Assembly (NCBI GenBank): GCA_036488875.1
Contig: DASXGW010000001.1
Location: forward strand, 248,001-312,000
Direction of reading: 5' to 3'
DNA from: Candidatus Baltobacteraceae bacterium
Lineage (GTDB): Bacteria; Vulcanimicrobiota; Vulcanimicrobiia; Vulcanimicrobiales; Vulcanimicrobiaceae
Length of the DNA: 64,000 nt
Positions 1 through 64,000 of the stretch are shown here, piece after piece. The number at the start of each line of letters is the position of its first letter. Position 1 is the first letter of the stretch. The notes below the pieces were generated by a model that was not told the origin of the DNA, ran no database searches, and saw nothing but the letters and a program-made list of their open reading frames with translations. Both the position numbers and the translations under genes were made by a program.

Positions 1-1
1 G

Positions 2-907
2 AGCAGTACGAACTTCGGCACGATTTCGCACGTCGGCTTCGCCGGGGTACGCAGCATCGGCATCGGCGGTGCGGTGCTGCACGACGAAGTCGTGAAGATC
101 AATCCGTACGCGTTTGCCAAGAGCGAACGCGGTCCGCGCGCCCCCAAAGCGGGGTGGCTCGGACTGGAGTTTTTCGAACGGTTCGCGGTGACGTTCGATC
201 CGCGCAACCACACGATGACGTTGCGGCCGCTCAACGCGCCGCGGCCGGCGGCGGCGGGGACGAAAGTACCGATCGTCTTTGACGAGGATTCGCCGCTTGC
301 GGGATGTTCGGTCGCGGGCAAGGCTGGTTTGTGCATGCTCGATACGGGAAATGCCGCGCCGGTCATCGTGGCAAGTCGCTGGGCGACGCGCGTTGGCGTG
401 GCATCGCTTCTTGAGCGCGGCTCGTTCGTTGGAAGCGGCACGTACGTGTCGCGCGCTCCCGTCGGCGTCGGACCGTTTCTGCGTCCCCGCGAGGTTGTCA
501 TGTACGAGCCCGACCCCAATGCCGAACTCTTCACCGACGAGGCGGCAATTCTCAGCGAGGCGTTCATCGACGGATTCATGTCGACGTTCGACTACGCGCG
601 CCGGGGGGTGTGGCTGCAGCCGCTTGCGCGCGATCCGACGCCGTATAATCGCTCCGGCGTCATCGCAGCGAAGCAAGCCGATGGAACGTTTATCGCTCGC
701 TACGTCATAGTAGGCTCTGGCGCTGCCCTTGCCGGCGTGCGCAAGGGCGACGTCATTGCCGCCGTCGACGGCGTTTCGGCGAAGCAGTTCTCGGGCGCGG
801 ACTTCGCGACGGCAAACGCCCTGCCGCAGCGGAGGACGATCGCGTTTACGATCGTGCGCGACGGGCGAAAACGCGTGGTTACCGTGCCGATGCGAGCCCT
901 CATTTAA
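2..907 (+). CDS. Retropepsin-like aspartyl protease with C-terminal PDZ domain (5' truncated)
   Basis: The reading frame is open from the first bases of the window, so the gene starts upstream; the GTG at 74 is internal, because the residues before it (SIGIGGAVLHDEV) continue the fold. A CMLDTGN segment near base 345 matches the D-T-G active-site motif of retropepsin-like aspartyl proteases; the partner motif may lie upstream or in the missing part. The last 80 or so residues (GSGAALAGVRKGDVIAAVDG) form a PDZ domain, which usually binds C-termini or unfolded peptides. This protease-PDZ order is known for secreted or periplasmic bacterial proteins. The export signal cannot be seen because the N-terminus is missing. 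Domain assignment is fairly sure; the substrate is unknown. Confidence 0.75.
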   Translation, partial: SSTNFGTISHVGFAGVRSIGIGGAVLHDEVVKINPYAFAKSERGPRAPKAGWLGLEFFERFAVTFDPRNHTMTLRPLNAPRPAAAGTKVPIVFDEDSPLAGCSVAGKAGLCMLDTGNAAPVIVASRWATRVGVASLLERGSFVGSGTYVSRAPVGVGPFLRPREVVMYEPDPNAELFTDEAAILSEAFIDGFMSTFDYARRGVWLQPLARDPTPYNRSGVIAAKQADGTFIARYVIVGSGAALAGVRKGDVIAAVDGVSAKQFSGADFATANALPQRRTIAFTIVRDGRKRVVTVPMRALI

Positions 908-949
908 CGCACTTTCTGAAGGGTAAAAAGGGGCCGGGCGGAAGCAGCA

Positions 950-2133
950 ATGATGATGCGGTCTTTCTCATCTGTTGTTTTGGTATTTCTGTTGGCCCTC
1001 GGAAGCTGCGCCGGCAGGTCGACGAGCGCGCTGCCGTTCGCGCACGCGGCTGCGCGAGCGCACTCTGCATCCGCGGACACGCTGCTGCACAGCTTCGGGA
1101 ATACGGGTGACGGATACAATCCGTCGGGTCCGCTGGTCTTACTCAACGGTCTGTGGTACGGAACCACGCAGTATGGCGGGAAGTACCGCAACGGCACGGT
1201 CTTCACCATCGACGCGAACGGGAACGAGAAGATCCTCCACGATTTTGGATTCAAGAAGGACGGCGCGCAGCCGTTCGCTGGATTGATCGTCGTGAAGGGA
1301 ACGCTGTACGGAACGACCGAGATCGGCGGCCGCAAAGGGAAAGGCACCGTTTTTAGCATCACGCCGGCGGGCGTGGAGCACGTGCTGCACAGCTTTACCG
1401 GTTCGCCGGATGGGTGGGGACCGCAGGCATCGCTTGTATACGCTCGCGGCACGCTTTACGGAACGACGTATTACGGCGGAACCGTCGCTCAAAGCGGCGT
1501 CGTTTTTGGCGTCACGCTCGGTGGAAAAGAATCGATCGTTCACACGTTCACCGATGGGAAAGACGGCGCGACGCCGGTCGCTCCGTTGATCTACTCGCGC
1601 GGAGTTCTGTACGGAACGAGTGTGGCCGGCGGTTCGCAAGGCCAGGGAGCGGCGTATTCGATCGATCTGAGCGGCAAGTTCAAAACGCTGCATAGCTTCA
1701 GCCCGAGCGATAACTGGCCCACCGGCATGGTGATGGTCAACGGCGTTCTTTATGGAACCACCGACGGGCACACCGACAACGTCGGCGTTTTCTATTCGCT
1801 CACCACCAAGGCAAGTACACCAAGCTCTACACGTTTTTGCAAAACGGCGGCTTCGATGCGATCCACCCGTACGGACCGCTCATTGCGGTCGGAAACGTGA
1901 TCTACGGAACTTCGGCCTACGGGGGTGGCGCAGATAATGGCACGGTGTTCAGCTTTACGACCGCTGGCCAAGAGCAAATCGTGTACGCTTTTGAACCCGC
2001 GCCCGACGGCGTGCTTCCGAAGGACGGCGTGACGTACTACCAGGGGCGCCTGTACGGAGTGACGTACGACGGCGGAACGTATCCGATGGCAAATACTCTC
2101 GGAGGCGGCACGGCCTACTCCGTCGCGCTGTAA
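950..2133 (+). pseudogene. GloVer-type tandem-repeat lipoprotein, one-base frameshift
   Basis: The N-terminus is a lipoprotein signal (hydrophobic stretch ending LALGSCAG, Cys near residue 21). Seven or eight degenerate repeats follow, each about 38 residues, with the pattern LxxxNGxLYGTTxxGG-GxVFxIxxxGxExxLHSF. This fits the 'choice-of-anchor, GloVer-containing' families, which are secreted beta-propeller-like proteins of unknown role. The frame from 950 runs out of repeat sequence at 1810 and ends at 1900 in unrelated residues. The other frame resumes the repeat exactly (GKYTKLYTFLQNGG) and continues to 2133. A single missing G around 1808-1812 explains this; restored, the protein would be 394 residues. 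It may be a real lesion, an assembly error or phase variation. Confidence 0.75.
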
Positions 2134-2141
2134 GAGATACC

Positions 2142-2432
2142 ATGAGCGCTTATCGAGACGAGCTGCAGGCCGCGGAACGACTAGGACTCGCGGCATACGA
2201 AGCGATGGAGCGGTGGGTGAGCCGACCGCCCGACGCGACCGACGATACGCCCGGCGCGGTGCTCGAAGGTTACGCACGCGATTTACGCGAGAGCCGCGAG
2301 CGGTTACGGAAGTTGCTGGCCGATCACGGCATTCGCGACGATATCGAGCAAGCGCTGGCGAAGAGTGAACAGTATCACCGCAGCCTAGGACTGTCGATCA
2401 GGGACAAGCCGGAACCAATAGAAGAAGAGTAA
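2142..2432 (+). CDS. Small charged helical protein, function unknown
   Basis: 96 residues, ATG start 8 bases after the preceding gene. The sequence is mostly helical and rich in Arg and Glu (YARDLRESRERLRKLLADHG), with no signal peptide, no cysteines and no membrane segment, so it is probably a cytosolic coiled-coil-prone protein. I do not recognise a family. Codon use and even charge spacing look like real coding sequence. No promoter is visible in the 8-base gap, so it may be co-transcribed with the GloVer gene. Confidence 0.55.
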   Translation: MSAYRDELQAAERLGLAAYEAMERWVSRPPDATDDTPGAVLEGYARDLRESRERLRKLLADHGIRDDIEQALAKSEQYHRSLGLSIRDKPEPIEEE

Positions 2433-2449
2433 TCTGCTCAACGTCGAAC

Positions 2450-2695
2450 ATGTCAAAGTCGTCCAGGATTTTTTGGACGCGCGCCGCTCCGAGCATCGGA
2501 GCGAAATCGATCGACATCATCGCATCCGCAACAGTCCCTGCCAAGAAGCGCTCGAAAGCGCCTCCTAAAGTGTACGCTCCTCACGAACATTTCGGAAGTC
2601 CGCTGAACGTCTGCCGAATCTGCGGCGAAAAGTACTCCTACGTTCCCCGCCCCGTTCCGCCGGCCGGCTCAACGCCGAGCCCCGCTGCGAAATGA
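2450..2695 (+). CDS. Small protein with one CxxC motif, doubtful frame
   Basis: 81 residues from ATG 2450. The C-terminal half (PHEHFGSPLNVCRICGEKYSY) looks like a genuine small zinc-binding or knuckle segment, with a single CRIC. The first half is weak: another frame between about 2434 and 2565 reads more like protein (VVQDFLDARRSEHRSEIDR) but has no good start and stops before the cysteines. So either the N-terminus is as given or there is a frameshift near 2560. No family recognised. Confidence 0.35.
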   Translation: MSKSSRIFWTRAAPSIGAKSIDIIASATVPAKKRSKAPPKVYAPHEHFGSPLNVCRICGEKYSYVPRPVPPAGSTPSPAAK

Positions 2696-2697
2696 AA

Positions 2698-2721
2698 AGA
2701 GCCGCGCTCTCGCGCGGCTCT
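2698..2721 (-). terminator. Rho-independent terminator of the tRNA pair
   Basis: Perfect 10-bp stem AGAGCCGCGC/GCGCGGCTCT with a 4-base loop. On the minus strand it is followed by TTTTCATTT, giving a standard intrinsic terminator 6 bases after tRNA-Glu. On the plus strand the same hairpin follows the 2450-2695 gene but has only a weak T tract (GAAGTTT), so it may act in both directions with less strength there. Confidence 0.85.
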
Positions 2722-2727
2722 GAAGTT

Positions 2728-2800
2728 TAGCCCCAACCGGATTCGAACCGGTGTTACCGCCGTGAGAGGGCGGCGTCCTAGGCCTCTAGACGATAGGGCC
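2728..2800 (-). tRNA. tRNA-Glu (anticodon CTC)
   Basis: Read on the minus strand, the sequence folds as a cloverleaf. The acceptor is GGCCCTA/TGGGGCT with two G-U pairs. The anticodon arm is CCGCC-CTCTCAC-GGCGG with anticodon CTC. The T arm is ACCGG-TTCGAAT-CCGGT. Discriminator base is A. The CCA end is not encoded. It follows tRNA-Gln by one base and is probably cut from the same transcript. Confidence 0.95.
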
Positions 2801-2801
2801 A

Positions 2802-2879
2802 TGGCTCCGGGTGATGGATTCGAACCACCGAAATGCCTGATTCAGAGTCAGGTGCCTTACCAGACTTGGCTAACCCGGA
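2802..2879 (-). tRNA. tRNA-Gln (anticodon CTG)
   Basis: Minus-strand cloverleaf with acceptor TCCGGGT/ACCCGGA, anticodon arm CCTGA-CTCTGAA-TCAGG (anticodon CTG), T arm with GGTTCGAATCC, discriminator G. Unlike its neighbour tRNA-Glu, it has an encoded CCA at 2802-2804. It is the first gene of the two-tRNA unit. Confidence 0.95.
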
Positions 2880-2895
2880 CCGGTAGCGACCGTTT

Positions 2896-2925
2896 ATACT
2901 ACACGACCGGCGTCCCATCTTGCAA
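2896..2925 (-). promoter_or_regulatory. Sigma70-type promoter of the tRNA pair
   Basis: On the minus strand TTGCAA (2925-2920) is followed after 18 bases by TAGTAT (2901-2896), and tRNA-Gln starts 17 bases further on. The promoter overlaps the last codons of the HNH gene, so the tRNAs need not depend on read-through from it. Confidence 0.5.
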
Positions 2926-3354
2926 GCACGTGCGGCGCCCGACGTTTCGGCGCCCGTAGGTCGCCGTCTGGCTGTGGCAGTTCGGGCAGAGCATGCGCAG
3001 GTTTTCTAAGCGGTAATCGTCATGGATCCCATTGATATGATCTATCTGCACGGTCAGGGGCTCGCCCAGCCACTCGGTAAGACCGCACTCCTGGCAGCGA
3101 TTCTCGAGCAGTCCAACCCCAAGCAGGCGGCGCTTTATGTTCGTCCTGCTTTTTGCGGTTGCTAGAAGTTCCAGGAGCGGGGTCGCTAGCGGCCGTGTTT
3201 TAAACTCACCGCGTTTGAGAGCTTTATGCCAAGCGCCTCTGCAGAAGCCAAACCTTTCGATGCATTTTGTAAGGGGATGGCCTTCATCATAATAACGTTG
3301 AATCTCCGACCAATCGTAGCGGCGACGCCTGTCGGTGCCCGGACTGCGCCTCAT
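2899..3354 (-). CDS. HNH endonuclease-family protein (short paralogue)
   Basis: 151 residues. The N-terminal 45 residues hold one copy of a small module (YDWSEIQRYYDEGH, then CIERFGFCRGAWHKALKRG) that looks like a helix-turn-helix or NUMOD-type DNA-binding unit. The C-terminal half is an HNH nuclease domain with zinc-binding CQEC, the IDHINGIHDDYRLENLRML core and a CPNCHSQT end; the H-N-H residues are present. HNH proteins of this layout are found as homing-type or stand-alone nucleases. The start overlaps the 3' end of the longer paralogue by 4 bases, so the two are translationally coupled. The gene ends 20 bases before tRNA-Gln. Target unknown. Confidence 0.8.
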   Translation of the reverse strand: MRRSPGTDRRRRYDWSEIQRYYDEGHPLTKCIERFGFCRGAWHKALKRGEFKTRPLATPLLELLATAKSRTNIKRRLLGVGLLENRCQECGLTEWLGEPLTVQIDHINGIHDDYRLENLRMLCPNCHSQTATYGRRNVGRRTCLQDGTPVV

Positions 3355-3992
3355 GCGGCCTCGTAACCCAAAAGCAGCGGACTCAAACGGCGAAGGTTTC
3401 GTCCCCCGAACGTTGGTGTTTGACTATGACAGTTAGGACAAAGCATTCTGAGGTTCTCTAGGCGCCAATCATTCTTGTCACCGTTGATGTGGTCGATGTG
3501 GATCGCCAGTGGCTTGCCGCGCCAGTCGGTGACTCCGCACCTCAAACATTGATTCGTTAGGACGCCTTCTCGTAGGAGACGTAGCTTCTTACGCCAGCGT
3601 GAGGACTGCGACTGCAATATTTGAGAGAGCAGTCGTTTAACGCGATCCCCGGGCCTAATGTCGCCGCGTTTTACGGCGCCTTCCCAGGCCTTGGAGCAGA
3701 ATCCGAAACGTGCCACGCACTGTAGATACGAATGACCGGCTTCGTAGTAGGCACGTATTTCTGCCCAGTCGTATTTGCGCCGGCGATCGCGATACGGCGT
3801 AGCCTTAGAGCGTAGTCGCCCACTTTTTATGGCCTTGACCCAAGCGGTATGCGAGAATCCAAATTTCTTCGAGCACTCGACAAAACCGTGGCCTGCGTCG
3901 TGATAGGCTTGCACCGCGGCCCAGTCGTGTAACAGTCGTCCCATGCGGCGATCGTAGAATATCCGTGTGCCAACTGGGTGGCATTCACGCAA
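3351..3992 (-). CDS. HNH endonuclease-family protein (long paralogue, two N-terminal modules)
   Basis: 213 residues. The N-terminal part has two copies of the module found once in the downstream paralogue: HDWAAVQAYHDAGHG...FGFSHTAWVKAIKSG and YDWAEIRAYYEAGHS...FGFCSKAWEGAVKRG. The C-terminal HNH domain carries CLRC, the HIDHINGDKNDWRLENLRM core and CPNCHSQT, so the metal and catalytic residues are intact. A start at MGRLLHDW, 16 codons in, is also possible. The tandem pair looks like a duplication with module gain or loss. No phage or transposon gene is adjacent. A role as a small mobile nuclease or a defence component is a guess. Confidence 0.8.
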   Translation of the reverse strand: MRECHPVGTRIFYDRRMGRLLHDWAAVQAYHDAGHGFVECSKKFGFSHTAWVKAIKSGRLRSKATPYRDRRRKYDWAEIRAYYEAGHSYLQCVARFGFCSKAWEGAVKRGDIRPGDRVKRLLSQILQSQSSRWRKKLRLLREGVLTNQCLRCGVTDWRGKPLAIHIDHINGDKNDWRLENLRMLCPNCHSQTPTFGGRNLRRLSPLLLGYEAA

Positions 3993-4005
3993 ACGCGGGT
4001 AAGAG

Positions 4006-4037
4006 GAGAGGGCTGGGCCGCTAGGCCGGGCCCTCTC
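4006..4037. other. Inverted repeat in the divergent intergenic region
   Basis: GAGAGGGC (4006-4013) pairs with GCCCTCTC (4030-4037), enclosing a second palindrome GGCC-GCTA-GGCC. It lies between the start of the minus-strand HNH gene and the plus-strand nucleotidyltransferase and could be an operator or a transcript hairpin. Confidence 0.5.
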
Positions 4038-4065
4038 GACGCATCCGGGCGTCGCACGATAGAAT
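4036..4065 (+). promoter_or_regulatory. Possible promoter for the nucleotidyltransferase operon
   Basis: TCGACG (4/6 match to TTGACA) at 4036-4041 and TAGAAT at 4060-4065, spacer 18. Transcription would begin near 4072, 24 bases before the GTG start at 4096; a G-rich run at 4085-4090 can serve as ribosome binding site. Confidence 0.4.
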
Positions 4066-4095
4066 CGGGGTCTACACCTACTACAGGGGGGTTTT

Positions 4096-5178
4096 GTGCA
4101 AGCGATCGTTCTGGTCGGGGGCGAGGGGACGCGGCTGCGGCCGCTGACCTACGGCACGCCCAAGCCGATGGTGCCGATCATGAACGTGCCGTTCCTGGCG
4201 CGGACCATGGAGCGCTTGTACGAGGCGGGCATCCGCGACGTCATCCTTCCGGCCGGCTACATGCCCCAAGCCATCGTCGACTACTTTGGCGACGGCTCGC
4301 GCCTCGACATGAAGATCACCTACGTCATCGAGCAGACGCCGATGGGCACCGCCGGTGCCATCAAGAACGTCGAGGAGCATATTACCGGCCGCTTCTTCGT
4401 GCTCAACGGCGACGTGCTCACCAGCCTCGACCTCACGGCGATGCTGGCGTTTCACGACGCGAAGGGCGGACTTGGCGCGCTGCATCTGATACGCGTCGAC
4501 GATCCGTCGTCGTTCGGCTGCGTCGTGCACGACGCGGACGATCGCGTCGGCGCCTTCGTCGAGAAGCCGCCAAAAGGCGAGGAACCGACGAACGAAATCA
4601 ACGCCGGAACGTACCTCTTGGAGCGCGAGATACTCGACTTCATTCCGGCCGGCCGAAACGTGTCGATCGAACGCGAAACGTTTCCGCAAGTTATTGCCGC
4701 CGGCAAGGATCTCTACGCGTATACGACGTCCGATTACTGGATCGATCTCGGCCGTCCGGAAAACTATTTAGCCGCGCACCGCGACGTGCTCAGCGGAGCA
4801 ATGCCGCTCGCACTCGAGCCGGGCATCAGCGGCTCGGGGCGTGACGCGCTGCGCGGACATCCGGGCGTCGTTCCACCGGTTCATGCCGACGACGACGTCG
4901 TCGTCGACGCCAGCGCCAAAATCGGTCCCAACGTCGTGCTCGGACGCGGCTGCAGCATCGGCGCCAACGCCGTGGTTCGCGAGTCGGTCCTCTGGGAGCG
5001 GGTAAGCGTCGGCTCGGGAGCCGCGATCGAAGAGACGATTATTGCCAGCGGCGCCACGATTGGGCCCAAGGCCCAGGTCGGCCGCGGCAGCGTCATTGGC
5101 CACGACGTCAGCGTCGAGCCCGGCCAGGTCCTCGAACCAGGCAGCCGCTTGGGTCCCGTGGTCAAGGCGGCGACCTAA
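4096..5178 (+). CDS. NDP-sugar pyrophosphorylase (mannose-1-phosphate guanylyltransferase-like)
   Basis: 360 residues, GTG start. It would join a sugar-1-phosphate to an NTP, giving an activated sugar for surface glycans. The N-terminal nucleotidyltransferase domain shows the signature VGGEGTRLRPLT, the lysine region PKPMVPI and the metal-binding LNGDVLTS near residue 100; EKPPKG and the NAGTYLLE segment follow. From about residue 245 the chain becomes a left-handed beta-helix of hexapeptide repeats (IGPNVVLGRGCSIGANAVV), as in GDP-mannose and glucose-1-phosphate enzymes. The next genes are a GT4 glycosyltransferase and a glycosidase-like protein, and a paralogue lies at 14367. Sugar and base specificity cannot be read from the sequence. 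Confidence 0.88.
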   Translation: MQAIVLVGGEGTRLRPLTYGTPKPMVPIMNVPFLARTMERLYEAGIRDVILPAGYMPQAIVDYFGDGSRLDMKITYVIEQTPMGTAGAIKNVEEHITGRFFVLNGDVLTSLDLTAMLAFHDAKGGLGALHLIRVDDPSSFGCVVHDADDRVGAFVEKPPKGEEPTNEINAGTYLLEREILDFIPAGRNVSIERETFPQVIAAGKDLYAYTTSDYWIDLGRPENYLAAHRDVLSGAMPLALEPGISGSGRDALRGHPGVVPPVHADDDVVVDASAKIGPNVVLGRGCSIGANAVVRESVLWERVSVGSGAAIEETIIASGATIGPKAQVGRGSVIGHDVSVEPGQVLEPGSRLGPVVKAAT

Positions 5179-5295
5179 GATAAAGGTCTCGCCCAGTCGG
5201 GCATGGCAAGGGAACGCTGACCAGGCAAGCGGGTTTTACACGCATCCCCGCAGGGGTAATTTTAAGTCCTACCTGTGGAGGAGCTGACCGACCAT

Positions 5296-6468
5296 ATGCT
5301 GCCGCCGCGTGCCCTATTCTTAGGTTCATATCCGCCCCGTGAGTGCGGTATTGCTACCTTTACCAAGGACGTCGTCGACTCGTACAACCGTGCGTTCGGC
5401 GTCTCGAGCGAGGTCATCGCGATCGACGAGCCCGGCGGCGAAGTCCGCCGGTACGGACCCGAAGTCGTCGCCCGCATCGCCGAGCAAGACCGCTTCAGCT
5501 ATGCCGGTATGGCGCGCTTCGTCAACCGCAGCGCGGCGCAGCTGATCAACGTTCAGCACGAATACGGACTATTCGGCGGCGATCGCGGCGAGTGGCTGAT
5601 CGACTTTCTGAGCGCGCTGGAGAAGCCCGCCGTCCTGACGATGCACACCGTGCTGCCCGAACCGGACGAAACGATGCTGCGCGTCACGCGCGAGCTGTGC
5701 GCGCACGCTTCGCGCGTCGTCTCGCTTTCGCAAACCGGGCGCGATTTGCTCGAAACCGTCTACGGGATCGATCCCGCCACTCTGCGCGTCATCCACCACG
5801 GCGTTCCCGACGTTCCGTTCCAAAGCACCGACGCCGCCAAAGCGTCGTTCGGCATCGGTCAGCGGACGGTCATCTCGACGTTCGGCTTGATCAGCCGCGG
5901 CAAAGGCCTCGAATACGCGATCGAGGCGATGCGCACGGTCGTCAAACGCCATCCCGAAGTGCTCTACCTCATTCTTGGCGAGACGCATCCGGTGGTGCGC
6001 CGGCGGGAAGGCGAGTCGTATCGCGAATCGGTGCAGGCGCTGGTACGCGAGTACGGTCTGCAGTACAACGTGCAGCTCGTCGACCGGTACCTCGATTTCG
6101 ACGAACTCGTCGGCTACTTACAGGCGACTGACATCTATTTGACGCCGTACCTGAATCCGGTGCAGATCGTCAGCGGCACGTTAGCCTATGCGGTCGGTTG
6201 CGGAAAAGCGATCGTTTCGACGCCGTATCTCTACGCTCAAGAGCTCCTGGCGCACAATCGCGGCTTCTTGTGCGAGTTCCGCGACGCCGATTCGATCGCG
6301 CGTCAACTCACCATGCTGCTCGACGATCCCGCGTTGCGGCGCGCTACGGAGCGCCGCGCGTACCGCTTCGGCCGCCAAATGACGTGGCCGCACGTTGCCG
6401 TGGAGTACGGAAATCTGTTCCTGGAACTGGCGCCGCCCGAGTCGCTGGAATTGGTGTCGACCGCTTAG
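5296..6468 (+). CDS. GT4-family glycosyltransferase
   Basis: 390 residues from ATG 5296. A GTG 21 bases upstream is in frame but lies before the GGAGGAG ribosome binding site, so ATG is preferred. The N-terminus (FLGSYPPRECGIATFTKDV) is typical of GT-B enzymes that sense a 'GIATF' acceptor site. The C-terminal Rossmann half has the FGLISRGKGLEYAIEAM nucleotide-sugar region and an E-x7-E-like segment around YLTPYLNPVQIVSGTLAYAV. It would move a sugar from a nucleotide donor to an acceptor in the cytosol. It lies between the pyrophosphorylase and an alpha/alpha-barrel protein; this GT4 plus glycosidase-like pairing recurs in bacterial mannose/glucan gene sets. Acceptor unknown. Confidence 0.85.
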   Translation: MLPPRALFLGSYPPRECGIATFTKDVVDSYNRAFGVSSEVIAIDEPGGEVRRYGPEVVARIAEQDRFSYAGMARFVNRSAAQLINVQHEYGLFGGDRGEWLIDFLSALEKPAVLTMHTVLPEPDETMLRVTRELCAHASRVVSLSQTGRDLLETVYGIDPATLRVIHHGVPDVPFQSTDAAKASFGIGQRTVISTFGLISRGKGLEYAIEAMRTVVKRHPEVLYLILGETHPVVRRREGESYRESVQALVREYGLQYNVQLVDRYLDFDELVGYLQATDIYLTPYLNPVQIVSGTLAYAVGCGKAIVSTPYLYAQELLAHNRGFLCEFRDADSIARQLTMLLDDPALRRATERRAYRFGRQMTWPHVAVEYGNLFLELAPPESLELVSTA

Positions 6469-6471
6469 ATC

Positions 6472-7515
6472 ATGGCCACGCTTCCGACGCTCGAACATCT
6501 GGCGGTCCTCTCCGACGACGCCGGAATCATTCAGCACGCTACCGAGAACGTGCCCAACCGCAAGACCGGCTATTGCACGGACGACGTGGGCCGGGCGTTC
6601 ATCGTAACGTTGCAGTCTTTGCAGCTAGCGCCGCGCGACGAGCTGGCCGACCGTTTGGCATCGACGTATTTGGCGTTCCTGGAGGACGCGCAGCTCGAGG
6701 ACGGCCGCTTCCATAATTTCATGTCGTACGAGCGTTCGTGGCTGGACGAGGTCGGCACTGAGGACAGCATCGGGCGCGCGGTGTGGGCGCTGGGCTACGG
6801 CGTTCGCTACGCGCCGCGTGAGCCGTGGCGGCGCGTATGCCGCATGCTTTTCGATCGCGCGCTGCCGGCGATCGAGGCGCTGGAGTTTCCACGTTCGCGC
6901 GCATATGCGATGCTGGGTTTGGCGCACGCCTATCCCGCGTTGCACGACGTGTCCTACGCTGCGGCGTTTCGGCACCTCGCCGACACGCTCGTCGCGGCTT
7001 ACGATGCCACTAGCGACGGCGACTGGGCGTGGTTCGAGCCCGAGATGACCTACGATAACGCGCGTCTGTGCGAAGCGCTCGTTCGCGCGGGACAGGCTTT
7101 GAACGAGCCGCGATACGCCGACTTAGGCTTGGTAACGCTCGCCTTTTACGAGCGAACCACCACCGTGGACGGTATTTTCGTCCCAATCGGCAACGACGGG
7201 TGGTACCCGCGAGGCGGCTCGCGCGCAATCTACGACCAGCAACCGCTCGAGGCGTACGCAACGATCGACGCCCAGCTCGCCGCCTACGACGCCACCTCGG
7301 ATCCGGCTCGGATGGCCGCAGCGGAGCTCGCGCTGGCATGGTATTACGGTAAGAACTCGCGCGGCGTCGTGATGGCACACGGCGGCGGATGCTACGACGG
7401 GCTCGGCGAAAATGCGGTCAATCGCAATATGGGCGCCGAATCGACGCTGGCGCTGCTGGCGGGGTCCTATACGATGGCACTTCGCCGTCCTCGGACGTTA
7501 CGCGCGGTGCGATAA
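6472..7515 (+). CDS. Six-hairpin glycosidase-like protein
   Basis: 347 residues, start 3 bases after the GT4 stop, so translated from the same mRNA. Regular helices with conserved aromatic and acidic patches (TGYCTDDVGRAFIV, WAWFEPEMTYDNARLCEAL, QPLEAYATIDA) indicate an alpha/alpha toroid as in glycoside hydrolases and epimerases. There is no signal peptide, so it acts inside the cell. Proteins of this type sit beside GT4 enzymes in many genomes, and their activity is not settled. Possible roles are trimming or epimerising the product of the neighbouring glycosyltransferase. I cannot name the catalytic acid. Confidence 0.7.
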   Translation: MATLPTLEHLAVLSDDAGIIQHATENVPNRKTGYCTDDVGRAFIVTLQSLQLAPRDELADRLASTYLAFLEDAQLEDGRFHNFMSYERSWLDEVGTEDSIGRAVWALGYGVRYAPREPWRRVCRMLFDRALPAIEALEFPRSRAYAMLGLAHAYPALHDVSYAAAFRHLADTLVAAYDATSDGDWAWFEPEMTYDNARLCEALVRAGQALNEPRYADLGLVTLAFYERTTTVDGIFVPIGNDGWYPRGGSRAIYDQQPLEAYATIDAQLAAYDATSDPARMAAAELALAWYYGKNSRGVVMAHGGGCYDGLGENAVNRNMGAESTLALLAGSYTMALRRPRTLRAVR

Positions 7516-7525
7516 TTATCGTCGT

Positions 7526-7565
7526 CCTTCGACTTCGGCGCTTCGCGCCTACGCTCAGGATGACA
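7526..7565 (+). repeat. Dispersed hairpin repeat, long form (copy 1)
   Basis: CCTTCGACTTC, then hairpin GGCGC-TTC-GCGCC, then TACGCTCAGGATGACA. It matches copies at 32111 and 33683 at both ends, but the hairpin arms differ in a compensatory way (GGCGC/GCGCC here, GCGCCC/GGGCGC there). It lies in the 77-base gap before pcrA. Confidence 0.8.
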
Positions 7566-7592
7566 TAAAGTGCCTCCGGCGAATAGAGAATA

Positions 7593-9755
7593 ATGCTCCT
7601 GGAGACGGAAATACTCAACGACGCGCAAGCCGCGGCCGTTCGGAAGACTGATGGCCCGGTTTTAATTTTCGCCGGCGCGGGCAGCGGGAAAACGCGCGTT
7701 TTGACCCATCGGATCGCCTATCTTTTGGGCGATCTGCGCGTCGAGCCCGACCACATTCTGGCCGTGACCTTTACCAACAAGGCCGCCGGCGAGATGAAAT
7801 CGCGCTTGCAGACCATGGTGGGATCGGTCGCTCGCGACATATGGGTCGGCACCTTCCACGCCATGTGCGTGCGCATTCTGCGCCGCGACGGCTCGCGCAT
7901 CGGCATCGCGCCGAACTTTGCGATCATCGACGATACCGATCAGCGCCAGCTCGTTAAGGAAATTCTCGACGATCTCGACTACGACGAGCGCCAGCTCGCG
8001 GCCGGCGCGTGTTTGGCCGAAATCGGCAAAGCCAAGAACGCGCTGATGTGGCCCGAGGCGTACGCCGAGAAGCAAACGTCGTTCGTCGGCGAGCGCATCG
8101 CTAACGTCTATACGGAGTACCAGCGGCGCCTGGCGGAGTCGAATTCACTCGACTTCGACGATCTCATCGTGCGGACGATCGATCTGCTCGAACGCGACAA
8201 GGCGACGCGCGAGAAGTATCAGCGCCGCTTCGAGTACGTGCTCGTCGACGAGTACCAGGACGTCAATGCCGCGCAATACCGGCTGATCGCCCTGCTGGCG
8301 GCGCATCACGGCAACATCACGGTCGTCGGCGACGACGATCAGTCGATCTATTCGTGGCGCGGCAGCGACTATCGCATGATCCTGCGCTTCGAAGACGACT
8401 TCCGCGGCGCGAGCATCTTCAAGCTCGAGGAAAACTATCGCAGCACGCAGCGGATTCTCGATGCCGCGAACGCGCTGGTCGCCAACAACCTGACGCGCGC
8501 GGCCAAGCGGCTCTTTACGCAGCGAGGCGTCGGCGATCCGATCACGGTGTATCCGGCCGCGACCGAACGCGACGAAGCTCGCTACGTGGTCGAAAAGGTC
8601 AAGAATCTCGTTCGCGACGGTTCGGCCTATCGCGACTTCCTGGTGCTCTACCGCACCAACGCGCAATCGCGCGTCTTTGAAGAAGCGCTGCTCGCCGAAG
8701 GCATTCCCTACCGCGTCGTCGGCGGCGTCGGTTTCTACGCGCGTGCCGAGATCAAAGACGTCATCGCGTACTTGCGCTACATACTCAACCCGTCCGACGC
8801 GCTAGCGTTCAAGCGTATCGTCAACGTACCGCGGCGCGGCATCGGTCAGCAAACGCTGGCAGCGCTCGTGCAGGCGGCGACGGCCGCGCACCTGTCGGTA
8901 GGCGAAGCGATTTTCGACGGCGAGCTCCTCCGTACGGCTGTGCCCAAGAAGCTCAAGGAGCTCGAGCGATTTGCGGAGCTCGTTGCGAGTTTCCGTAAGC
9001 GCGCCGAGTCGATGGGCGTAGCCGATCTGCTCGTCAACGTGATGGAAGATTCGGGTTACGTACGCGAGCTTCAGACCGAAGATACGCACGACGCGCGGGC
9101 GCGGCTTGAGAATTTGCACGAGCTCGTCGGCGTCGCACGCGAATACGAAAACAATGACCCGGATCCGTCGCTCGGCGGCTTCCTGGCGAACATCGCGCTC
9201 ATCAGCGATCTCGACGCACTCGAAGAGGAAGCGTCGTACGTTACGCTCATGACGATGCACGGCGCTAAGGGACTCGAGTTCTCCAGCGTTTTCTTGACCG
9301 GTTTGGAAGAGGGCGTGTTCCCACACAGCCGGGCGTTGGCCGACACGCACGAGCTGGAAGAGGAACGCCGTTTGGCCTACGTGGGCGTTACCCGCGCTCG
9401 CGACCGGCTCTTCCTGAGCTATGCGTTCAGACGCGCGTTGTTCGGCAACACGTACGCGTATCCGAAATCGCGATTCCTCGAAGAAATGCCCGAGTTAGAG
9501 ATCCTCGAGAGCGACAGCGTTCCGCTGCCGCGTCCCTCGGGCGGCCGCTGGCGCGAAGTCGCGATTCACGAATCGGCCGGCGCGGGCGTGCATCTCGGCC
9601 TGGAGACCGGCGATAAGGTGCGTCATCCCAAATGGGGCGAGGGCACGATTCAAAACCTCGTCGGTGCCGGCGGCGACGGCTTGGTAACGATCGATTTTCC
9701 GAACGTCGGCCAAAAAATGCTGATGCTGAAGTACGCTCCGCTCGAAAAAGTGTAA
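7593..9755 (+). CDS. pcrA: UvrD/PcrA/Rep superfamily 1A DNA helicase
   Basis: 720 residues, ATG start. ATP-driven 3'-5' helicase that unwinds DNA during repair and replication restart. Visible motifs in order: AGAGSGKT Walker A (residues 27-34), TFTNKAAGEM, VLVDEYQDVN (motif II), DDQSIYSWRG (III), ENYRST (IV), TMHGAKGLEFSSVFLTG (V) and EEERRLAYVGVTRARDRLFL (VI). The C-terminus (GDKVRHPKWGEGTI near residue 675) is the Tudor-like domain of PcrA/UvrD, which contacts RNA polymerase or repair partners. Length is normal for PcrA. dapB starts 4 bases after the stop, so the lysine genes may be transcribed with it. Confidence 0.95.
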   Translation: MLLETEILNDAQAAAVRKTDGPVLIFAGAGSGKTRVLTHRIAYLLGDLRVEPDHILAVTFTNKAAGEMKSRLQTMVGSVARDIWVGTFHAMCVRILRRDGSRIGIAPNFAIIDDTDQRQLVKEILDDLDYDERQLAAGACLAEIGKAKNALMWPEAYAEKQTSFVGERIANVYTEYQRRLAESNSLDFDDLIVRTIDLLERDKATREKYQRRFEYVLVDEYQDVNAAQYRLIALLAAHHGNITVVGDDDQSIYSWRGSDYRMILRFEDDFRGASIFKLEENYRSTQRILDAANALVANNLTRAAKRLFTQRGVGDPITVYPAATERDEARYVVEKVKNLVRDGSAYRDFLVLYRTNAQSRVFEEALLAEGIPYRVVGGVGFYARAEIKDVIAYLRYILNPSDALAFKRIVNVPRRGIGQQTLAALVQAATAAHLSVGEAIFDGELLRTAVPKKLKELERFAELVASFRKRAESMGVADLLVNVMEDSGYVRELQTEDTHDARARLENLHELVGVAREYENNDPDPSLGGFLANIALISDLDALEEEASYVTLMTMHGAKGLEFSSVFLTGLEEGVFPHSRALADTHELEEERRLAYVGVTRARDRLFLSYAFRRALFGNTYAYPKSRFLEEMPELEILESDSVPLPRPSGGRWREVAIHESAGAGVHLGLETGDKVRHPKWGEGTIQNLVGAGGDGLVTIDFPNVGQKMLMLKYAPLEKV

Positions 9756-9759
9756 CGTA

Positions 9760-10467
9760 ATGATCCGCGTCGCCGTGGCGGGCGCGTTAGGGCGGATGGG
9801 AACCGTCGCACGGGCGGCGCTCGCGAATGCACCGGGATCGATCGCGTACGCGGGCGGCTACGCGCGCACCGCCGGCGAGTCCGAAGGTATTACCGACGAC
9901 CTCGAGCAGCTTTTCGCTCGGGGCGTCGACGTTTTGCTCGATCTCACGACGCGGCCGGGGTCGGTTGAGATTTCCATGTCCGCGGCGGCGCACGGCGTTC
10001 GTCCGGTGATCGGAGTGAGCGGCTGGACGCAAGACGAGCGCAATGCTTTGGCCGCGCGGCTGAACGAACGCGGTATCGGCGGATTACTCGTGCCGAACTT
10101 TTCTCTCGGCGCGGTCTTGATGATGCGTTTAGCCGAAGAAGCCGCGCGCTACTTTCCCGACGCCGAGATCGTCGAAATGCACCATGCCGGCAAGAAAGAC
10201 GCGCCGTCGGGAACGGCGGCGACGACGGCCGATCGCATCGCCCACGTCGCCGGGAAACGCCCGCCGATTCACAGCGTTCGGCTGCCGGGGGTGGTCGCGC
10301 ATCAGGAAGTGCTCTTCGGCAGCACGGGCGAGCTGCTCAGCGTCCGTCACGACTCGTTTTCGCGCGAATGCTTCGTTCCGGGCATGTTTGCATCGATTCG
10401 CGCGGTGATGCACGCGCGCGGGCTGGTCGTCGGTCTCGATGAAGTGCTGGAGATGACGCAAACGTGA
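9760..10467 (+). CDS. dapB: 4-hydroxy-tetrahydrodipicolinate reductase
   Basis: 235 residues. Reduces the DapA product with NAD(P)H in the diaminopimelate/lysine pathway, supplying cell-wall DAP. The Rossmann start AVAGALGRMG binds the cofactor, and the signature EMHHAGKKDAPSGTA (residues 139-153) contains His141-His142 and Lys145 of the active site. It is shorter than the 270-residue enterobacterial type but like the compact forms of other phyla. First gene of dapB-asd-lysC-dapA, each overlapping the next by 4 bases. Confidence 0.95.
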   Translation: MIRVAVAGALGRMGTVARAALANAPGSIAYAGGYARTAGESEGITDDLEQLFARGVDVLLDLTTRPGSVEISMSAAAHGVRPVIGVSGWTQDERNALAARLNERGIGGLLVPNFSLGAVLMMRLAEEAARYFPDAEIVEMHHAGKKDAPSGTAATTADRIAHVAGKRPPIHSVRLPGVVAHQEVLFGSTGELLSVRHDSFSRECFVPGMFASIRAVMHARGLVVGLDEVLEMTQT

Positions 10468-11474
10468 GTCTGGATATCGCCGTCGTCGGCGCGACCGGCG
10501 CGGTCGGCCAGACAATCGTCCGGGTGCTCGAAGAGCGCAACATTCCCGTCGCGCAGCTGACGCCGTTTGCGTCGCGCGAGCGGCGCGGCGCGGTGAGTTT
10601 TCGGGGCCGGGCGCTCGACGTGCGCGAGACCAGCGCAACGGCCTTGCAAGGGTTCGACGTCGTGTTCTTTGCCGGTGGAGAAGACGCCAGCGAAACCTAC
10701 GCGCCCGCGCTCATCGAACGCGGCACGGTGGTGATCGACAACAGCTCGACGTTCCGCCTGCACGACGGCGTACCGCTCGTGCTTCCCGAAGTCAACGCGG
10801 AGAGCGTGCGCATCGATCATCGGCTGTTCCCCGTTGCCAACTGTACCGCGATCATTCTTAGCACCGCCCTCGCGCCGGCGCGTGACGTCGCCGGGCTGCA
10901 CGCCGTCCGCGTCGCGACCTATCAGGCCGCTAGCGGCGCGGGCCGCGCGGGGCTCGACGAGTTTCTTGGCGGCGAGCGCGCGCTCGTGCTCGGGATGCCC
11001 GAGCCCGAACCCGCGGTGTTTCCGCGGCCGCTCGCGCGCAACGTCGTGCCGCAAGTCGGCGCCTTCGACGAATCCGGTTACACCGGCGAAGAGCGAAAGG
11101 TTCGCGACGAAACCCGCAAGATGCTCGGATTACCGGACCTCGACGTGAGCGTGACCAGCGTGCGCGTTCCGGTCCGCACCGCGCATTCCGAAGCGGTGTG
11201 GTTCGAGACCGATCGCAAGACCAGCGTCGAGGAGCTCGCAGCCGCGTTCGAACGCGCTCCGGGAATCGTGTTTCATCGCGACGGAATCGTCACGCCGCGC
11301 GACGTCGAGGGGACCGACGCGGTGCACGTCGCTCGCTTGCGCGCCGAGCGACAGACCCCGCGCGGCGACACGTTCGCGCTATGGTGCGTGGGCGATCAGC
11401 TGCGCAAGGGGGCCGCGACCAACGCCGTGCAAATCTTGGAGTTGTTGATAGCAAGAGGCATTCTGTCGGCATGA
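10464..11474 (+). CDS. asd: Aspartate-semialdehyde dehydrogenase
   Basis: 336 residues, GTG start inside the dapB stop (GTGA). NADP-dependent reduction of aspartyl phosphate to the semialdehyde shared by lysine, threonine and methionine synthesis. N-terminal VVGATGAVGQTIV dinucleotide site, catalytic Cys127 in VANCTAI, SGAGRAGLDEF substrate loop, and RVPVRTAHSEAV with the catalytic His. Length and motifs are normal for the USG-1/Gram-positive-like branch. Placed between dapB and lysC. Confidence 0.95.
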   Translation: MSLDIAVVGATGAVGQTIVRVLEERNIPVAQLTPFASRERRGAVSFRGRALDVRETSATALQGFDVVFFAGGEDASETYAPALIERGTVVIDNSSTFRLHDGVPLVLPEVNAESVRIDHRLFPVANCTAIILSTALAPARDVAGLHAVRVATYQAASGAGRAGLDEFLGGERALVLGMPEPEPAVFPRPLARNVVPQVGAFDESGYTGEERKVRDETRKMLGLPDLDVSVTSVRVPVRTAHSEAVWFETDRKTSVEELAAAFERAPGIVFHRDGIVTPRDVEGTDAVHVARLRAERQTPRGDTFALWCVGDQLRKGAATNAVQILELLIARGILSA

Positions 11475-12691
11475 CCGGTCGCGTAGCCGTTCTGAAGTTC
11501 GGTGGTACCTCGGTGGCGACGAGCGAGCAGCGCGCGATCGCCGTCGAACGCGTGCGCGACGCGCGTGCCGCCGGCTTTGCGACGGTCGCCGTCGTCTCGG
11601 CCATGGGACGACCGCCCGACCCGTACGCCACGGATTCGCTGCTGGCGCTGATCGGCGGACGCACGGGAACCTCCAACGCCGACGTGCTGCTTTCCGCCGG
11701 CGAGTTGATTGCGGCGGCGGTGTTTGCCGACGAACTGTCCGAGGCGGGCATCACGGCGGTCGCGCTCACCGGCGCACAGGCCGGCATCGTCACCGACGGC
11801 CGTTTCGGCGACGCGACGATTCTGCGCGTCGAGCCGCAGCTCGTGCGGGAGCTGCTCGACCGCGGCGCCGTCGCCGTCGTCGCCGGATTTCAAGGCTCGA
11901 GCGAATACGGCGTGATCACGACGCTCGGTCGCGGCGGTACCGATCTCTCCGCCATCGCGATTGGACACGCGCTGGGTGCGGACCGCGTCGACATCTATAC
12001 CGACGTCAGCGGCGCCATGACCGGCGATCCGCGGCGCATTCCGGGAGCGCGCACGATCGAGCGCGCATCGTTGTCCGAGATGACCGAGCTAGCCGAACAC
12101 GGCGCGAAGGTCATGCACGACAAGGCCGCGAGCTACGCCGATCGCACCGGCACGCACTATTCGATCAAAGGTTTGCAGAGCGATCGAGGGACGCTCGTCG
12201 ATGAAAGTTCCGACCACCATCGCGTCGTTACCGGCGTCACATCGTCGGGCCGGCTAACGTGGGTACGCGTCATTCGCGGCGACATCGAGTCGCCGTCGCG
12301 CCGCATGGAAACCGAGCTCGAGATGTTTCGGCGCGTGGCCGGGGCGGAGATCTCGATCGATCAGGTAACGATCAATCAGGCCGGCGTGGCGTTCGTCGTC
12401 GAAGGCGATCGCGGCGCCGAAATCCGGCGCCTGCTCGGCGACCTGAACCTCGCGGTTCGCGTACGCGAAGGCTGTTCGAAGGTGTGCGTGGTCGGCAGCG
12501 GCATGCGGGACGCACCGGGCGTCGTCTTGCAGGTCGTCGAGGCACTCTCGCGCGCGAACGTCGAAATCATTCACTGCACCGACAGCAACGTCACGATCTC
12601 GGTCCTGGTGCCGGCGGCCGACGCAACGCGCAGCGAGATCGCGGTTCACGAACAGTTTTCACTCGCTTCAGGAGATCCCGTATCGCAATGA
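11471..12691 (+). CDS. lysC: Aspartate kinase with two ACT domains
   Basis: 406 residues. The ATG overlaps the asd stop (ATGA), and KFGGTSVATSEQ follows at once, so this start is chosen over longer in-frame extensions. Phosphorylates aspartate, the first step of the aspartate family. After the kinase core (LGRGGTDLSAIAIGHAL, DVSGAMTGDPRRIP) there are two C-terminal ACT domains (about residues 260-390), where lysine and/or threonine normally inhibit the enzyme. No lysine riboswitch is seen in front of the operon, so feedback by ACT domains may be the main control. Confidence 0.95.
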   Translation: MTGRVAVLKFGGTSVATSEQRAIAVERVRDARAAGFATVAVVSAMGRPPDPYATDSLLALIGGRTGTSNADVLLSAGELIAAAVFADELSEAGITAVALTGAQAGIVTDGRFGDATILRVEPQLVRELLDRGAVAVVAGFQGSSEYGVITTLGRGGTDLSAIAIGHALGADRVDIYTDVSGAMTGDPRRIPGARTIERASLSEMTELAEHGAKVMHDKAASYADRTGTHYSIKGLQSDRGTLVDESSDHHRVVTGVTSSGRLTWVRVIRGDIESPSRRMETELEMFRRVAGAEISIDQVTINQAGVAFVVEGDRGAEIRRLLGDLNLAVRVREGCSKVCVVGSGMRDAPGVVLQVVEALSRANVEIIHCTDSNVTISVLVPAADATRSEIAVHEQFSLASGDPVSQ

Positions 12692-13617
12692 ATAACCAAG
12701 GGGCACGTTCCCGGCTGGGAACGATTGTAACGGCAATGATCACGCCGTTCGACAAACGCGGATTGCTCGACATTGCCGAGGCGCAGCGCCTGGCGCGTTT
12801 CCTCGTCGATCGCGAGACGGACGGCTTGGTCTTGGCCGGCTCGACCGGCGAAGGTCAGACGCTCGACAAAAACGAGCGCATCGCGCTGTGGGCCGCCGTC
12901 AAGAGCGCGGTAGGCGACCGGGCGAAGATCATTGCTAACGCCGGCACCAACTCGACGCGTGAATCGGTCGCGGCCGCGCAAGATGCGGCGGCTGCGGGCG
13001 CCGACGCCATTCTGGCGGTCGTGCCTTACTACAACAAGCCGACCCAGAGCGGAATTGTCAAGCATTTCGGCGCGATCGCCGAGGCGACGCCCGAGCTTCC
13101 GATCGTGATTTACAACATCCCGGGGCGCACCGGTGCCAATATGCTTCCCGAAACGCTGCTCGAACTGGCAAGCCAGCACCCCAACGTGGCCGGCGTCAAA
13201 GAGTCCAGCGGCGACCTCAAGCAGATCGCGACGATCGTCCGCGGCCGTTCGAGCGAGTTTGTTGTGTTCGCGGGCGACGATCATCTGTTCTTGCCGTGTC
13301 TGGCGGTTGGGGCCGACGGTGTCGTCGGGGTTGCGTCGCATCTGTGTTCGCGCGAATATCGCAAAATGTTCGATGCGTTCCGCAGCGGCCGCGTCGAAGA
13401 AGCGGCCGAGATTCATGCGTCTTTGTTACCGCTGTTTGAAGCGCTCTTTGCGACGACCAGTCCCATCCCCGTGAAATGGGCGATGCGTCAGCTCGGCTTT
13501 CGCGCGGGGGAGTGCCGCTTGCCGCTCGACGGCATCCCGCAGCCGGTTGCGAACCGGTTACGGCCGTTGCTCGCGCCGTTTGTCGACGACGGTGCGGAAG
13601 TGCTGGTTCAGGCGTAG
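12688..13617 (+). CDS. dapA: 4-hydroxy-tetrahydrodipicolinate synthase
   Basis: 309 residues, ATG overlapping the lysC stop, GGAG 14 bases upstream. Condenses pyruvate with aspartate semialdehyde. TIM-barrel aldolase with GSTGEGQTLDKNER near residue 51, Tyr142 in IYNIPGRTG and Schiff-base Lys171 in AGVKESSGD. Completes the four-gene lysine block. The next gene starts directly after its TAG. Confidence 0.95.
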   Translation: MNNQGARSRLGTIVTAMITPFDKRGLLDIAEAQRLARFLVDRETDGLVLAGSTGEGQTLDKNERIALWAAVKSAVGDRAKIIANAGTNSTRESVAAAQDAAAAGADAILAVVPYYNKPTQSGIVKHFGAIAEATPELPIVIYNIPGRTGANMLPETLLELASQHPNVAGVKESSGDLKQIATIVRGRSSEFVVFAGDDHLFLPCLAVGADGVVGVASHLCSREYRKMFDAFRSGRVEEAAEIHASLLPLFEALFATTSPIPVKWAMRQLGFRAGECRLPLDGIPQPVANRLRPLLAPFVDDGAEVLVQA

Positions 13618-14370
13618 GTGCCGGCGCGCGTTGAAATCCTCGGCTGTCGCTTGGATGCCGTCGACGCCGCCGAGGCGGCGGATCAGATCATGACGTTCGC
13701 GCGCGGCGAGACCGCCGCGCAGATCGTCACGCTCGGCACCGAGATGGTCGTTCACGCGCGGCGCGACGAGCGCTTCCGCGCGATCGTCAACGGCTCCGCG
13801 CTCTCGCTGTGCGACACGGTGGGCGTGCTTGCCGTCGCACGCCGGCACGGCGCGGTGCTTCACGATCGCGTAACCGGCGTCGAACTGATCGAGGAGCTTT
13901 GCCGCCGCAGCGTCCTCGAAGGCGTTTCCATCTACTTTCTCGGTGGCGCGCCCGGCGTTGCTGCCGACGCCGCGGGAATTCTCGAAGCGCTGCATCCCGG
14001 ACTCAACATCGCGGGCGTGCGCGACGGCTACTTTCGTCCCGACGAAACGGACGAAGTGGTCGCTGCGATTCGCACTAGCGGCGCGAAGCTGTTGTTCGTG
14101 GGTCTGGGTTTTCCGCGGCAAGAGTATTGGCTGCACGACAATCTCAAGGCGACGGGCTGCGGCGCCGGTATCGGTGTCGGCGGATCGTTCGACGTGATTA
14201 GCGGACGCATCGATCGCGCTCCGACGGTTATGCGCCGTTTGGGTTTGGAATGGCTCTACCGGCTCGTCAAAGAGCCGCATCGCTGGCGGCGGCAGCTCGC
14301 ACTTCCGTACTTCGTCTGGCTCGTCGCGCTCGACGAGATCGGCCTTCGAACGAGGCGGCAACCGACGTGA
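13618..14370 (+). CDS. WecG/TagA/CpsF-family glycosyltransferase
   Basis: 250 residues, GTG start adjacent to the dapA stop. GT26 enzymes move N-acetylmannosaminuronate or ManNAc to a lipid-linked sugar in enterobacterial common antigen, teichoic acid linker or exopolysaccharide synthesis. Diagnostic blocks: LGTEMVVHARRD, SLCDTVGVLAVARRHG with the catalytic Asp-Thr region, RVTGVELIEEL, IYFLGGAPGVA, LFVGLGFPRQEYW and GVGGSFDVISGRIDRAP. The C-terminal LGLEWLYRLVKEPHRWRR is the membrane-associating tail. It is followed by a nucleotidyltransferase overlapping by 4 bases, so both likely serve a surface glycan. Exact acceptor unknown. Confidence 0.9.
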   Translation: MPARVEILGCRLDAVDAAEAADQIMTFARGETAAQIVTLGTEMVVHARRDERFRAIVNGSALSLCDTVGVLAVARRHGAVLHDRVTGVELIEELCRRSVLEGVSIYFLGGAPGVAADAAGILEALHPGLNIAGVRDGYFRPDETDEVVAAIRTSGAKLLFVGLGFPRQEYWLHDNLKATGCGAGIGVGGSFDVISGRIDRAPTVMRRLGLEWLYRLVKEPHRWRRQLALPYFVWLVALDEIGLRTRRQPT

Positions 14371-15398
14371 AGGCGATGATTCTCGCGGGCGGTCTTTCAA
14401 CGCGTCTCTATCCGCTCACCAGACAAGTCCCCAAGCCGCTCGTCCCGGTCGCCGGCGTGCCCAACGCGGTGCACCTCATGCGCTATCTACGCGCGTACGG
14501 CTACGACGAGATCGCGATCAACGTTCACTATCTCTCCGACGCGATCGTGGCCGCGCTCGGCGACGGCAGCCGTTTCGGCGTGCGTTTGACGTATTCGTAC
14601 GAGCCCGAGTTGCTCGGCAGCGCCGGCGCCGTCAAGAAGCTGCAGTCGTTCTTCGGTGACGAACCGTTTGTGGTCGTCGGCTGCGACGATCTCACCGATC
14701 TTCCGCTCGATCGTCTCACGGCGTTTCACCGCGAACGCAACTCCGTCGCGACGATCGGCCTCGTCGAATGCGAAGAGGTCGATCAGTACGGCGTCGTCGT
14801 GATCGACGAGCGCGGAAAGGTCGTGGGCTTTCAAGAGAAGCCGCCCAAGGGTACCGAGCGCAGCAACCTGGTAAATACCGGTATCTACGCGTTCTCGCCG
14901 GCGATTTTCGAACGTATTCCGCCCGACGAGTTCTATGATTTCGGCAAACAAGTGTTTCCGGCGCTGCAGAGCGCGGCCGAGCCGTTCTACGGATTCGACG
15001 CGCGCGGCGCGTATTGGGCCGACATCGGAACGCCCGGCGAATACCGGCGCGCGAGTTACGACGTCGTGCGCGGTGTCTTCAGCATTCCGGGGACGCGCGC
15101 GGACGGCGTCGATCCCAGCGCGGTGCTCGGCGAAGGCGTGCGCACCGAAGGGGCGGTGTGGGTCGGCGCGCGCGCGCGCATCGGTGACGGTGCTTCGATC
15201 CTCGGCCCCAGCATCGTGGGCGACGGCGTCACCATCGAACCCAACGCGCGCATCGAACGCACGATTCTGTGGGCCGGCGCGACCGTCGGCGCGAACGCTA
15301 CCCTGCGCGATTCGATCGTCGGTATCGGCTACCGCGTAGCGCCAGGAACGGCGCTCGACAACGCGGTCGTCGCCAACGAGGAAGTCCCGGCGAGCTAG
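14367..15398 (+). CDS. NDP-sugar pyrophosphorylase (second paralogue)
   Basis: 343 residues; the GTG overlaps the previous stop (GTGA). Same architecture as the protein at 4096: nucleotidyltransferase signature LAGGLSTRLYPLT, PKPLVPVAG, VGCDDLTDLP metal site (the usual GD is replaced by CDD), EKPPKGTERSNLVNTGIY, then a hexapeptide left-handed helix (AVWVGARARIGDGASILGPSIVG). It activates a sugar-1-phosphate. Its position behind the WecG/TagA gene suggests it supplies that or a related glycan pathway. Sugar specificity not readable. Confidence 0.88.
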   Translation: MKAMILAGGLSTRLYPLTRQVPKPLVPVAGVPNAVHLMRYLRAYGYDEIAINVHYLSDAIVAALGDGSRFGVRLTYSYEPELLGSAGAVKKLQSFFGDEPFVVVGCDDLTDLPLDRLTAFHRERNSVATIGLVECEEVDQYGVVVIDERGKVVGFQEKPPKGTERSNLVNTGIYAFSPAIFERIPPDEFYDFGKQVFPALQSAAEPFYGFDARGAYWADIGTPGEYRRASYDVVRGVFSIPGTRADGVDPSAVLGEGVRTEGAVWVGARARIGDGASILGPSIVGDGVTIEPNARIERTILWAGATVGANATLRDSIVGIGYRVAPGTALDNAVVANEEVPAS

Positions 15399-15406
15399 AC
15401 CGCATT

Positions 15407-15949
15407 ATGGATGCCGGTTGGGTTGCCGCCATTGCTTCCGTCGCCTCCGCGTTCGTCGTCGGCATTGCCGCCCTTGCGGCGGTGCTGCAAATTCGGCACA
15501 TTCGCAACGCCAACGAAATCACGATTTATCTCCACTTGGCCGATCGCTTGGAATCGGCAAACGCCCACGAGGCATTCCGGTCCTACGCAGAGTTTGCCGA
15601 ACTGCTTCAGCGAGATCAGGCGTTGCGCGACCGAATGGTGCAGGTGCAGCCCGTTCCGGAGTTTACGCAGATCGAAACGCTGCTTCGGTTCCTCGATTCG
15701 TTGTCGATGCTCATCGTAACGCGAAGCATGACCGAGCGTCTGATCGTGATGAAGTATGGGGACGAAATCGTGCGGCTCTGGGATGCTCTCGCAGAGGCCG
15801 TATACCTGCGCCGAAACGGCGTTCCGCATTTCGCATCAAGTTGGGAACACTTGGCGATGCGTTCGAGAGCCAACCTCGAAGCGGGCGAAATCGACCGGTT
15901 CTACGCGGCGCTTCGACACGATCCGCGTATGGCCGCGAAGTTTAAGTGA
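15407..15949 (+). CDS. Membrane-anchored protein of unknown function
   Basis: 180 residues from ATG 15407. One N-terminal membrane helix (AAIASVASAFVVGIAALAAVLQI), then a cytosolic helical domain (HLADRLESANAHEAFRSYAEFAEL, FLDSLSMLIVTRSMTERLIVMKYGDEIVRLWDALAEAV). This resembles DUF4760-like anchored helical proteins, but I cannot confirm a family. Its 3' end overlaps the convergent DUF1059 gene by 8 bases. Confidence 0.7.
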   Translation: MDAGWVAAIASVASAFVVGIAALAAVLQIRHIRNANEITIYLHLADRLESANAHEAFRSYAEFAELLQRDQALRDRMVQVQPVPEFTQIETLLRFLDSLSMLIVTRSMTERLIVMKYGDEIVRLWDALAEAVYLRRNGVPHFASSWEHLAMRSRANLEAGEIDRFYAALRHDPRMAAKFK

Positions 15950-16133
15950 GGGCGCCCTCTTTGATGCCGCCCCGGATCATCTCGCGAAGCTCCGGCGTGT
16001 CGTCGTGACCGTGCTTCTCAACCGCGTGACGAACGGCAACGTCGAGGAGCTCGTCAGTCGTATCGGCGGCAATCGCAACAGTGCAGTCCGTTTCGCTCGG
16101 AAAATCGCGACAATCGATGACTTTACGTGCCAC
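15942..16133 (-). CDS. DUF1059-family small protein
   Basis: 63 residues. The sequence VIDCRDFPSETDCTVAIAA, then DELLDVAVRHAVEKHGH and TPELREMIRGGIKE covers the whole DUF1059 domain, with two conserved Cys and the HGH motif that could bind a metal. The start is GTG 16133 because GGAG lies 7 bases upstream and the domain begins right there. The frame is open further upstream to 16292 and would add a hydrophobic segment, but those residues are not part of the family. Function of the family is unknown. Bases 16134-16342 are then a divergent intergenic region in which I see no clear promoter. Confidence 0.75.
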   Translation of the reverse strand: MARKVIDCRDFPSETDCTVAIAADTTDELLDVAVRHAVEKHGHDDTPELREMIRGGIKEGALT

Positions 16134-16342
16134 GGTGTGCTCCAATCGCCGCGCAAGAACGCGCGGTAAGTCATTATAGGCCGAATCGCCGTCCTTTGAA
16201 AGCAACCAAGCTAACCGGCTTTTAGCGCGAGTTCGCAATGTCGTTGTGAAGAGCGCAAAGATGCCGTAGGCCAAAAATCCTAGAACGACCACGATGCCGC
16301 CGACCGCCTAGCCGCGTTCACTCCGCGTCGTGATTGAACTGC

Positions 16343-16948
16343 ATGATTTGGCGAGCGATCCTCGATGCGGTCTTTCCCGCGCAGTGCGCCGCCTGCAACG
16401 CTTTGGGCAGCGCGTTGTGCGCGACGTGCGCCCCGCCGATGCCCGCGTTTAGCGTGGCGCATCCGGGGCTGCGAGTCGTTGCAACCGGATGGTACGATGG
16501 TGCTTTGCGCACGGCAATTCTCGCCCTCAAAGACGGCCGTCGCGACGTCGCCGAAGCACTCGGCGCGCGGATCGCACCCGCGATCGAGCCCGGCTCGCTT
16601 TTAGTGCCCGTTCCGACCACCCGCGCGCGGCTGCGGACGCGCGGCCTCGACGGCGTCGCGCTCGTCGCCGCGACCGCTGCGTATCTCGCAAACGCGACCG
16701 TGCTTCACACGCTCGAACACCGGGTCGGCGACACGCAGCGCGGGCGAACGCGCGACGAACGATTGGCGGCACACGGTCGCTTTTGCGCTCGTGAACCTCT
16801 CGAAGGGCGCGCGTGCACGCTCATCGACGACGTGTGCACGACGGGCGCCACCTTGACGGATTGCGCGCTTGCGATTCGCAGCGCGGGCGCAAGCGTGACG
16901 GGGGCCGTCGTCGTGGCGGCGACGAAAAGCCCGACCTCGTGGCGGTGA
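16343..16948 (+). CDS. comF: ComF-family phosphoribosyltransferase-like protein
   Basis: 201 residues from ATG 16343; a TTG three codons upstream is possible. An N-terminal four-cysteine zinc site (CAAC...CATC) is followed by a type I phosphoribosyltransferase fold with PVPTTRARLRTRGLDG and the PRPP loop CTLIDDVCTTGATLTD. ComF proteins act with ComFA in pulling transforming DNA into the cytosol, but the gene is also widespread without competence. No comEA, comEC or comFA is in the window. The 3' end overlaps ribD. Confidence 0.88.
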   Translation: MIWRAILDAVFPAQCAACNALGSALCATCAPPMPAFSVAHPGLRVVATGWYDGALRTAILALKDGRRDVAEALGARIAPAIEPGSLLVPVPTTRARLRTRGLDGVALVAATAAYLANATVLHTLEHRVGDTQRGRTRDERLAAHGRFCAREPLEGRACTLIDDVCTTGATLTDCALAIRSAGASVTGAVVVAATKSPTSWR

Positions 16949-18039
16949 CGGCTTTCGACCGGCTCTATTTGGATCGCGCGTACGAACTCGCGGCTCGCGG
17001 CATCGGCAGCACGGCGCCCAACCCGCCGGTCGGCGCGGTCGTGGTGCGCGACGGACGGGTCGTGGGTGAAGGCTATCACCACCGCGCCGGCGAGCCGCAC
17101 GCCGAAACCAATGCCTTGGCCATGGCCGGTGATTCGGCACGCGGTGCAACCGCGTACGTGTCGCTCGAACCCTGCAATCACACCGGACGCACGCCTCCGT
17201 GCGCAAACGCTTTGATCGATGCCGGTGTTGCGCGTGTCGTCGTCGGCGCGATCGATCCGAATCCCAAAACGCAGGGCCGCGGCGTGGCGTCGCTACGCGA
17301 GCGCGGCATCGACGTCGAGGTCACTAGCGATGCGCGTGCGGCCGAGCTGATCGAGATCTTTGCGGGGTCGCTGCGCGCCGACCGGCCGTTCGTCACCCTG
17401 AAGATGGCGATGTCGCTCGACGGTGCGATAGCGTCGAAGCCCGGCGCCGTCCAGTGGCTCACGTCGGAAGCGACACGATCCTACGTGCGCGACATGCGGA
17501 TCGCGCACGATGCCGTGATGGTGGGCGCCGGAACGGTCCGCGTTGACGATCCGCAGCTCACCGTACGGCCGCCGCACCACCGGTCGCGTCCGTACGTGCG
17601 CGTGGTCGCGTGCGAAACCGATACCGTACCGGAAACGAGCCGCGTATTTTCCTCGCTCGACGAGTACGCAAAGACGATCGTGCTGGCCCCGGCGGGTGCG
17701 CGAGCACGGTTCGCCGCGCTAGCGCGCGTCGCAGACGTGATGTTCGTCGGCGACGATCGCAGCGAGCGGCTCGAATTACCGCCGGCGATGCAGGCTCTGC
17801 GCGAGCGGGAGATCTACAGCGTGCTCTGCGAGGGTGGTCCCACGCTGGCCGGACGGATGATTGCCGGCGGACTGGTCGACCGCGTCGTGTGGGCGATAGC
17901 GCCGGTGCTGCTGCAACGGCAAGGCGCCGTTCCGGTTTTAGCAGGCGTGGATTTCGACGCGCTAAACGTGCAGTTCGATAAAGTGGAGCGCGTCGGTCCA
18001 GACGCGATCGTAACGGGGCGCATATGTTTGGTGGATTAA
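16945..18039 (+). CDS. ribD: Bifunctional riboflavin deaminase/reductase
   Basis: 364 residues from the GTG overlapping the comF stop (GTGA); a GTG two codons earlier is also possible. Deaminates the pyrimidine from GTP cyclohydrolase II and then reduces its ribosyl side chain. Deaminase zinc site: HAETNALAM and PCNHTGRTPPC. The C-terminal reductase has KMAMSLDGAIA, MVGAGTVRVDDPQLTVR and LCEGGPTLAGRMI. Normal length for RibD. ribE follows with a 16-base overlap. The other riboflavin genes are 5 kb downstream. Confidence 0.95.
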   Translation: MTAFDRLYLDRAYELAARGIGSTAPNPPVGAVVVRDGRVVGEGYHHRAGEPHAETNALAMAGDSARGATAYVSLEPCNHTGRTPPCANALIDAGVARVVVGAIDPNPKTQGRGVASLRERGIDVEVTSDARAAELIEIFAGSLRADRPFVTLKMAMSLDGAIASKPGAVQWLTSEATRSYVRDMRIAHDAVMVGAGTVRVDDPQLTVRPPHHRSRPYVRVVACETDTVPETSRVFSSLDEYAKTIVLAPAGARARFAALARVADVMFVGDDRSERLELPPAMQALREREIYSVLCEGGPTLAGRMIAGGLVDRVVWAIAPVLLQRQGAVPVLAGVDFDALNVQFDKVERVGPDAIVTGRICLVD

Positions 18040-18620
18040 TTGCCTATAGCGGTGAGGTAGTGTCGGCGGAGCCGTCGGAGGGCAGCGGTATAACCTTGCG
18101 CGTCCGCTGCGATGGAACCAAACGCGAGAAGCCAGACGTCAAGGACTCGATCGCGATCGATGGCGTCTGCCTCACCGTAACGGCGATTAAGGGAAAGGTG
18201 CTGTCGTTCGAGGTGATTCCGGAGACGCTGGCACGTTCGACCATCGGCGAGCGGTGCAGAGACGATCGCGTGAACGTGGAGTACGCGCTGCGCGTCGGCG
18301 ATCGAATCGGCGGACATTACGTCTACGGCCACGTCGATGCGTCCGCGCGCGTAGTCACGCGCGCGACGGAAGGTCAGGGGGAACGCGTGCGCTTCGAACG
18401 TCCGGCCGCACTGGCCCCGATGCTCGTCGAGAAGGCGTTCGTCGCAATCGACGGCGTCAGCCTCACGATCGCGGCGGCCCGCGACGATTGGTTCGAGATC
18501 GCGTTGATTCCCGAGACGCTCGCGCGCACGACGCTCGGGGCGCGTCCGCCCGGCAGCCGCGTCAACGTCGAAGTCGATCCGATCGCGCGCTACGTCCTGG
18601 CGATCCGTGACGCGCTTTAA
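18024..18620 (+). CDS. ribE: Riboflavin synthase (alpha-type)
   Basis: 198 residues. Dismutates two 6,7-dimethyl-8-ribityllumazine molecules to riboflavin. Starts MFGGLI (family MFTGII). Two tandem lumazine-binding barrels show repeated signatures: SIAIDGVCLTV with PETLARSTIG, and FVAIDGVSLTIAA with PETLARTTLG. GHYVYGHVDA links the domains. It overlaps ribD by 16 bases and a thioesterase gene by 14, so the genes are tightly coupled. Confidence 0.95.
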   Translation: MFGGLIAYSGEVVSAEPSEGSGITLRVRCDGTKREKPDVKDSIAIDGVCLTVTAIKGKVLSFEVIPETLARSTIGERCRDDRVNVEYALRVGDRIGGHYVYGHVDASARVVTRATEGQGERVRFERPAALAPMLVEKAFVAIDGVSLTIAAARDDWFEIALIPETLARTTLGARPPGSRVNVEVDPIARYVLAIRDAL

Positions 18621-19053
18621 GGATTCGCTGCCCGAGGGACGGCGCACGTTCGAGGCGCGGCTCCAAGTGCAGTGGGCCGACGTCGATATTGCCGGCATCA
18701 TGTACTTTGCGGCCTACTGGCGTTTCGTGGAATACGCCGAAATCCAATTCTTTTCAGAACTCGGGTTTCCGTACGATCGCGTCTTCGAGGAGCTCGACAT
18801 CTGGCTGCCGCGCGTTCGCGCCGAAGCTGAATACCACGCTCCGGCGCTGATGAACGACTGGCTGCGTCTGCGCACCCATCTCGAAAAAGTCGGCGCGTCG
18901 AGCGTTCGCTGGAAGACCGTCGTCTTTAACGAGCGCACCGGGGAGGCCGGTGCCGAGTTTACGCTCACCGTCGCCTGCATCGATCGCACCACGAAAAAGA
19001 GCCGCCCACTCCCCGACGTTATACGGGCTGCGCTGGTCGACGCGACGAGCTAA
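18607..19053 (+). CDS. Hotdog-fold acyl-CoA thioesterase (4HBT/YbgC-like)
   Basis: 148 residues, GTG start inside ribE. The VQWADVDIAGIMYFAAYWRF segment is the 4-hydroxybenzoyl-CoA thioesterase signature, with the catalytic Asp in ADVD. It would hydrolyse an acyl-CoA thioester. No ACP or lipid gene is next to it, so its substrate is open; coupling with riboflavin genes may be only positional. It ends in a 4-base overlap with the convergent membrane-protein gene. Confidence 0.85.
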   Translation: MTRFKDSLPEGRRTFEARLQVQWADVDIAGIMYFAAYWRFVEYAEIQFFSELGFPYDRVFEELDIWLPRVRAEAEYHAPALMNDWLRLRTHLEKVGASSVRWKTVVFNERTGEAGAEFTLTVACIDRTTKKSRPLPDVIRAALVDATS

Positions 19054-19709
19054 TCTTCGTGGTAGCGCTCGATCGTGTCGAGGTAATCGGCCGCGTCACG
19101 GTACGCACTGCCCGAAAGTGCATCGATGATGCCGGCCATCCACCCCGACGTCCGCAGCCGGTCGCCGCACGTGCGTGCGATGCTCAATGCGGCGATCGCG
19201 AACAGCACTCCGAATGCGGCGTTTGCGGCAATGTAGGGGACACCCAGAGCGCGCACCGGATCGATTCCGGCGAGCGCGACGAGCAGCACGAGCAGCGGCG
19301 CCCACAGCAGCGGTCCCGCAATTAACGTGCCGGCAACCAGTGCGGCGCGCCGCGCTTTGAGACGAGCAAGATCTGCTTGGAGCGTTACCACGGGGCTCTC
19401 GAAGTCCAGACGCGACAGCGACACGGCGATGTTGATCAACACGGCGTCGATCGCGAGCAGCGCCGCGCCCAGGATCGCCGCGCTAATACCGGCCGCACTG
19501 GGCGCGCGATCGGCGGCAAACGAGCCGAGCGCAATGACAGCGAGAATGTTTACGCCGACCTCGACCCACAAGAAGAGGCGCTCGCGGTTCAGCGGCGTCT
19601 GCGCGCGGCGGCTCAGCGACTCGACGACGATCAAGTCGTTTAGACGTTCGGTTCGCTTCAGCTGAGCTTCGAACGACGCCCACGCTTCGAGTACGGTATC
19701 GCGTTCCAT
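19050..19709 (-). CDS. Membrane protein, probable partner of the adjacent ECF sigma factor
   Basis: 219 residues, five to six hydrophobic segments (LWVEVGVNILAVIALGSFAA, GISAAILGAALLAIDAVLI, GTLIAGPLLWAPLLVLLVAL, NAAFGVLFAIAALSIA). A roughly 40-residue N-terminal cytosolic region (MERDTVLEAWASFEAQLKR) could bind the sigma factor. Its ATG overlaps the sigma stop by one base, an arrangement usual for sigma/anti-sigma pairs. It has no zinc-binding anti-sigma motif (H-x3-C-x2-C). Anti-sigma role is inferred from position only. Confidence 0.65.
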   Translation of the reverse strand: MERDTVLEAWASFEAQLKRTERLNDLIVVESLSRRAQTPLNRERLFLWVEVGVNILAVIALGSFAADRAPSAAGISAAILGAALLAIDAVLINIAVSLSRLDFESPVVTLQADLARLKARRAALVAGTLIAGPLLWAPLLVLLVALAGIDPVRALGVPYIAANAAFGVLFAIAALSIARTCGDRLRTSGWMAGIIDALSGSAYRDAADYLDTIERYHED

Positions 19710-20224
19710 TAGTGTATCGCTCCTTTTTCCGGTGCGGTCATGGCTGCGCGCAAGCGTTGCTTGATACGCGCGAGCTTGGTGGCGGCGTTACTGGTTGAAA
19801 TTCCGAGCACGCCCGCAACATCGGCGTGGGGATAGCCGTCGAGGTACATGAGGATCAGCGCTTTGTCGAGCGGGCCGAGATCGTCGATGCACTCGAGCAA
19901 AGAACCGATGCGCGGGTCGTCAAAAGCCGGCTCGCCGGCGCGCTCGATGTCGTCGAGCGGCGTGAGTCGCACGGCGTGACGCGATTCCGATCGAAAAAAC
20001 GAGATCGCGACGTTGAGCGCGATGCGGTACATCCACGTCCCAAACGGGCGCGAGGGGTCGTAGCGTTCGAACGACCGCCACAGGGCGATCGTCATCTCCT
20101 GGACCAGGTCGGGCCGCTGCGCTGCGAACGGACAGTACGCGCGTGCCACCTTCTGCAAAATGTGCGCGTGCTGCTCGACGAGCTCTACGAACGCCGCTTG
20201 GCGCGGTCCGGCCGGCCTGGTCAC
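19709..20224 (-). CDS. ECF-family RNA polymerase sigma factor
   Basis: 171 residues. Region 2 is visible as PDLVQEMTIALWRSFERYDPSRP and FGTWMYRIALNVAISFFR; region 4 as YLDGYPHADVAGVLGISTSNAATKLARIKQRL, which contains the -35 recognition helix. It directs RNA polymerase to a small regulon, probably after release from the membrane protein encoded next. Target promoters are not identified in this window. Confidence 0.92.
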   Translation of the reverse strand: MTRPAGPRQAAFVELVEQHAHILQKVARAYCPFAAQRPDLVQEMTIALWRSFERYDPSRPFGTWMYRIALNVAISFFRSESRHAVRLTPLDDIERAGEPAFDDPRIGSLLECIDDLGPLDKALILMYLDGYPHADVAGVLGISTSNAATKLARIKQRLRAAMTAPEKGAIH

Positions 20225-20266
20225 AACCTCTTCTTCGCGGCCGGCCGGGGGAAAATCACACCGGCC

Positions 20267-20626
20267 TTAGGCGTCGCCGTAGGTCGCGATCTGCCAGTCG
20301 TTGCCGAACCCATCCGTAACGATGGCGCGCCGGTCGCCCCACGGCATCTCGGCCGGCTCCTCGACGCACGCTGCCCCGGCATCGAGCGCGCGGCGAAACG
20401 TCGCGTCGACGTCGTCAACGTAGACGTGAAACACCGAGTGCGTTGCCGCGCGCGGTCCGCTACCGCTCACCATCACGATCGAGTCGCCGATCTGCACGTG
20501 CGCCGGTTTGTCTTCGGGCAGCTCTCCGGTGGCATCGAACACGCGCTGGAGAAAGGTCACGAGTCCTTGCGGATCGTCGCACACCAGGCGCGGCGTCACG
20601 GAGTGAAATCCCTCGGGTATTGCCAT
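20267..20626 (-). CDS. VOC/PhnB-like glyoxalase-fold protein
   Basis: 119 residues with the beta-alpha-beta-beta-beta halves of the vicinal oxygen chelate fold: SVTPRLVCDDPQGLVTFLQRVF and FHVYVDDVDATFRRALDAGA, ending WGDRRAIVTDGFGNDWQIATY. PhnB/YdhR-type members often have no known activity. It lies between the sigma factor and the MFS gene on the same strand, with a 4-base gap to the MFS stop. Confidence 0.85.
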   Translation of the reverse strand: MAIPEGFHSVTPRLVCDDPQGLVTFLQRVFDATGELPEDKPAHVQIGDSIVMVSGSGPRAATHSVFHVYVDDVDATFRRALDAGAACVEEPAEMPWGDRRAIVTDGFGNDWQIATYGDA

Positions 20627-20630
20627 GGAT

Positions 20631-21902
20631 CTAACCCTCCACCACGGTGATCTGCATTGGTTCGGCCAACGGCATGACCTCGTCGTCGGCGCGCGTCGTG
20701 ACGCGCCAGGTCACGTAGACGGCAACGGCGAGCATGGCGGCGGCTAAGAAAAACGGCGAGCCCAGCGGCGCCAAGGCGCGCCACGGTCCCGAGACTTGCG
20801 AGAACGCCCACGCGAAGATCAGTGGAGCGATCATCATCGCGATGCCGCGGACCGATCCCATCGCGCCCTGCAGCTCGCCTTGTTCGCTCGGTCCGACGCG
20901 CTTGCTCATGAGCGATTGCATCGGCGAGTTGTAGATCGAGACGCACAACACGATAATGCCCGCGATGAACGCGGGCACGCTCGCGATGCCGATCAGCACG
21001 TTACCCAGGCAGAACGTCGTTAGCCCGATTACGAGCGTGCGGCGTTCGCCGAAGCGCTTGACGACCGGTCCGACCAGCGTTGCGGCCGTGATCGCCGAGC
21101 AGACGCCGACGAGCGCCAAGGTAAGGCCGATTGCGCGCGTGTCCCACTGGAACTGCGCCATGAGGTAGAGCACCCACAAGACCGGGAGCGCTTCGTGTGC
21201 CACGAGCGCGATGAACGACGACGTCGCGAGGCCGTAGAGCTCGTGATGGCGGCCGAGCAGCTTGAGCGCTCCTATTGGGTTGGCGCGTTTCCAATCGATG
21301 GCCGGCGTGCGATGTGCGGCGCTTAGCGATTCGGGCAGGACGAAGAAGCCGTAGAGGGTGTTGACGACGCTCAGACCGCACGCAATCCAGAACGGCAGAC
21401 GCGGGTCGAGGTTACCGGCTAAACCACCGATCGCGGGACCGATGATGAAGCCGAGTCCGAAAGCCGAGCCCAGCAGCCCATACGACTGCGCGCGCTTCTC
21501 CGGCGACGTGACATCGGCAACGTACGCGAAGGCGGTGGTGAGGTTTGCCGTTGCCATGCCGGAAAGCACGCGGCCTACGAACAGCCACCACAAATTCGGC
21601 GCGATCGCCATGATGGCGAAATCGACCGCAGTCGCCGCGCACGAGATCAGAATGACCGGGCGCCGGCCGACGCGATCCGACAGCATGCCGAGCAGCGGCG
21701 AGCAGAAGAACTGCATCGCTGCCCAGACCGTCGCGAAAATACCGGTGATGACGGCGGCGTGTGAGACGTTCCCGTTCAAGAAACTGGTGATTAAGCGCGG
21801 CAAGACGGGCGCGATGATGCCGACCGAGATCATGTCGATCGCAACGGTGATGAAGATGAAGAGAATCGTGGCGCTGCGCGCCGGCCCGTTAGGCGGTTTC
21901 AC
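20631..21902 (-). CDS. MFS drug efflux transporter (TetA/DHA1-like)
   Basis: 423 residues, 12 predicted membrane helices. MFS motif A is present as GMLSDRVGRRPVILIS after helix 2, and motif C-like GFIIGPAIGGLAG lies in helix 5, marking an antiporter of the DHA1 12-TMS family. It would export a small hydrophobic compound with proton exchange. It is downstream of a TetR gene (14-base overlap) whose upstream region has a strong palindrome, so it is probably induced by its substrate. Substrate unknown; a tetracycline-type role should not be assumed. Confidence 0.88.
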   Translation of the reverse strand: MKPPNGPARSATILFIFITVAIDMISVGIIAPVLPRLITSFLNGNVSHAAVITGIFATVWAAMQFFCSPLLGMLSDRVGRRPVILISCAATAVDFAIMAIAPNLWWLFVGRVLSGMATANLTTAFAYVADVTSPEKRAQSYGLLGSAFGLGFIIGPAIGGLAGNLDPRLPFWIACGLSVVNTLYGFFVLPESLSAAHRTPAIDWKRANPIGALKLLGRHHELYGLATSSFIALVAHEALPVLWVLYLMAQFQWDTRAIGLTLALVGVCSAITAATLVGPVVKRFGERRTLVIGLTTFCLGNVLIGIASVPAFIAGIIVLCVSIYNSPMQSLMSKRVGPSEQGELQGAMGSVRGIAMMIAPLIFAWAFSQVSGPWRALAPLGSPFFLAAAMLAVAVYVTWRVTTRADDEVMPLAEPMQITVVEG

Positions 21903-22506
21903 TCTGTGACTCTCCGCTCGGCGTTGCGTCGTTCGCTTTGTTGTCGATCATCGTGAAGAAGATTTCGGCGGCGCGATCGACGCGCGCGCGGTCGCCGGTC
22001 GCAGCCAAATCCAGCATGAGTCCGCGAAACCCGCCAATGAGGACCGTGGCAAACGCGCGAGCGTTGACGCGCGAGTAGCCGGGTAACGTCGAGCAGCCCT
22101 CGAGCGCCGAGAGCCATTCCTCGATTGCGCGTTCGGTAAAGCCCGGGAAACGCGCCGCGTCAGACATGGCGAGATTGTAGATCTCGAAAAAGAGGCGCAT
22201 CAGCGGCAACCGCTTGGGGTCGGTCCAATGGCGCCAGAGAATCCGCGATACCTGGCCGGGCGGGAGATCAGCGGAAAGCTTGAGATTGGCCATCGTGGCC
22301 TGCTGACGCGCGCGACCACGCCGAATGATCTCTACGACGAGATCGTCCTTGGACCCGAAGTAATAGAGCAGGTTGCGCGGACTGGTGCCGAGGGCCTTAG
22401 CGAGCGGGCGGAGCGAGAGCTGGCTTATCCCGTGCCGGCAGACGTAGTCGACTGCGTGGTCTAGGAGCTCGAGGCGATGGGCTTCGTCGGGGGGACGGGG
22501 CGACAT
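21889..22506 (-). CDS. TetR-family transcriptional repressor
   Basis: 205 residues. The N-terminal HTH (residues 10-55: LLDHAVDYVCRHGISQLSLRPLAKALG, then RNLLYYFGSKDDLVVEII) is a clear TetR DNA-binding domain. The C-terminal two thirds form the ligand-binding and dimer domain. It overlaps the MFS gene and lies 15 bases from an 11-bp perfect inverted repeat, so it probably represses its own operon. Confidence 0.9.
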   Translation of the reverse strand: MSPRPPDEAHRLELLDHAVDYVCRHGISQLSLRPLAKALGTSPRNLLYYFGSKDDLVVEIIRRGRARQQATMANLKLSADLPPGQVSRILWRHWTDPKRLPLMRLFFEIYNLAMSDAARFPGFTERAIEEWLSALEGCSTLPGYSRVNARAFATVLIGGFRGLMLDLAATGDRARVDRAAEIFFTMIDNKANDATPSGESQSETA

Positions 22507-22520
22507 GCGCCCACGGTATC

Positions 22521-22546
22521 ATACTTGAAACGACTGTTTCAAGTAT
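22521..22546. promoter_or_regulatory. TetR operator (11-bp inverted repeat)
   Basis: ATACTTGAAAC and GTTTCAAGTAT, separated by GACT, form a perfect palindrome typical of TetR operators. On the minus strand the TATGAT at 22523-22518 overlaps its edge and can be the -10 of the tetR-MFS promoter, so binding would block RNA polymerase. Confidence 0.75.
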
Positions 22547-22551
22547 TCCGA

Positions 22552-22725
22552 CTACTCGTAGTGGGCTTGCTCGGCCAGACGGCGCTGCTCTTGGAACATG
22601 TCCATGATCTCTTCGTCCGACAGAATCTTCTTGTCGCTGAGCTTCTCGATCAGCACCGCAATAAAGAGCAATTGGTCGAAGGGGCGAGTCTCTTGAACGA
22701 GCCGGCGGATCTCCCAACGTCGCAT
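22552..22725 (-). CDS. 57-residue acidic helical protein, function unknown
   Basis: Small gene not longer than 57 residues but well supported: ATG preceded at 7 bases by AAGGAG. It is charged and helical (QETRPFDQLLFIAVLIEKLS, then DKKILSDEEIMDMFQEQRRL), without cysteines or signal. I recognise no family. It lies between the TetR operator and the ribBA promoter, transcribed toward tetR, and its stop is 6 bases from the operator, so read-through into tetR is possible. Confidence 0.7.
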   Translation of the reverse strand: MRRWEIRRLVQETRPFDQLLFIAVLIEKLSDKKILSDEEIMDMFQEQRRLAEQAHYE

Positions 22726-22818
22726 AGCGTCTCCTTATCGCAGAGCCGGTAAGAGTAGTTACATTGACCCAGGCCCGAGCCCTGGCTCGCTTTATCTAGG
22801 AATCGGCTGCTTTGGCAG

Positions 22819-22847
22819 TTGACATCTGTAAAGTCGAGGCCTACGGT
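22819..22847 (+). promoter_or_regulatory. Sigma70-type promoter for a leaderless ribBA transcript
   Basis: TTGACA (consensus) at 22819-22824 and TACGGT at 22842-22847 with a 17-base spacer. The -10 box ends 6 bases before the GTG at 22854, so transcription would begin at or next to the start codon and there is no room for a ribosome binding site or an FMN riboswitch. Confidence 0.65.
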
Positions 22848-22853
22848 TAACAA

Positions 22854-24272
22854 GTGAGCACCTTCGCAGATCGCCTCAACACGGCTTTGAACCAGGCGTC
22901 GCTTTCGGCCGTCGAGCTGGCCGAGCGTTCCGGCCTCACCGAATCGGCAATCTCGCTGCTGCGGTCCGGGCGCCGCGAGCCGTCGTACCGGACGCTCCAG
23001 CGGCTGACGACCGTGCTCCCGGAGCTCTCCGATGCGAGCGAGAACGGCGCCCGCGTGTTCGATCGAATCGAAGAGGCGATCGCCGACGTTCGCGCCGGCA
23101 AGATGGTGATCGTGCTCGACGACGAGGATCGCGAAAACGAAGGCGACCTCGTGATGGCCGCCCAGATGGTGACAGCCGAGGCGATCAACTTCATGCGCCG
23201 CGAGGCGGGCGGCTTGATTTGCGTTCCGATGACCGCACGCCGCTTGGACGAGCTCCATCTGCCGCAGATGGTCGACGACAACACCGCCGTGCACGAAACC
23301 GCGTTTACCGTTTCGGTCGAAGCGCGCGGACTGACGACGACGGGGATCTCCGCGCACGATCGCGCCGCGACGATCAAGCGGCTCGTCGACCCCGAGGCGC
23401 GGCCCGGCGATTTTCTGCGTCCGGGACATACGTTTCCGCTGCGCGCTCGCGACGGCGGCGTGCTGGTGCGCGCCGGGCAAACCGAAGCGTCGGTCGATCT
23501 CGCGCGCTTGGCGGGACTGTATCCGGCCGGCGTCATCTGCGAAATCATGGCCGACGACGGCACGATGGAGCGTCGCGACGGATTGCGCAAGTACGCGGAT
23601 CGCCACGGTCTCAAGCTCATCACGGTCAAAGATCTCATCGCGTACCGCATGCAAACCGAGAAGCTCGTCAAGAAGATTGCCGAGTTCAATCTGCCGACTG
23701 CAACCGGGCTGTGGAAAGGCGTCGCGTACGAAACGACGGTCGACGGCAACACGCATGTCGCGATGGTGATGGGCGACATCGGTGACGGCAAAGACATCCT
23801 CGTGCGCGTGCATTCGGAGTGCTTGACGGGCGACGCGCTGCATTCGATCCGCTGCGATTGTGCCGCTCAGCGCGACGGCGCGATGGAAGTGATCGCTGCA
23901 AAAGGGCGCGGCGTGCTGCTCTATCTGCGTCAGGAAGGCCGTGGCATCGGCCTTGCTAACAAGCTGCGCGCCTACGAGCTGCAAGATCGCGGCGCCGATA
24001 CGGTCGAGGCGAACTTAGCGCTGGGATTGCCCGCCGATAAGCGAGACTACGGCATCGGTTCGCAGATTCTCGTCGATCTGGGCGTCAAAGAGATGCACGT
24101 GATTACCAACAATCCGCGCAAGATCTTCGGTCTGGAAGGCTACGGTCTCAAGATCGTCGGGCGGGTTCCCAGTTATACGACGCCGACGCCGCACAATCGT
24201 CATTACATCGATACGAAGCGCTCGAAGCTCGGGCACATGTTCGAAGAAGAAGAGACGGTGGCGGCTTCGTGA
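22854..24272 (+). CDS. ribBA: HTH (XRE-like) - RibB - RibA fusion: DHBP synthase/GTP cyclohydrolase II with N-terminal DNA-binding domain
   Basis: 472 residues. Residues 5-55 form a Cro/XRE-type helix-turn-helix (ELAERSGLTESAISLLRSGR, then SYRTLQRL). RibB (about 66-265) makes 3,4-dihydroxy-2-butanone 4-phosphate and shows DDEDRENEGDL (89-99), TGISAHDRAATI and RPGHTFPLRA. RibA (about 280-465) opens GTP and shows zinc ligands Cys323, Cys334 and Cys336 (SECLTG, RCDC), RQEGRGIGLANKLRAY, and TNNPRKIFGLEGYGL. All catalytic signatures are intact. Ordinary RibBA lacks the first 65 residues. No good internal start is seen between the HTH and RibB, and the promoter places the mRNA start at the HTH GTG. 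Self-regulation or regulation of ribH is inferred. ribH follows with a 4-base overlap. Confidence 0.92.
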   Translation: MSTFADRLNTALNQASLSAVELAERSGLTESAISLLRSGRREPSYRTLQRLTTVLPELSDASENGARVFDRIEEAIADVRAGKMVIVLDDEDRENEGDLVMAAQMVTAEAINFMRREAGGLICVPMTARRLDELHLPQMVDDNTAVHETAFTVSVEARGLTTTGISAHDRAATIKRLVDPEARPGDFLRPGHTFPLRARDGGVLVRAGQTEASVDLARLAGLYPAGVICEIMADDGTMERRDGLRKYADRHGLKLITVKDLIAYRMQTEKLVKKIAEFNLPTATGLWKGVAYETTVDGNTHVAMVMGDIGDGKDILVRVHSECLTGDALHSIRCDCAAQRDGAMEVIAAKGRGVLLYLRQEGRGIGLANKLRAYELQDRGADTVEANLALGLPADKRDYGIGSQILVDLGVKEMHVITNNPRKIFGLEGYGLKIVGRVPSYTTPTPHNRHYIDTKRSKLGHMFEEEETVAAS

Positions 24273-24754
24273 AGCGTGACGGGGTGAATCGTTCGCTGCC
24301 GGACTGCAGCGGTAAGCGCTTCGGCATCGTCGTCGCGCGCTTTTATTCCGATTTGGCCGACTGGCTGGTCGACGGCGCGAAGCGCGCGCTGCGCGACTGT
24401 GGCGTCGACGAAATCGACGTCCACGACGTTCCGGGCTGCTTCGAGCTGCCGCTGGCGTGCCGCAACCTCATCGATACCGATCGCTACGATGCGTTCGTCG
24501 CCCTCGGCGTCGTAATCCGCGGCGAAACGCCGCACTTCGATTTCGTCGCCGGAGAGTGTGCGCGCGGCATCATGGACGTGCAACTCTCCACCGGCGTGCC
24601 GATCGGCTTCGGCGTTTTGACCACCGAGAACGCGCTTCAGGCACAAGAGCGCGCCGATCCGCAGCGCGGCGACAAAGGCTATGAAGCCGCGCTTGCCGCC
24701 GCGACGCTGTTGCGAATTACGGCCGGCGTTGCCCGGGCCGGTTTTCGGACTTAA
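24269..24754 (+). CDS. ribH: 6,7-dimethyl-8-ribityllumazine synthase
   Basis: 161 residues; GTG overlapping the ribBA stop (GTGA). Joins the RibB and RibD products into the lumazine used by RibE; family members form 60-mers or pentamers. Motifs: GIVVARFYSDLADWLVDGA, DVPGCFELPLACRNL, ALGVVIRGETPHFDFVA, STGVPIGFGVLTTENALQAQER. With ribD and ribE at 16.9-18.6 kb all core riboflavin steps are in the window. Confidence 0.95.
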   Translation: MKRDGVNRSLPDCSGKRFGIVVARFYSDLADWLVDGAKRALRDCGVDEIDVHDVPGCFELPLACRNLIDTDRYDAFVALGVVIRGETPHFDFVAGECARGIMDVQLSTGVPIGFGVLTTENALQAQERADPQRGDKGYEAALAAATLLRITAGVARAGFRT

Positions 24755-24932
24755 ACCGCTTCATGAACTCGTCGGCTTCTTGCGAGTCGACGTCGTCAGG
24801 TTTGAGATTGACGTCGTGGGCCGCATCGTCGCGCATCGACGGCGACGCAGTGTGATCTTCGCCTAAATCGTCCTGAAAGATCTCGCCTTTACGATCGCGC
24901 GGGAACGGTTGCTTCTTCTTTTCCTCGGGCAT
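24717..24932 (-). CDS. Small hydrophilic protein, function unknown
   Basis: 71 residues, very charged (MPEEKKKQPFPRDRKGEIFQ), probably disordered. Its 3' end overlaps the end of ribH by 38 bases and its 5' end overlaps the next minus-strand gene by 44. The even Lys/Asp content without runs of Arg argues for coding, but no family and no strong ribosome binding site are seen. Confidence 0.45.
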   Translation of the reverse strand: MPEEKKKQPFPRDRKGEIFQDDLGEDHTASPSMRDDAAHDVNLKPDDVDSQEADEFMKRFKSENRPGQRRP

Positions 24933-25308
24933 TGTGGTAACGTACCCGGATCATGGAGCTGACCCGGGTGGTCATTGCGCCAGCCCGTTCGTACTGGAAG
25001 AGCAATCTATCGATATGCGGCCCGATGATTGCGCGCTCGACCGGAGATGCGCGCCAAGTAATCAGGCGCTTTGATGCGGCCGTCAGCCGCTTCTCGAGTT
25101 TCGACAACCGGACGATCGCCGTGTCGGCGTCCTCAATCGCGGGTTGTTCGGCGCGCAAGCGCGCCTCCATCGCTTCTAAATCGGCGACGATTTCACGCGC
25201 GTGGCGTCCGTAGTAGACGAGGTGCAGTCGATCGAGCGCGTACGACAACGCCAGGGCTACGAACAGACTCAAGAGCGCGACCTCTTCGAGCATGTCGAGC
25301 GGACTCAT
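24889..25308 (-). CDS. Membrane-anchored helical protein, function unknown
   Basis: 139 residues. ATG 25308 is chosen because GGAGGA lies 6 bases upstream. One N-terminal membrane helix (EEVALLSLFVALALSYALD), then a cytosolic coiled-coil-prone region (EIVADLEAMEARLRAE, AIVRLSKLEKRLTAASKRL). No family recognised. It overlaps the 71-residue gene downstream. Confidence 0.6.
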   Translation of the reverse strand: MSPLDMLEEVALLSLFVALALSYALDRLHLVYYGRHAREIVADLEAMEARLRAEQPAIEDADTAIVRLSKLEKRLTAASKRLITWRASPVERAIIGPHIDRLLFQYERAGAMTTRVSSMIRVRYHNARGKEEATVPARS

Positions 25309-25365
25309 AGGATCCTCCGGACTTACTATCGGTTCGCGCACGAGGCTGCAACAGGGGCGATGAGC

Positions 25366-26790
25366 TTACGCCTGCTCGGCCGCTAAGCGCGCGACTTCAT
25401 CGCGGCACGCTTGTGTTGCACGGCTATCCAAAAAGCCTAGACGCGTGCGGCGGAAGAGCACGTCGTCGACGCTTCGCGCCATCTCGTTACGAAAACCGTT
25501 GACGACATCGGCTAGCGTATACGGAAAATCCGGATGAAGCGGGCGTGCCAGATCTGGCTGGGCGCTCGTGAGCGTTTCGACCTCGCTCGTTCCGTCGTGC
25601 AGCGCAAGCCGCGCGGTCACGCACGGCGCCCGCGGTAGATCCGCCGAGTCGATCGCCGCATCGATCGTGTCTTGCGCCATCTTGCGATAGGTCGTCCACT
25701 TGCCGCCGGCAATCGTTACGAGCCCGCTGCGCGCAACGTCGACGAAATGCTCGCGCGACACGCGCGCGGTCGACGACGAGGGGTGCCGCGCGACGAGCGG
25801 ACGCAAACCCGCGAAAGCGGCGCCGATCTTAGCCGCGTCGATCGTTACGTTGGAGTACCGCCCGATCGTCTCGAGCAAAAAAGCAATCTCCGCATCGGTC
25901 GGCTGCGGATCGGCGACCGGTTCGGTCGCCGGAACGTCGGTCGTGCCGACTAGCAGACGGCCGTGCCACGGGATCGCGAAGACGACGCGCCCATCGGCCG
26001 TCTTCGGTACGAGCACGGCGTCGTCACTCCACATTGCGTGCGGTTCGATAACGATATGCGTACCGCGGCTGAGTTCGAGAAACGGCGAGGCCGAGGGGTC
26101 GTCGAGCTTGCGAAGCGCGTCGGCGAAGATGCCGCACGCGTTGATGACGACGTTTGCGCGCAGCTCGAAGACGTTGCCCGATTCCTCGTCGCGTACGGTA
26201 GCAATGCGACCCTGCGCGATGCGCGTACAGCGCGCATAGTTCGCTAACGCGGCGCCGTGGTGTGCGGCGGTGCGCGCCAGCTCGATCGCCAAGCGGGCGT
26301 CGTCGAACTGCCCGTCGTGATACTCGATCGCGCCGCGCAAGCCGTCCGCGCGCAGCCATGGAACGCGGCGCAGAGCCTCGTCGCGGCCCGCGAATCGACT
26401 GCGAGCGAAGCCGGTGCGATGTCCGGCCAGCACGTCGTAGAGTTTGAGGCCCGTCGCATAGTACGGAATCTCGAGCCAACGATACGCCGGCGTGAGGAAT
26501 GCGACGCTTTTCACCAGATGCGGTGCGTTCTGAAGCAGCAGCGATCGCTCGTGCAGCGCCTCGCGCACGAGAGACACGTCGCCGCGCGCCAAATAGCGCA
26601 CGCCGCCGTGAACGAGCTTGGTCGAACGGCTCGACGTGCCCGCGGCGAAATCGTGCGCCTCGACCAATGCGGTGCGGTAGCCGCGCGACGCCGCATCGAC
26701 CGCGCAGCCAAGACCCGTCGCACCGCCGCCGACGATCGCCACGTCGAACGTTTCGTTCGCTAGGCGCGCCAGCATGGCCGCGCGATTCAC
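25366..26790 (-). CDS. glpD: Aerobic glycerol-3-phosphate dehydrogenase (FAD)
   Basis: 474 residues. Oxidises glycerol-3-phosphate to dihydroxyacetone phosphate at the membrane and passes electrons to quinone. FAD site [23 protein letters not shown] near residue 17, [15 protein letters not shown], and C-terminal [13 protein letters not shown]. Normal length. Its start overlaps glpK by 4 bases, so kinase and dehydrogenase are made together. Electrons may reach the cytochrome bd oxidase encoded at 48.6 kb. No glpF or glpR is present here. Confidence 0.95.
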
Positions 26791-28271
26791 GTCCCGTGTT
26801 TTCCGAGCGTGCGCGCGACCGCGGTCTGCCAGCCGGCGATCAGTTTGGTTCGTGTCGCGGTGTCGATGCGCGGTTCAAAACGCCGTTCTTGCTGCCACAG
26901 CCGTTCGATCGCGTCGAGGTCGTTCCAATAGCCGGCGTGCAGTCCGGCGAGATACGCGGCGCCGAGCGCGGTCGTTTCGACGACGCGCGGACGCACGACG
27001 TCGACGCCGAGTACGTCGGCTTGGAACTGCATCGCCAAGTCATCGCGCGCCGCGCCGCCGTCGACGCGCAGCTCGCGCAGCGCGAATCCCGCGTCGCCGG
27101 CCATTGCGTCGACGACGTCGAGCGTTTGGTAGGCCATCGATTCGAGGGTCGCGCGGGCGAGGTGTGCGCGCGTCGTCGCGCGCGTTAAGCCGAAGATGGC
27201 GCCGCGCGCGTACGGATCCCAATACGGCGCTCCCAAGCCGGTGAGCGCGGGAACGAAATACACGCCGCCGTTATCGGGTACCGAACCGGCCAGTCGTTCG
27301 ACGGCCTGCGAGTCGGCGATGATCCCGAGTCCGTCACGCAGCCATTGGACGGCGGCGCCCGTGACGAAGATGGAGCCCTCCAGCGCGTAGGTGCGCTGCG
27401 TTGCCGTCGTAAACGCGACCGTCGCGAGCAGCCCGTGCGTGCTGTGCACGATGTTCTCACCGGTATTGAGCACAACGAACGAGCCGGTGCCGTAGGTGTT
27501 CTTGGCAAGTCCTTTTCGGAAACCGGCTTGCCCAAAGAGCGCGGCTTGCTGATCGCCGGCAATCCCGCCGATCGAGATCGTTCCGCCGAACAGGTCTGTA
27601 GCGGTTGCGCCGTAGTCAGCGCACGACGGGCGAATCTCCGGCAACATCGCGCGCGGCACCGCGAACAGCTCGAGTAGCGCGTCGTCCCAGTCGAGCGTTT
27701 CGATGTTGAGCAGCAACGTGCGCGACGCGTTGGTATGATCGGTAGCGTGCACCGCGCCGCCGGTGAGATTCCAGATCAGCCACGAATCGACGGTGCCGAA
27801 TGCGAGCTCGCCGCGCTCGGCGCGTTCGCGCAGGCCAGACGTACGATCGAGAATCCACGCGATCTTCGTCGCCGAGAAATACGGATCGAGCACCAGACCC
27901 GTCTTACGCGCGACCATCGCGGCGGACGCGCGAAGTTCTTCACAACGCGCCGCGGTGCGGCGATCTTGCCAGACGATCGCGGGACCGACCGGCGCGCCGC
28001 TCGCGCGCTCCCATACGATCGTCGTTTCGCGCTGATTGGTAATGCCGATCGCGGCGACGTCGGCCGCCGTTGCGCCGGCCGCTCGCATAGCGTTGCGAGC
28101 GGTCGCGAGCTGCGTCTCCCAGATCTCGCGCGGATCGTGCTCCACCCAGCCGTCCTGCGGAAAGTGCTGCCGGAACTCGCGCTGATCGACGGCCACAATG
28201 GCACCAGCGGCATCGAAAAGCATCGCACGCGAGCTGGTCGTCCCTTGGTCGAGCGCGAGCACGAAGGGCAT
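26787..28271 (-). CDS. glpK: Glycerol kinase
   Basis: 494 residues. ATP-dependent phosphorylation of glycerol; FGGY family. Visible blocks: [16 protein letters not shown] (residues 5-20), [65 protein letters not shown] and [19 protein letters not shown]. First gene of glpK-glpD. The 79-base gap to the plus-strand zinc-ribbon gene must hold divergent promoters, which I could not define. Confidence 0.95.
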
Positions 28272-28350
28272 AGCAGCCGGACGCGTTCACCTGCAGGAGC
28301 TCTGTTACCTAGGTCGCATTACCCCGGCTCAGCCCGTTGTGGAGGCCCCC

Positions 28351-28647
28351 TTGGAAGACAAGATGCTTACCTGTAAGGATTGCGGAAATCAGTTCGCGTT
28401 CACAGCACGCGAGCAGCAATTCTTCGCCGAAAAAGGCTTCACGAACCAGCCCCAACGCTGTCGCGACTGCCGGCAAGCCCGTCGCTCGCAAAACGGCGAT
28501 TCGGCACCGCGGTCCAACCAGCGACCCAGCTACGAGGCCGTGTGCGCGGCGTGCGGTGTGGAGACAACCGTACCGTTCCGTCCGCGCGGCGATCGTCCGG
28601 TGTACTGCCGCAGTTGCTATTCGGCGCAGGTTCCGGCAACGGTTTGA
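28351..28647 (+). CDS. Double zinc-ribbon protein
   Basis: 98 residues from TTG 28351, 5 bases after GGAGG; the ATG at 28363 is the alternative. The first ribbon is LTCKDCGNQFAFTAREQQFF, then CRDCRQARR, as in the 'probable zinc-ribbon' family; the second is AVCAACGVETTVPF, then YCRSCYSAQ. Eight cysteines in four CxxC pairs would bind two Zn. Related single-ribbon proteins occur near cold-shock and RNA-related genes. DNA, RNA or protein binding is possible. It overlaps mtnA by 4 bases. Confidence 0.8.
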   Translation: MEDKMLTCKDCGNQFAFTAREQQFFAEKGFTNQPQRCRDCRQARRSQNGDSAPRSNQRPSYEAVCAACGVETTVPFRPRGDRPVYCRSCYSAQVPATV

Positions 28648-29648
28648 CGTCCTTTACGGCGGTCGCCTGGGAGGGCGACGCCGTCGTCTACCTCGATCAG
28701 CGCCAGCTTCCGCACGACGTCCGCTACGAACGCGCGTGCTCCGTCGACGAGTTCGAGAGTGCGATCAAGACGTTAGCGGTTCGCGGTGCGCCGTGCATCG
28801 GCGTCTTCGGTGCGTTCGGCGCAGCGCTGCTCATGCGGACCGTTTCCGGCCAAGCGGATCTCGCCGCGGCGTTAGCGCGCCTGCGCAACGCCCGGCCAAC
28901 CGCCGTGAATCTCGCGTGGGCGGTCGATCGTGTGAGCGCGGCGGCCGATCCGTTGGAAGAAGCCCACACGATCGCGCGCGAGCAAGTCGCCGTCGATGCG
29001 GCGATCGCTGAAAATGGGCTCGAGCTCGTCCCCAAGGGCGCGCGCATTCTCACGCACTGCAACACCGGACCGCTCGCGACCGCGGGCGGCGGTACGGCAC
29101 TCGGCGTCATCATTGCCGCGCAACGTGCCGGAAAGAAACCGCGGGTTTTCGTCGATGAAACGCGGCCGCTGCTGCAAGGCTCGCGCCTAAACTATCTCGA
29201 GCTGACGCAAGCCGGCGTCGATGCGGTGCTGCAGCCCGATTCGGCCGCAGCCATTGCGATGGCGCGCAAGGGTATCGATCTGGTGATCGTCGGCGCCGAT
29301 CGCATCGTGCGCAACGGCGACACCGCCAACAAGATCGGGACGTACGGCCTGGCCATCCTGGCGGCGCATCACGGCATTCCGTTTTACGTCGCGGCCCCGC
29401 GCTCGACGTTCGATCCCTCGATCGAAACCGGCGAGGACATTCCGATTGAAGAGCGTTCTCCCGACGAAGTCACCGGCTTCGGCGGCGTTCGCGTCGCACC
29501 GGAGGGCGCGGTGGTGTATAACCCCGCGTTCGACGTCACCCCAGGCCGGCTCATTACGGCGATCGTCACCGAGTACGGCATTCTCAGAGCGCCCTACGGC
29601 GAGTCGATTCCCGGCCTCGAGTTACGCCCCCACGTTAGCATTCGTTAA
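28644..29648 (+). CDS. mtnA: S-methyl-5-thioribose-1-phosphate isomerase
   Basis: 334 residues from a TTG that overlaps the zinc-ribbon stop (TTGA). Isomerises methylthioribose-1-phosphate to the ribulose form in methionine salvage; eIF2B-like fold. Motifs: [37 protein letters not shown] with catalytic Cys, [31 protein letters not shown] with catalytic Asp, and [11 protein letters not shown]. Other salvage genes are not in the window. Confidence 0.93.
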
Positions 29649-29689
29649 CCTATAAGAGGGGCGACTTCGGCTTGTCCGAAGTGGCTTGC

Positions 29690-31105
29690 ATGCTACGCCG
29701 TATCGTTTCCGCTATTGGTTGCGCCGCGCTGCTTTGTGCGTGCGGCGGCAACGTGACGCCGCCTACCAGCGCTCTCGCGAATCCGGACGCGGTGTTATCA
29801 AGGCTGCGACCCGCCAAGGCCGCCGCAGGCAGCCCGATTGAGCACGTCATCGTCGTGATTCAAGAGAATCGCACGACGGATAATTTGTTTAACGGCTTCC
29901 CCGGCGCCGATACGGTTACGGCCGGCACGGATCATAAGGGCAACCCTGTTACGCTACAACCCCAAGGACTCGAATGGGAGTACGATCCGAGCCACTCGCA
30001 TCCGTCGCTTGCGACCGAGTACGACGGTGGGAAAATGAACGGCTTCGATCTCGACACGTGCGATTCCGATCCGCTCAATCTCGCCGGTGGATGCACGCCG
30101 CCTAAAGACTTCGCGTACTCGTTCGTCCCGCCGGCCGAGGTCACGTGGTATTGGCTGCTCGCGGGCAAATTCGATTTCGCCGGCAAAGGATACGGATTTG
30201 CCGATCGCATGTTTTCGTCGCGCCAGGTCCCGTCATTCCCGGGACATCAGTTCTTAGTAGCCGGACAAACGCCGGCAGCGGGCGATCCGTGGGGCACGGG
30301 CGCGAAAGGCTTGGCCTCCATTTGGGGATGCGATGCGCCCAAATCGCACGTCGCCGAGTTCGGTAAGAGCTATTCCGCTCCGCTCGTCCAAGGCGTCCCG
30401 TGCTACGACTATCAATCGATCGCCGATTTGATGGACGCGAAGGGGGTGTCGTGGAGGTACTACACCGGCGCCATCGGCACGGTCGATGGAGGAATCAGCG
30501 CGTTCGATGCGATCAAGCGTGTACGATACAGCGGCGACTGGGTCAACGTCGTCACGCCGATGACGCAGATCCTTAGTGACATTCAAAACGGAACGCTGCC
30601 GCAGGTCTCGTTCGTGACGCCTCCGTTTGCGGCATCCGATCACGGCGCGACGCTCTCGGCCGGAGGGCCGGCTTGGGTCATGTCGCTGTACGCCGCGCTG
30701 ACCGAGAATCCGGCACTCTACAAGTCGACGACGATGCTCGTGACCTGGGACGACTCGGGCGGCTGGTACGATCACGTGGCGCCGCCGCACGATACGTTCG
30801 GGCCGCTGGGATTCCGCGTGCCGCTCATCGCGGTTTCGCCCTACGCTCGGCAAAAAGTCTCGCACGTGACGCATACGTTCGGGAGCGTCCTGCACTATAT
30901 CGAAAAGAACTTTGCGCTCGGAACGCTGCACCAAGAAGACGAGCATTCGGATAATCTGTCCGATATGTTCAACTACAAACAGACGCCGATAGCGCCTATC
31001 GCGCATTTTGGCTCGTTCGACCGCACCGCGTTCGAGCGGGTATATACGCCGGCTTACTGGCAACGCTTTGCCCGCGACAAGCGTAGGGTCGACACGGACC
31101 AGTAG
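29690..31105 (+). CDS. PF04185-type phosphoesterase lipoprotein (phospholipase C/acid phosphatase family)
   Basis: 471 residues from ATG 29690. Lipoprotein signal ([11 protein letters not shown]), so it is exported and lipid-anchored. The alkaline-phosphatase-like fold has the N-terminal metal/nucleophile segment [17 protein letters not shown] with Thr in the nucleophile position, and the C-terminal metal site [15 protein letters not shown], then [11 protein letters not shown]. It could hydrolyse phospholipids or other phosphate esters outside the cytosol. Three more members lie at 58-62 kb but they share more with one another. holA starts right after its TAG. Confidence 0.88.
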
Positions 31106-32098
31106 TTGAAGTTCTACGATTTCGTCGACAAAGAGCCGGCGATCGCGAAGCTCGTCATCGTCGAAGGTACAGAACGGGTATTGGCCGATCGTGCGCTCGA
31201 GATTTTGCTCGACAGGCTGTTGCCGCCGGACGTGCGCGACCTCAACCTCGACCGCATTTCCCCCGACGACGTCGGCGATGCGTCACGGGTGCGCGAAGCG
31301 GTGCAGGCGATGCCGTTTCTTGCCGAGCGGCGCGTGGTGGTCGTCACCGATTCGCAGACCTTGCGCGCGCAGCCTCGGCGCGATCTGTGGGATGCAGCAC
31401 AAGCCGTACCCGACGGCAACACGCTGATTCTGATGGACTTGCTGTCGCCGCGATCGGAGCGCCCCAAAGCTTTTGGCGCGCAGGCCGGCCGGGCGGCGAT
31501 GCGGATCGACACGACGGCAGGCGAAGAAGCGCGCGAGCGATTCGTCACGGAAACGCTCGAGCGGTTGGGCGCGAAAGCCGAGCCGCGTGCGATTGACGAG
31601 CTGGCGCGCAGCGAAGCCGATCTAGCGGCGGTTCGCAACGATCTCGAGAAACTGGCGCTGCTCGGGAAGAAGATCAGCGTCGCCGATCTCGAGCGTGAAT
31701 CGCTCTCGATCGAGGATCCCAAGGCGTACAAGTACGCCAGCGCGCTCGTCGAGGGGCGAATGGCCGAAGCGCTGGGTATCGCAAACGATTTCTTTTCGAG
31801 CGATCCGCGTGGTGCGGCGATTCCGCTGCTGTCGGCACTCGCGACGGAATGCGGCTTCTTATGGGAGATGGCACGCGCGGGGGGCGAGTTGCCGTCGCGA
31901 GCGAAATGGCGCGAGCGCGCGCTGCGTCCGCTAGCGCAGCGCGTCGGCGAACGGCGCGCGCGCGTTGCGTACGAACGAGCCGTCGGCGGCGTTGAATCGA
32001 TCGTCACGGGCAAAGCCGGCAACGATCCCGACGATCACCGGGCGCTGGTCGAACGCATCAGCGTCGAACTCTCGGGAATGTCAAAACCGTCGAGGTGA
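31106..32098 (+). CDS. holA: DNA polymerase III delta subunit
   Basis: 330 residues, TTG start directly after the previous stop. Opens the sliding clamp within the clamp loader. The order fits HolA: N-terminal IVEGTERVLADRALEILLD (in place of a Walker A), VREAVQAMPFLAERRVVVVTD, GNTLILMDLLSPRSERPK, a lid region (IDELARSEADLAAVRNDLEKL) and the C-terminal helical collar (YKYASALVEGRMAEALGI). The ATP site is degenerate, as is usual for delta. Confidence 0.88.
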   Translation: MKFYDFVDKEPAIAKLVIVEGTERVLADRALEILLDRLLPPDVRDLNLDRISPDDVGDASRVREAVQAMPFLAERRVVVVTDSQTLRAQPRRDLWDAAQAVPDGNTLILMDLLSPRSERPKAFGAQAGRAAMRIDTTAGEEARERFVTETLERLGAKAEPRAIDELARSEADLAAVRNDLEKLALLGKKISVADLERESLSIEDPKAYKYASALVEGRMAEALGIANDFFSSDPRGAAIPLLSALATECGFLWEMARAGGELPSRAKWRERALRPLAQRVGERRARVAYERAVGGVESIVTGKAGNDPDDHRALVERISVELSGMSKPSR

Positions 32099-32110
32099 TA
32101 GGCTTAGGAG

Positions 32111-32160
32111 GCGCCTGCCCTTCGACTTCGCGCCCTTCGGGCGCTACGCTCAGGATGACA
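32111..32160 (+). repeat. Dispersed hairpin repeat, long form (copy 2)
   Basis: 50 bases identical to 33683-33732, with the internal hairpin GCGCCC-TTC-GGGCGC and the end CTCAGGATGACA. Together the two copies bracket the minus-strand genes at 32180-33621 as direct repeats. Confidence 0.9.
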
Positions 32161-32179
32161 ATGGCGGCGCTTTTGTGGT

Positions 32180-33085
32180 TTACGGTTCGCGCAAGATTTG
32201 GCCGGAGTCCATGAACGGAAGAATGGGTAGTGTCGAGGCTGCGGCCTTAATGTCGCTGAAGGTGATCGTTGCCGTTGTGAAGGTACGATCCCCGCGAAAA
32301 ACGAGCGGTGCTCCAGCGATCTCCGATTCGATATACATCGCGCCGCCGATGTCTTGGAACGTGACCTCCCATGGTACGGCATTCATGGGGGCTCCGGTGA
32401 AGTTTCCTTGCGTCACGAGCTTTACGACTTGGAACGTATAAGCGTCGATCCATAGCTCCCGTAGTCGATATTTCGTAGGGTCGCGACGCGGCTGCAAGCG
32501 CAGATGATACACGTAGAAGCCGTTTAGCGTTTCTGTACCAAGGTTCGTAATATCGTATGCACGGTCCACCGCGTTGACCGTTGCGATGGTGCGGAGCCCG
32601 CCTTTGGGCGTGGGCTCTCCCGTTGTCGAGACTGGTTCCGGCTGCTGTAGTGGATCTAGGCCGAATGAATATTCCGGGCTGACCATCGGCACGCCGAGAT
32701 AATCCGGTGAGCTTTCTTTGCGGTGATCGTCCATCTTCAAGGACCCAACGTTTCCGCCGGCATTCTTGTTCCAGCTAAACTCCAGGTTGATCTTGAAGTT
32801 GATGCCGCTCGTTTCATGCGGCGTGGACCGTTCTTCGTCGCTTATGCCTTCGACGCGAATGTCGCCCGTTGCCGAAGCTTCGCCGTCGTAGTGCTCTTGC
32901 TCGTCCTTAGCTCCCTCGGTCACGTGGATGGTGGTTCTGAACTGAACCTCGTCGGGATACTTTTGCGTACGCCAAACGGACCGCGCGCGATCGAAGATCC
33001 GATACGGATCGTTGCTTTGGAGTGGCGCTAGGCCGAGCAGCGCGGTTGCGAGGACGCTGCAAGCCACAACTTGGCAAGGTTGCAT
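32180..33085 (-). CDS. Exported protein, outer-membrane-lipoprotein-sorting-like
   Basis: 301 residues from ATG 33085, two bases after the stop of the Uma2 gene. N-terminal signal (VVACSVLATALLGLAPL). The rest is beta-rich: TTIHVTEGAKDEQEHYDGEA, AYDITNLGTETLNGFYVYHL, RLRELWIDAYTFQVVKLVTQ, WEVTFQDIGGAMYIESEIAG. Phrases such as 'LRELWID..TFQVVKL' are like LolA/LolB-type or DUF-family lipid-handling barrels. Exact family not certain. Confidence 0.7.
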   Translation of the reverse strand: MQPCQVVACSVLATALLGLAPLQSNDPYRIFDRARSVWRTQKYPDEVQFRTTIHVTEGAKDEQEHYDGEASATGDIRVEGISDEERSTPHETSGINFKINLEFSWNKNAGGNVGSLKMDDHRKESSPDYLGVPMVSPEYSFGLDPLQQPEPVSTTGEPTPKGGLRTIATVNAVDRAYDITNLGTETLNGFYVYHLRLQPRRDPTKYRLRELWIDAYTFQVVKLVTQGNFTGAPMNAVPWEVTFQDIGGAMYIESEIAGAPLVFRGDRTFTTATITFSDIKAAASTLPILPFMDSGQILREP

Positions 33086-33087
33086 CG

Positions 33088-33621
33088 CTAGATTTCGAGC
33101 GACGCGAAGAGAGGTGCTGTCTCGAAACGCAGCCACGGAACGGAGCTGCATTGGAAGAAGTCGCCACGCGAGAACGTGGTCGAACCGCCGCGCTCGTGGG
33201 CGGTAATGACTTCTCGATCGGGATCGACGTCCAGTACGACGAGGCTGCCGTTCGCTAAGTAAGCGGCGATCTTCGCGGCGATATGCGCCTCGCGATCCGA
33301 AGGAGACCGAACTTCGACGACGATGTCGGGCGCAAAGGGCGGCTCCTCGCGTGCGTTTTCAGAAAGCGATCGCAATCGTTCCAGTGCCACCCACGCAACG
33401 TCGGGTACCAACGTCGTTGCTCCGTTACCGCCGGCCGGCAAGTGGAAGCGCCACTCGGTCGCGACCTGGCCGAACGATCCGCCGAGCCGGTCGATCAATG
33501 CCGCGATGCGCCACTGCAGGACGGCGTGCTTGCGCTTCGGGCTCACCTTGCGCACGCAGCGGCCGTCGAGGATTTCCAGGTACGGCTTGTCGTCGAGGTC
33601 GATATGAACCACTGCACCCAT
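33088..33621 (-). CDS. Uma2/DUF820-family PD-(D/E)XK nuclease-like protein
   Basis: 177 residues. The Uma2 fold has an N-terminal YLEILDGRCVRKVSPKRKH segment and the nuclease-like core LVPDVAWVAL and PDIVVEVRSPSDRE, where Asp and Glu-x-Arg stand for the PD-(D/E)XK residues (the final Lys is Arg here). Uma2 proteins are very common in cyanobacteria and soil bacteria and often mobile; activity is mostly unproved. It lies between two identical hairpin repeats. Confidence 0.85.
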   Translation of the reverse strand: MGAVVHIDLDDKPYLEILDGRCVRKVSPKRKHAVLQWRIAALIDRLGGSFGQVATEWRFHLPAGGNGATTLVPDVAWVALERLRSLSENAREEPPFAPDIVVEVRSPSDREAHIAAKIAAYLANGSLVVLDVDPDREVITAHERGGSTTFSRGDFFQCSSVPWLRFETAPLFASLEI

Positions 33622-33682
33622 AGTATATCACTACGGCCAGCGCTGACGGCTAGGTGCTAACTACAGCCGCGATGCGTTAGAT

Positions 33683-33732
33683 GCGCCTGCCCTTCGACTT
33701 CGCGCCCTTCGGGCGCTACGCTCAGGATGACA
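33683..33732 (+). repeat. Dispersed hairpin repeat, long form (copy 3)
   Basis: Identical over 50 bases to 32111-32160. It ends 9 bases before the stop of the minus-strand solute-binding protein, in the gap between that gene and the Uma2 gene. Confidence 0.9.
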
Positions 33733-33741
33733 GGAGCGGAG

Positions 33742-35367
33742 CTAGATGCTCCATTGCCAGGCGTTCCAGGATTCGACCGTCGGATTCGGCGAGAAGCCTT
33801 TGAAATCGACGCTAATCGCCTCCATTTGTCGCTGCCACCAGAAGAAGATGTACGGGTTGTCGCGCACGAGTAAATGCTCGATCCGCGAGTACGCTTTCTT
33901 GCGCGGACCGATGTCGTAGTGCGTGAGGGCGTCGCGCTGCGCCGACTCCATATCGCGATTGCAGTAGCGCGCCGTGTTGTAACCATTGGGCGGCAGCATG
34001 GCACAGATGAACTGCGATGAGTCGTCGGGATCGATACCGGCGTACCACGGGGCGAGCGTGAGGTCGAACTTGCCGCTTTGCAGGATGCCGCCCATGGCTT
34101 GGGTTGCGTAGAGCAGATCCTGCGGATAGTACTTGATCTCGACGTCGATACCGATGCGCTTGAGCGCCTCCTGCACCAAGAGGCTTTCTTCGCGATGGGT
34201 GGCGTTGGCGTTGTCGGTGGAGAGCAGCAGCGACAGCGGTTTGTCGTCGCGGCGTGCGATGCCGTCAGGTCCCGGACGCCAACCCGCCTGAGCGAGGAGT
34301 TGCCGTGCCGTCGCGACGTCGTGCGGATACGACTTCACCGTAGGATCGAACGCCCACATCCAATCCGGAAGGTCGCCGGTGGCGATCTTGTCTTGGTTGT
34401 ACGTCAAGCGCGAGACGAGACTGGACTTATCGAGCGCGTACGCGATCGCGCGGCGCACGAGCGGATCGGAAATCCCCGGATGCTGCACGTTGAACTCGAG
34501 GGCCTCGAAAGCGTTCATGTCGACGAAGACTAACCGCACGTTGGGCACGTTCTTGAGCGCGGGGTACGTGTTGATCGACGCTTGGAAGATGTAGTCGATC
34601 GCGTGCGTCCGCAGCAAGTTAATCGCGGTATTTTCGTCGGGCACGAACTGGACGATGACCCGGTTGAGACCCGGCTTGCCTTTGAAAAAGTTCGGATTGT
34701 TGTCCATCACGATGCGATCGCCGTGGGCCCACGAGGCAAACTTGAAGGGGCCGTCGTTGACCGACGGTTCGTTGTTGAACGGAAGCTGGTTGATGTTTGG
34801 GTATTTCGAGAGCACGTGCGCGGGCACGAGATTGTACGGTTGATCGCTCTCGGCAAAAAACGTGTTGACGAACGGCGCGAAGCGCTCTTTGAGGTGCACG
34901 ACCGCCGTGTCGGCGTCGGGCGTGTCGATCGATCGCACGTTGTCGTAGCCGTGGCGCGAGATGACGTTGTCGTTCGGATTGACGATCGCTTGCCACGAGA
35001 ACTTCACGTCTTGGGACGTGACCGGCGTTCCGTCGCTCCACTTGGCGTCTCTGCGCAGGTGATAAGTAATCGTGAGGCCGTCCTTGCTGATGCCGCCGTT
35101 GGTCAGGGAGGGGACGACCGACGCGAGCATGGGCACCGGGTCGCCTTTGGGATCGGCCGAAACGAGCGGCTCGAACATCAGCCGGTCGATGAAGCCGTCG
35201 GTCGTATCGGTGGCAAGGAGCGGGTTGAGGCTCTTGGGCTCCGTCACCACCGCGACGCGAAGCACGCCGGGCTGCGTGCCGTTATGCCGGCCGCCGCCCC
35301 CGATCGCCGACCGGCTGCAGCCAGCTAAAAGGAAGAGCGCCGCACAGGCAATCGCGATGTACTTCAT
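33742..35367 (-). CDS. ABC transporter family-5 substrate-binding lipoprotein (peptide/nickel-type)
   Basis: 541 residues. Lipoprotein signal with lipobox LLAGC near residue 16. SBP family 5 blocks: VAVVTEPKSLNPLLATDTTDG, SDGTPVTSQDVKFSWQAIVNP, FKFASWAHGDRIVMDNNPNFF, RRAIAYALDKSSLV, AWYAGIDPDDSSQFIC. It would bind oligopeptides, dipeptides or similar solutes outside the membrane and give them to an ABC permease. No permease or ATPase gene is adjacent, so it is an orphan or works with a distant system. Confidence 0.9.
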   Translation of the reverse strand: MKYIAIACAALFLLAGCSRSAIGGGGRHNGTQPGVLRVAVVTEPKSLNPLLATDTTDGFIDRLMFEPLVSADPKGDPVPMLASVVPSLTNGGISKDGLTITYHLRRDAKWSDGTPVTSQDVKFSWQAIVNPNDNVISRHGYDNVRSIDTPDADTAVVHLKERFAPFVNTFFAESDQPYNLVPAHVLSKYPNINQLPFNNEPSVNDGPFKFASWAHGDRIVMDNNPNFFKGKPGLNRVIVQFVPDENTAINLLRTHAIDYIFQASINTYPALKNVPNVRLVFVDMNAFEALEFNVQHPGISDPLVRRAIAYALDKSSLVSRLTYNQDKIATGDLPDWMWAFDPTVKSYPHDVATARQLLAQAGWRPGPDGIARRDDKPLSLLLSTDNANATHREESLLVQEALKRIGIDVEIKYYPQDLLYATQAMGGILQSGKFDLTLAPWYAGIDPDDSSQFICAMLPPNGYNTARYCNRDMESAQRDALTHYDIGPRKKAYSRIEHLLVRDNPYIFFWWQRQMEAISVDFKGFSPNPTVESWNAWQWSI

Positions 35368-35392
35368 AGTCTACTCTTCTCGCTCTGGGGTG

Positions 35393-35423
35393 GCGCCTGC
35401 CCTTCGACAGGCTCAGGGTGACA
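35393..35423 (+). repeat. Dispersed repeat, short form (copy 4)
   Basis: GCGCCTGCCCTTCGACAGG, then CTCAGGGTGACA: the same ends as the long copies but without the internal hairpin. It is 24 bases before the purB ATG and supplies the GTG (35418) that would otherwise extend the purB frame. Confidence 0.8.
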
Positions 35424-35447
35424 CGAGGGGGAAGGCGATTCCGTCCA

Positions 35448-36872
35448 ATGGATTCCGCCACGTACGCCTCACCGTTCTCCTGGAGATACGGTCGCGCCGA
35501 GCTTCGTTCGCTCTTTTCCGAGCAGACGCGCCGCCGGCTGTGGCGCTGCGTTTGGGTGGCGTTGGCCGAGGCGCAGGCGGCCGAAGGACTCGTCACCGAG
35601 GCCGAAGTCGCCGATCTGCGCGCGCACGCCGGTCACATCGATATCGATGCCGCGCTCGCGATCGAGCGCGAGATCCATCACGATTTAATGGCCGAAATCC
35701 GCGTGTTCGCGTCGCAGGCCAAGACCGGCGGTGCGAAGCTGCATCTCGGCGCGACGTCGATGGACGTCGAAGACACGGTCGAGACCTACCGGCTTCGCTT
35801 GGCGCTTTCGTGGATCGGCGCTTCGCTCCAGGACCTGCTGCGCGCGTTCGCCGAAAAAATTCGCGAGTACGCCCATCTCACGTGCATGGCGTTCACGCAC
35901 TTACAGCCGGCCGAACCGACGACCTTGGGCTACCGGCTTGCCGTCTACGCGCAGGATCTGACGATCGACGACGCAGCGCTGCGCTTCGCGTTTGAGAATC
36001 TGACGACCAAGGGCCTGCGCGGCGCGGTCGGCACGGCAGCCTCGTACGAGCATCTACTCGACGGTTCGGGCAAGTCGTCCGAGATCGAGCGTTACGTCTT
36101 AGGAAAATTTGGGCTGGAAGCTCGTGAGATCAGCACGCAAACGTATCCTCGCAAGCTCGACTACTTACTGCTGACGGCGCTGGCCGGGCTGGGCGCGTCG
36201 CTCTCGAAATTCGCAGCCGACGTGCGCATTCTCAGCTCGCCCGAGTTCGGCGAAGTGGCCGAGCCGTTCGGCAAAGCCCAGGTCGGCAGCTCGGCTATGC
36301 CGTTCAAGCGCAATCCGATTCTGTGCGAACGCATCGACTCGCTCGCGCGGCTGCTTGCCGGCTACAGCGACGTGGCGTGGCAGAACGCGGCCACGAACTA
36401 TTTGGAGCGCACGCTCGACGACAGCGCCAACCGCCGCACGATTCTTCCCGAAGCGATGCTGTGCGCCGACGAGCTCGTTTCGCTGGCGAAGCGCGTGATC
36501 GGCGGACTGAAGGTCAACGAGCGGCGCATCGCGCACAACCTGCGCACGTACGGTCCGTTCGCCGGCACCGAAGCCGTGATGATGGAAGCCGTGCGCTCGG
36601 GCGGCGACCGCCAGCAGGTGCACGAAACGATTCGCTCCGCCTCGATGCAGGCGTGGGAGTCGCTGGCGCGCGGCGAGGACAACCCGCTTTCGCAGCTCCT
36701 GGTGGAAGATCGCGATCTCACGTCGCGCGTCGATCCCGCCGAAATTCGCCGGTTGCTCGATCCCGGCAAGCACGTCGGTACCGCCCCGCAGCGCGCGCTA
36801 TTGCTGGCGGACAACATCGAGAACATGCAACCCTTTCCAAAGCAAGACGAGGTCCCGCTACATGTCAGCTAA
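35448..36872 (+). CDS. purB: Adenylosuccinate lyase
   Basis: 474 residues from ATG 35448 with GGGGGAAGG upstream; a GTG 30 bases earlier is in frame but lies inside a dispersed repeat. Cleaves SAICAR to AICAR and adenylosuccinate to AMP. Fumarase/aspartase superfamily: GATSMDVEDTVETYR, AFTHLQPAEPTT, and the signature GSSAMPFKRNPILCERIDSL with the catalytic Ser loop. Sequence features (short LRAHAGHIDIDAALA start, C-terminal LLLADNIENM) are close to the animal/B. subtilis branches. First gene of the purine cluster. Confidence 0.93.
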   Translation: MDSATYASPFSWRYGRAELRSLFSEQTRRRLWRCVWVALAEAQAAEGLVTEAEVADLRAHAGHIDIDAALAIEREIHHDLMAEIRVFASQAKTGGAKLHLGATSMDVEDTVETYRLRLALSWIGASLQDLLRAFAEKIREYAHLTCMAFTHLQPAEPTTLGYRLAVYAQDLTIDDAALRFAFENLTTKGLRGAVGTAASYEHLLDGSGKSSEIERYVLGKFGLEAREISTQTYPRKLDYLLLTALAGLGASLSKFAADVRILSSPEFGEVAEPFGKAQVGSSAMPFKRNPILCERIDSLARLLAGYSDVAWQNAATNYLERTLDDSANRRTILPEAMLCADELVSLAKRVIGGLKVNERRIAHNLRTYGPFAGTEAVMMEAVRSGGDRQQVHETIRSASMQAWESLARGEDNPLSQLLVEDRDLTSRVDPAEIRRLLDPGKHVGTAPQRALLLADNIENMQPFPKQDEVPLHVS

Positions 36873-36999
36873 AGAGGTAACGATCGTTTGGGGCGCCCTA
36901 GGGGAATCACCGCCGGACGATACGTTTATGCGCCCCATGGTATGGGGGCCCCACGAAGTGGGGGGCGCGGAGGCCGGGCCGGAGCGCCTTCAAAAATGA
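36862..36999 (+). CDS. Possible 45-residue ORF bridging purB and purC
   Basis: ATG 36862 lies inside the end of purB (11-base overlap) and the TGA at 36997-36999 overlaps the purC ATG (ATGA). Product starts MSAKEVTIVWGALGESPPDD and is Gly/Pro/Trp-rich later. The region also contains two small hairpins (36933-36947 and CCCCAC-GAA-GTGGGG at 36949-36963), which could instead be a transcript control element. Either it is a real coupled small protein, a leader peptide for purC, or chance in GC-rich DNA. Confidence 0.4.
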   Translation: MSAKEVTIVWGALGESPPDDTFMRPMVWGPHEVGGAEAGPERLQK

Positions 37000-38195
37000 A
37001 TAAGGGTTTAGAAATCGCGCGCGGCAAGACCAAAGTGCTCTACGAGCACGCCGGTCAACCGGATCAGCTCGTCGTCGCGCAGACCGATAATATTTCGGCC
37101 GGCGACGGGGCGCGCCGCAACGAGATCGCCGGTAAAGGGCGCCTCGCCGCGCAGACCACGGCGCGCGTCTTCCGTTTGCTCAATCTCTGCGGGCTGCCGA
37201 CGCACTATCTCAACGGCGGTGAGGACGACGATCAGAACGAGATGGTCGTGCGCCGCTGCAACATGATCCCGCTGGAAGTCGTGACGCGGGGTGTGGCCGC
37301 CGGCTCGTTCGTCAAGCGCAATCCCAACGTGCAGCGCGGCATGCTGCTGGTTCCGCGGCTTACCGAGTTCTTTCTCAAAGACGACGCTAACCACGATCCG
37401 ATGATCTCGCCCGACGAAATCATCTCGCGCGGCATCGCGCAGCCGCACGAAGTGGCCGCGATGACCGAGATGGCCCGTTTGACGTTCGACATCCTCACGC
37501 ACGCGTGGCGCCGCCGCGACACGCTGCTGGTCGATTTGAAGATCGAGTTCGGCCGTTTGGCCGGCGGCGAGAATCAGGGGCAGCTCGTTATCGCCGACGT
37601 CATCGACAACGACTCGTGGCGAATCTGGCCGCAGGGGCGCGAGGATCTGATGCTCGACAAGCAGATCTATCGCAATCTGCAGAGCGTCGACGATGCCGCG
37701 CTGGCCGACGTCAAGCGCGCCTACGAAAAGGTTGCCGATCTGGTCGGTACGTTTCCGGTGATGCGTCCCGGAATGGTCGCGGTGCTGGCGGATTCCACTT
37801 CGCAAGTCGAGCGGGTCAACGAGGTGGTGCAAGCCATCGGACAACTGGGACTGCCGACGGTGCGCCACGTCGCGAGTCCGGCAACGACCCCAGGCTACGT
37901 GCTGCAGCTCATCGGGCAGCTCGAAGCGACGTTCGCGCGGCTGATTTTCGTCAGCGTCGGCGAGAACGATCTGCTGCGGACGATGCTCGACGCAGCCTCG
38001 TCATCGCCGGTGCTCGATGGAAGGGCCGCGACCAATCAGCTCACGATGCAGTGCGCGAAGCTCTTCGGGCTCGAGGATACGGTGCTCTACGGGCGGACGC
38101 TGCTGATGCAAGCCAACGCGCGTTCGAGCGTGGTCCATGCCGACGCGGCTTTACAGCAGCCTCAGCATTTAATGCAGGGCGCCGTTCTTGGTTAA
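36996..38195 (+). CDS. purC: PAICS-like fusion: SAICAR synthetase with degenerate PurE-like domain
   Basis: 399 residues from ATG 36996; the frame is open to 36888 but the family begins here. Residues 1-250 are SAICAR synthetase (GKTKVLYEH, NISAGDGARRNE, RGVAAGSFVKRNP, ELFF-like EFFLKDDANHDP, LLVDLKIEFGR, ADVIDNDSWRIWP), closest in wording to animal PAICS. Residues 258-399 align with the class II PurE domain of PAICS, but GSTSD is ADSTSQ (265-270), SAHKGP/SAHRTP is ASPATTP (293-299), and the Gly-rich AVAGRSNGLG region is VSVGENDLL (319-327). So carboxylation of AIR by this half is doubtful; a structural or regulatory role is inferred. No other purE or purK is in the window. Confidence 0.88.
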   Translation: MNKGLEIARGKTKVLYEHAGQPDQLVVAQTDNISAGDGARRNEIAGKGRLAAQTTARVFRLLNLCGLPTHYLNGGEDDDQNEMVVRRCNMIPLEVVTRGVAAGSFVKRNPNVQRGMLLVPRLTEFFLKDDANHDPMISPDEIISRGIAQPHEVAAMTEMARLTFDILTHAWRRRDTLLVDLKIEFGRLAGGENQGQLVIADVIDNDSWRIWPQGREDLMLDKQIYRNLQSVDDAALADVKRAYEKVADLVGTFPVMRPGMVAVLADSTSQVERVNEVVQAIGQLGLPTVRHVASPATTPGYVLQLIGQLEATFARLIFVSVGENDLLRTMLDAASSSPVLDGRAATNQLTMQCAKLFGLEDTVLYGRTLLMQANARSSVVHADAALQQPQHLMQGAVLG

Positions 38196-40419
38196 TCAGG
38201 CGCCCGTCAACGTCGCGCTGCGTAAAGACGAACTCGAGCGCATCGCGCAACGCCTAGGCCGGGAGCCGACCGCCGCGGAGCTGCACGCGTTCGACGCACA
38301 GTGGAGCGAGCATTGCAGCTATAAGTCGAGCCGCCATCACCTCAAGAAGCTTCCGACGAGCGGCCCGGACGTGATATTGGGACCGGCCGAAGATTCCGGA
38401 ATTCTCTATCTCGGCGAGCACGACGGCGAGCGATACGGCGTCGTGATCGCGCACGAGTCGCACAACCATCCTTCGCAGGTCGTGCCCTTCGAGGGTGCGG
38501 CGACCGGTATCGGCGGGATCGTGCGCGACGTGCTGTGCATGGGCGCCGAAGTCGTCGCGGTCGCCGATCCGCTGCGCTTCGGACGAATCGACGACCCCGA
38601 CTCGCATCAGCGTTCGGTCGCGGTCGGCGTCGTCGACGGCATCGCCGCGTACGGCAACGCGATCGGCGTGCCGAACCTCGCGGGCGACGTATATTTCGAC
38701 GAAAGCTTTGACGACAATTGCCTCGTCAACGTCGTCGCGCTCGGCATCGTCAAAGAATCCGAGATCGTTCACTCGTTTGCGCCGAAGGATGCCGAGGGAT
38801 GGGACATCGTGCTCGTCGGCAAGGCCACCGACGCCAGCGGCTTCGGCGGGGCCTCGTTCTCGTCGCTCACCCTCGACACCGAAGACGAAGAAGCGAACAA
38901 AGGCGCGGTTCAAGTTCCCGATCCGTTTTTGAAAAACGTTTTGATGCGCGCGAGCTATCGCGCCTTCGCCTATTTACGCGATCATAACATCGAAGCCGGC
39001 TTTAAGGATCTTGGCGCGGGTGGCGTGATGGGCTGTTCGGCCGAGATCGTTTCCAGCGGCGGATTCGGCGCCGACATCAATCTCGACGAGGTCAACGTCG
39101 CGATCGAGAACATGCCGCCGGAAGTGATCGCCGTCGGCGAAACGCAGGAACGCCTGCTCTGGGTGTTGCCGCCGCACGTGACGCCCGAGATCCTGCGCAT
39201 CTATAACGACCAATACACGTTGCCGCAGATCGCCTACAACGCGCGCGCAACGATCGTCGGCCGCGTGACGCGCGAAAAGAAATACGTGCTTCGTCATCGC
39301 GGACACGTTGTGATGGACGTCGACATCGATTTTCTTACCGGCTCGATTCGCGACGAGCTGCCGTTTACGGAGTTGCAGCCGGCGGTGCTGCGCGACGAGG
39401 ACATCGTCTATCCGCAGCTTGCGACCGACGAGATCGTGGATCTGCTGCCACGCGTGCTGGCACACCAGGCGGTTTGCTCCCGAGAACCGCTCTATCGCCG
39501 TTACGACGCGGTCGTGCGCGGCTTGACGGTGATTCCGCGCGGCGCCGGCGAGGCCGGTGTGTTTGCTGCCGTGCGCGGCGGCAAGCTCGGCGTCGCGCTG
39601 TCCGTCGCCGGAAATCCGCGCTACGGACGGCTCAATCCGCAGCGCGCGGCGGAGCTCGCGGTCGTCGAAGCGGCGTGCAAGGTCTACGCGACCGGCGCGC
39701 GGCCGATCGGCTTGACGGATTGCTTGAACTTCGGCAATCCCCGCAAGATCGAGCAGTATAGCGAGTTCGTCGCAGCTATCGATGGCTTGGGCGCTGCCGC
39801 ACGCGAGCTCGGCCTGGCGTTCGTGTCGGGAAACGTGAGTCTGTATAACGAGTCGACCGCCGGCATGGCGGTCGCCGCGTCAGCGATCGTCGCGTGCGTC
39901 GGCGCGCTCGACGATCTGGCAAAGACGATTACCCCCGGAGTCAAGCAAGCCGGAAACGCGCTCTTCGTTGTCGGCAACGTCAGCCCCGGATTTGGCGGAA
40001 CGGTGTTCGCCGAGCTGCTTGGCAACGATGACGACAACGTGCCGATGTTGGAGTATCCGCAACTGCGCGTCGACCTCGAGTTCCTTCGCGCCGCAATGCG
40101 CGAGGGTGTCGTTCGATCCTGCACGCCGGTTGGGGCGGGCGGAACGCTGGCGGCGATCGCGCGGGCGCTCTTTGCCGCGCGCGGCGCGGGCCGTTCCCTC
40201 GGTGCGGAGGTCGACGGAGAAGCCTATTTCGACGAAACGCCCGGTTTCGTCGTTGAAGTCGACGACCAGGAACTCTTCCTGCGGCTCGCCGGCGCCGCTA
40301 CGGTTCGCCGCGTCGGAACGGTGTCGAAGGCCGCGCATTTCGTCATCAACGGCGAGTCGCTGCACGTCGAGGATTTGTACCGGGTTTGGTCGGCGCCGCT
40401 GGCTGAGGTGTATCCGTAA
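38188..40419 (+). CDS. purL: FGAM synthase large (small-type) subunit PurL
   Basis: 743 residues, TTG start overlapping purC by 8 bases. Converts FGAR to FGAM with ATP and ammonia. Length and order match small PurL of the B. subtilis type: FDAQWSEHCSYKSSRHHLK, HESHNHPSQVVPFEGAATGIGGIVRD, PNLAGDVYFDESF, GKATDASGFGGASF, LGAGGVMGCSAEI, CLNFGNPRK, SGNVSLYNES. Small PurL needs PurQ for ammonia and PurS for assembly; both follow. Confidence 0.95.
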   Translation: MVNQAPVNVALRKDELERIAQRLGREPTAAELHAFDAQWSEHCSYKSSRHHLKKLPTSGPDVILGPAEDSGILYLGEHDGERYGVVIAHESHNHPSQVVPFEGAATGIGGIVRDVLCMGAEVVAVADPLRFGRIDDPDSHQRSVAVGVVDGIAAYGNAIGVPNLAGDVYFDESFDDNCLVNVVALGIVKESEIVHSFAPKDAEGWDIVLVGKATDASGFGGASFSSLTLDTEDEEANKGAVQVPDPFLKNVLMRASYRAFAYLRDHNIEAGFKDLGAGGVMGCSAEIVSSGGFGADINLDEVNVAIENMPPEVIAVGETQERLLWVLPPHVTPEILRIYNDQYTLPQIAYNARATIVGRVTREKKYVLRHRGHVVMDVDIDFLTGSIRDELPFTELQPAVLRDEDIVYPQLATDEIVDLLPRVLAHQAVCSREPLYRRYDAVVRGLTVIPRGAGEAGVFAAVRGGKLGVALSVAGNPRYGRLNPQRAAELAVVEAACKVYATGARPIGLTDCLNFGNPRKIEQYSEFVAAIDGLGAAARELGLAFVSGNVSLYNESTAGMAVAASAIVACVGALDDLAKTITPGVKQAGNALFVVGNVSPGFGGTVFAELLGNDDDNVPMLEYPQLRVDLEFLRAAMREGVVRSCTPVGAGGTLAAIARALFAARGAGRSLGAEVDGEAYFDETPGFVVEVDDQELFLRLAGAATVRRVGTVSKAAHFVINGESLHVEDLYRVWSAPLAEVYP

Positions 40420-40420
40420 G

Positions 40421-41188
40421 ATGAGCGGGAAGATCGCGGTTCCGATTTTCCCCGGAACGAACTCCGAAAACGAAACGGTGGCGCTGCTGCGCGACTGCGG
40501 CGGCGACGCCGAGCTCGTCCACTGGTCTGCGGCTGAGACGTTGGGGCGGTACGACGCCTACGTCCTCTCCGGCGGATTCGCGTACGAGGATCGCATTCGC
40601 GCCGGCGCGATTGCCGCGCACGACCGGATCATGGATTTCGTCATCGAGGGCGCGCAGAACGGTAAACTCGTGTTCGGCGTCTGCAACGGCGCGCAGATCG
40701 TACTCGAAGCGGGTCTGGTTCCCGGTACCGGGGCGATACGCCGTCCCACCGCCGCGTTTACGCGCAACGCGCCCGAACCGCATTTCGTGTGTCGTCACGT
40801 GTATTTAAAGATCGCGATCGATCCGTCGCGCAGCGCGATTACGGCGTCGCTGCCTAAAGACGCGCTCGTGCCGGCGTGGCAGGCCAACGGTGAAGGCCGG
40901 CTCGCTGCGACGCCCGAGCACTTGCAAGAAATCGTTGACGGCAGTCACCTGGCGTTCGTCTATGCGTTTGCCGACGGTACGGCTTCGCAGTCGGCATCCC
41001 CGAACGGCTCGGCGCTCAACTGCGGCGGGTTGATCAATCGCGCGGGCAACGTGCTGGCGATCATGCCGCATCCCGAACGCGACGCGTGGAACTTCAATCA
41101 CCTCGATCGCCGCGAGGGCAAAGACGTGCTCGCGCCGTCGGGCGGCGCGATGCTCTTCAAGAGTTTCGTGAAAGCGGTCAACGGTTGA
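40421..41188 (+). CDS. purQ: FGAM synthase glutaminase subunit PurQ
   Basis: 255 residues from ATG 40421, one base after purL. Class I glutamine amidotransferase that gives ammonia to PurL. VPIFPGTNSENETVALLRD at the N-terminus, YVLSGGFAYEDRIRAGAIAA, nucleophile Cys in GVCNGAQI, and MPHPERD with the catalytic His and Glu. It is slightly longer than the 227-residue B. subtilis PurQ. Overlaps the PurS-like gene (TTGA). Confidence 0.95.
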   Translation: MSGKIAVPIFPGTNSENETVALLRDCGGDAELVHWSAAETLGRYDAYVLSGGFAYEDRIRAGAIAAHDRIMDFVIEGAQNGKLVFGVCNGAQIVLEAGLVPGTGAIRRPTAAFTRNAPEPHFVCRHVYLKIAIDPSRSAITASLPKDALVPAWQANGEGRLAATPEHLQEIVDGSHLAFVYAFADGTASQSASPNGSALNCGGLINRAGNVLAIMPHPERDAWNFNHLDRREGKDVLAPSGGAMLFKSFVKAVNG

Positions 41189-41595
41189 GCGAGCAAGTCA
41201 TTGCCATTGGATTGAAGATTCCCGACAACAGCGCGTACACCGCGATGGTGACCTTGCGCCGGCTCGGCATCGACGTGGCGCGCGTCGAGCGCAACGATAT
41301 CCTGCGTTTCGATAACGAGCAGGATCCGGTCCAATTGCGCGCCCATATCGAGCGCGACGAATCCGTTTTCAACCCGAACAAGCATCGCATCAGCCTATTG
41401 ACCAGCCTCAAGCCGAGGCCGGGCGAAGTGTGGATCGAGACGGTGGGCGGCGAGACAACCGTTGCGGGAATGCCGGCCCGGCGCTACGTTGGCTGGCGGC
41501 TCTTCAGCGGCGATTCGCACGCGTCGCGTGCGGTGCTCGACGCGGCGGTCGAATCGCTGCTCTGCAATCCGGCAATCGAAAGGGCAATTTACTAA
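41185..41595 (+). CDS. purS: Divergent PurS-like protein with a central insertion
   Basis: 136 residues, TTG start overlapping purQ by 4 bases. Typical PurS is about 80 residues. Here the N-terminal 40 residues (VIAIGLKIPDNSAYTAMVTL, then GIDVARVERNDILRF) fit the first beta-alpha-beta part, and the C-terminal ASRAVLDAAVESLLCNPAIE matches the conserved helix ending LLANPVIEDY. About 60 residues with two Trp lie between (50-110), partly with a 'PGEVWIETVGGETT' beta hairpin. Location directly behind small PurL and PurQ, which require PurS, supports the call. The role of the insertion is unknown. Confidence 0.65.
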   Translation: MSEQVIAIGLKIPDNSAYTAMVTLRRLGIDVARVERNDILRFDNEQDPVQLRAHIERDESVFNPNKHRISLLTSLKPRPGEVWIETVGGETTVAGMPARRYVGWRLFSGDSHASRAVLDAAVESLLCNPAIERAIY

Positions 41596-41601
41596 GCTCA
41601 T

Positions 41602-44031
41602 ATGAAGCGCGCTTTTGTCGCAGCCGCCGTTGCGGCGTCCGCTCTCTTCTGGCTCGGCGCAACCGGGAATACCTCGGCTCCGAGCGACTACGCGGCGTTT
41701 ACCGCTTCCGCGCACCAGCGCGCCGGGCTGTTTCCCATTTGGCAAAAAGACGGCGAGACGTATTTGGAGGTGGCGCCCAATCAGCTCGACGCCGACTTCC
41801 TCGAAACGATCGTGCCCGGCAACGGCATCGGTGACGCCCCGCTGTGGTGGGGCGATACGGATTATCTGCCGACCCAGGTGCTGCGGTTCGAGCGGCGCGG
41901 CGACAACATTGTCATGATCTGGCGCAACTGGTATGCGTACACCGGGTCGAACGCTGCCGCGGCCGCCGGCGTTGCCGGCAGTTTCCCCGACTCGGTGGTC
42001 GGCTTCGGAAAAATCGCGGCCGAGAATACGGCCAACGGCCACGTCGTCTTCGATCTCAAGTCGCTGCTCGAAGATAATCTCGACGTGCGAAACATCCTGG
42101 CCGGGCGCTCGATCGGCAAGAGTTACCATCTCGATCCGTCCACCTCGTACTTCGATTCGGTCAAGGCGTTTCCCGAGAACGATGTCTTCACGGTTTCGCA
42201 GACGTGGAGTACCGACGAGAGCCACAAGTACGATGCCGCGCCCGACGCGCGCCGCCTGCAGATTCGCGTCGTTTACAACTTCGTGCAGATCCCGCAGGAC
42301 GACTATCGCAAGCGCCTGATGGACGACCGGATCGGATTGTACGACGACATCTACGTCGATTTTTCGACCGACACGCGCGAAACGCGGTTGCTGCCCTACA
42401 TCATTCGCTGGGATTTCGCGCACCACCCAATGGTGTATTATCTGTCGAACAGCATCCCGCCGGAGTATCACGCCGCCATTCGCGACGCGCTGCTGGAGTG
42501 GAATATGGCGCTGCGGCGCGCCGGCACTCGCTACGGCGTGGAAGTCCGCGAACAGCCCAGCGACCCGAACTGGGACCCGGACGATTTCCGCTACAGCGTG
42601 GTTCGCTGGCTCGACGAAACGCGGCCGAGCTTCGGTGCGGACTCGCAAACCCTGTTCAATCCGATGACCGGCGAAGAGCTTCGCACCGGCATCCTCGTCT
42701 CTTCGGTTGTTGGCATGAACCCGCGTCTCACGTGGAAATATATGGTCGATCCGGTTCGCAACGGGCGCACGACCGATCCGATGCCGCCGAAGTTTTTGCA
42801 CGACTCGATCTTTGCCACCATCCTGCACGAAGCCGGCCATAATCTCGGCATGCAGCACAACTTCATCGGGCACGAGGCGTACTCGGCAGAGCAGCTCCAG
42901 AGCATGGCGTTCACCCAGGCGCACGGCATTACGTCGAGCGCGATGGAGTACGCGCCGCTCAATCTCTGGCCGCAGCCCTACAAGCAAGGCGAATACTCGC
43001 AAACGACGGTCGGCCCGTACGACTACTATGCGATCCACTGGGGCTACGCGAGCGTTCCCGGCGCGCAAACGCCCGAGCAGGAAGTGCCGAGGTTGCGCAC
43101 GTGGGCGCAGGGCTGGTCGAACCCGTGGACGCGTTACGCATCCGACGAAGACGTCGACTACGCGACCGGGCACGCGGCCGATCCGCGCGTCGAGCAGGGG
43201 ATGCTCACCAACGATCCGATGGCGTGGTGCAACGTGCAGATGCAAATGTATCGCACGCAAATCGCGGCGCTTAATACGTACTGGCCGCAGGACGGCAACG
43301 CGTTCGAAGAAGAGCGCGGCTTTTTCAGTGCGATGCTGGGACGCTACTTGCGCTGTGCGGGCGTACCCGCGCACTATTTGGGCGGACAATATCTGTCGCG
43401 GGCGCACGCCGGCGATCCCTACGCCCAGGCGCCGATCGTTCCGGTGCCGCTAGGAACGCAACGCAAAGCGATGGGCGTGCTCGATGCCGCGCTCTTCAAT
43501 CCAAGCGCGCTGGACATTCCGCCGGCGCTGCTGAACCGGCTTCCCTACTCGGAGTGGGCCGGATACGGATACACGAGTTGGGAAGGCTACGGCAATCTGC
43601 CGCTATGGGCGTACAACCCGCCCGAACGCCACGATTATCCGCTGGTCGAAACGATCAACCGCGCGCAGATGGGGGCGATCGGCTATCTGTTCCAACCGCT
43701 CGTTCTTCAGCGCATCGACGACAATCCGCTCGTGTCGACCGGACCGACGATGACGATGGCCGATCTCTTCGATTGGCTGCACGACGGCATTTTCAACAAT
43801 CTGCGCGACCGCACGATTCCGCTGATCTCGCGGAATTTGCAGATCGAGTACGTCGACGCGCTGCAGAAGCTCGTGTCCAATCCACCCGAGGGAACGCCGC
43901 CGGATGCGACGGCGTTGGCACGCGCGGCACTCGCGCGGATCGCGCGCGATGCTTCATCGGTGTCGCACGCGTCGCACGATGCGGTCACGAGTGCGCATCT
44001 CGCAGAGCTCGCGCATAAGGCCAAATCCTAA
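41602..44031 (+). CDS. Secreted zinc-dependent metalloprotease (DUF5117/DUF4953-type)
   Basis: 809 residues, signal peptide (AFVAAAVAASALFWLGATG). The metal site HEAGHNLGMQH at residues 409-419 is the extended metzincin-like HExxHxxGxxH; YAPLNLWP downstream may supply the Met-turn-like part. N-terminal DUF5117/5118-like region (GLFPIWQKDGETYLEVAPNQ, LRFERRGDNIVMIWRN). Substrates of these large secreted proteases are not known. It ends in a 47-base overlap with a convergent membrane-protein gene. Six bases separate it from the purine genes, with no sign of functional link. Confidence 0.88.
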   Translation: MKRAFVAAAVAASALFWLGATGNTSAPSDYAAFTASAHQRAGLFPIWQKDGETYLEVAPNQLDADFLETIVPGNGIGDAPLWWGDTDYLPTQVLRFERRGDNIVMIWRNWYAYTGSNAAAAAGVAGSFPDSVVGFGKIAAENTANGHVVFDLKSLLEDNLDVRNILAGRSIGKSYHLDPSTSYFDSVKAFPENDVFTVSQTWSTDESHKYDAAPDARRLQIRVVYNFVQIPQDDYRKRLMDDRIGLYDDIYVDFSTDTRETRLLPYIIRWDFAHHPMVYYLSNSIPPEYHAAIRDALLEWNMALRRAGTRYGVEVREQPSDPNWDPDDFRYSVVRWLDETRPSFGADSQTLFNPMTGEELRTGILVSSVVGMNPRLTWKYMVDPVRNGRTTDPMPPKFLHDSIFATILHEAGHNLGMQHNFIGHEAYSAEQLQSMAFTQAHGITSSAMEYAPLNLWPQPYKQGEYSQTTVGPYDYYAIHWGYASVPGAQTPEQEVPRLRTWAQGWSNPWTRYASDEDVDYATGHAADPRVEQGMLTNDPMAWCNVQMQMYRTQIAALNTYWPQDGNAFEEERGFFSAMLGRYLRCAGVPAHYLGGQYLSRAHAGDPYAQAPIVPVPLGTQRKAMGVLDAALFNPSALDIPPALLNRLPYSEWAGYGYTSWEGYGNLPLWAYNPPERHDYPLVETINRAQMGAIGYLFQPLVLQRIDDNPLVSTGPTMTMADLFDWLHDGIFNNLRDRTIPLISRNLQIEYVDALQKLVSNPPEGTPPDATALARAALARIARDASSVSHASHDAVTSAHLAELAHKAKS

Positions 44032-44401
44032 CCTGCCACCAGATCAAAAGAACGAACAACGGAACGAAGTCGAGGCACCGGCTCGCGAGGGTGACGACAG
44101 GTGACTCGTAGGCGGCGAGAATTTCCAGAAGCAGCAGAACGCCAAGAAATCCAATGGTGAGGTCGAGGTTACGGCGACCCTCGAACGTTAACCGCCGGGA
44201 TAGCGCGACACGCCGAATAGCGATCCAGACCAGTGCCGGCAGCGTACCGAAATAGAGCAGCCCGTAGTACGGAAGAAGCAACAGGATCTCGAGGAGCGAT
44301 ATGCAGTCGTTTGCTCCGAGAATCGGCTCTGCCGCGGCGTACACCGCGAACAACGCAAAGGCGGCGAACGCAACCCATTCCCGCGGCCGAATTCTGTACA
44401 T
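43985..44401 (-). CDS. Four-helix membrane protein, function unknown
   Basis: 138 residues with four hydrophobic stretches (EWVAFAAFALFAVYAAAEPI, LLEILLLLPYYGLLYFGTL, DLTIGFLGVLLLLEILAA, FVPLFVLLIWWQVRI). No family recognised. Lies downstream of another small membrane-protein gene on the same strand, 7 bases away, so probably an operon. Its 3' end overlaps the metalloprotease. Confidence 0.6.
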   Translation of the reverse strand: MYRIRPREWVAFAAFALFAVYAAAEPILGANDCISLLEILLLLPYYGLLYFGTLPALVWIAIRRVALSRRLTFEGRRNLDLTIGFLGVLLLLEILAAYESPVVTLASRCLDFVPLFVLLIWWQVRIWPYARALRDAHS

Positions 44402-44408
44402 GCAGCTT

Positions 44409-44705
44409 CTAGAGCTGCTTTACGTAGACGATTGCGAGAACCGCAATCGCGGCGCCGCACTGCAGAGCCAAGACTTGGAGCGCGGCCTTCGTCTTGCCCG
44501 GCAGCCACCGTATGGCGAAGAACAGCACGATCGCGAGCTGGAGCGGCATCAGAATCTGAAACACGTGCGCCGCGGTCCCCTCGTCGGACTCGCGAGCGAG
44601 CGTGCCTTGCGCCAAGCTCGTCAGGAGAGCCGCGAGAAAACCCGCCGAGATCAAGAGAGGAAGAAAGCCTTCGGGGCGTTTGAGCAGCTTCCACATCGCA
44701 GCCAT
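44409..44705 (-). CDS. Small membrane protein, function unknown
   Basis: 98 residues from ATG 44705, chosen because GGAGGA is 7 bases upstream. Three hydrophobic segments (FLPLLISAGFLAALLTSLA, VFQILMPLQLAIVLFFAIRW, AALQVLALQCGAAIAVLAIV). First gene of a two-gene minus-strand unit divergent from the 44792 gene; the paired palindromes between them may control both. Confidence 0.65.
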   Translation of the reverse strand: MAAMWKLLKRPEGFLPLLISAGFLAALLTSLAQGTLARESDEGTAAHVFQILMPLQLAIVLFFAIRWLPGKTKAALQVLALQCGAAIAVLAIVYVKQL

Positions 44706-44722
44706 TGCAGGTCCTCCGGCTC

Positions 44723-44776
44723 TTGATCGAGCAATAACTTTGTGGTACAAAGATAAGCGACTTTGTACTGCAAAGT
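44723..44776. promoter_or_regulatory. Divergent control region with two operator-like palindromes
   Basis: Site 1 CTTTGT-GGT-ACAAAG (44738-44752) and site 2 ACTTTG-TACTG-CAAAGT (44760-44776) share the CTTTG...CAAAG core; their centres are 23 bp apart, roughly two helix turns. A plus-strand promoter TTGATC (44723-44728)-17-TACAAA (44746-44751) has its -10 box inside site 1. The winged-helix regulator at 45399 is the natural candidate to bind here. Confidence 0.6.
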
Positions 44777-44791
44777 CAAGCGAGGAGAGCC

Positions 44792-45406
44792 ATGGTGATG
44801 GAAATCGAGCGGGCGCTTTCCGATCTGGCCGAAGTCCGCGAACGGCTCGCGCGAGCGGAGCGGTTCGAGGGCTACTCGGGGCCGGCGTCGGTTGCCAGCG
44901 GGATTGTCGCCTTCATCGCGGGCGGCGTACAGCTCGCACGCGTTCCGCATCCCGCGACGCCGGCTGGATTTTCCGCGTATTTCGCGATCTGGATGACGTG
45001 CTTGGGTGTCGCGCTCCTCTTGAACTACGGCGCAGTCGCACTTTGGCTGCTGAAAAATCACCGGCCGAGCGCGCAGAGCCAGTTTCGCACGGCGGCGCTT
45101 TCGATCGCGCCGAGCGTGCTGCTCGGCGGGGCGCTGACGGCGGCGCTGTGGGCGCACGGCGACTACACGCTCGTTCCGGGTACGTGGTTCGCTTTTTACG
45201 CCGTCGGCTTGTTTGCGTCGCGCGGAAACATCCCGGCCGGCGCGCTGCCGGTCATGGTTGCCTTCGCCCTGCTCGCCGTCGCGTTTCTCGCAACGCCGTT
45301 GGAGGGCATCGCGCTGCGGTGGTGGGTGATGCCGCTCGGATTTGGCGCCGGACAACTCGCCATCGGTTACCTTCTTGCCCGCGAACGGAGCCTTCAGGAT
45401 GCCTAA
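44792..45406 (+). CDS. Six-helix membrane protein, function unknown
   Basis: 204 residues, ATG with GAGGAG upstream. A short cytosolic N-terminal helix (ALSDLAEVRERLARAERFEG) is followed by six hydrophobic segments. The pattern 'ERFEGYSGPASVASGIVAFIAG' suggests a family of PadR/HTH-linked membrane proteins, whose function is not established. Its 3' end overlaps the regulator gene by 8 bases. Confidence 0.7.
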   Translation: MVMEIERALSDLAEVRERLARAERFEGYSGPASVASGIVAFIAGGVQLARVPHPATPAGFSAYFAIWMTCLGVALLLNYGAVALWLLKNHRPSAQSQFRTAALSIAPSVLLGGALTAALWAHGDYTLVPGTWFAFYAVGLFASRGNIPAGALPVMVAFALLAVAFLATPLEGIALRWWVMPLGFGAGQLAIGYLLARERSLQDA

Positions 45407-45758
45407 CGACGACGCACCTTTTTCCTATCCCGGTCTCGAGCGGATCTTTCACGAGCGCGGACGCCTGGCGATCTGCACGTCGTTAGTCGCGCAGCCCGAC
45501 GGACTGACGTTCGCGGAGCTGCAGGCGGCGTGCGACCTTACCGACGGCAATCTCAATCGTCACTTGCACGCGTTGGCCGAAGACGGCGTCGTCAAGGCCG
45601 AGAAGCAGCGTGGAAACGGCCGCCCGTCGACACTCTATCGCATCACCAAGAAGGGGCGTCAGCGCTTTCTCGCTTACGTCGACGAACTCGAATCGGTCGT
45701 GCGTGACGTTCAACAGCGCTCGAAAAGCGCCGCTCACGGGAAGTTAGCGACGACGTGA
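45399..45758 (+). CDS. Winged-helix transcriptional regulator (ArsR/MarR-like)
   Basis: 119 residues from ATG 45399. The winged helix spans residues 20-95: RLAICTSLVAQPDGLTFAEL, ACDLTDGNLNRHLHALAEDG, then the wing GNGRPSTLYRITKKGRQRF. No ligand domain or metal-binding cysteines. This short type is usually paired with a co-transcribed membrane protein, as here, and represses its own operon. Probable sites are the palindromes at 44738-44776. uppS overlaps its end by 4 bases. Confidence 0.82.
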   Translation: MPNDDAPFSYPGLERIFHERGRLAICTSLVAQPDGLTFAELQAACDLTDGNLNRHLHALAEDGVVKAEKQRGNGRPSTLYRITKKGRQRFLAYVDELESVVRDVQQRSKSAAHGKLATT

Positions 45759-46447
45759 CCCCGCGGCACGTTGCAATCATCATGGACGGCAACCGGCGCT
45801 GGGCCCGGGCGCGGGGGTTGCCCGCCATACTGGGTCACCGGTACGGCTTGACCGCTTTGCGGCGAACCGTGCACGCTGCCCGCGACGCGGGCGTAACGCT
45901 GCTCACCGCCTTTGCATTCTCGGACGAGAACTTTCAACGCTCGAGCGGCGAGGTCGACGCAATCATGAGCCTCGCATTTCGCGCTGCGTACGGCGAACTG
46001 CGTAAGCTGGCGCGCGAAGGCGTGCGGGTGCGCTTGTGCGGCCGTACCGAACGCCTCCCCGCGCGGACGCTTGTCGCGCTCGAACAGCTCGTTTCGGCGA
46101 CCAGCGTCAATGCTGAGATGACGCTGAATCTCGCGATCGACTATGGCGGACGGCGCGAAATCGGCGACGCCATGCGTCAACTGGCGCGTGAAGTGCGAGC
46201 CGGGCTGCGCGAACCCGACTCGATCGACGAGCGGGCGGTAGCGAGCCGGCTCTACACGGCCGACTTGCCCGATCCCGACCTCATCATCCGTACCGGCGGC
46301 GAGCTACGTTTGTCGAACTTCTTGCTCTTTCAAGCCGCTTACGCCGAGTTTTGGGCGACGCCGACCTACTGGCCCGACTTCGACGAGACCCACTTACGGA
46401 CCGCGCTCGCTGATTTTGCATTACGGCAAAGGCGGTACGGAACGTAG
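45755..46447 (+). CDS. uppS: Isoprenyl (undecaprenyl) diphosphate synthase
   Basis: 230 residues, GTG overlapping the regulator stop (GTGA). Adds isopentenyl units in cis to make the lipid carrier for cell-wall and glycan precursors. The signature HVAIIMDGNRRWARARGL has the catalytic Asp; LLTAFAFSDENFQRS, LNLAIDYGGRREI and DLIIRTGGELRLSNFLLFQ, then YWPDF complete the family. Length is normal. Its product would serve the surface-glycan genes elsewhere in the window. Confidence 0.95.
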   Translation: MTPRHVAIIMDGNRRWARARGLPAILGHRYGLTALRRTVHAARDAGVTLLTAFAFSDENFQRSSGEVDAIMSLAFRAAYGELRKLAREGVRVRLCGRTERLPARTLVALEQLVSATSVNAEMTLNLAIDYGGRREIGDAMRQLAREVRAGLREPDSIDERAVASRLYTADLPDPDLIIRTGGELRLSNFLLFQAAYAEFWATPTYWPDFDETHLRTALADFALRQRRYGT

Positions 46448-46466
46448 CGGAGTACCCTGGACCGGC

Positions 46467-47489
46467 ATGGACCGGCCGTACACCATCGCGACGCTAGGGT
46501 CGCATTCCGCGCTGCAAATTCTTAAAGGGGCGCACGACGAAGGCTTCAAGACCCTAGCAATCTCCAACCGCGACACGGAACGGCTCTACCGCTCGTTCGC
46601 ATTCATCGACGAAGTCATCACGCTCAACTCGTACTCGGAGTTCATGGGACTCGTCGACGAACTGCAGCGGCGCAAGGTGATCATCGTGCCGCACGGCTCG
46701 TTCGTCGCCTACTTGTCGCTCGAAGAGCACAAGAAGATGGAGATTCCGTATTTCGGGAACAAGTCCGTGCTTGAGTGGGAAGCAAGCCGCGAGCTGCAGC
46801 GCGACTGGCTCTCGCGCGCCGGACTCAAGCTGCCGCGTCAGTTCAAGAGCGGCAACGAGATCGACCGGCCCGTCATCGTGAAGCTGTACGGCGCTCAGGG
46901 CGGCCGCGGCTACATGTTCATTCGCGACGCGCACGACTTCGAGGCGCGCGCGGCGCACCTCAAAGAAGCGTACACGATCCAGGAATACATCATCGGCGTC
47001 CCGCTCTACATCCACTACTTTTACTCGCCGCTCTCGAAAAAGCTCGAGATCATGTCGATGGACCGGCGCTACGAAACCAACGTCGATTCGCTCGGCCGTA
47101 TTCCCGCAGCGGCGCAGGAAGGCATGGATATCAGCCCCTCGTACGTGGTCGTCGGCAACTCGTCGGTGTCCCTGCGCGAGTCGATGCTCGCCGAAGCATT
47201 GCGCATGGGCGACGACGTGGTGAAGGTCAGCCAGGAGATTTGCGGTCCGAAGGGATTGTTCGGCGCCTTCTGCATCGAGACGATCATTACACCCGACATT
47301 CAGTTCTACATTATGGAAATCTCCGCGCGTATCGTGGCCGGAACGAATCTGTTCATCAACGGGTCGCCGTATTCGTATCTCAACTATGCCGAGCCGATGT
47401 CGACCGGGCGCCGGATTGCTCGCGAGATCAAGAACGCACTTCTGACCAACAACTTACGTTTGGTACTCGATGATTCGAGCGTTCTCTAG
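46467..47489 (+). CDS. purP: PurP: formate-dependent FAICAR synthetase (copy 1)
   Basis: 340 residues from ATG 46467. PurP uses ATP and formate to formylate AICAR in place of the PurH transformylase; it is best known in archaea. The N-terminal DUF1246 part (ATLGSHSALQILKGAHDEGF, TLAISNRDTERLYRSFAF) and the ATP-grasp C-terminal part (VIVKLYGAQGGRGYMFIRDA, IQEYIIGVPLYIHYFYSPL, CIETIITPDIQFYIMEISAR, GSPYSYLNYAEPMSTGRRIA) cover the whole family. It matches archaeal PurP more fully than the 51397 copy does. Its 3' end overlaps the next gene by 20 bases. Catalysis is inferred from family. Confidence 0.9.
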   Translation: MDRPYTIATLGSHSALQILKGAHDEGFKTLAISNRDTERLYRSFAFIDEVITLNSYSEFMGLVDELQRRKVIIVPHGSFVAYLSLEEHKKMEIPYFGNKSVLEWEASRELQRDWLSRAGLKLPRQFKSGNEIDRPVIVKLYGAQGGRGYMFIRDAHDFEARAAHLKEAYTIQEYIIGVPLYIHYFYSPLSKKLEIMSMDRRYETNVDSLGRIPAAAQEGMDISPSYVVVGNSSVSLRESMLAEALRMGDDVVKVSQEICGPKGLFGAFCIETIITPDIQFYIMEISARIVAGTNLFINGSPYSYLNYAEPMSTGRRIAREIKNALLTNNLRLVLDDSSVL

Positions 47490-48576
47490 CTTTTTGCTCG
47501 CGCTGCTCTGCCTCGTACCGATTGCGGCGAGGGCGGCGTTTGTAGCGGATCCCGAAGCGCTGTATCAGCAAATGAAGGACGCCTACGCCAAGGGCGACGC
47601 CGCCGGTTGGGACTTTCGCTCGCAGGAGATCTATTTCGCGACGATTCTCAACGCGGGGCGGGCATATTCGCTGCAGCATCCCGACATGGCGGCCTATGGC
47701 GAACTCGCCAATCTCACGGTGCAAATCGGAAGCGGCGTTCACTACAATCCGCTCACCAATCACGACGGGGCCCTGTGGTGGGTGCGCGAGGCGTCGCAGT
47801 ACGTCATCGCTCATTCGCAAGATCCCAACGAGATTTCGCAGGCGCAAGCCTTACTGCTGCGCGCCAACGCCGAGGACGATCCGGCACAGCTCGCACGCTA
47901 TGCCGATACCGACGCAACGGCAACCTTGAAGAACTATCCCAACAACGTCGACGCGCTGTTGCTGCAGGTGGAAGCCGATTGGCGGGCGTGGCTGCTGACG
48001 CACGATCCCACATGGCGCTCGCTCGCGCTGCAGCGCGCCGCGCTTCCGGCCTTTCCCGTCGCGCATTTGCCGACGAACTGGGGCAACGAGCTCCTTACGG
48101 CGGCTGGTAACGCCTCGACCGATCGCGGCTACACGGCCGACGACGTCAAGAACGGTGCGACGCTCGTCGCGCGCGTCAAAGCCGTCGATCCCTTACGCGT
48201 CATCGCCACCGTCACCGCCGTTCCGCACGACGTGTACCTTTCGACGCTCGCGCCGGCCGACGAGTACTTCGGCAAACGCTCGATGTCGGTGCTGGAGATC
48301 GAAAATCGCCTCAAGCACATCAACTTCATGCTCGACTATAAATACGGAAATCGAGAAAGTACCGAAACGGCCGGCGTGGCCGACTCGATCGAGGGCATGC
48401 AGAAAATCTATCCGCGCGATCGCGATTTGCCCATGCTGCTCTATTGGACCTACACCACCGCGCAGCGCATGGACGACTCGCAAGCGCAACAAACCGCCGC
48501 TCATATGAAGGCGGTGCTCACCATCGAATATCAAGACAGCCCGGAGGCGCGCAAGATTCTCAACGGCACGTCGTAG
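47470..48576 (+). CDS. Secreted helical-repeat protein of unknown function
   Basis: 368 residues, signal peptide (FSSFLLALLCLVPIAARAAF). The rest is alpha-helical with TPR-like pairs (LYQQMKDAYAKGDAAGWDF, ISQAQALLLRANAEDD, MSVLEIENRLKHINFMLDYK). I recognise no family. It overlaps purP by 20 bases and is followed 6 bases later by cydA, so it may be co-expressed with the bd oxidase, perhaps as an extracytoplasmic accessory; this is only inferred. Confidence 0.65.
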   Translation: MIRAFSSFLLALLCLVPIAARAAFVADPEALYQQMKDAYAKGDAAGWDFRSQEIYFATILNAGRAYSLQHPDMAAYGELANLTVQIGSGVHYNPLTNHDGALWWVREASQYVIAHSQDPNEISQAQALLLRANAEDDPAQLARYADTDATATLKNYPNNVDALLLQVEADWRAWLLTHDPTWRSLALQRAALPAFPVAHLPTNWGNELLTAAGNASTDRGYTADDVKNGATLVARVKAVDPLRVIATVTAVPHDVYLSTLAPADEYFGKRSMSVLEIENRLKHINFMLDYKYGNRESTETAGVADSIEGMQKIYPRDRDLPMLLYWTYTTAQRMDDSQAQQTAAHMKAVLTIEYQDSPEARKILNGTS

Positions 48577-48582
48577 CGGAAC

Positions 48583-49890
48583 GTGGATCCCGTCCTGGCG
48601 GACCGGCTGCAGTTCGCCTTTACGATCATGTTCCATTACCTGTTCCCCATCGGAACGATGGGGTTGGCGCCGTTCGTCGCGGGGTATACGTGGCAAGCGT
48701 CGGAGGGCGACGTGGAAGCCGTGCGCGCCGCCCGCTTCTGGACGAAAATCTTCACGATCAACTTCGCAGCCGGCGTCGTCACCGGTATTCCGATGGAGTT
48801 TCAGTTCGGTACGAACTGGGCGGCATTCGCGCAGCGCAGCGGGTCGATCGTCGGGCAGCCGCTGGCGATGGAAGGCATGTTCGCCTTCTTCCTCGAGTCG
48901 GTCTTTCTCGGCGTGCTGCTCTCCCGCACCCGCACGACGCCGTCGCGATTCGTCGCCTGGTCGGCCGTTGCGGTCTGCATCGGCTCGTGGCTGTCGGGTT
49001 TCTTCATCGTGGTCACCGACGCGTGGATGCAGCATCCCGTCGGTTATCACGTTGCGGCGAATGGAACGCTCGAACTCGACAATGCGTGGGCCGTCCTGCT
49101 ATCGCCGTTTGCGGGCTGGCAGTACGCGCACGTTCTAACGGGCGCGCTGATTGCCGGCGGGTTTATCGTCTCCGGCATCGGCGCGTACTATCTGCTGTCG
49201 GAGCGCGAAACGCCGCTCGGCCGGCGCTTCGTGCGCGACGGTGCGATCGTGGGTCTGCTGTTTTCATTGATCGCGGTGTTTCCCACCGGGGATCGTAACG
49301 GCGCCGACGTCACCCATTTTCAGCCCATCAAGCTGGCCGCGATGGAAGGTCTCTTTGAAACCGCCAACGGTGCGCCGTTGGCGATCATCGGTATGCCCGA
49401 CGTCAAGCGCCAAGAGCTCATCGACCCGGTGGTCGTGCCGAACGTGCTGAGTTTTCTCGCGTACGGCAACTTTACGGCCAACGTTAAGGGGCTGACCGCC
49501 TACGCGGAAGAGCTGCGGCCGCCGGTCGAAGTGACGTACTACGCATATCACGTCATGGTCGGTCTCGGAACGATCTTCGTCGCGGCGACGGGACTGGCCG
49601 TATTGCTGCTCTGGCGCAAACGGCTGTTTACCTTCAGACCGATGTTGTGGATTCTCATGCTGCTGATGCCGTTTCCGTACATCGCAAACGAAGCCGGTTG
49701 GACGGTCACCGAAGTCGGACGACAGCCGTGGATCGTCTACGGCGTGATGCGCACGGCCGAAGCGGGGTCGCCCAACGTCGCCGCCGGCGAGACGATCTTC
49801 ACGCTCGTGGGCTTCGCCGGAATGTACTTCATTTTGGGCGTTCTGTTTCTCTATTTGGTGTTACGCGAGATTGCCGAGGGTCCAGCATGA
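48583..49890 (+). CDS. cydA: Cytochrome bd-type quinol oxidase subunit I
   Basis: 435 residues, GTG start. Oxidises quinol and reduces O2 to water. His18 in FHYLFPIGTMG is the expected heme b595 ligand; the EFQFGTNWAAF and GRQPW (in EVGRQPWIVYG) signatures and nine hydrophobic segments are present. The Q-loop is short, as in the cyanide-insensitive (CIO) class. cydB follows with an ATGA overlap. No cydX-like small gene is seen directly after cydB. Confidence 0.95.
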   Translation: MDPVLADRLQFAFTIMFHYLFPIGTMGLAPFVAGYTWQASEGDVEAVRAARFWTKIFTINFAAGVVTGIPMEFQFGTNWAAFAQRSGSIVGQPLAMEGMFAFFLESVFLGVLLSRTRTTPSRFVAWSAVAVCIGSWLSGFFIVVTDAWMQHPVGYHVAANGTLELDNAWAVLLSPFAGWQYAHVLTGALIAGGFIVSGIGAYYLLSERETPLGRRFVRDGAIVGLLFSLIAVFPTGDRNGADVTHFQPIKLAAMEGLFETANGAPLAIIGMPDVKRQELIDPVVVPNVLSFLAYGNFTANVKGLTAYAEELRPPVEVTYYAYHVMVGLGTIFVAATGLAVLLLWRKRLFTFRPMLWILMLLMPFPYIANEAGWTVTEVGRQPWIVYGVMRTAEAGSPNVAAGETIFTLVGFAGMYFILGVLFLYLVLREIAEGPA

Positions 49891-50873
49891 GTACCGCCGG
49901 CTTCTGCGTGATTGCGTTCATGCTGACGGCGTACGTTCTGCTCGACGGATTCGATTTGGGCGTTGCGGTAATTGCGCCGTTGGTCGGGCGTGACGAACGC
50001 GAGCGCGGCGCGGCCATGGCCAGTATCGGACCGTTCTGGAACGGCAACGAAGTGTGGCTGATTGCCGGCGGAGCGGCGCTGTTTGCCTTGTTCCCACGCG
50101 CCTACGCCTCATCGTTTTCGGGGTTCTATCTGCCGTTTATCATCGTGCTGTGGCTGCTGATGTTTCGCGGCATGTCGCTCGAGCTGCGCCATCATTTTCC
50201 GTCCCGTATCTGGCGCGAGTTTTGGGACGCGGCGTTTACCGTGGCCAGCGCATTGCTCATTTTCATCTTTGGCGTTGCGCTCGGCAACGTGTTGCGCGGC
50301 TTTCCGCTCGACGCGGCCGGGTACTTCCGCGGCACGTTCGGCTACCTGCTCAATCCGTACGCGCTGCTCGTCGGCGTCTTCGCGCTCGGCGTGCTGGGAC
50401 TGCATGGTGCGACGTTTGCGGCCATGCGGATCGAAGGCGCGCCGGGCGATCGCGCGCGCCGGCTGTCGTCGCAGTTCTTTTGGATCGTCGCGGCCTTGTT
50501 CGTTGCCGTTACCGTAGCGACGTTCGGCGTGCGCGGTACGCCGGGTGCGCCCATCGTCGCGCTGCTTGGCGTGCTATCGGTCGCCGCGCTCGCGGCACTG
50601 GCGGTCGCCCTCCGGCGCGCAAGCGCGCCCGGGGCGTTTGCGGCGTCCTCGGCGTTTATCGGGGCGTTGATGGCCAGTGCCGCAACGGCAATTTATCCGT
50701 TTTTACTGCCGGCAGTCGCGGGCAGCACCGGCGGCATGACGATCTTTGACGCAGCCCCCTCGTCAGCGGCGCTCGCGTGCGCGCTCGTGGTGACCATTCT
50801 GGGCAGCATCGCGGTCGTGACTTACGGCTCGTTCGTATGGCGCCGCATGGGCGGCAAAGTCTCCGTCGATTGA
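49887..50873 (+). CDS. cydB: Cytochrome bd-type quinol oxidase subunit II
   Basis: 328 residues from the ATG overlapping the cydA stop. TAYVLLDGFDLGVAVIAPLVG and GPFWNGNEVWLIAGGAALFALFP are the CydB signatures; eight hydrophobic segments. Structural partner of CydA in the membrane. Ends one base before the convergent hicB stop. Confidence 0.95.
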   Translation: MSTAGFCVIAFMLTAYVLLDGFDLGVAVIAPLVGRDERERGAAMASIGPFWNGNEVWLIAGGAALFALFPRAYASSFSGFYLPFIIVLWLLMFRGMSLELRHHFPSRIWREFWDAAFTVASALLIFIFGVALGNVLRGFPLDAAGYFRGTFGYLLNPYALLVGVFALGVLGLHGATFAAMRIEGAPGDRARRLSSQFFWIVAALFVAVTVATFGVRGTPGAPIVALLGVLSVAALAALAVALRRASAPGAFAASSAFIGALMASAATAIYPFLLPAVAGSTGGMTIFDAAPSSAALACALVVTILGSIAVVTYGSFVWRRMGGKVSVD

Positions 50874-50874
50874 C

Positions 50875-51093
50875 TTACGCCGTTATCTCGATCATTTCGG
50901 CGAAGGTTGTGGGCGTGGGGATTGCGTCTCCGTCTTCACGCATGCCGTCCAAATGAAGCTCGATCGTCTCACGAATGAGCGTCTCGGCCTCTTCCAAGGT
51001 AGGTGCGCCGGCGACGCATCCAGGAAGGTCGGGGACGTGCGCTCCATAGCCGGTCTGCGACTTTTCGAATACGACGGCGTACTTAGACGTCAT
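50875..51093 (-). CDS. hicB: HicB-family antitoxin
   Basis: 72 residues, ATG with GGGAGGG upstream. The sequence YAVVFEKSQTGYGAHVPDLPG, then CVAGAPTLEEAETLIRETIE covers the HicB partial RNase-H-like fold, which binds the toxin; no C-terminal DNA-binding domain follows. The upstream hicA frame overlaps it by 11 bases (ATGACGTCTAA), the usual toxin-first order, but hicA is frameshifted. Confidence 0.88.
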   Translation of the reverse strand: MTSKYAVVFEKSQTGYGAHVPDLPGCVAGAPTLEEAETLIRETIELHLDGMREDGDAIPTPTTFAEMIEITA

Positions 51094-51306
51094 GTTTTCC
51101 CTCCCGATCCCAGAACGTCTGACGGCGAATAGACTTCCAAACGCCAGGCGAGGGTTCCTCGTTGTCGGAGCCGGAGAGGGTTACGCGCCGGGCTTGCTCG
51201 GATGAACGTACTGTTCGTGGCTCGTCGCGCGGCGCTTCGTCAGCACGTACCCGTCCCCGCGAAGCCACGCCCTGATGGTGCGAAACTTGGGTGGCACACG
51301 GGTCAA
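51083..51306 (-). pseudogene. hicA: HicA toxin gene with a one-base frameshift
   Basis: From TTG 51306 (or GTG 51297) the frame reads PPKFRTIRAWLRGDGYVLTK, then RRATSHEQYVHPSKPGA and a stop at 51181. A second frame continues the domain as VTLSGSDNEEPSPGVWKSIR to the stop at 51083. One missing G near 51184-51186 (GGCGCG/GTAACC) separates them. HicA is a double-stranded-RNA-binding mRNase; the catalytic His in TSHEQYVHP is present in the first part. As read, the toxin is lost. Confidence 0.75.
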
Positions 51307-51396
51307 TCACGACGAGGAGCCGCTGCGCCAACAGCATCCCCTCGATTTCACGGCGCTCAAAAGGCGAGCTAGCTCGGCGTCGAATAGGCGGGGCCA

Positions 51397-52536
51397 GTGC
51401 AAGACTACGTACGACGCGCGCTCGAGCGGTACGATCGCTCGAAGCTGACCCTCTGTTCCATCGGGAGCCATTCGGCGCTCGAGGTCGCCTCCGGTGCGCG
51501 CGCGCAAGGCTTACAAAATCTCGTCGTCACCGCCAAAGGGCGCGAGCGCACGTACACCGAGCATTTCGCGCGGCGCGGCGCGCCGGGGCCGCAGCGCGGC
51601 TGCGTCGACGAAGTGCTCGAGCTCGATGCATTTCCCGAAATCCTCGACGACGGCGTGCAGGAGCGTTTGCTCGCGCACAATGCCGTGTTCGTTGCGAACC
51701 GGTCGTTCGAAGTGTACCTGCACCAAAAGTTCACGTACGACGAGATCGAGCGGCGGATGCTCGTGCCGTTTTTCGGCAACCGGCATCTGCTGCGTGCCGA
51801 AGAGCGCGACGAGCCCGCCAATCAGTACGCGCTGTTGGAACGTGCCGGCGTGCGATATCCCAAGCAGTTCGCCAAACCCGACGACATCGACCGGCTGGTC
51901 ATGGTCAAGGCCCCGCACGCGAAGGTGAGCTTCGAGCGCGCGTTCTTTCTGGCGTCGTCGCCGGCCGAGTATCGCCGGAGCGCCGATCGTTTGATCCGCA
52001 ACGGCATCCTCAACCAAGCCGGACTCGACGGCGCGGTGATCGAGGAGTACGCGCTCGGGCCATCGGTTAACCTGAATTTCTTTTACTCGCCCGTCCTGGG
52101 GGAGCTGGAGCTCATGGGCACCGACACGCGCCGGCAGACCAATCTCGAGGGCTTCCGGAATATCCCGCCGTCGGCGCTCGACGCGGTGCGCGACGTGCCC
52201 ATGAAGCTGGAAGAAGCCGGGCACATCGCGGCTACGTTGACCGAGTCCACCCTGGAGCAGGCGTTCGCCATTGGGGAGCGGTTCGTAGTGGCGGCGCGCG
52301 AGGCCAGCGCCCCGGGGGTGATCGGGCCCTTCGCGCTGCAATGCGTCATCGTGGCCGGTCCGCCCAAGGAGTTCGTCTGCTACGACGTCTCCCTGCGGAT
52401 CCCGGGGTCGCCGGGGACCCGCTTTACGCCATATTCGGCCTACCGCTGGGGACGCGACGTTTCGGTGGGCGAACGCATCGCGATGGAGCTGGTGATGGCG
52501 CGTGACACCGATCGGCTCACCGACGTGTTGACCTAA
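51397..52536 (+). CDS. purP: PurP-family ATP-grasp protein (copy 2)
   Basis: 379 residues, GTG start. Same fold as the 46467 protein: LTLCSIGSHSALEVASGARA, LVVTAKGRERTYTEHFA, VPFFGNRHLLRAEERDE, VMVKAPHAKVSFERAFFLAS, VIEEYALGPSVNLNFFYSPV, GTDTRRQTNLEGFRNIP, SLRIPGSPGTRFTPYSAYRW. Its ATP-grasp loop lacks the GGRGY of copy 1 (VKAPHAKVSFERAFF), and the glutamate/asparagine area near the C-terminus differs, so it may have another substrate or be a subunit. Some archaea also carry two PurP paralogues. tpx follows at 18 bases. Confidence 0.85.
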   Translation: MQDYVRRALERYDRSKLTLCSIGSHSALEVASGARAQGLQNLVVTAKGRERTYTEHFARRGAPGPQRGCVDEVLELDAFPEILDDGVQERLLAHNAVFVANRSFEVYLHQKFTYDEIERRMLVPFFGNRHLLRAEERDEPANQYALLERAGVRYPKQFAKPDDIDRLVMVKAPHAKVSFERAFFLASSPAEYRRSADRLIRNGILNQAGLDGAVIEEYALGPSVNLNFFYSPVLGELELMGTDTRRQTNLEGFRNIPPSALDAVRDVPMKLEEAGHIAATLTESTLEQAFAIGERFVVAAREASAPGVIGPFALQCVIVAGPPKEFVCYDVSLRIPGSPGTRFTPYSAYRWGRDVSVGERIAMELVMARDTDRLTDVLT

Positions 52537-52554
52537 GTTCAATAAGGAGACGAT

Positions 52555-53097
52555 ATGACGACCCAAAACTTGCAAGAGCGCGCAGGCGCCGTGACCTTCA
52601 AGGGCAAGCCGATGACGTTGCTTGGCCCGGCACTGAGCGCCGGTGACGCAGCGCCCCCCTTCCATCTGACCGCCGGTGATCTGTCGGTCGCGTCGCTCGA
52701 CGCGCTCAACGACGGCGGAAAGAAAGCGCTGATGCTCATCAGCGTGCCGTCGCTCGATACGGGCGTTTGTTCGCTGGAATCGCAGAAATTCAACGCGCGC
52801 CTGGGCGAGCTGCCGGCAAACGTTGCAGCGCACGTCGTCAGTATGGATTTACCGTTTGCGCAAGCGCGCTGGTGCGGCGCACAAGAGGGCGGCATCAAGC
52901 TGGGCATGCTGTCGGACTATCGCGATCACAGCTTCGGCCTCAACTACGGCTTGCTCATCGGCGAACTTGGCCTACTCGCGCGCGCGATCGTCGTCGTCGG
53001 CAAAGATAAGAAGATCGCCTACGTGCAGATCGTTCCCGAAGTGACGAGCGAACCCGATTACGACGCTGCGATAAAGGCCGCCATTGGCGCAGCATAA
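52555..53097 (+). CDS. tpx: Thiol peroxidase (Tpx, atypical 2-Cys peroxiredoxin)
   Basis: 180 residues, ATG with AAGGAG 6 bases upstream. Reduces hydroperoxides with thioredoxin. Peroxidatic Cys in ISVPSLDTGVCSLESQKFN and resolving Cys in PFAQARWCGAQEG. N-terminal TFKGKPMTLLGPAL is the Tpx hairpin. Cytosolic. It overlaps the guaA frame and a short repeat follows its stop. Confidence 0.95.
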   Translation: MTTQNLQERAGAVTFKGKPMTLLGPALSAGDAAPPFHLTAGDLSVASLDALNDGGKKALMLISVPSLDTGVCSLESQKFNARLGELPANVAAHVVSMDLPFAQARWCGAQEGGIKLGMLSDYRDHSFGLNYGLLIGELGLLARAIVVVGKDKKIAYVQIVPEVTSEPDYDAAIKAAIGAA

Positions 53098-54676
53098 AGC
53101 CAACGGGCCCCTTCGGCAGGCTCAGGATGACAGAACCCCCCCGACTGTCTTCATTTTGGATTTTGGAGCGCAGTACACCCAGTTGATCGCGCGCCGCACG
53201 CGCGAGTTGGGCGTCTATTGCGAGATCGTTCCGCACGATGCGCCCTGGAGCGCGTTGTCGGCGCGCAATCCGGCGGCGCTGATTCTTTCGGGCGGTCCGG
53301 AGAGCACGCTGGTCGACGGCGCGCCCGAGATGGACGAAGCGATCCTCGAATCGGGCGTTCCGATCTTCGGGATTTGCTACGGCATGCAGCTGCTGGCGCG
53401 CGAAACCGGCGCCGAGCTGGTGAAACTCGATCACGCCGAGTACGGGCCCGCAAATCTTGTTGTCGGCAATCGCGACACGCCGATCTTCGACGGCGTGCCG
53501 GACGAGTCGCGCACGTGGATGTCCCACGGCGATTCGGTGATCGAGTTGCCGGACGGGTACGTGGCGCTGGCATCGACGGAACGTTGCCACGTTGCGGCGA
53601 TGGGCAATCCCGACAAGAAGATTTACGGCACACAGTTCCATCCCGAAGTCGTGCACACGCAGCACGGGCGGACGATTCTAGCCAACTTTCTGCGCGAGGT
53701 GGTGGGGCTCGACGACGATTGGAAGATGGAGAACTTCGTCGATCGCGCGATCGAGGAGATTCGTGCGAAAGTCGGCGACGCCAAAGTCATTTGCGCGCTG
53801 TCGGGCGGCGTCGATTCCGCCGTCGCGGCCACCTTGGTCGCTCGCGCGATCGGCGAGCAGCTCACCTGCATCTTCGTCGATCACGGACTGCTGCGTAAGG
53901 GTGAGGCCGATCAAGTCGTGGCGGCGTTTCGGGACGTGCTGCACCTCAACGTCGTCGCCGTCGACGCGCGCAAACGCTTCCTCAAGAAGCTGCGCGACGT
54001 GGAGGATCCCGAGAAGAAGCGCATCATCATCGGTCACGAGTTCATCCGCATCTTCGAAGAAGAAGCCGATAAAATCAAAGGCGCGAAGTTTTTGGTGCAA
54101 GGCACGCTCTATCCCGACGTCATCGAATCGAAGACGCCCGACAGCAAGGCCGGCCACAAGATCAAGTCGCACCACAACGTGGGCGGCCTGCCCAGGAAGA
54201 TGAAGTTCAAGCTGATCGAGCCGCTGCGCGCGCTCTTCAAAGACGAAGTCCGCGAATTGGGGCGCGTGCTCGGCCTGCCCGAACACATCGTCAAACGTCA
54301 GCCCTTCCCGGGACCGGGACTTGCCGTGCGAATCATCGGCGATATTACCGAAGCCCGTTTGGAGATCGTACGCAACGCCGACGCGATCGTGCGCGAAGAG
54401 ATCGACAAGGCGCCGCTCGATCCGCATCCGTGGCAGTACTTCGCCGTGCTCACGCCGGTCAAAAGCGTCGGCGTGATGGGCGACGGCCGCACCTATGCCA
54501 ATCTCGTCGCGGTACGTGCGATTACCAGTGAAGACGGCATGACCGCCGATTGGGCGCGTCTGCCGCACGACTTGATGGAGCGCATCTCGTCGCGCATCGT
54601 CAACGAAGTGCGGGGCGTCAACCGCGTTGCCTACGACATCACGACCAAGCCGCCGGCGACGGTCGAGTGGGAATAG
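53084..54676 (+). CDS. guaA: GMP synthase (glutamine-hydrolysing)
   Basis: 530 residues if the TTG at 53084 (inside tpx) is used. The first conserved residues (ILDFGAQYTQLIARR) begin about 24 codons later, and the residues between are translated from a dispersed repeat, so the true start is uncertain. Class I amidotransferase with GICYGMQL (Cys nucleophile) and FHPEVVHT, then the ATP-PPase loop ALSGGVDSAVAA and the C-terminal dimer domain ending NRVAYDITTKPPATVEWE. Makes GMP from XMP. Confidence 0.95.
   Translation: MAQHKANGPLRQAQDDRTPPTVFILDFGAQYTQLIARRTRELGVYCEIVPHDAPWSALSARNPAALILSGGPESTLVDGAPEMDEAILESGVPIFGICYGMQLLARETGAELVKLDHAEYGPANLVVGNRDTPIFDGVPDESRTWMSHGDSVIELPDGYVALASTERCHVAAMGNPDKKIYGTQFHPEVVHTQHGRTILANFLREVVGLDDDWKMENFVDRAIEEIRAKVGDAKVICALSGGVDSAVAATLVARAIGEQLTCIFVDHGLLRKGEADQVVAAFRDVLHLNVVAVDARKRFLKKLRDVEDPEKKRIIIGHEFIRIFEEEADKIKGAKFLVQGTLYPDVIESKTPDSKAGHKIKSHHNVGGLPRKMKFKLIEPLRALFKDEVRELGRVLGLPEHIVKRQPFPGPGLAVRIIGDITEARLEIVRNADAIVREEIDKAPLDPHPWQYFAVLTPVKSVGVMGDGRTYANLVAVRAITSEDGMTADWARLPHDLMERISSRIVNEVRGVNRVAYDITTKPPATVEWE
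53108..53132 (+). repeat. Dispersed repeat, short form (copy 5)
   Basis: CCCCTTCGGCAGG, then CTCAGGATGACA, without the internal hairpin. It follows the tpx stop by 10 bases and lies inside or just ahead of the guaA start, as copy 4 lies ahead of purB. Confidence 0.75.
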
Positions 54677-54685
54677 CGGCATAGC

Positions 54686-55951
54686 GTGAAAATTCTCGTC
54701 GTCGGAAACGGCGCGCGTGAAGACGCGCTCTCGTGGAGGCTTGCGCAATCGCCGTCGTGCAGCGCGATCTTCGCTGCGCCCGGCAATGCCGGTACCGCGT
54801 CGCGCGGCGAGAACTGGAACGTCGCGGGGACCGATGGCAAAGCGATAACCGAACGCTGCGTTGCCGAGTCGATCGATCTCGTCGTGCTCGGTCCGGAAAC
54901 GGCGATTGCCGCCGGCGTGGGTGACCGATTGCGTGAGGCAAGGATTTCGGTCTTCGGTCCCAATCGGTCGGCCGGAAGGCTCGAATCGAGCAAGATTTTT
55001 TCGAAGCGCTTCATGGAACGCCACGGCGTGCCGACCGCACGCGCGGTCGTCGTGCATTCGCTCGATGCCGCAAAGAAAGCGCTCGACGAATTCCAGGGCG
55101 CCGTCGTTGTCAAAGCCGACGGCTTGGCGGCCGGAAAAGGCGTCGTCGTGGCACCCGATGCAAAAGCTGCGCGCGCGGTGCTGGCGGATTGGTATCGCGG
55201 CGGCAAACTGCCGGGCGGCGGCAGCGACGTGCTCCTCGAGGAGAAGCTCGAAGGGCGCGAAGTCAGCGTCTTTGCGCTCGCCGACGGACGCGCGATGGTG
55301 CCGCTCTCGGCCGCGTGCGATTACAAGCGCGCCGGCGACGGCGATACCGGTCCCAATACCGGCGGTATGGGCGCCTACTCGCCGCCGAGAGGGTTTCCCG
55401 ACGATCTCTACGATCGCGTGCGCGAGCGCGTTCTCGCTCCCGTATTGCGCGGGCTCTTGGCCGAAGGCGAAGAGTACGTCGGTATCTTGTATTGCGGCTT
55501 GATGTGGACCAAAAACGGTCCGTACGTCATCGAGTTCAACGCGCGCTTCGGCGATCCCGAAACGCAAGTCTTGATGCCGCGCATCGGCGGCGATTTCGCG
55601 CAGCTGCTCAAATCGGCAGCCGATGGAGCGATGGATCTGTCGCTGGCGACGTTTTCGCCGCAGAGTTGCGTCGGCGTCGTGCTGGCCACTAGCGACTATC
55701 CGCGCAGCAACACACCGCTGAGCGGCTTGAGCCTCCACGTCTCGCTGGCCGACGGCAGTCAGGCGTTTTGGGGCGGTTCCCAGCTTGCCGGGGAAACGGT
55801 GAGTACCGGCGGAGGCCGCGTGCTGACGGTCACGGCCCTGGGCGACGACCTGGGTTCGGCGCGTGCGCGTGCGTACGACGCCGTCAAGACCTTGGCCGGG
55901 CGCTTAGGGACACAAGCGCTGACGTACCGGCGCGATATCGCCCACTTCTAG
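54686..55951 (+). CDS. purD: Phosphoribosylamine-glycine ligase
   Basis: 421 residues, GTG start 9 bases after guaA. ATP-grasp enzyme joining glycine to phosphoribosylamine, step 2 of purine synthesis. ILVVGNGAREDALSWRL at the start, VLGPETAIAAGVGDRL, VVKADGLAAGKGVVVA, PNTGGMGAYSPP and GLMWTKNGPYVIEFNARFGDPETQVL. Complete. With the purB-purS block it gives seven de novo purine steps in the window; purF, purM, purN/T and the IMP cyclohydrolase are absent. Confidence 0.95.
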   Translation: MKILVVGNGAREDALSWRLAQSPSCSAIFAAPGNAGTASRGENWNVAGTDGKAITERCVAESIDLVVLGPETAIAAGVGDRLREARISVFGPNRSAGRLESSKIFSKRFMERHGVPTARAVVVHSLDAAKKALDEFQGAVVVKADGLAAGKGVVVAPDAKAARAVLADWYRGGKLPGGGSDVLLEEKLEGREVSVFALADGRAMVPLSAACDYKRAGDGDTGPNTGGMGAYSPPRGFPDDLYDRVRERVLAPVLRGLLAEGEEYVGILYCGLMWTKNGPYVIEFNARFGDPETQVLMPRIGGDFAQLLKSAADGAMDLSLATFSPQSCVGVVLATSDYPRSNTPLSGLSLHVSLADGSQAFWGGSQLAGETVSTGGGRVLTVTALGDDLGSARARAYDAVKTLAGRLGTQALTYRRDIAHF

Positions 55952-56057
55952 CGCTCGAAAATCGGGCTTGTCACGTGCGGCCGCGCGATAGCGTCTATGC
56001 TGCGGAGGTCAAAAACGATGCACGCAATGGCGGCCGAGAAACTCGAAAGGATACAAC

Positions 56058-56624
56058 GTGAATACCCCGGCTAACGCCGTCACCGACGAACCGTTCCTGA
56101 CGCCCGTCGAGCGGCCGCAAAGTTTGATCATGCGCCTGGTGTACGCCATGACGCGAAAACAGTTCGGCAAAGTGCTGACGCCGCTAAAGGTATGGGCGGT
56201 ACGCTTGCCGCCGGCGTTCGGCAGCTTCGTCGGCAAAATCAGCGGCCTGGATAAGAAGCTCGTTCTGCCGCAGGACCTCCAGTTTCTCGTGCGCCAGCGC
56301 GTCGCGCAGATCAATACGTGCAGCTTCTGCATCGACATCGGTCGCTTTTTTGCGATGAAGGAACACGTCGCCGAGGCGAAGATTCAGGCACTCGACCATT
56401 ACAACGACAGCCCGCTGTTCGACGAGCGGGAGCGCGCGGCGCTGGCGTACGTTACGGAGCTTACTCGCGACAAGCAGATTTCGACGGGAGCCATCGCGCG
56501 GTTAAAGGCCAACTTCAGCGACCGCGAGATCTGCGAGATCGCCTGGCTCGTTGCCGGCGAACACGTGTACAACATGATCAATATCGGGCTCAACATCCAC
56601 TCGGACAGGCTTTGCCAGGTTTAG
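56058..56624 (+). CDS. AhpD/carboxymuconolactone-decarboxylase-like protein
   Basis: 188 residues, GTG with AAAGGA 7 bases upstream. The redox motif CSFCIDIGRFFAMKE (C-x2-C plus downstream His/Glu region) is that of AhpD-like alkylhydroperoxidases, which reduce peroxides through a disulfide relay. The larger part (LFDERERAALAYVTELTRDK) is the CMD helical fold. A GGAGG followed by a short ORF (MHAMAAEKLERIQREYPG) overlaps the start and could be a leader. Substrate unknown. Confidence 0.82.
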   Translation: MNTPANAVTDEPFLTPVERPQSLIMRLVYAMTRKQFGKVLTPLKVWAVRLPPAFGSFVGKISGLDKKLVLPQDLQFLVRQRVAQINTCSFCIDIGRFFAMKEHVAEAKIQALDHYNDSPLFDERERAALAYVTELTRDKQISTGAIARLKANFSDREICEIAWLVAGEHVYNMINIGLNIHSDRLCQV

Positions 56625-56640
56625 TACAAACGCTGTAAGC

Positions 56641-57963
56641 GTGAAGTCGCGGCGGCCTTGGGTCCCCTGGATCGTTGCGTTTGCGTACGCGACCGTCTAT
56701 TCGTGGCTGGGGATCGCGCGATACCGGTCATATCACGCTAGTTACGATGAAGGGCTGTTCACGCAGGTCATAAGCTCGGCTTTTTCGGGTTTCCACAGCA
56801 CACCCGAAGGAGCAAACCACTTTGCGTTTCACTTTTCCCCGATCCTCTACGCCGTCGCGCCGCTGTTGTGGACGTTCAAATCGCCAATCGCGCTCATCGT
56901 GGTTGGATCCGTTGCGTGCGCGTTCACGATTCCGGCGATTTACTGTATCGCCGCGCGCCGTATGCCGGCACAATGGGCGGTCGCCGTTGCATTTGCCGTT
57001 GCACTTTATCCGCCACTGGGCGGCGTGGCGTTCACGGATTTCACCGAGAACGTTTTTGCGCCGGCTGCTGCCGTGTGGCTGTTGTGGTCGATCGACGGGC
57101 GAAAGATGGGGGCGGCCTGGTGTTTTGCCATTCTCTGCCTATGCATCAAAGAGGACCAAGCCCTGTTCCTTGCGTACGCCGGGGTTCTCGGAATCGTCTA
57201 TTTTGCTCGCCGCCGGGAGCGCCAATGGGTCGTTTTTGCGGCGTCGCTGACGGTCGTATCCCTCGTGACGATCGCGCTGTACATGACCGTGGTGCGCCAC
57301 GCGAGCGGTGTGTCGTACGGCTATCCATCGATACGCGACTTTTACGGCGGCGCGACACCTTGGCAGCTCGTCGCAGGCGTCTTTACGGCACCGAAGCTGC
57401 AATACGTGGTCGCGTCGCTGTTGCCGTTGCTCGGGCTCTGTTTACTCTCGGAGTGCATGCTGTTGGCGTTGCCGGGGCTCGCGGAGTGTCTGTTGTCGCG
57501 CGTTCCGGTCGTCTATATGATCGGCCAACATTACGCGGCAACGTGGGTTCCCTACGTGCTCGTTGCCTTTGCACTCGGGGTCGCGCGGGTTTGGAAACGT
57601 GCACCGCGAGCGGCGGCAGCGCTCCTCGCGCTGTCGCTGCTCGTCAGCCTGTATATCAACGTCGAAGCAAGCCCGAACGATTGGTCTGCGAACCTCTCTC
57701 CAAGGTCGGCTTCCGACGACGCGCTGGACGCGTTTATCGGCGGCCTTCCCGCGAACGCATCGGTCACTTCGTTCGCGCGCGTGTTCTCTCACCTGGGGCT
57801 GGACCCCAACGCGACGTTATACGCGCAAGCTCCCACGCAATACGTGATCCTCTATGCCGATCGTGATTTCCCAGACTGGGAAGCCCGCGAGCGCGGGTTC
57901 ATCGAATCGAATCATTATGCGCTGATCGAGCGCAAGGGGAGCGTCGAGATATACCGCCGGTGA
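56641..57963 (+). CDS. DUF2079 polytopic membrane protein
   Basis: 440 residues, GTG start, about 9-10 hydrophobic segments. Early ARYRSYHASYDEGLFTQVIS and NHFAFHFSPILYAVAPLLW are the DUF2079 core, a family related to GT-C membrane glycosyltransferases in layout. A C-terminal extracytoplasmic domain (PANASVTSFARVFSHLGLDP) follows the last helix. A role in sugar transfer from a lipid carrier is inferred. It ends 5 bases before the convergent phosphoesterase stop. Confidence 0.8.
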   Translation: MKSRRPWVPWIVAFAYATVYSWLGIARYRSYHASYDEGLFTQVISSAFSGFHSTPEGANHFAFHFSPILYAVAPLLWTFKSPIALIVVGSVACAFTIPAIYCIAARRMPAQWAVAVAFAVALYPPLGGVAFTDFTENVFAPAAAVWLLWSIDGRKMGAAWCFAILCLCIKEDQALFLAYAGVLGIVYFARRRERQWVVFAASLTVVSLVTIALYMTVVRHASGVSYGYPSIRDFYGGATPWQLVAGVFTAPKLQYVVASLLPLLGLCLLSECMLLALPGLAECLLSRVPVVYMIGQHYAATWVPYVLVAFALGVARVWKRAPRAAAALLALSLLVSLYINVEASPNDWSANLSPRSASDDALDAFIGGLPANASVTSFARVFSHLGLDPNATLYAQAPTQYVILYADRDFPDWEARERGFIESNHYALIERKGSVEIYRR

Positions 57964-57968
57964 CGCGG

Positions 57969-59276
57969 TTATTCCGTGTCGAGCGGCTGGGTCGAAGGCG
58001 GTAAGCGCACGAAAAACTTGGCGTCGTGCCCGACCTTCACCGGGACGTAGGCGCGCGGTTTTTGCGAAAAGTTCAAGACGCTTCCTATGCTGGCGGCGCG
58101 GGTGTCGCTGGTTCCCATGCGCCCGAGCTGCCAGTTGTCTTCGACAAAGCGCAGGATGCTGCCGAACTCATATTGCTGATGCGCGATGTAGCCTTGGCGC
58201 GCGTACGGCGACACGACGATCGCCGGTACGCGGAAACCCAACCCGCCAAAGGTGAGCTGCGGCGGAGGGACATGATCGTAGAAGCCGCCCCAGTCGTCCC
58301 AGACGATAAAAATCGCCGTCGACTTCCAATAGGCGCTTTTACCGATGGCATTGACGACGCTGCCGATCCAGTCGGGGCCTAGATCGCGGGCGGCGTTCGG
58401 ATGGTCCGAGAAGTCCGCCGTTGGAATCACCCAGGAAACCGAAGCGAGCCGTCCTGAGGCAATATCCCCAAAGAGATTCGTCTGCGGAGTGGAGATGTTC
58501 GTCGACCATTGCGGCCCGTAGCGGATCGAGCGGATCGCTTGAAAGGGATTCCAGCTATCCCTCGGACGGGTCGCATAGTAGCGCCACGTGACCTTCTTGC
58601 GAGAGAGAAGGCCGCCGAGAGTTTCGTATTTGAAGCACGGAAACGGCCCTTTAAACCATAGCGGATTCCCATTGCGCTCGACCAGCGACGTGACGGTTCC
58701 GGCCGGCGCATCGCAACCCGACGGCGATGCGGTGGGGGTATCGACGATACTGTAGTTCGGCGCGATTTCCGTCCCGCCGGCAATCAGGTCTTGATGGCCG
58801 GTGAAACTATTGCTGCCTTGCGTCGTGAACATGTGGTCGGCCAAGACATAGCGCTTAGCAAGCGTCCAATACACTGCGATCTGCTTTGGATCGACGTATT
58901 GATACGGATGGGTCGCGGTTCCCCCGGCAGCAGTCGAGGTGAGGTCGAAGCCGTCCATCTTTCCGTGGTCGTAGTCGGTAAGATACGAGTAATACGAGTA
59001 AGCCTCACGCGTAAAGTCGAGTAAGTTGCGCTTCGCCAGTGGAACGATCGTACCGTCGTGCAGCCGCCCTTGCGTGGCGCCGTCGGCGCCGGGAAACGTG
59101 CCGAAAAAATTGTCGAAGCTGCGGTTCTCTTGAATCAGAATAACGACGTGTTGAATCTTCGTCGGCGTCTTCGGCGCTACGGCGATCGATTGTTCGGAGT
59201 TCGGACTAAACGGCGCAACGGTGCCCGCGCAACCCGTCAGCACTGCGGCAAGGGCGAACAATAGTCTCGTGTTCAC
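57969..59276 (-). CDS. PF04185-type phosphoesterase lipoprotein (tandem copy C)
   Basis: 435 residues from GTG 59276, one base after the stop of the next copy upstream; this start leaves a clean lipobox ([14 protein letters not shown]). Same fold as the 29690 protein with [20 protein letters not shown] at the N-terminal metal site and [20 protein letters not shown] at the C-terminal one. Exported, lipid-anchored, probably hydrolyses phosphate esters. Third of three tandem genes, likely one transcript. Confidence 0.88.
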
Positions 59277-59277
59277 G

Positions 59278-60588
59278 TTACTCCGAATCCAGCGGACGAG
59301 TCGAGGGCGGCAGCGAGAGAAAGAACTTCGCATCGTGCGCGACCTTGACCGGGACGTACGCTCGCGGTTTTTGCGAAAAGTTAAAGACGCTTCCTATGCT
59401 GGCGGCGCGGGTGTCGCTGGTTCCCAGGCGCCCGAGCTTCCAGTTGTCCTCGATAAAGCGCAGGATGCTGCCGAACTCGTATTGCTGATGCGCGACGTAG
59501 TGGGCGCGCGCGTAGGGCGATACGATAATGGCCGGTACGCGAAAGCCCAGGCCGCCAAACGTTAGCGGCGGCGGCTGCACGTGATCGTAAAAGCCGCCCC
59601 AGTCGTCCCAGACGATAACGATCGCCGTCGACTTCCAATAGGCGCTCTTGCCGACGGCATTGACGATGCTGCCTATCCAATCCGGGCCAAAGTCGCGCGG
59701 CTCGCCCGGATGGTCGGAATAGTCCGCCGTCGGAATCACCCACGAGACGGCCGGGAGCGTTCCGCCGAAAATGTCGTTGAGGATGGTATTTTGCGGCGTC
59801 GAGATATTCGTCGACCAGCGCGCACCGTAGCGCACCGAACGAATGGCCTCGAACGCGTTCCAGTTCGTCTGAGGAAAAGTCGCATAGTAACGCCACGTAA
59901 GCTTCTTCCTATCGAGAAGGCCGGCGAGCGTCGGATAATTGAAGCACGGAAATGGGCCTTTGTTCCAACCGGGCGTGCCGTTAACGGTGACCAGCGAGGT
60001 AACCGTGCCGGCAGACGCGTCGCAACCCCACGGAAAGCCGTTCGGGGGATCGACGATACTATACTTTGGACTGATTTGAGTGCCTCCGGCGATCAAATCT
60101 TGATGCGCGGTAAAACTGTCGCTCCCTTGCGTCGTGAACATATGGTCGGCGAGAACGTACCGTCGGGCGAGCGTCCAATACACCGCAATTTGCGCGGGGT
60201 CGACGTATTGATAGGGCTGCAGCGCCGGCACACCCTGCTGGGTTGCGCTCACGTCGAATCCGTCGAGCTTCCCTTTATCGTAGTCGGTGAGAAAGTTGTA
60301 GTAGCCGTGCGGAACGTCGCGGAGGTCGAGCAAATTCCGCTTCGCTAACGGCACGGTCACGCCGGTGTGAATCTGGCCGTGCGTCGTACCGTCCGCTCCG
60401 ACAAACGTCGCGAAGAGGTTGTCGAAGGAGCGATTCTCTTGAATCAAGATGACGACGTGCTGAATTTTGGTCGTCGCGTTGGGCGCCAGCCCGGCCGCGG
60501 GCAGCGATGCGCGGGGCGCGAGCGGCGATATTCCACCTGAGCACCCCGTGAGGAGCGCCGCGAGGACGAGCCACCTCGGAATGGTCAC
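59278..60588 (-). CDS. PF04185-type phosphoesterase lipoprotein (tandem copy B)
   Basis: 436 residues, GTG 60588 one base after the previous stop. Signal [34 protein letters not shown] and [20 protein letters not shown] mark the two metal-site halves. Very similar to copy C along the full length (for example [20 protein letters not shown]), so recently duplicated. The divergent part is mostly the linker after the lipobox and the 60-residue loop near [15 protein letters not shown]-like segments. Confidence 0.88.
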
Positions 60589-60589
60589 G

Positions 60590-61921
60590 TTACTGCGAGT
60601 CCAACGGCCGGTTCGAGGGCGGCATCGAGATGAAGAACGCGCGCGAATGCCCGACCTTCACGGGAACGTACCGGCGCGGCGTTTGCCGGAAGTTGAAGAC
60701 GCTCCCGATGCTGTTTGCGCGAACGTCACTGCTGCCCAGGCGTCCCAACGACCAATTGTCTTCGATGAACCGCAAGATGCTGCCGAACTCGAACTGCTCG
60801 TGTGCCACGTAACCGCGGCGTGCGTAAGGCGAGACGATGATGGCCGGGACGCGAAAACCCAGCTCGCCGAAACCGTACTGCGGCGGAGCGACGTGATCGT
60901 AAAGGCCGCCCCAGTCGTCCCACACAATGACGATGGCCGTCGATTTCCAATACGGGCTCTCGCCGATCGCGTTGACGACGTTGCCGACCCAGTCGGGACC
61001 GTAGTCGCGCGGCTCGCCGGGATGATCGGAGTAATCGGGTGCCGGAATCACCCACGAGACGGCCGGAAGCGCGCCATTTGTGACGTCTTTGAAGATGGTG
61101 GTTTGCGGAGTGGAGATGTTTGTTCTCCATCGCGCGCCGTACCGTATGGCTTTTATCGCGTCGAACGCACTCCAACTATAGGTTGGATATTGGACGTAAT
61201 AGCGCCACGGGATGTTTTTGCCGTTGAGAAGCGCGCCTAATGTGGGGTAGCTGAAGCACGGGAACGGGCCTTTTTGCCACAGCGGCATTCCGTTGCGGCG
61301 TACTAACGACGTTACCGTCCCCGCTGGAGCGTCGCAACCCCAGGGCGCTTGCGAGGGTGCATTGATGACCGCGGAAGCCGGATCGATCTGCGTGCCGCCG
61401 GCGATGAGATCTTGATGCGCAATGAAGCTGTCGCTACCCGTGGTCATAAACAGGTGGTCTGCCAAGACGTACCGTCTGGCAAGCGTCCAATACGCGGCAA
61501 TCTGTTGGGGATAGACGTATTGATACGCAAGCAGGCCGGCGGGTTTACCCGTTACGGCCGGGGTGACGTCGAAGCCGTCCATGCGTCCGCGGTCGTAGTC
61601 GTTGACATAAGGCGCGTAGCCGTGAAGAATATCGGTTTTCATCACGAGATTCACTTCGGCCAGCTTGACCCGTGCGCCGGTATGGATTGTCCCCTCGGTG
61701 GCGCCGTCGGCGCCGGGGAACGTCGCGAAAAAGTTGTCGAAGCTGCGATTCTCTTGGATCACGATAACGACGTGCTGGATTTTCGTCGACGCCGTGGCGG
61801 GCGCGACGGCCGCTTGCGGCTGCGCCGGCGCCGGCGAAACCGCCGGAACGCCCGAACATCCCGCAGCCATAACGGCAAGCGCGAGCGAGCAGAGGGCGGC
61901 CAGGCGACCCAACGGCTTCAT
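60590..61921 (-). CDS. PF04185-type phosphoesterase lipoprotein (tandem copy A)
   Basis: 443 residues, ATG. Signal [35 protein letters not shown] and [20 protein letters not shown]. First gene of the tandem; only 39 bases separate its ATG from the divergent MFS ATG, so both promoters must be compact. It has a Pro/Ala-rich linker behind the lipid anchor (PAVSPAPAQPQAAVAP). Substrate specificity cannot be told from B and C. Confidence 0.88.
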   Translation of the reverse strand: MKPLGRLAALCSLALAVMAAGCSGVPAVSPAPAQPQAAVAPATASTKIQHVVIVIQENRSFDNFFATFPGADGATEGTIHTGARVKLAEVNLVMKTDILHGYAPYVNDYDRGRMDGFDVTPAVTGKPAGLLAYQYVYPQQIAAYWTLARRYVLADHLFMTTGSDSFIAHQDLIAGGTQIDPASAVINAPSQAPWGCDAPAGTVTSLVRRNGMPLWQKGPFPCFSYPTLGALLNGKNIPWRYYVQYPTYSWSAFDAIKAIRYGARWRTNISTPQTTIFKDVTNGALPAVSWVIPAPDYSDHPGEPRDYGPDWVGNVVNAIGESPYWKSTAIVIVWDDWGGLYDHVAPPQYGFGELGFRVPAIIVSPYARRGYVAHEQFEFGSILRFIEDNWSLGRLGSSDVRANSIGSVFNFRQTPRRYVPVKVGHSRAFFISMPPSNRPLDSQ

Positions 61922-61960
61922 CGTCGTGTCGCATTTGGGTGCGCGGGTATTACTACCTCC

Positions 61961-63139
61961 ATGTTACGCCTGCCGCGCGCGCTGATTCCGATTTACGGCA
62001 CGACGTTAGCCGATACGTTGGGCTACACGCTCATGATTCCGCTGCTGCCGTCGCTGGTGCGCCAGTTTCACGTTTCGGACCTGATGGTGGGAGCGCTATT
62101 GAGCGTGCCGGCGTTTTGCTCGACGATCGCTGCGCCGGTGTGGGGCAAAGTAAGCGACCGGATCGGCAGAAAGCCCATTATCATCGGCTCCCAGGTGCTC
62201 ACATTGCTGGGGTACCTCGTCCTGGCGACGGCGCACTCGTTCGTGATCATCTTCGCGTCGCGAATCGCGTCGGGATTGGGCGCGGGCGGCTTGGGAGCGG
62301 TGCAATCCTATATCGCCGACGTCACCGAGCCCAAACAGCGCGATATCGCTTATTCGCTCTACGGTGCGGTTTTCGGCGTCGCGTTCATCATCGGTCCGCT
62401 CATCTCGGGCTTTCTCGCAAAAGAGGGATATTCGATTCCGTTTTTCGTTGCGTCGGGACTCGCGGCGGCGAACATCGTCTTTACGTGGTACTTCATTCCG
62501 TCATTCGGTAAAAAAGACAAGCCGAGCAGCGTGCAGGAGTCGGTCAAAGCTGCGAGCGCCCCAGGTGTGCGATTGGTTTTGATCCGGCAGTTTTTGGCGA
62601 TTCTCGCGATCGTCTGCTTCTTGTCGAACTTCGGACTGTTTTTGGAACACGTGCTGCGGACGAACGTTTCTGCGATCGGCTGGCTCTTGGCGCTGGCAGG
62701 CGCCGTCGGCGGCGCGGCCATGATCTTCGTCGTTACGCCGTTGGCGGCTCGCATCGGGGATCGCCGGGTCGCGCGGCTCGGGTTGTTCTTTAGCTTCATC
62801 GCCTACGGAATGTTGTGGTTCTCCGATAATATGCCGCTGTTTTGCGTGATGCTCGTGTTTTGGGCCGTCGGCTCGGCGATGGTCGAGCCGACGCTGACGT
62901 CGCTGCTTTCCGTGCGCGCGAAGGCCAGCGAACGCGGGGCGGTGATGGGCGTCAGCGATTCGGTGAACAGCTTAGCCATGATCGTGGGGCCGGCGGCCGG
63001 CGCGGCAATCATCGGCCTCAATCCACGGCTTTTGGGCGTCATTCCCGCCGTAGCAGCGTTGGCGGCCATCGTCATACCGCAGTGGCGGCAGGACGACGCG
63101 AAAGAAGAGAAGGAGCGCAAGCGCGCTAAAGCAAGCTGA
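61961..63139 (+). CDS. MFS transporter (DHA1-like)
   Basis: 392 residues from ATG 61961; the longer open frame upstream is antisense to the phosphoesterase and is not used. Twelve hydrophobic segments, motif A GKVSDRIGRKPIIIGSQVL after helix 2, and GVAFIIGPLISGFLA in helix 5. The helix-4 segment GLGAGGLGAVQSYIADVTEP is similar to TetA-like exporters. A TATTAC at 61948-61953 leaves only 7 bases to the ATG, so the mRNA may be leaderless. Substrate unknown. Confidence 0.88.
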   Translation: MLRLPRALIPIYGTTLADTLGYTLMIPLLPSLVRQFHVSDLMVGALLSVPAFCSTIAAPVWGKVSDRIGRKPIIIGSQVLTLLGYLVLATAHSFVIIFASRIASGLGAGGLGAVQSYIADVTEPKQRDIAYSLYGAVFGVAFIIGPLISGFLAKEGYSIPFFVASGLAAANIVFTWYFIPSFGKKDKPSSVQESVKAASAPGVRLVLIRQFLAILAIVCFLSNFGLFLEHVLRTNVSAIGWLLALAGAVGGAAMIFVVTPLAARIGDRRVARLGLFFSFIAYGMLWFSDNMPLFCVMLVFWAVGSAMVEPTLTSLLSVRAKASERGAVMGVSDSVNSLAMIVGPAAGAAIIGLNPRLLGVIPAVAALAAIVIPQWRQDDAKEEKERKRAKAS

Positions 63140-63995
63140 TCTGGCGCTGCCCTTGGGGCACAATGCGATCCGCTTCGCGCGCCGGGTGCGTGCGCAGCGC
63201 GGCGCGGACGTCGCGATCGATAACCGACGAAACCGAGTACGGAGCGTATGTGCCGCAATACATGCGCTCGTAGCGTTCGACCAGTTCGGGCCGGTGTTCG
63301 CGTGCGTAGGCAAAGAAGGCCTCGCGCGTGACGTCGCCCAGATATAACGTACTCGACCACACGTTGGCGGCCCCTGCGTCGCGCGCCGCGCGCACGACGG
63401 CCTCGAGACTCTCGGGCGTATCGGTCAGATGCGGGATCACCGGCGCCAGCGCGACATTGACTTTGATGCCGGCTGACGCAAGCATCGCAACGGCGCGTAA
63501 CCGTTGGCGCGGCGGAGCGACGGTCGGTTCGATCTCGCGCGCGAGTGCGTCGTCGAGCGTCGCAATGCTGATCGATACGCCCACGCCCACGTTATGCGCG
63601 AGCGTTTGCAAAACATCGACGTCGCGAACGACCAGGGGCGAGCGCGTGATGATGCCGGCCGGCGTATCGTAATCGTTGAACGCCTCCAAGATGCGGCGGG
63701 TCAGTCGATAGCGGCCTTCGAGCGGCTGGTACGGGTCGGTTACCGTTCCGACCGCGACGTATTCGCGCCGCCAAGCGGCCCGAGCCAGTTCGCGCCGCAC
63801 GATCGCCGGCGCGTTGACCTTCACGAAGATCCGGCTGCCCCAGCGATCGACGCCGTCTTCGTCGAGGAACCAGTGCGTGCGCCGGGCGTAGCAGAAGACG
63901 CATTGGTGGTAGCAGCCGCGGTACGGATTGACGGACCAGTTGAAGGGCATGCCCTTGACCGGGTTGATGACCGATTTCGCGATCTGCTCGACCAC
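63126..63995 (-). CDS. Radical SAM protein (SplB-like, Rv2578c-type), possibly 5' incomplete
   Basis: At least 289 residues; the frame is still open at the right edge, so the true start may lie beyond 64000. The 4Fe-4S/SAM motif CYHQCVFCYARR (C-x3-C-x2-C) is near residue 28, after NPVKGMPFNWSVNPYRG. Further blocks VAVGTVTDPYQPLEGRYRLT and ITRSPLVVRDVDVLQ are as in spore-photoproduct-lyase-related proteins. Reaction unknown. Its end overlaps the MFS gene by 14 bases. Confidence 0.88.
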   Translation of the reverse strand: MVEQIAKSVINPVKGMPFNWSVNPYRGCYHQCVFCYARRTHWFLDEDGVDRWGSRIFVKVNAPAIVRRELARAAWRREYVAVGTVTDPYQPLEGRYRLTRRILEAFNDYDTPAGIITRSPLVVRDVDVLQTLAHNVGVGVSISIATLDDALAREIEPTVAPPRQRLRAVAMLASAGIKVNVALAPVIPHLTDTPESLEAVVRAARDAGAANVWSSTLYLGDVTREAFFAYAREHRPELVERYERMYCGTYAPYSVSSVIDRDVRAALRTHPAREADRIVPQGQRQISLL

Positions 63996-64000
63996 CTCGA

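Follow-up and report, generated by a model that had tools for sequence, protein, structure and literature searches.

The window, as the whole 64,000-nucleotide stretch of DNA analysed here is called, contains a cluster of pur genes (Table 1), the first of which is purB. Next comes a gene in which purC and purE are fused, and the start of purL overlaps its 3' end. The host group comprises little-known soil bacteria. Named public records among the relatives belong mostly to Candidatus Eremiobacterota (WPS-2), to which the window genome is also assigned. Three records titled Rhodospirillales or Proteobacteria also carry an Eremiobacterota-type PurC-PurE fusion (L197, CAJCIN010000198.1; L203, JANYGA010000291.1; L220, JAJPHJ010000013.1); these are probably mislabelled bins.

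Table 1. Features of the pur cluster, in positions of the window.
Feature	Position	Strand	Basis
purB (adenylosuccinate lyase), first gene in the cluster	35418..36872	+	TIGR00928 372.7 bits, above cut-off
purC-purE fusion gene	36996-38195	+	ORF, 399 aa
PurC (SAICAR synthetase) half, residues 1-252	36996..37751	+	PF01259, PurC-structure fold match
Degenerate PurE-type domain, residues 258-387	37767..38156	+	PF00731 23.1 bits over residues 261-340; AlphaFold2 pLDDT about 90
SAHK position, S-P-A-T in the window	37875..37886	+	Alignment; Ala296 replaces general base His303, Thr297 replaces phosphate Lys304
AGRSNGL substrate-loop position, -GENDLL in the window	37959..37976	+	Alignment
Deletion point, about 25 residues, between residues 340 and 341	38015..38016	+	Alignments with intact fused relatives (CPP...GGMDILSSL.LPSG...)
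Long conserved C-terminal helix, residues 362-387	38079..38156	+	f1 alignment, helix in model
purL (small FGAM synthase subunit)	38188..40419	+	TIGR01736 630.9 bits, above cut-off
purQ, start approximate	40418..41188	+	TIGR01737 179.6 bits, above cut-off
Divergent tandem PurS-like gene, start approximate	41188..41595	+	PurS match, 13.5 bits only

The PurC half is a SAICAR synthetase domain with an intact synthetase site. PF01259 matches residues 7-234 (E 5e-59, 200.2 bits against a cut-off of 20), and the motifs GKTK, SAGDG, DLKIEFG and ADVIDNDSWR are preserved, being invariant or nearly so across 45 relatives. PurC structures match the N-terminal half of the predicted model with Z about 33. 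The closest solved sequences to the whole protein are animal PAICS chains (4ja0, 3e-64; human 2h31, 4e-55). The description "animal-PAICS-like" in the initial annotation is correct as to sequence similarity, but this is a bacterial fusion, one that other branches of the phylum share.

Active site and predicted fold of the PurE-type domain

The C-terminal half scores under the curated cut-offs of both PurE models. The PF00731 match is confined to the first 81 of the 148 profile positions and falls short of the Pfam cut-off of 30 bits, and TIGR01162 (purE) gives 25.1 bits against a cut-off of 149.6. The active-site residues of human PAICS (PMC9376930) were used as reference numbering for the comparison of sites. 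Six of them are replaced in the window protein (D277>Q, H303>A, K304>T, R331>E, S332>N, N333>D), as is Gly273 (G273>D); S274, S276 and S301 are retained. The set characteristic of class II AIR carboxylases (His303, Lys304, AGRSN and the Ser/Asp of GSxSD) is thus not preserved, and both the SAHK strand and the substrate loop are replaced, as the initial annotation had read them. That annotation did not mention the deletion of about 25 residues, which falls after the PVI strand and before the helix that follows it. In an intact PurE fold this segment forms one helix and one strand; four strands are present in the predicted PurE domain of the window.

Mutation of the His abolishes activity in human and chicken PAICS and in E. 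coli PurE (PMC9376930). Judged from its residues, the fused domain is almost certainly catalytically inactive and has no plausible carboxylase site, in agreement with the suspicion that it no longer carboxylates AIR.

AlphaFold2 predicts the full-length protein with mean pLDDT 90.5 and pTM 0.87 from a 45-sequence alignment, which included relatives with an intact PurE site. The PurE domain alone, without an alignment, reaches pLDDT 42, which counts against the evidence for a retained fold. The full-length model superposes on human octameric PAICS (6yb8) over 385 residues with Z 44.5 and rmsd 2.2, so that a C-terminal PurE fold in the PAICS domain arrangement is predicted to be retained. Among standalone PurE folds, 3rg8 from Treponema denticola, a class II PurE, comes closest to the C-terminal part, with 132 residues aligned at Z 17.8 and rmsd 1.4; the T. 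denticola protein is an active AIR carboxylase, whereas the window domain has no active site.

Replacement genes and graded states among relatives

The expectation that another AIR carboxylase must exist is confirmed in the window genome. A standalone, intact class I purE (G000:C4:489706-490143; AIRC 213.6 bits, TIGR01162 205 bits) has the class I motifs SAHRMP and AGGAAHLPG and is directly followed by purK (386 bits, above cut-off). Conversion of AIR to N5-CAIR and then to CAIR by PurK and PurE is therefore possible, and the fused domain is dispensable for this chemistry. The pair is present in nearly all genomes of the window's family (f1). G025 (96% complete) and G047 carry the degenerate fusion, but neither purE nor purK was found there; assembly gaps are possible. 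Weaker AIRC matches (39-66 bits), present in many genomes, resemble LarB, judging by score and length.

Among the 99 f1 genomes, 89 gave a match, and the domain is present in 82 of these, representing 36 of 38 genera; the same degenerate domain in so many genomes is due neither to chance nor to an assembly error. A repeated search of the ten matchless genomes with PF01259 gave no PurC match in nine and a weak one in G092, which indicates that most of these assemblies lack the locus. G022 contains fragments only. In the genus g35, six genomes encode PurC alone, ending just before the FPVMRPG linker (L038-L041, L223, L225); the seventh, G080, has PurC alone together with a fused copy that contains a stop, lies on a short contig and resembles genus g7. 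As PurC exists in g35 without the domain, PurC has no strict need of it.

The losses are shared by relatives: in an alignment of 33 f1 sequences, His occupies the H303 position in two, the R331 and N333 residues are found in none, and the segment of about 25 residues is gone. Family f2, from the same order (four genomes), represents a milder state. Its fusions score 95-106 bits with AIRC and retain the segment, the catalytic His is Q or L in all four, and part of the substrate loop is lost too; standalone purE is present in 4/4 genomes and purK in 3/4. Family f3, from the same class, has 13 fusions with AIRC scores of 104-119 bits and motifs of the SAHKTP, AGRSN and LPSG type. A search of 14 f3 genomes found neither a canonical standalone purE nor purK, and the fusion should be the enzyme that acts as carboxylase there.

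A tree built from the PurC part alone unites f1, f2 and g35 in a single clade (99/100) separate from f3, with g35 nested among f1. This placement makes stepwise loss from an intact state, first of the His, then of the site and last of the domain, the simplest order of events. A second, independent degeneration is indicated in f13, a distant branch of the phylum, where G133 keeps the site and the sister sequences of G131 and G132 (100/96), placed beside this intact relative, lack SAHK, AGRSN and the same segment. The degenerate f13 fusions are L113 (G132) and L115 (G131); the f13 case relies mainly on G132, because G131 has a long branch and an unusual PurC as well. In G132, rated 100% complete, no canonical purE or purK was found, only a LarB-like AIRC match.

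Genome G109 (loci L114 and L117) has an intact fused PurE domain together with a class I purE-purK pair, and could represent either redundancy at an early stage or genes gained recently. Coexistence of both intact systems indicates that redundancy need not lead to loss.

As for PurS, PF02700 at a threshold of E 0.001 gave no match in 103 genomes of the window's order. This absence suggested that the dead PurE domain had taken over the place of PurS. The suggestion was rejected, since a divergent tandem PurS-like gene follows purQ, in g35 too. Homologues of this gene lie 3' of purQ across the order and the class, and class relatives have PurS matches at the same place, two of them above the Pfam cut-off. 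In a profile comparison, the N-terminal half of its product matches PurS with E 1.5e-4. Two PurS-like halves within one ORF are clearest in the f3 loci L102 and L103. By position and profile similarity, the product of this gene is probably the PurS that would otherwise be lacking. Standard PurS models fail throughout the order, and annotation pipelines will call PurS absent.

Possible role of the retained domain

The domain is under purifying selection. Its dN/dS is 0.07-0.24 in closer pairs (the comparison with the sister species gives 0.106) and rises to 0.52 at most in diverged pairs, well below 1 in nearly all sampled pairs; these ratios are rough, as dS is close to saturation in many pairs. 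The ratio of domain dN to PurC dN is 1.3-2.7 in most f1 pairs versus 1.1-1.6 in f3, and the domain is thus constrained, though it evolves faster than PurC. Of the positions invariant in f3, f1 retains a fraction of 0.30 in the active site and 0.50 elsewhere in the domain, compared with 0.83 in PurC. The difference between the site and the rest of the domain is modest (permutation p 0.046) and points to stronger decay at the active site. Residues 258-387 include 13 positions invariant over 33 f1 sequences. In the C-terminal helix, G366, R367 and R376 are found in 33/33, T362 in 32/33, Q372 and D383 in 31/33. Seven residues (P254, R257, R290, F313, R315, L370 and N374) have become fixed, or nearly so, in f1, with other or mixed residues in f3; they favour a new role over drift.

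The explanation we consider most probable, with somewhat better than even confidence, is that the protein descends from a PurC-PurE fusion of the PAICS type and that its PurE half now serves assembly instead of catalysis, as a pseudoenzyme scaffold for PurC. In the class ancestor, the fused class II AIR carboxylase would have been functional. The line from which the window's order arose would then have gained, or alone retained, class I purE-purK, with CAIR synthesized from bicarbonate and ATP. The fused site could thereby become dispensable, losing first the general base (the f2 state) and then the loop and the helix-strand segment. The remaining domain would have been kept as a link between PurC subunits, like the PurE core in octameric PAICS, and acquired the newly fixed residues. 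Human PAICS is an octamer (PMC9376930), as is E. coli PurE (PMC11451730); by analogy, a PurE fold devoid of its site would most simply serve to link PurC subunits into an oligomer, to the benefit of PurC. The proposal of the initial annotation that the domain holds the complex together would fit such a role. Points against this reading are the lack of the domain in g35, the two intact systems of G109, and the degenerate fusions of G025, G047 and G132, in whose genomes neither purE nor purK was found.

As the main alternative, the dead domain could act as a docking platform that binds class I PurE (in mixed octamers) or PurK and places CAIR formation close to PurC, so that CAIR is passed to PurC. 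The predicted retention of the PurE fold, the coincidence of degeneration with purE-purK within the order, and a two-hybrid screen in E. coli in which PurK, PurE and PurC are central in the pur interaction network (PMC10912719) are in keeping with this. However, the domain is derived from class II while the partner PurE belongs to class I, degeneration also took place in G132, where no purE was found, and g35 has purE and mostly purK yet no domain, which makes docking rather unlikely as the main function.

Regulation of PurC through nucleotide or purine intermediate binding in the old pocket, also raised in the initial annotation, is considerably less probable. S294 (human S301) is kept in 31/33 and G322 (human G330) in 29/33 f1 sequences, and D/E is fixed at the Gly273 position; however, the human PAICS contacts to the phosphate and ribose of AIR (S274, S276, D277, K304, R331) are unconserved across f1, and a segment of the fold is deleted. 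Equally improbable is a functionless relic in decay, on its way out as in g35. The dN of up to about 2.7 times that of PurC and the loss in g35 could be read in this way, but the low dN/dS, the invariant and newly fixed residues and the presence of the domain in 36 of 38 genera argue against it. That the domain is still an AIR carboxylase with substituted residues is hardly credible, even if the PurE fold is kept as predicted, as its sole general base is gone, the His mutants cited above are inactive and no conserved substitute occurs at the His position.

The scaffold reading can be set beside known systems. Animal PAICS (ADE2; human 6yb8, and 4ja0) shares with the window protein the PurC-PurE order, the fold and its arrangement, about 30-35% identity and an intact PurC half, whereas the window protein lacks the six site residues and about 25 residues, and CAIR is provided by a separate PurE-PurK. 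A precedent for a divergent, putatively structural PurE-like domain is the PurE-PurE' double protein of Methanobacteria, in which such a domain has been proposed to play a structural part that assembly depends on (PMC3261824); that protein, however, joins one PurE domain to another and not to PurC, and which one is catalytic is unsettled. Among the papers searched, none combines Eremiobacterota with purine biosynthesis.

The chances appear even that conversion of a PAICS fusion into PurC plus scaffold took place independently on at least two occasions, both times through loss of one and the same helix-strand segment and set of active-site parts, with an ordered record left beside the replacement pathway; the dead domain may in addition recruit PurE-PurK. 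Automatic annotation of the window protein as a bifunctional PurC/PurE would be incorrect. The families clearly display, step by step, the conversion of an enzyme domain of central metabolism into a pseudoenzyme: the site is complete in f3, without His in f2 and gone in f1, and the domain is dropped in g35. The replacement genes are visible, and there is a second independent case; this record lets retention of the PAICS PurE core for assembly only be put to the test.
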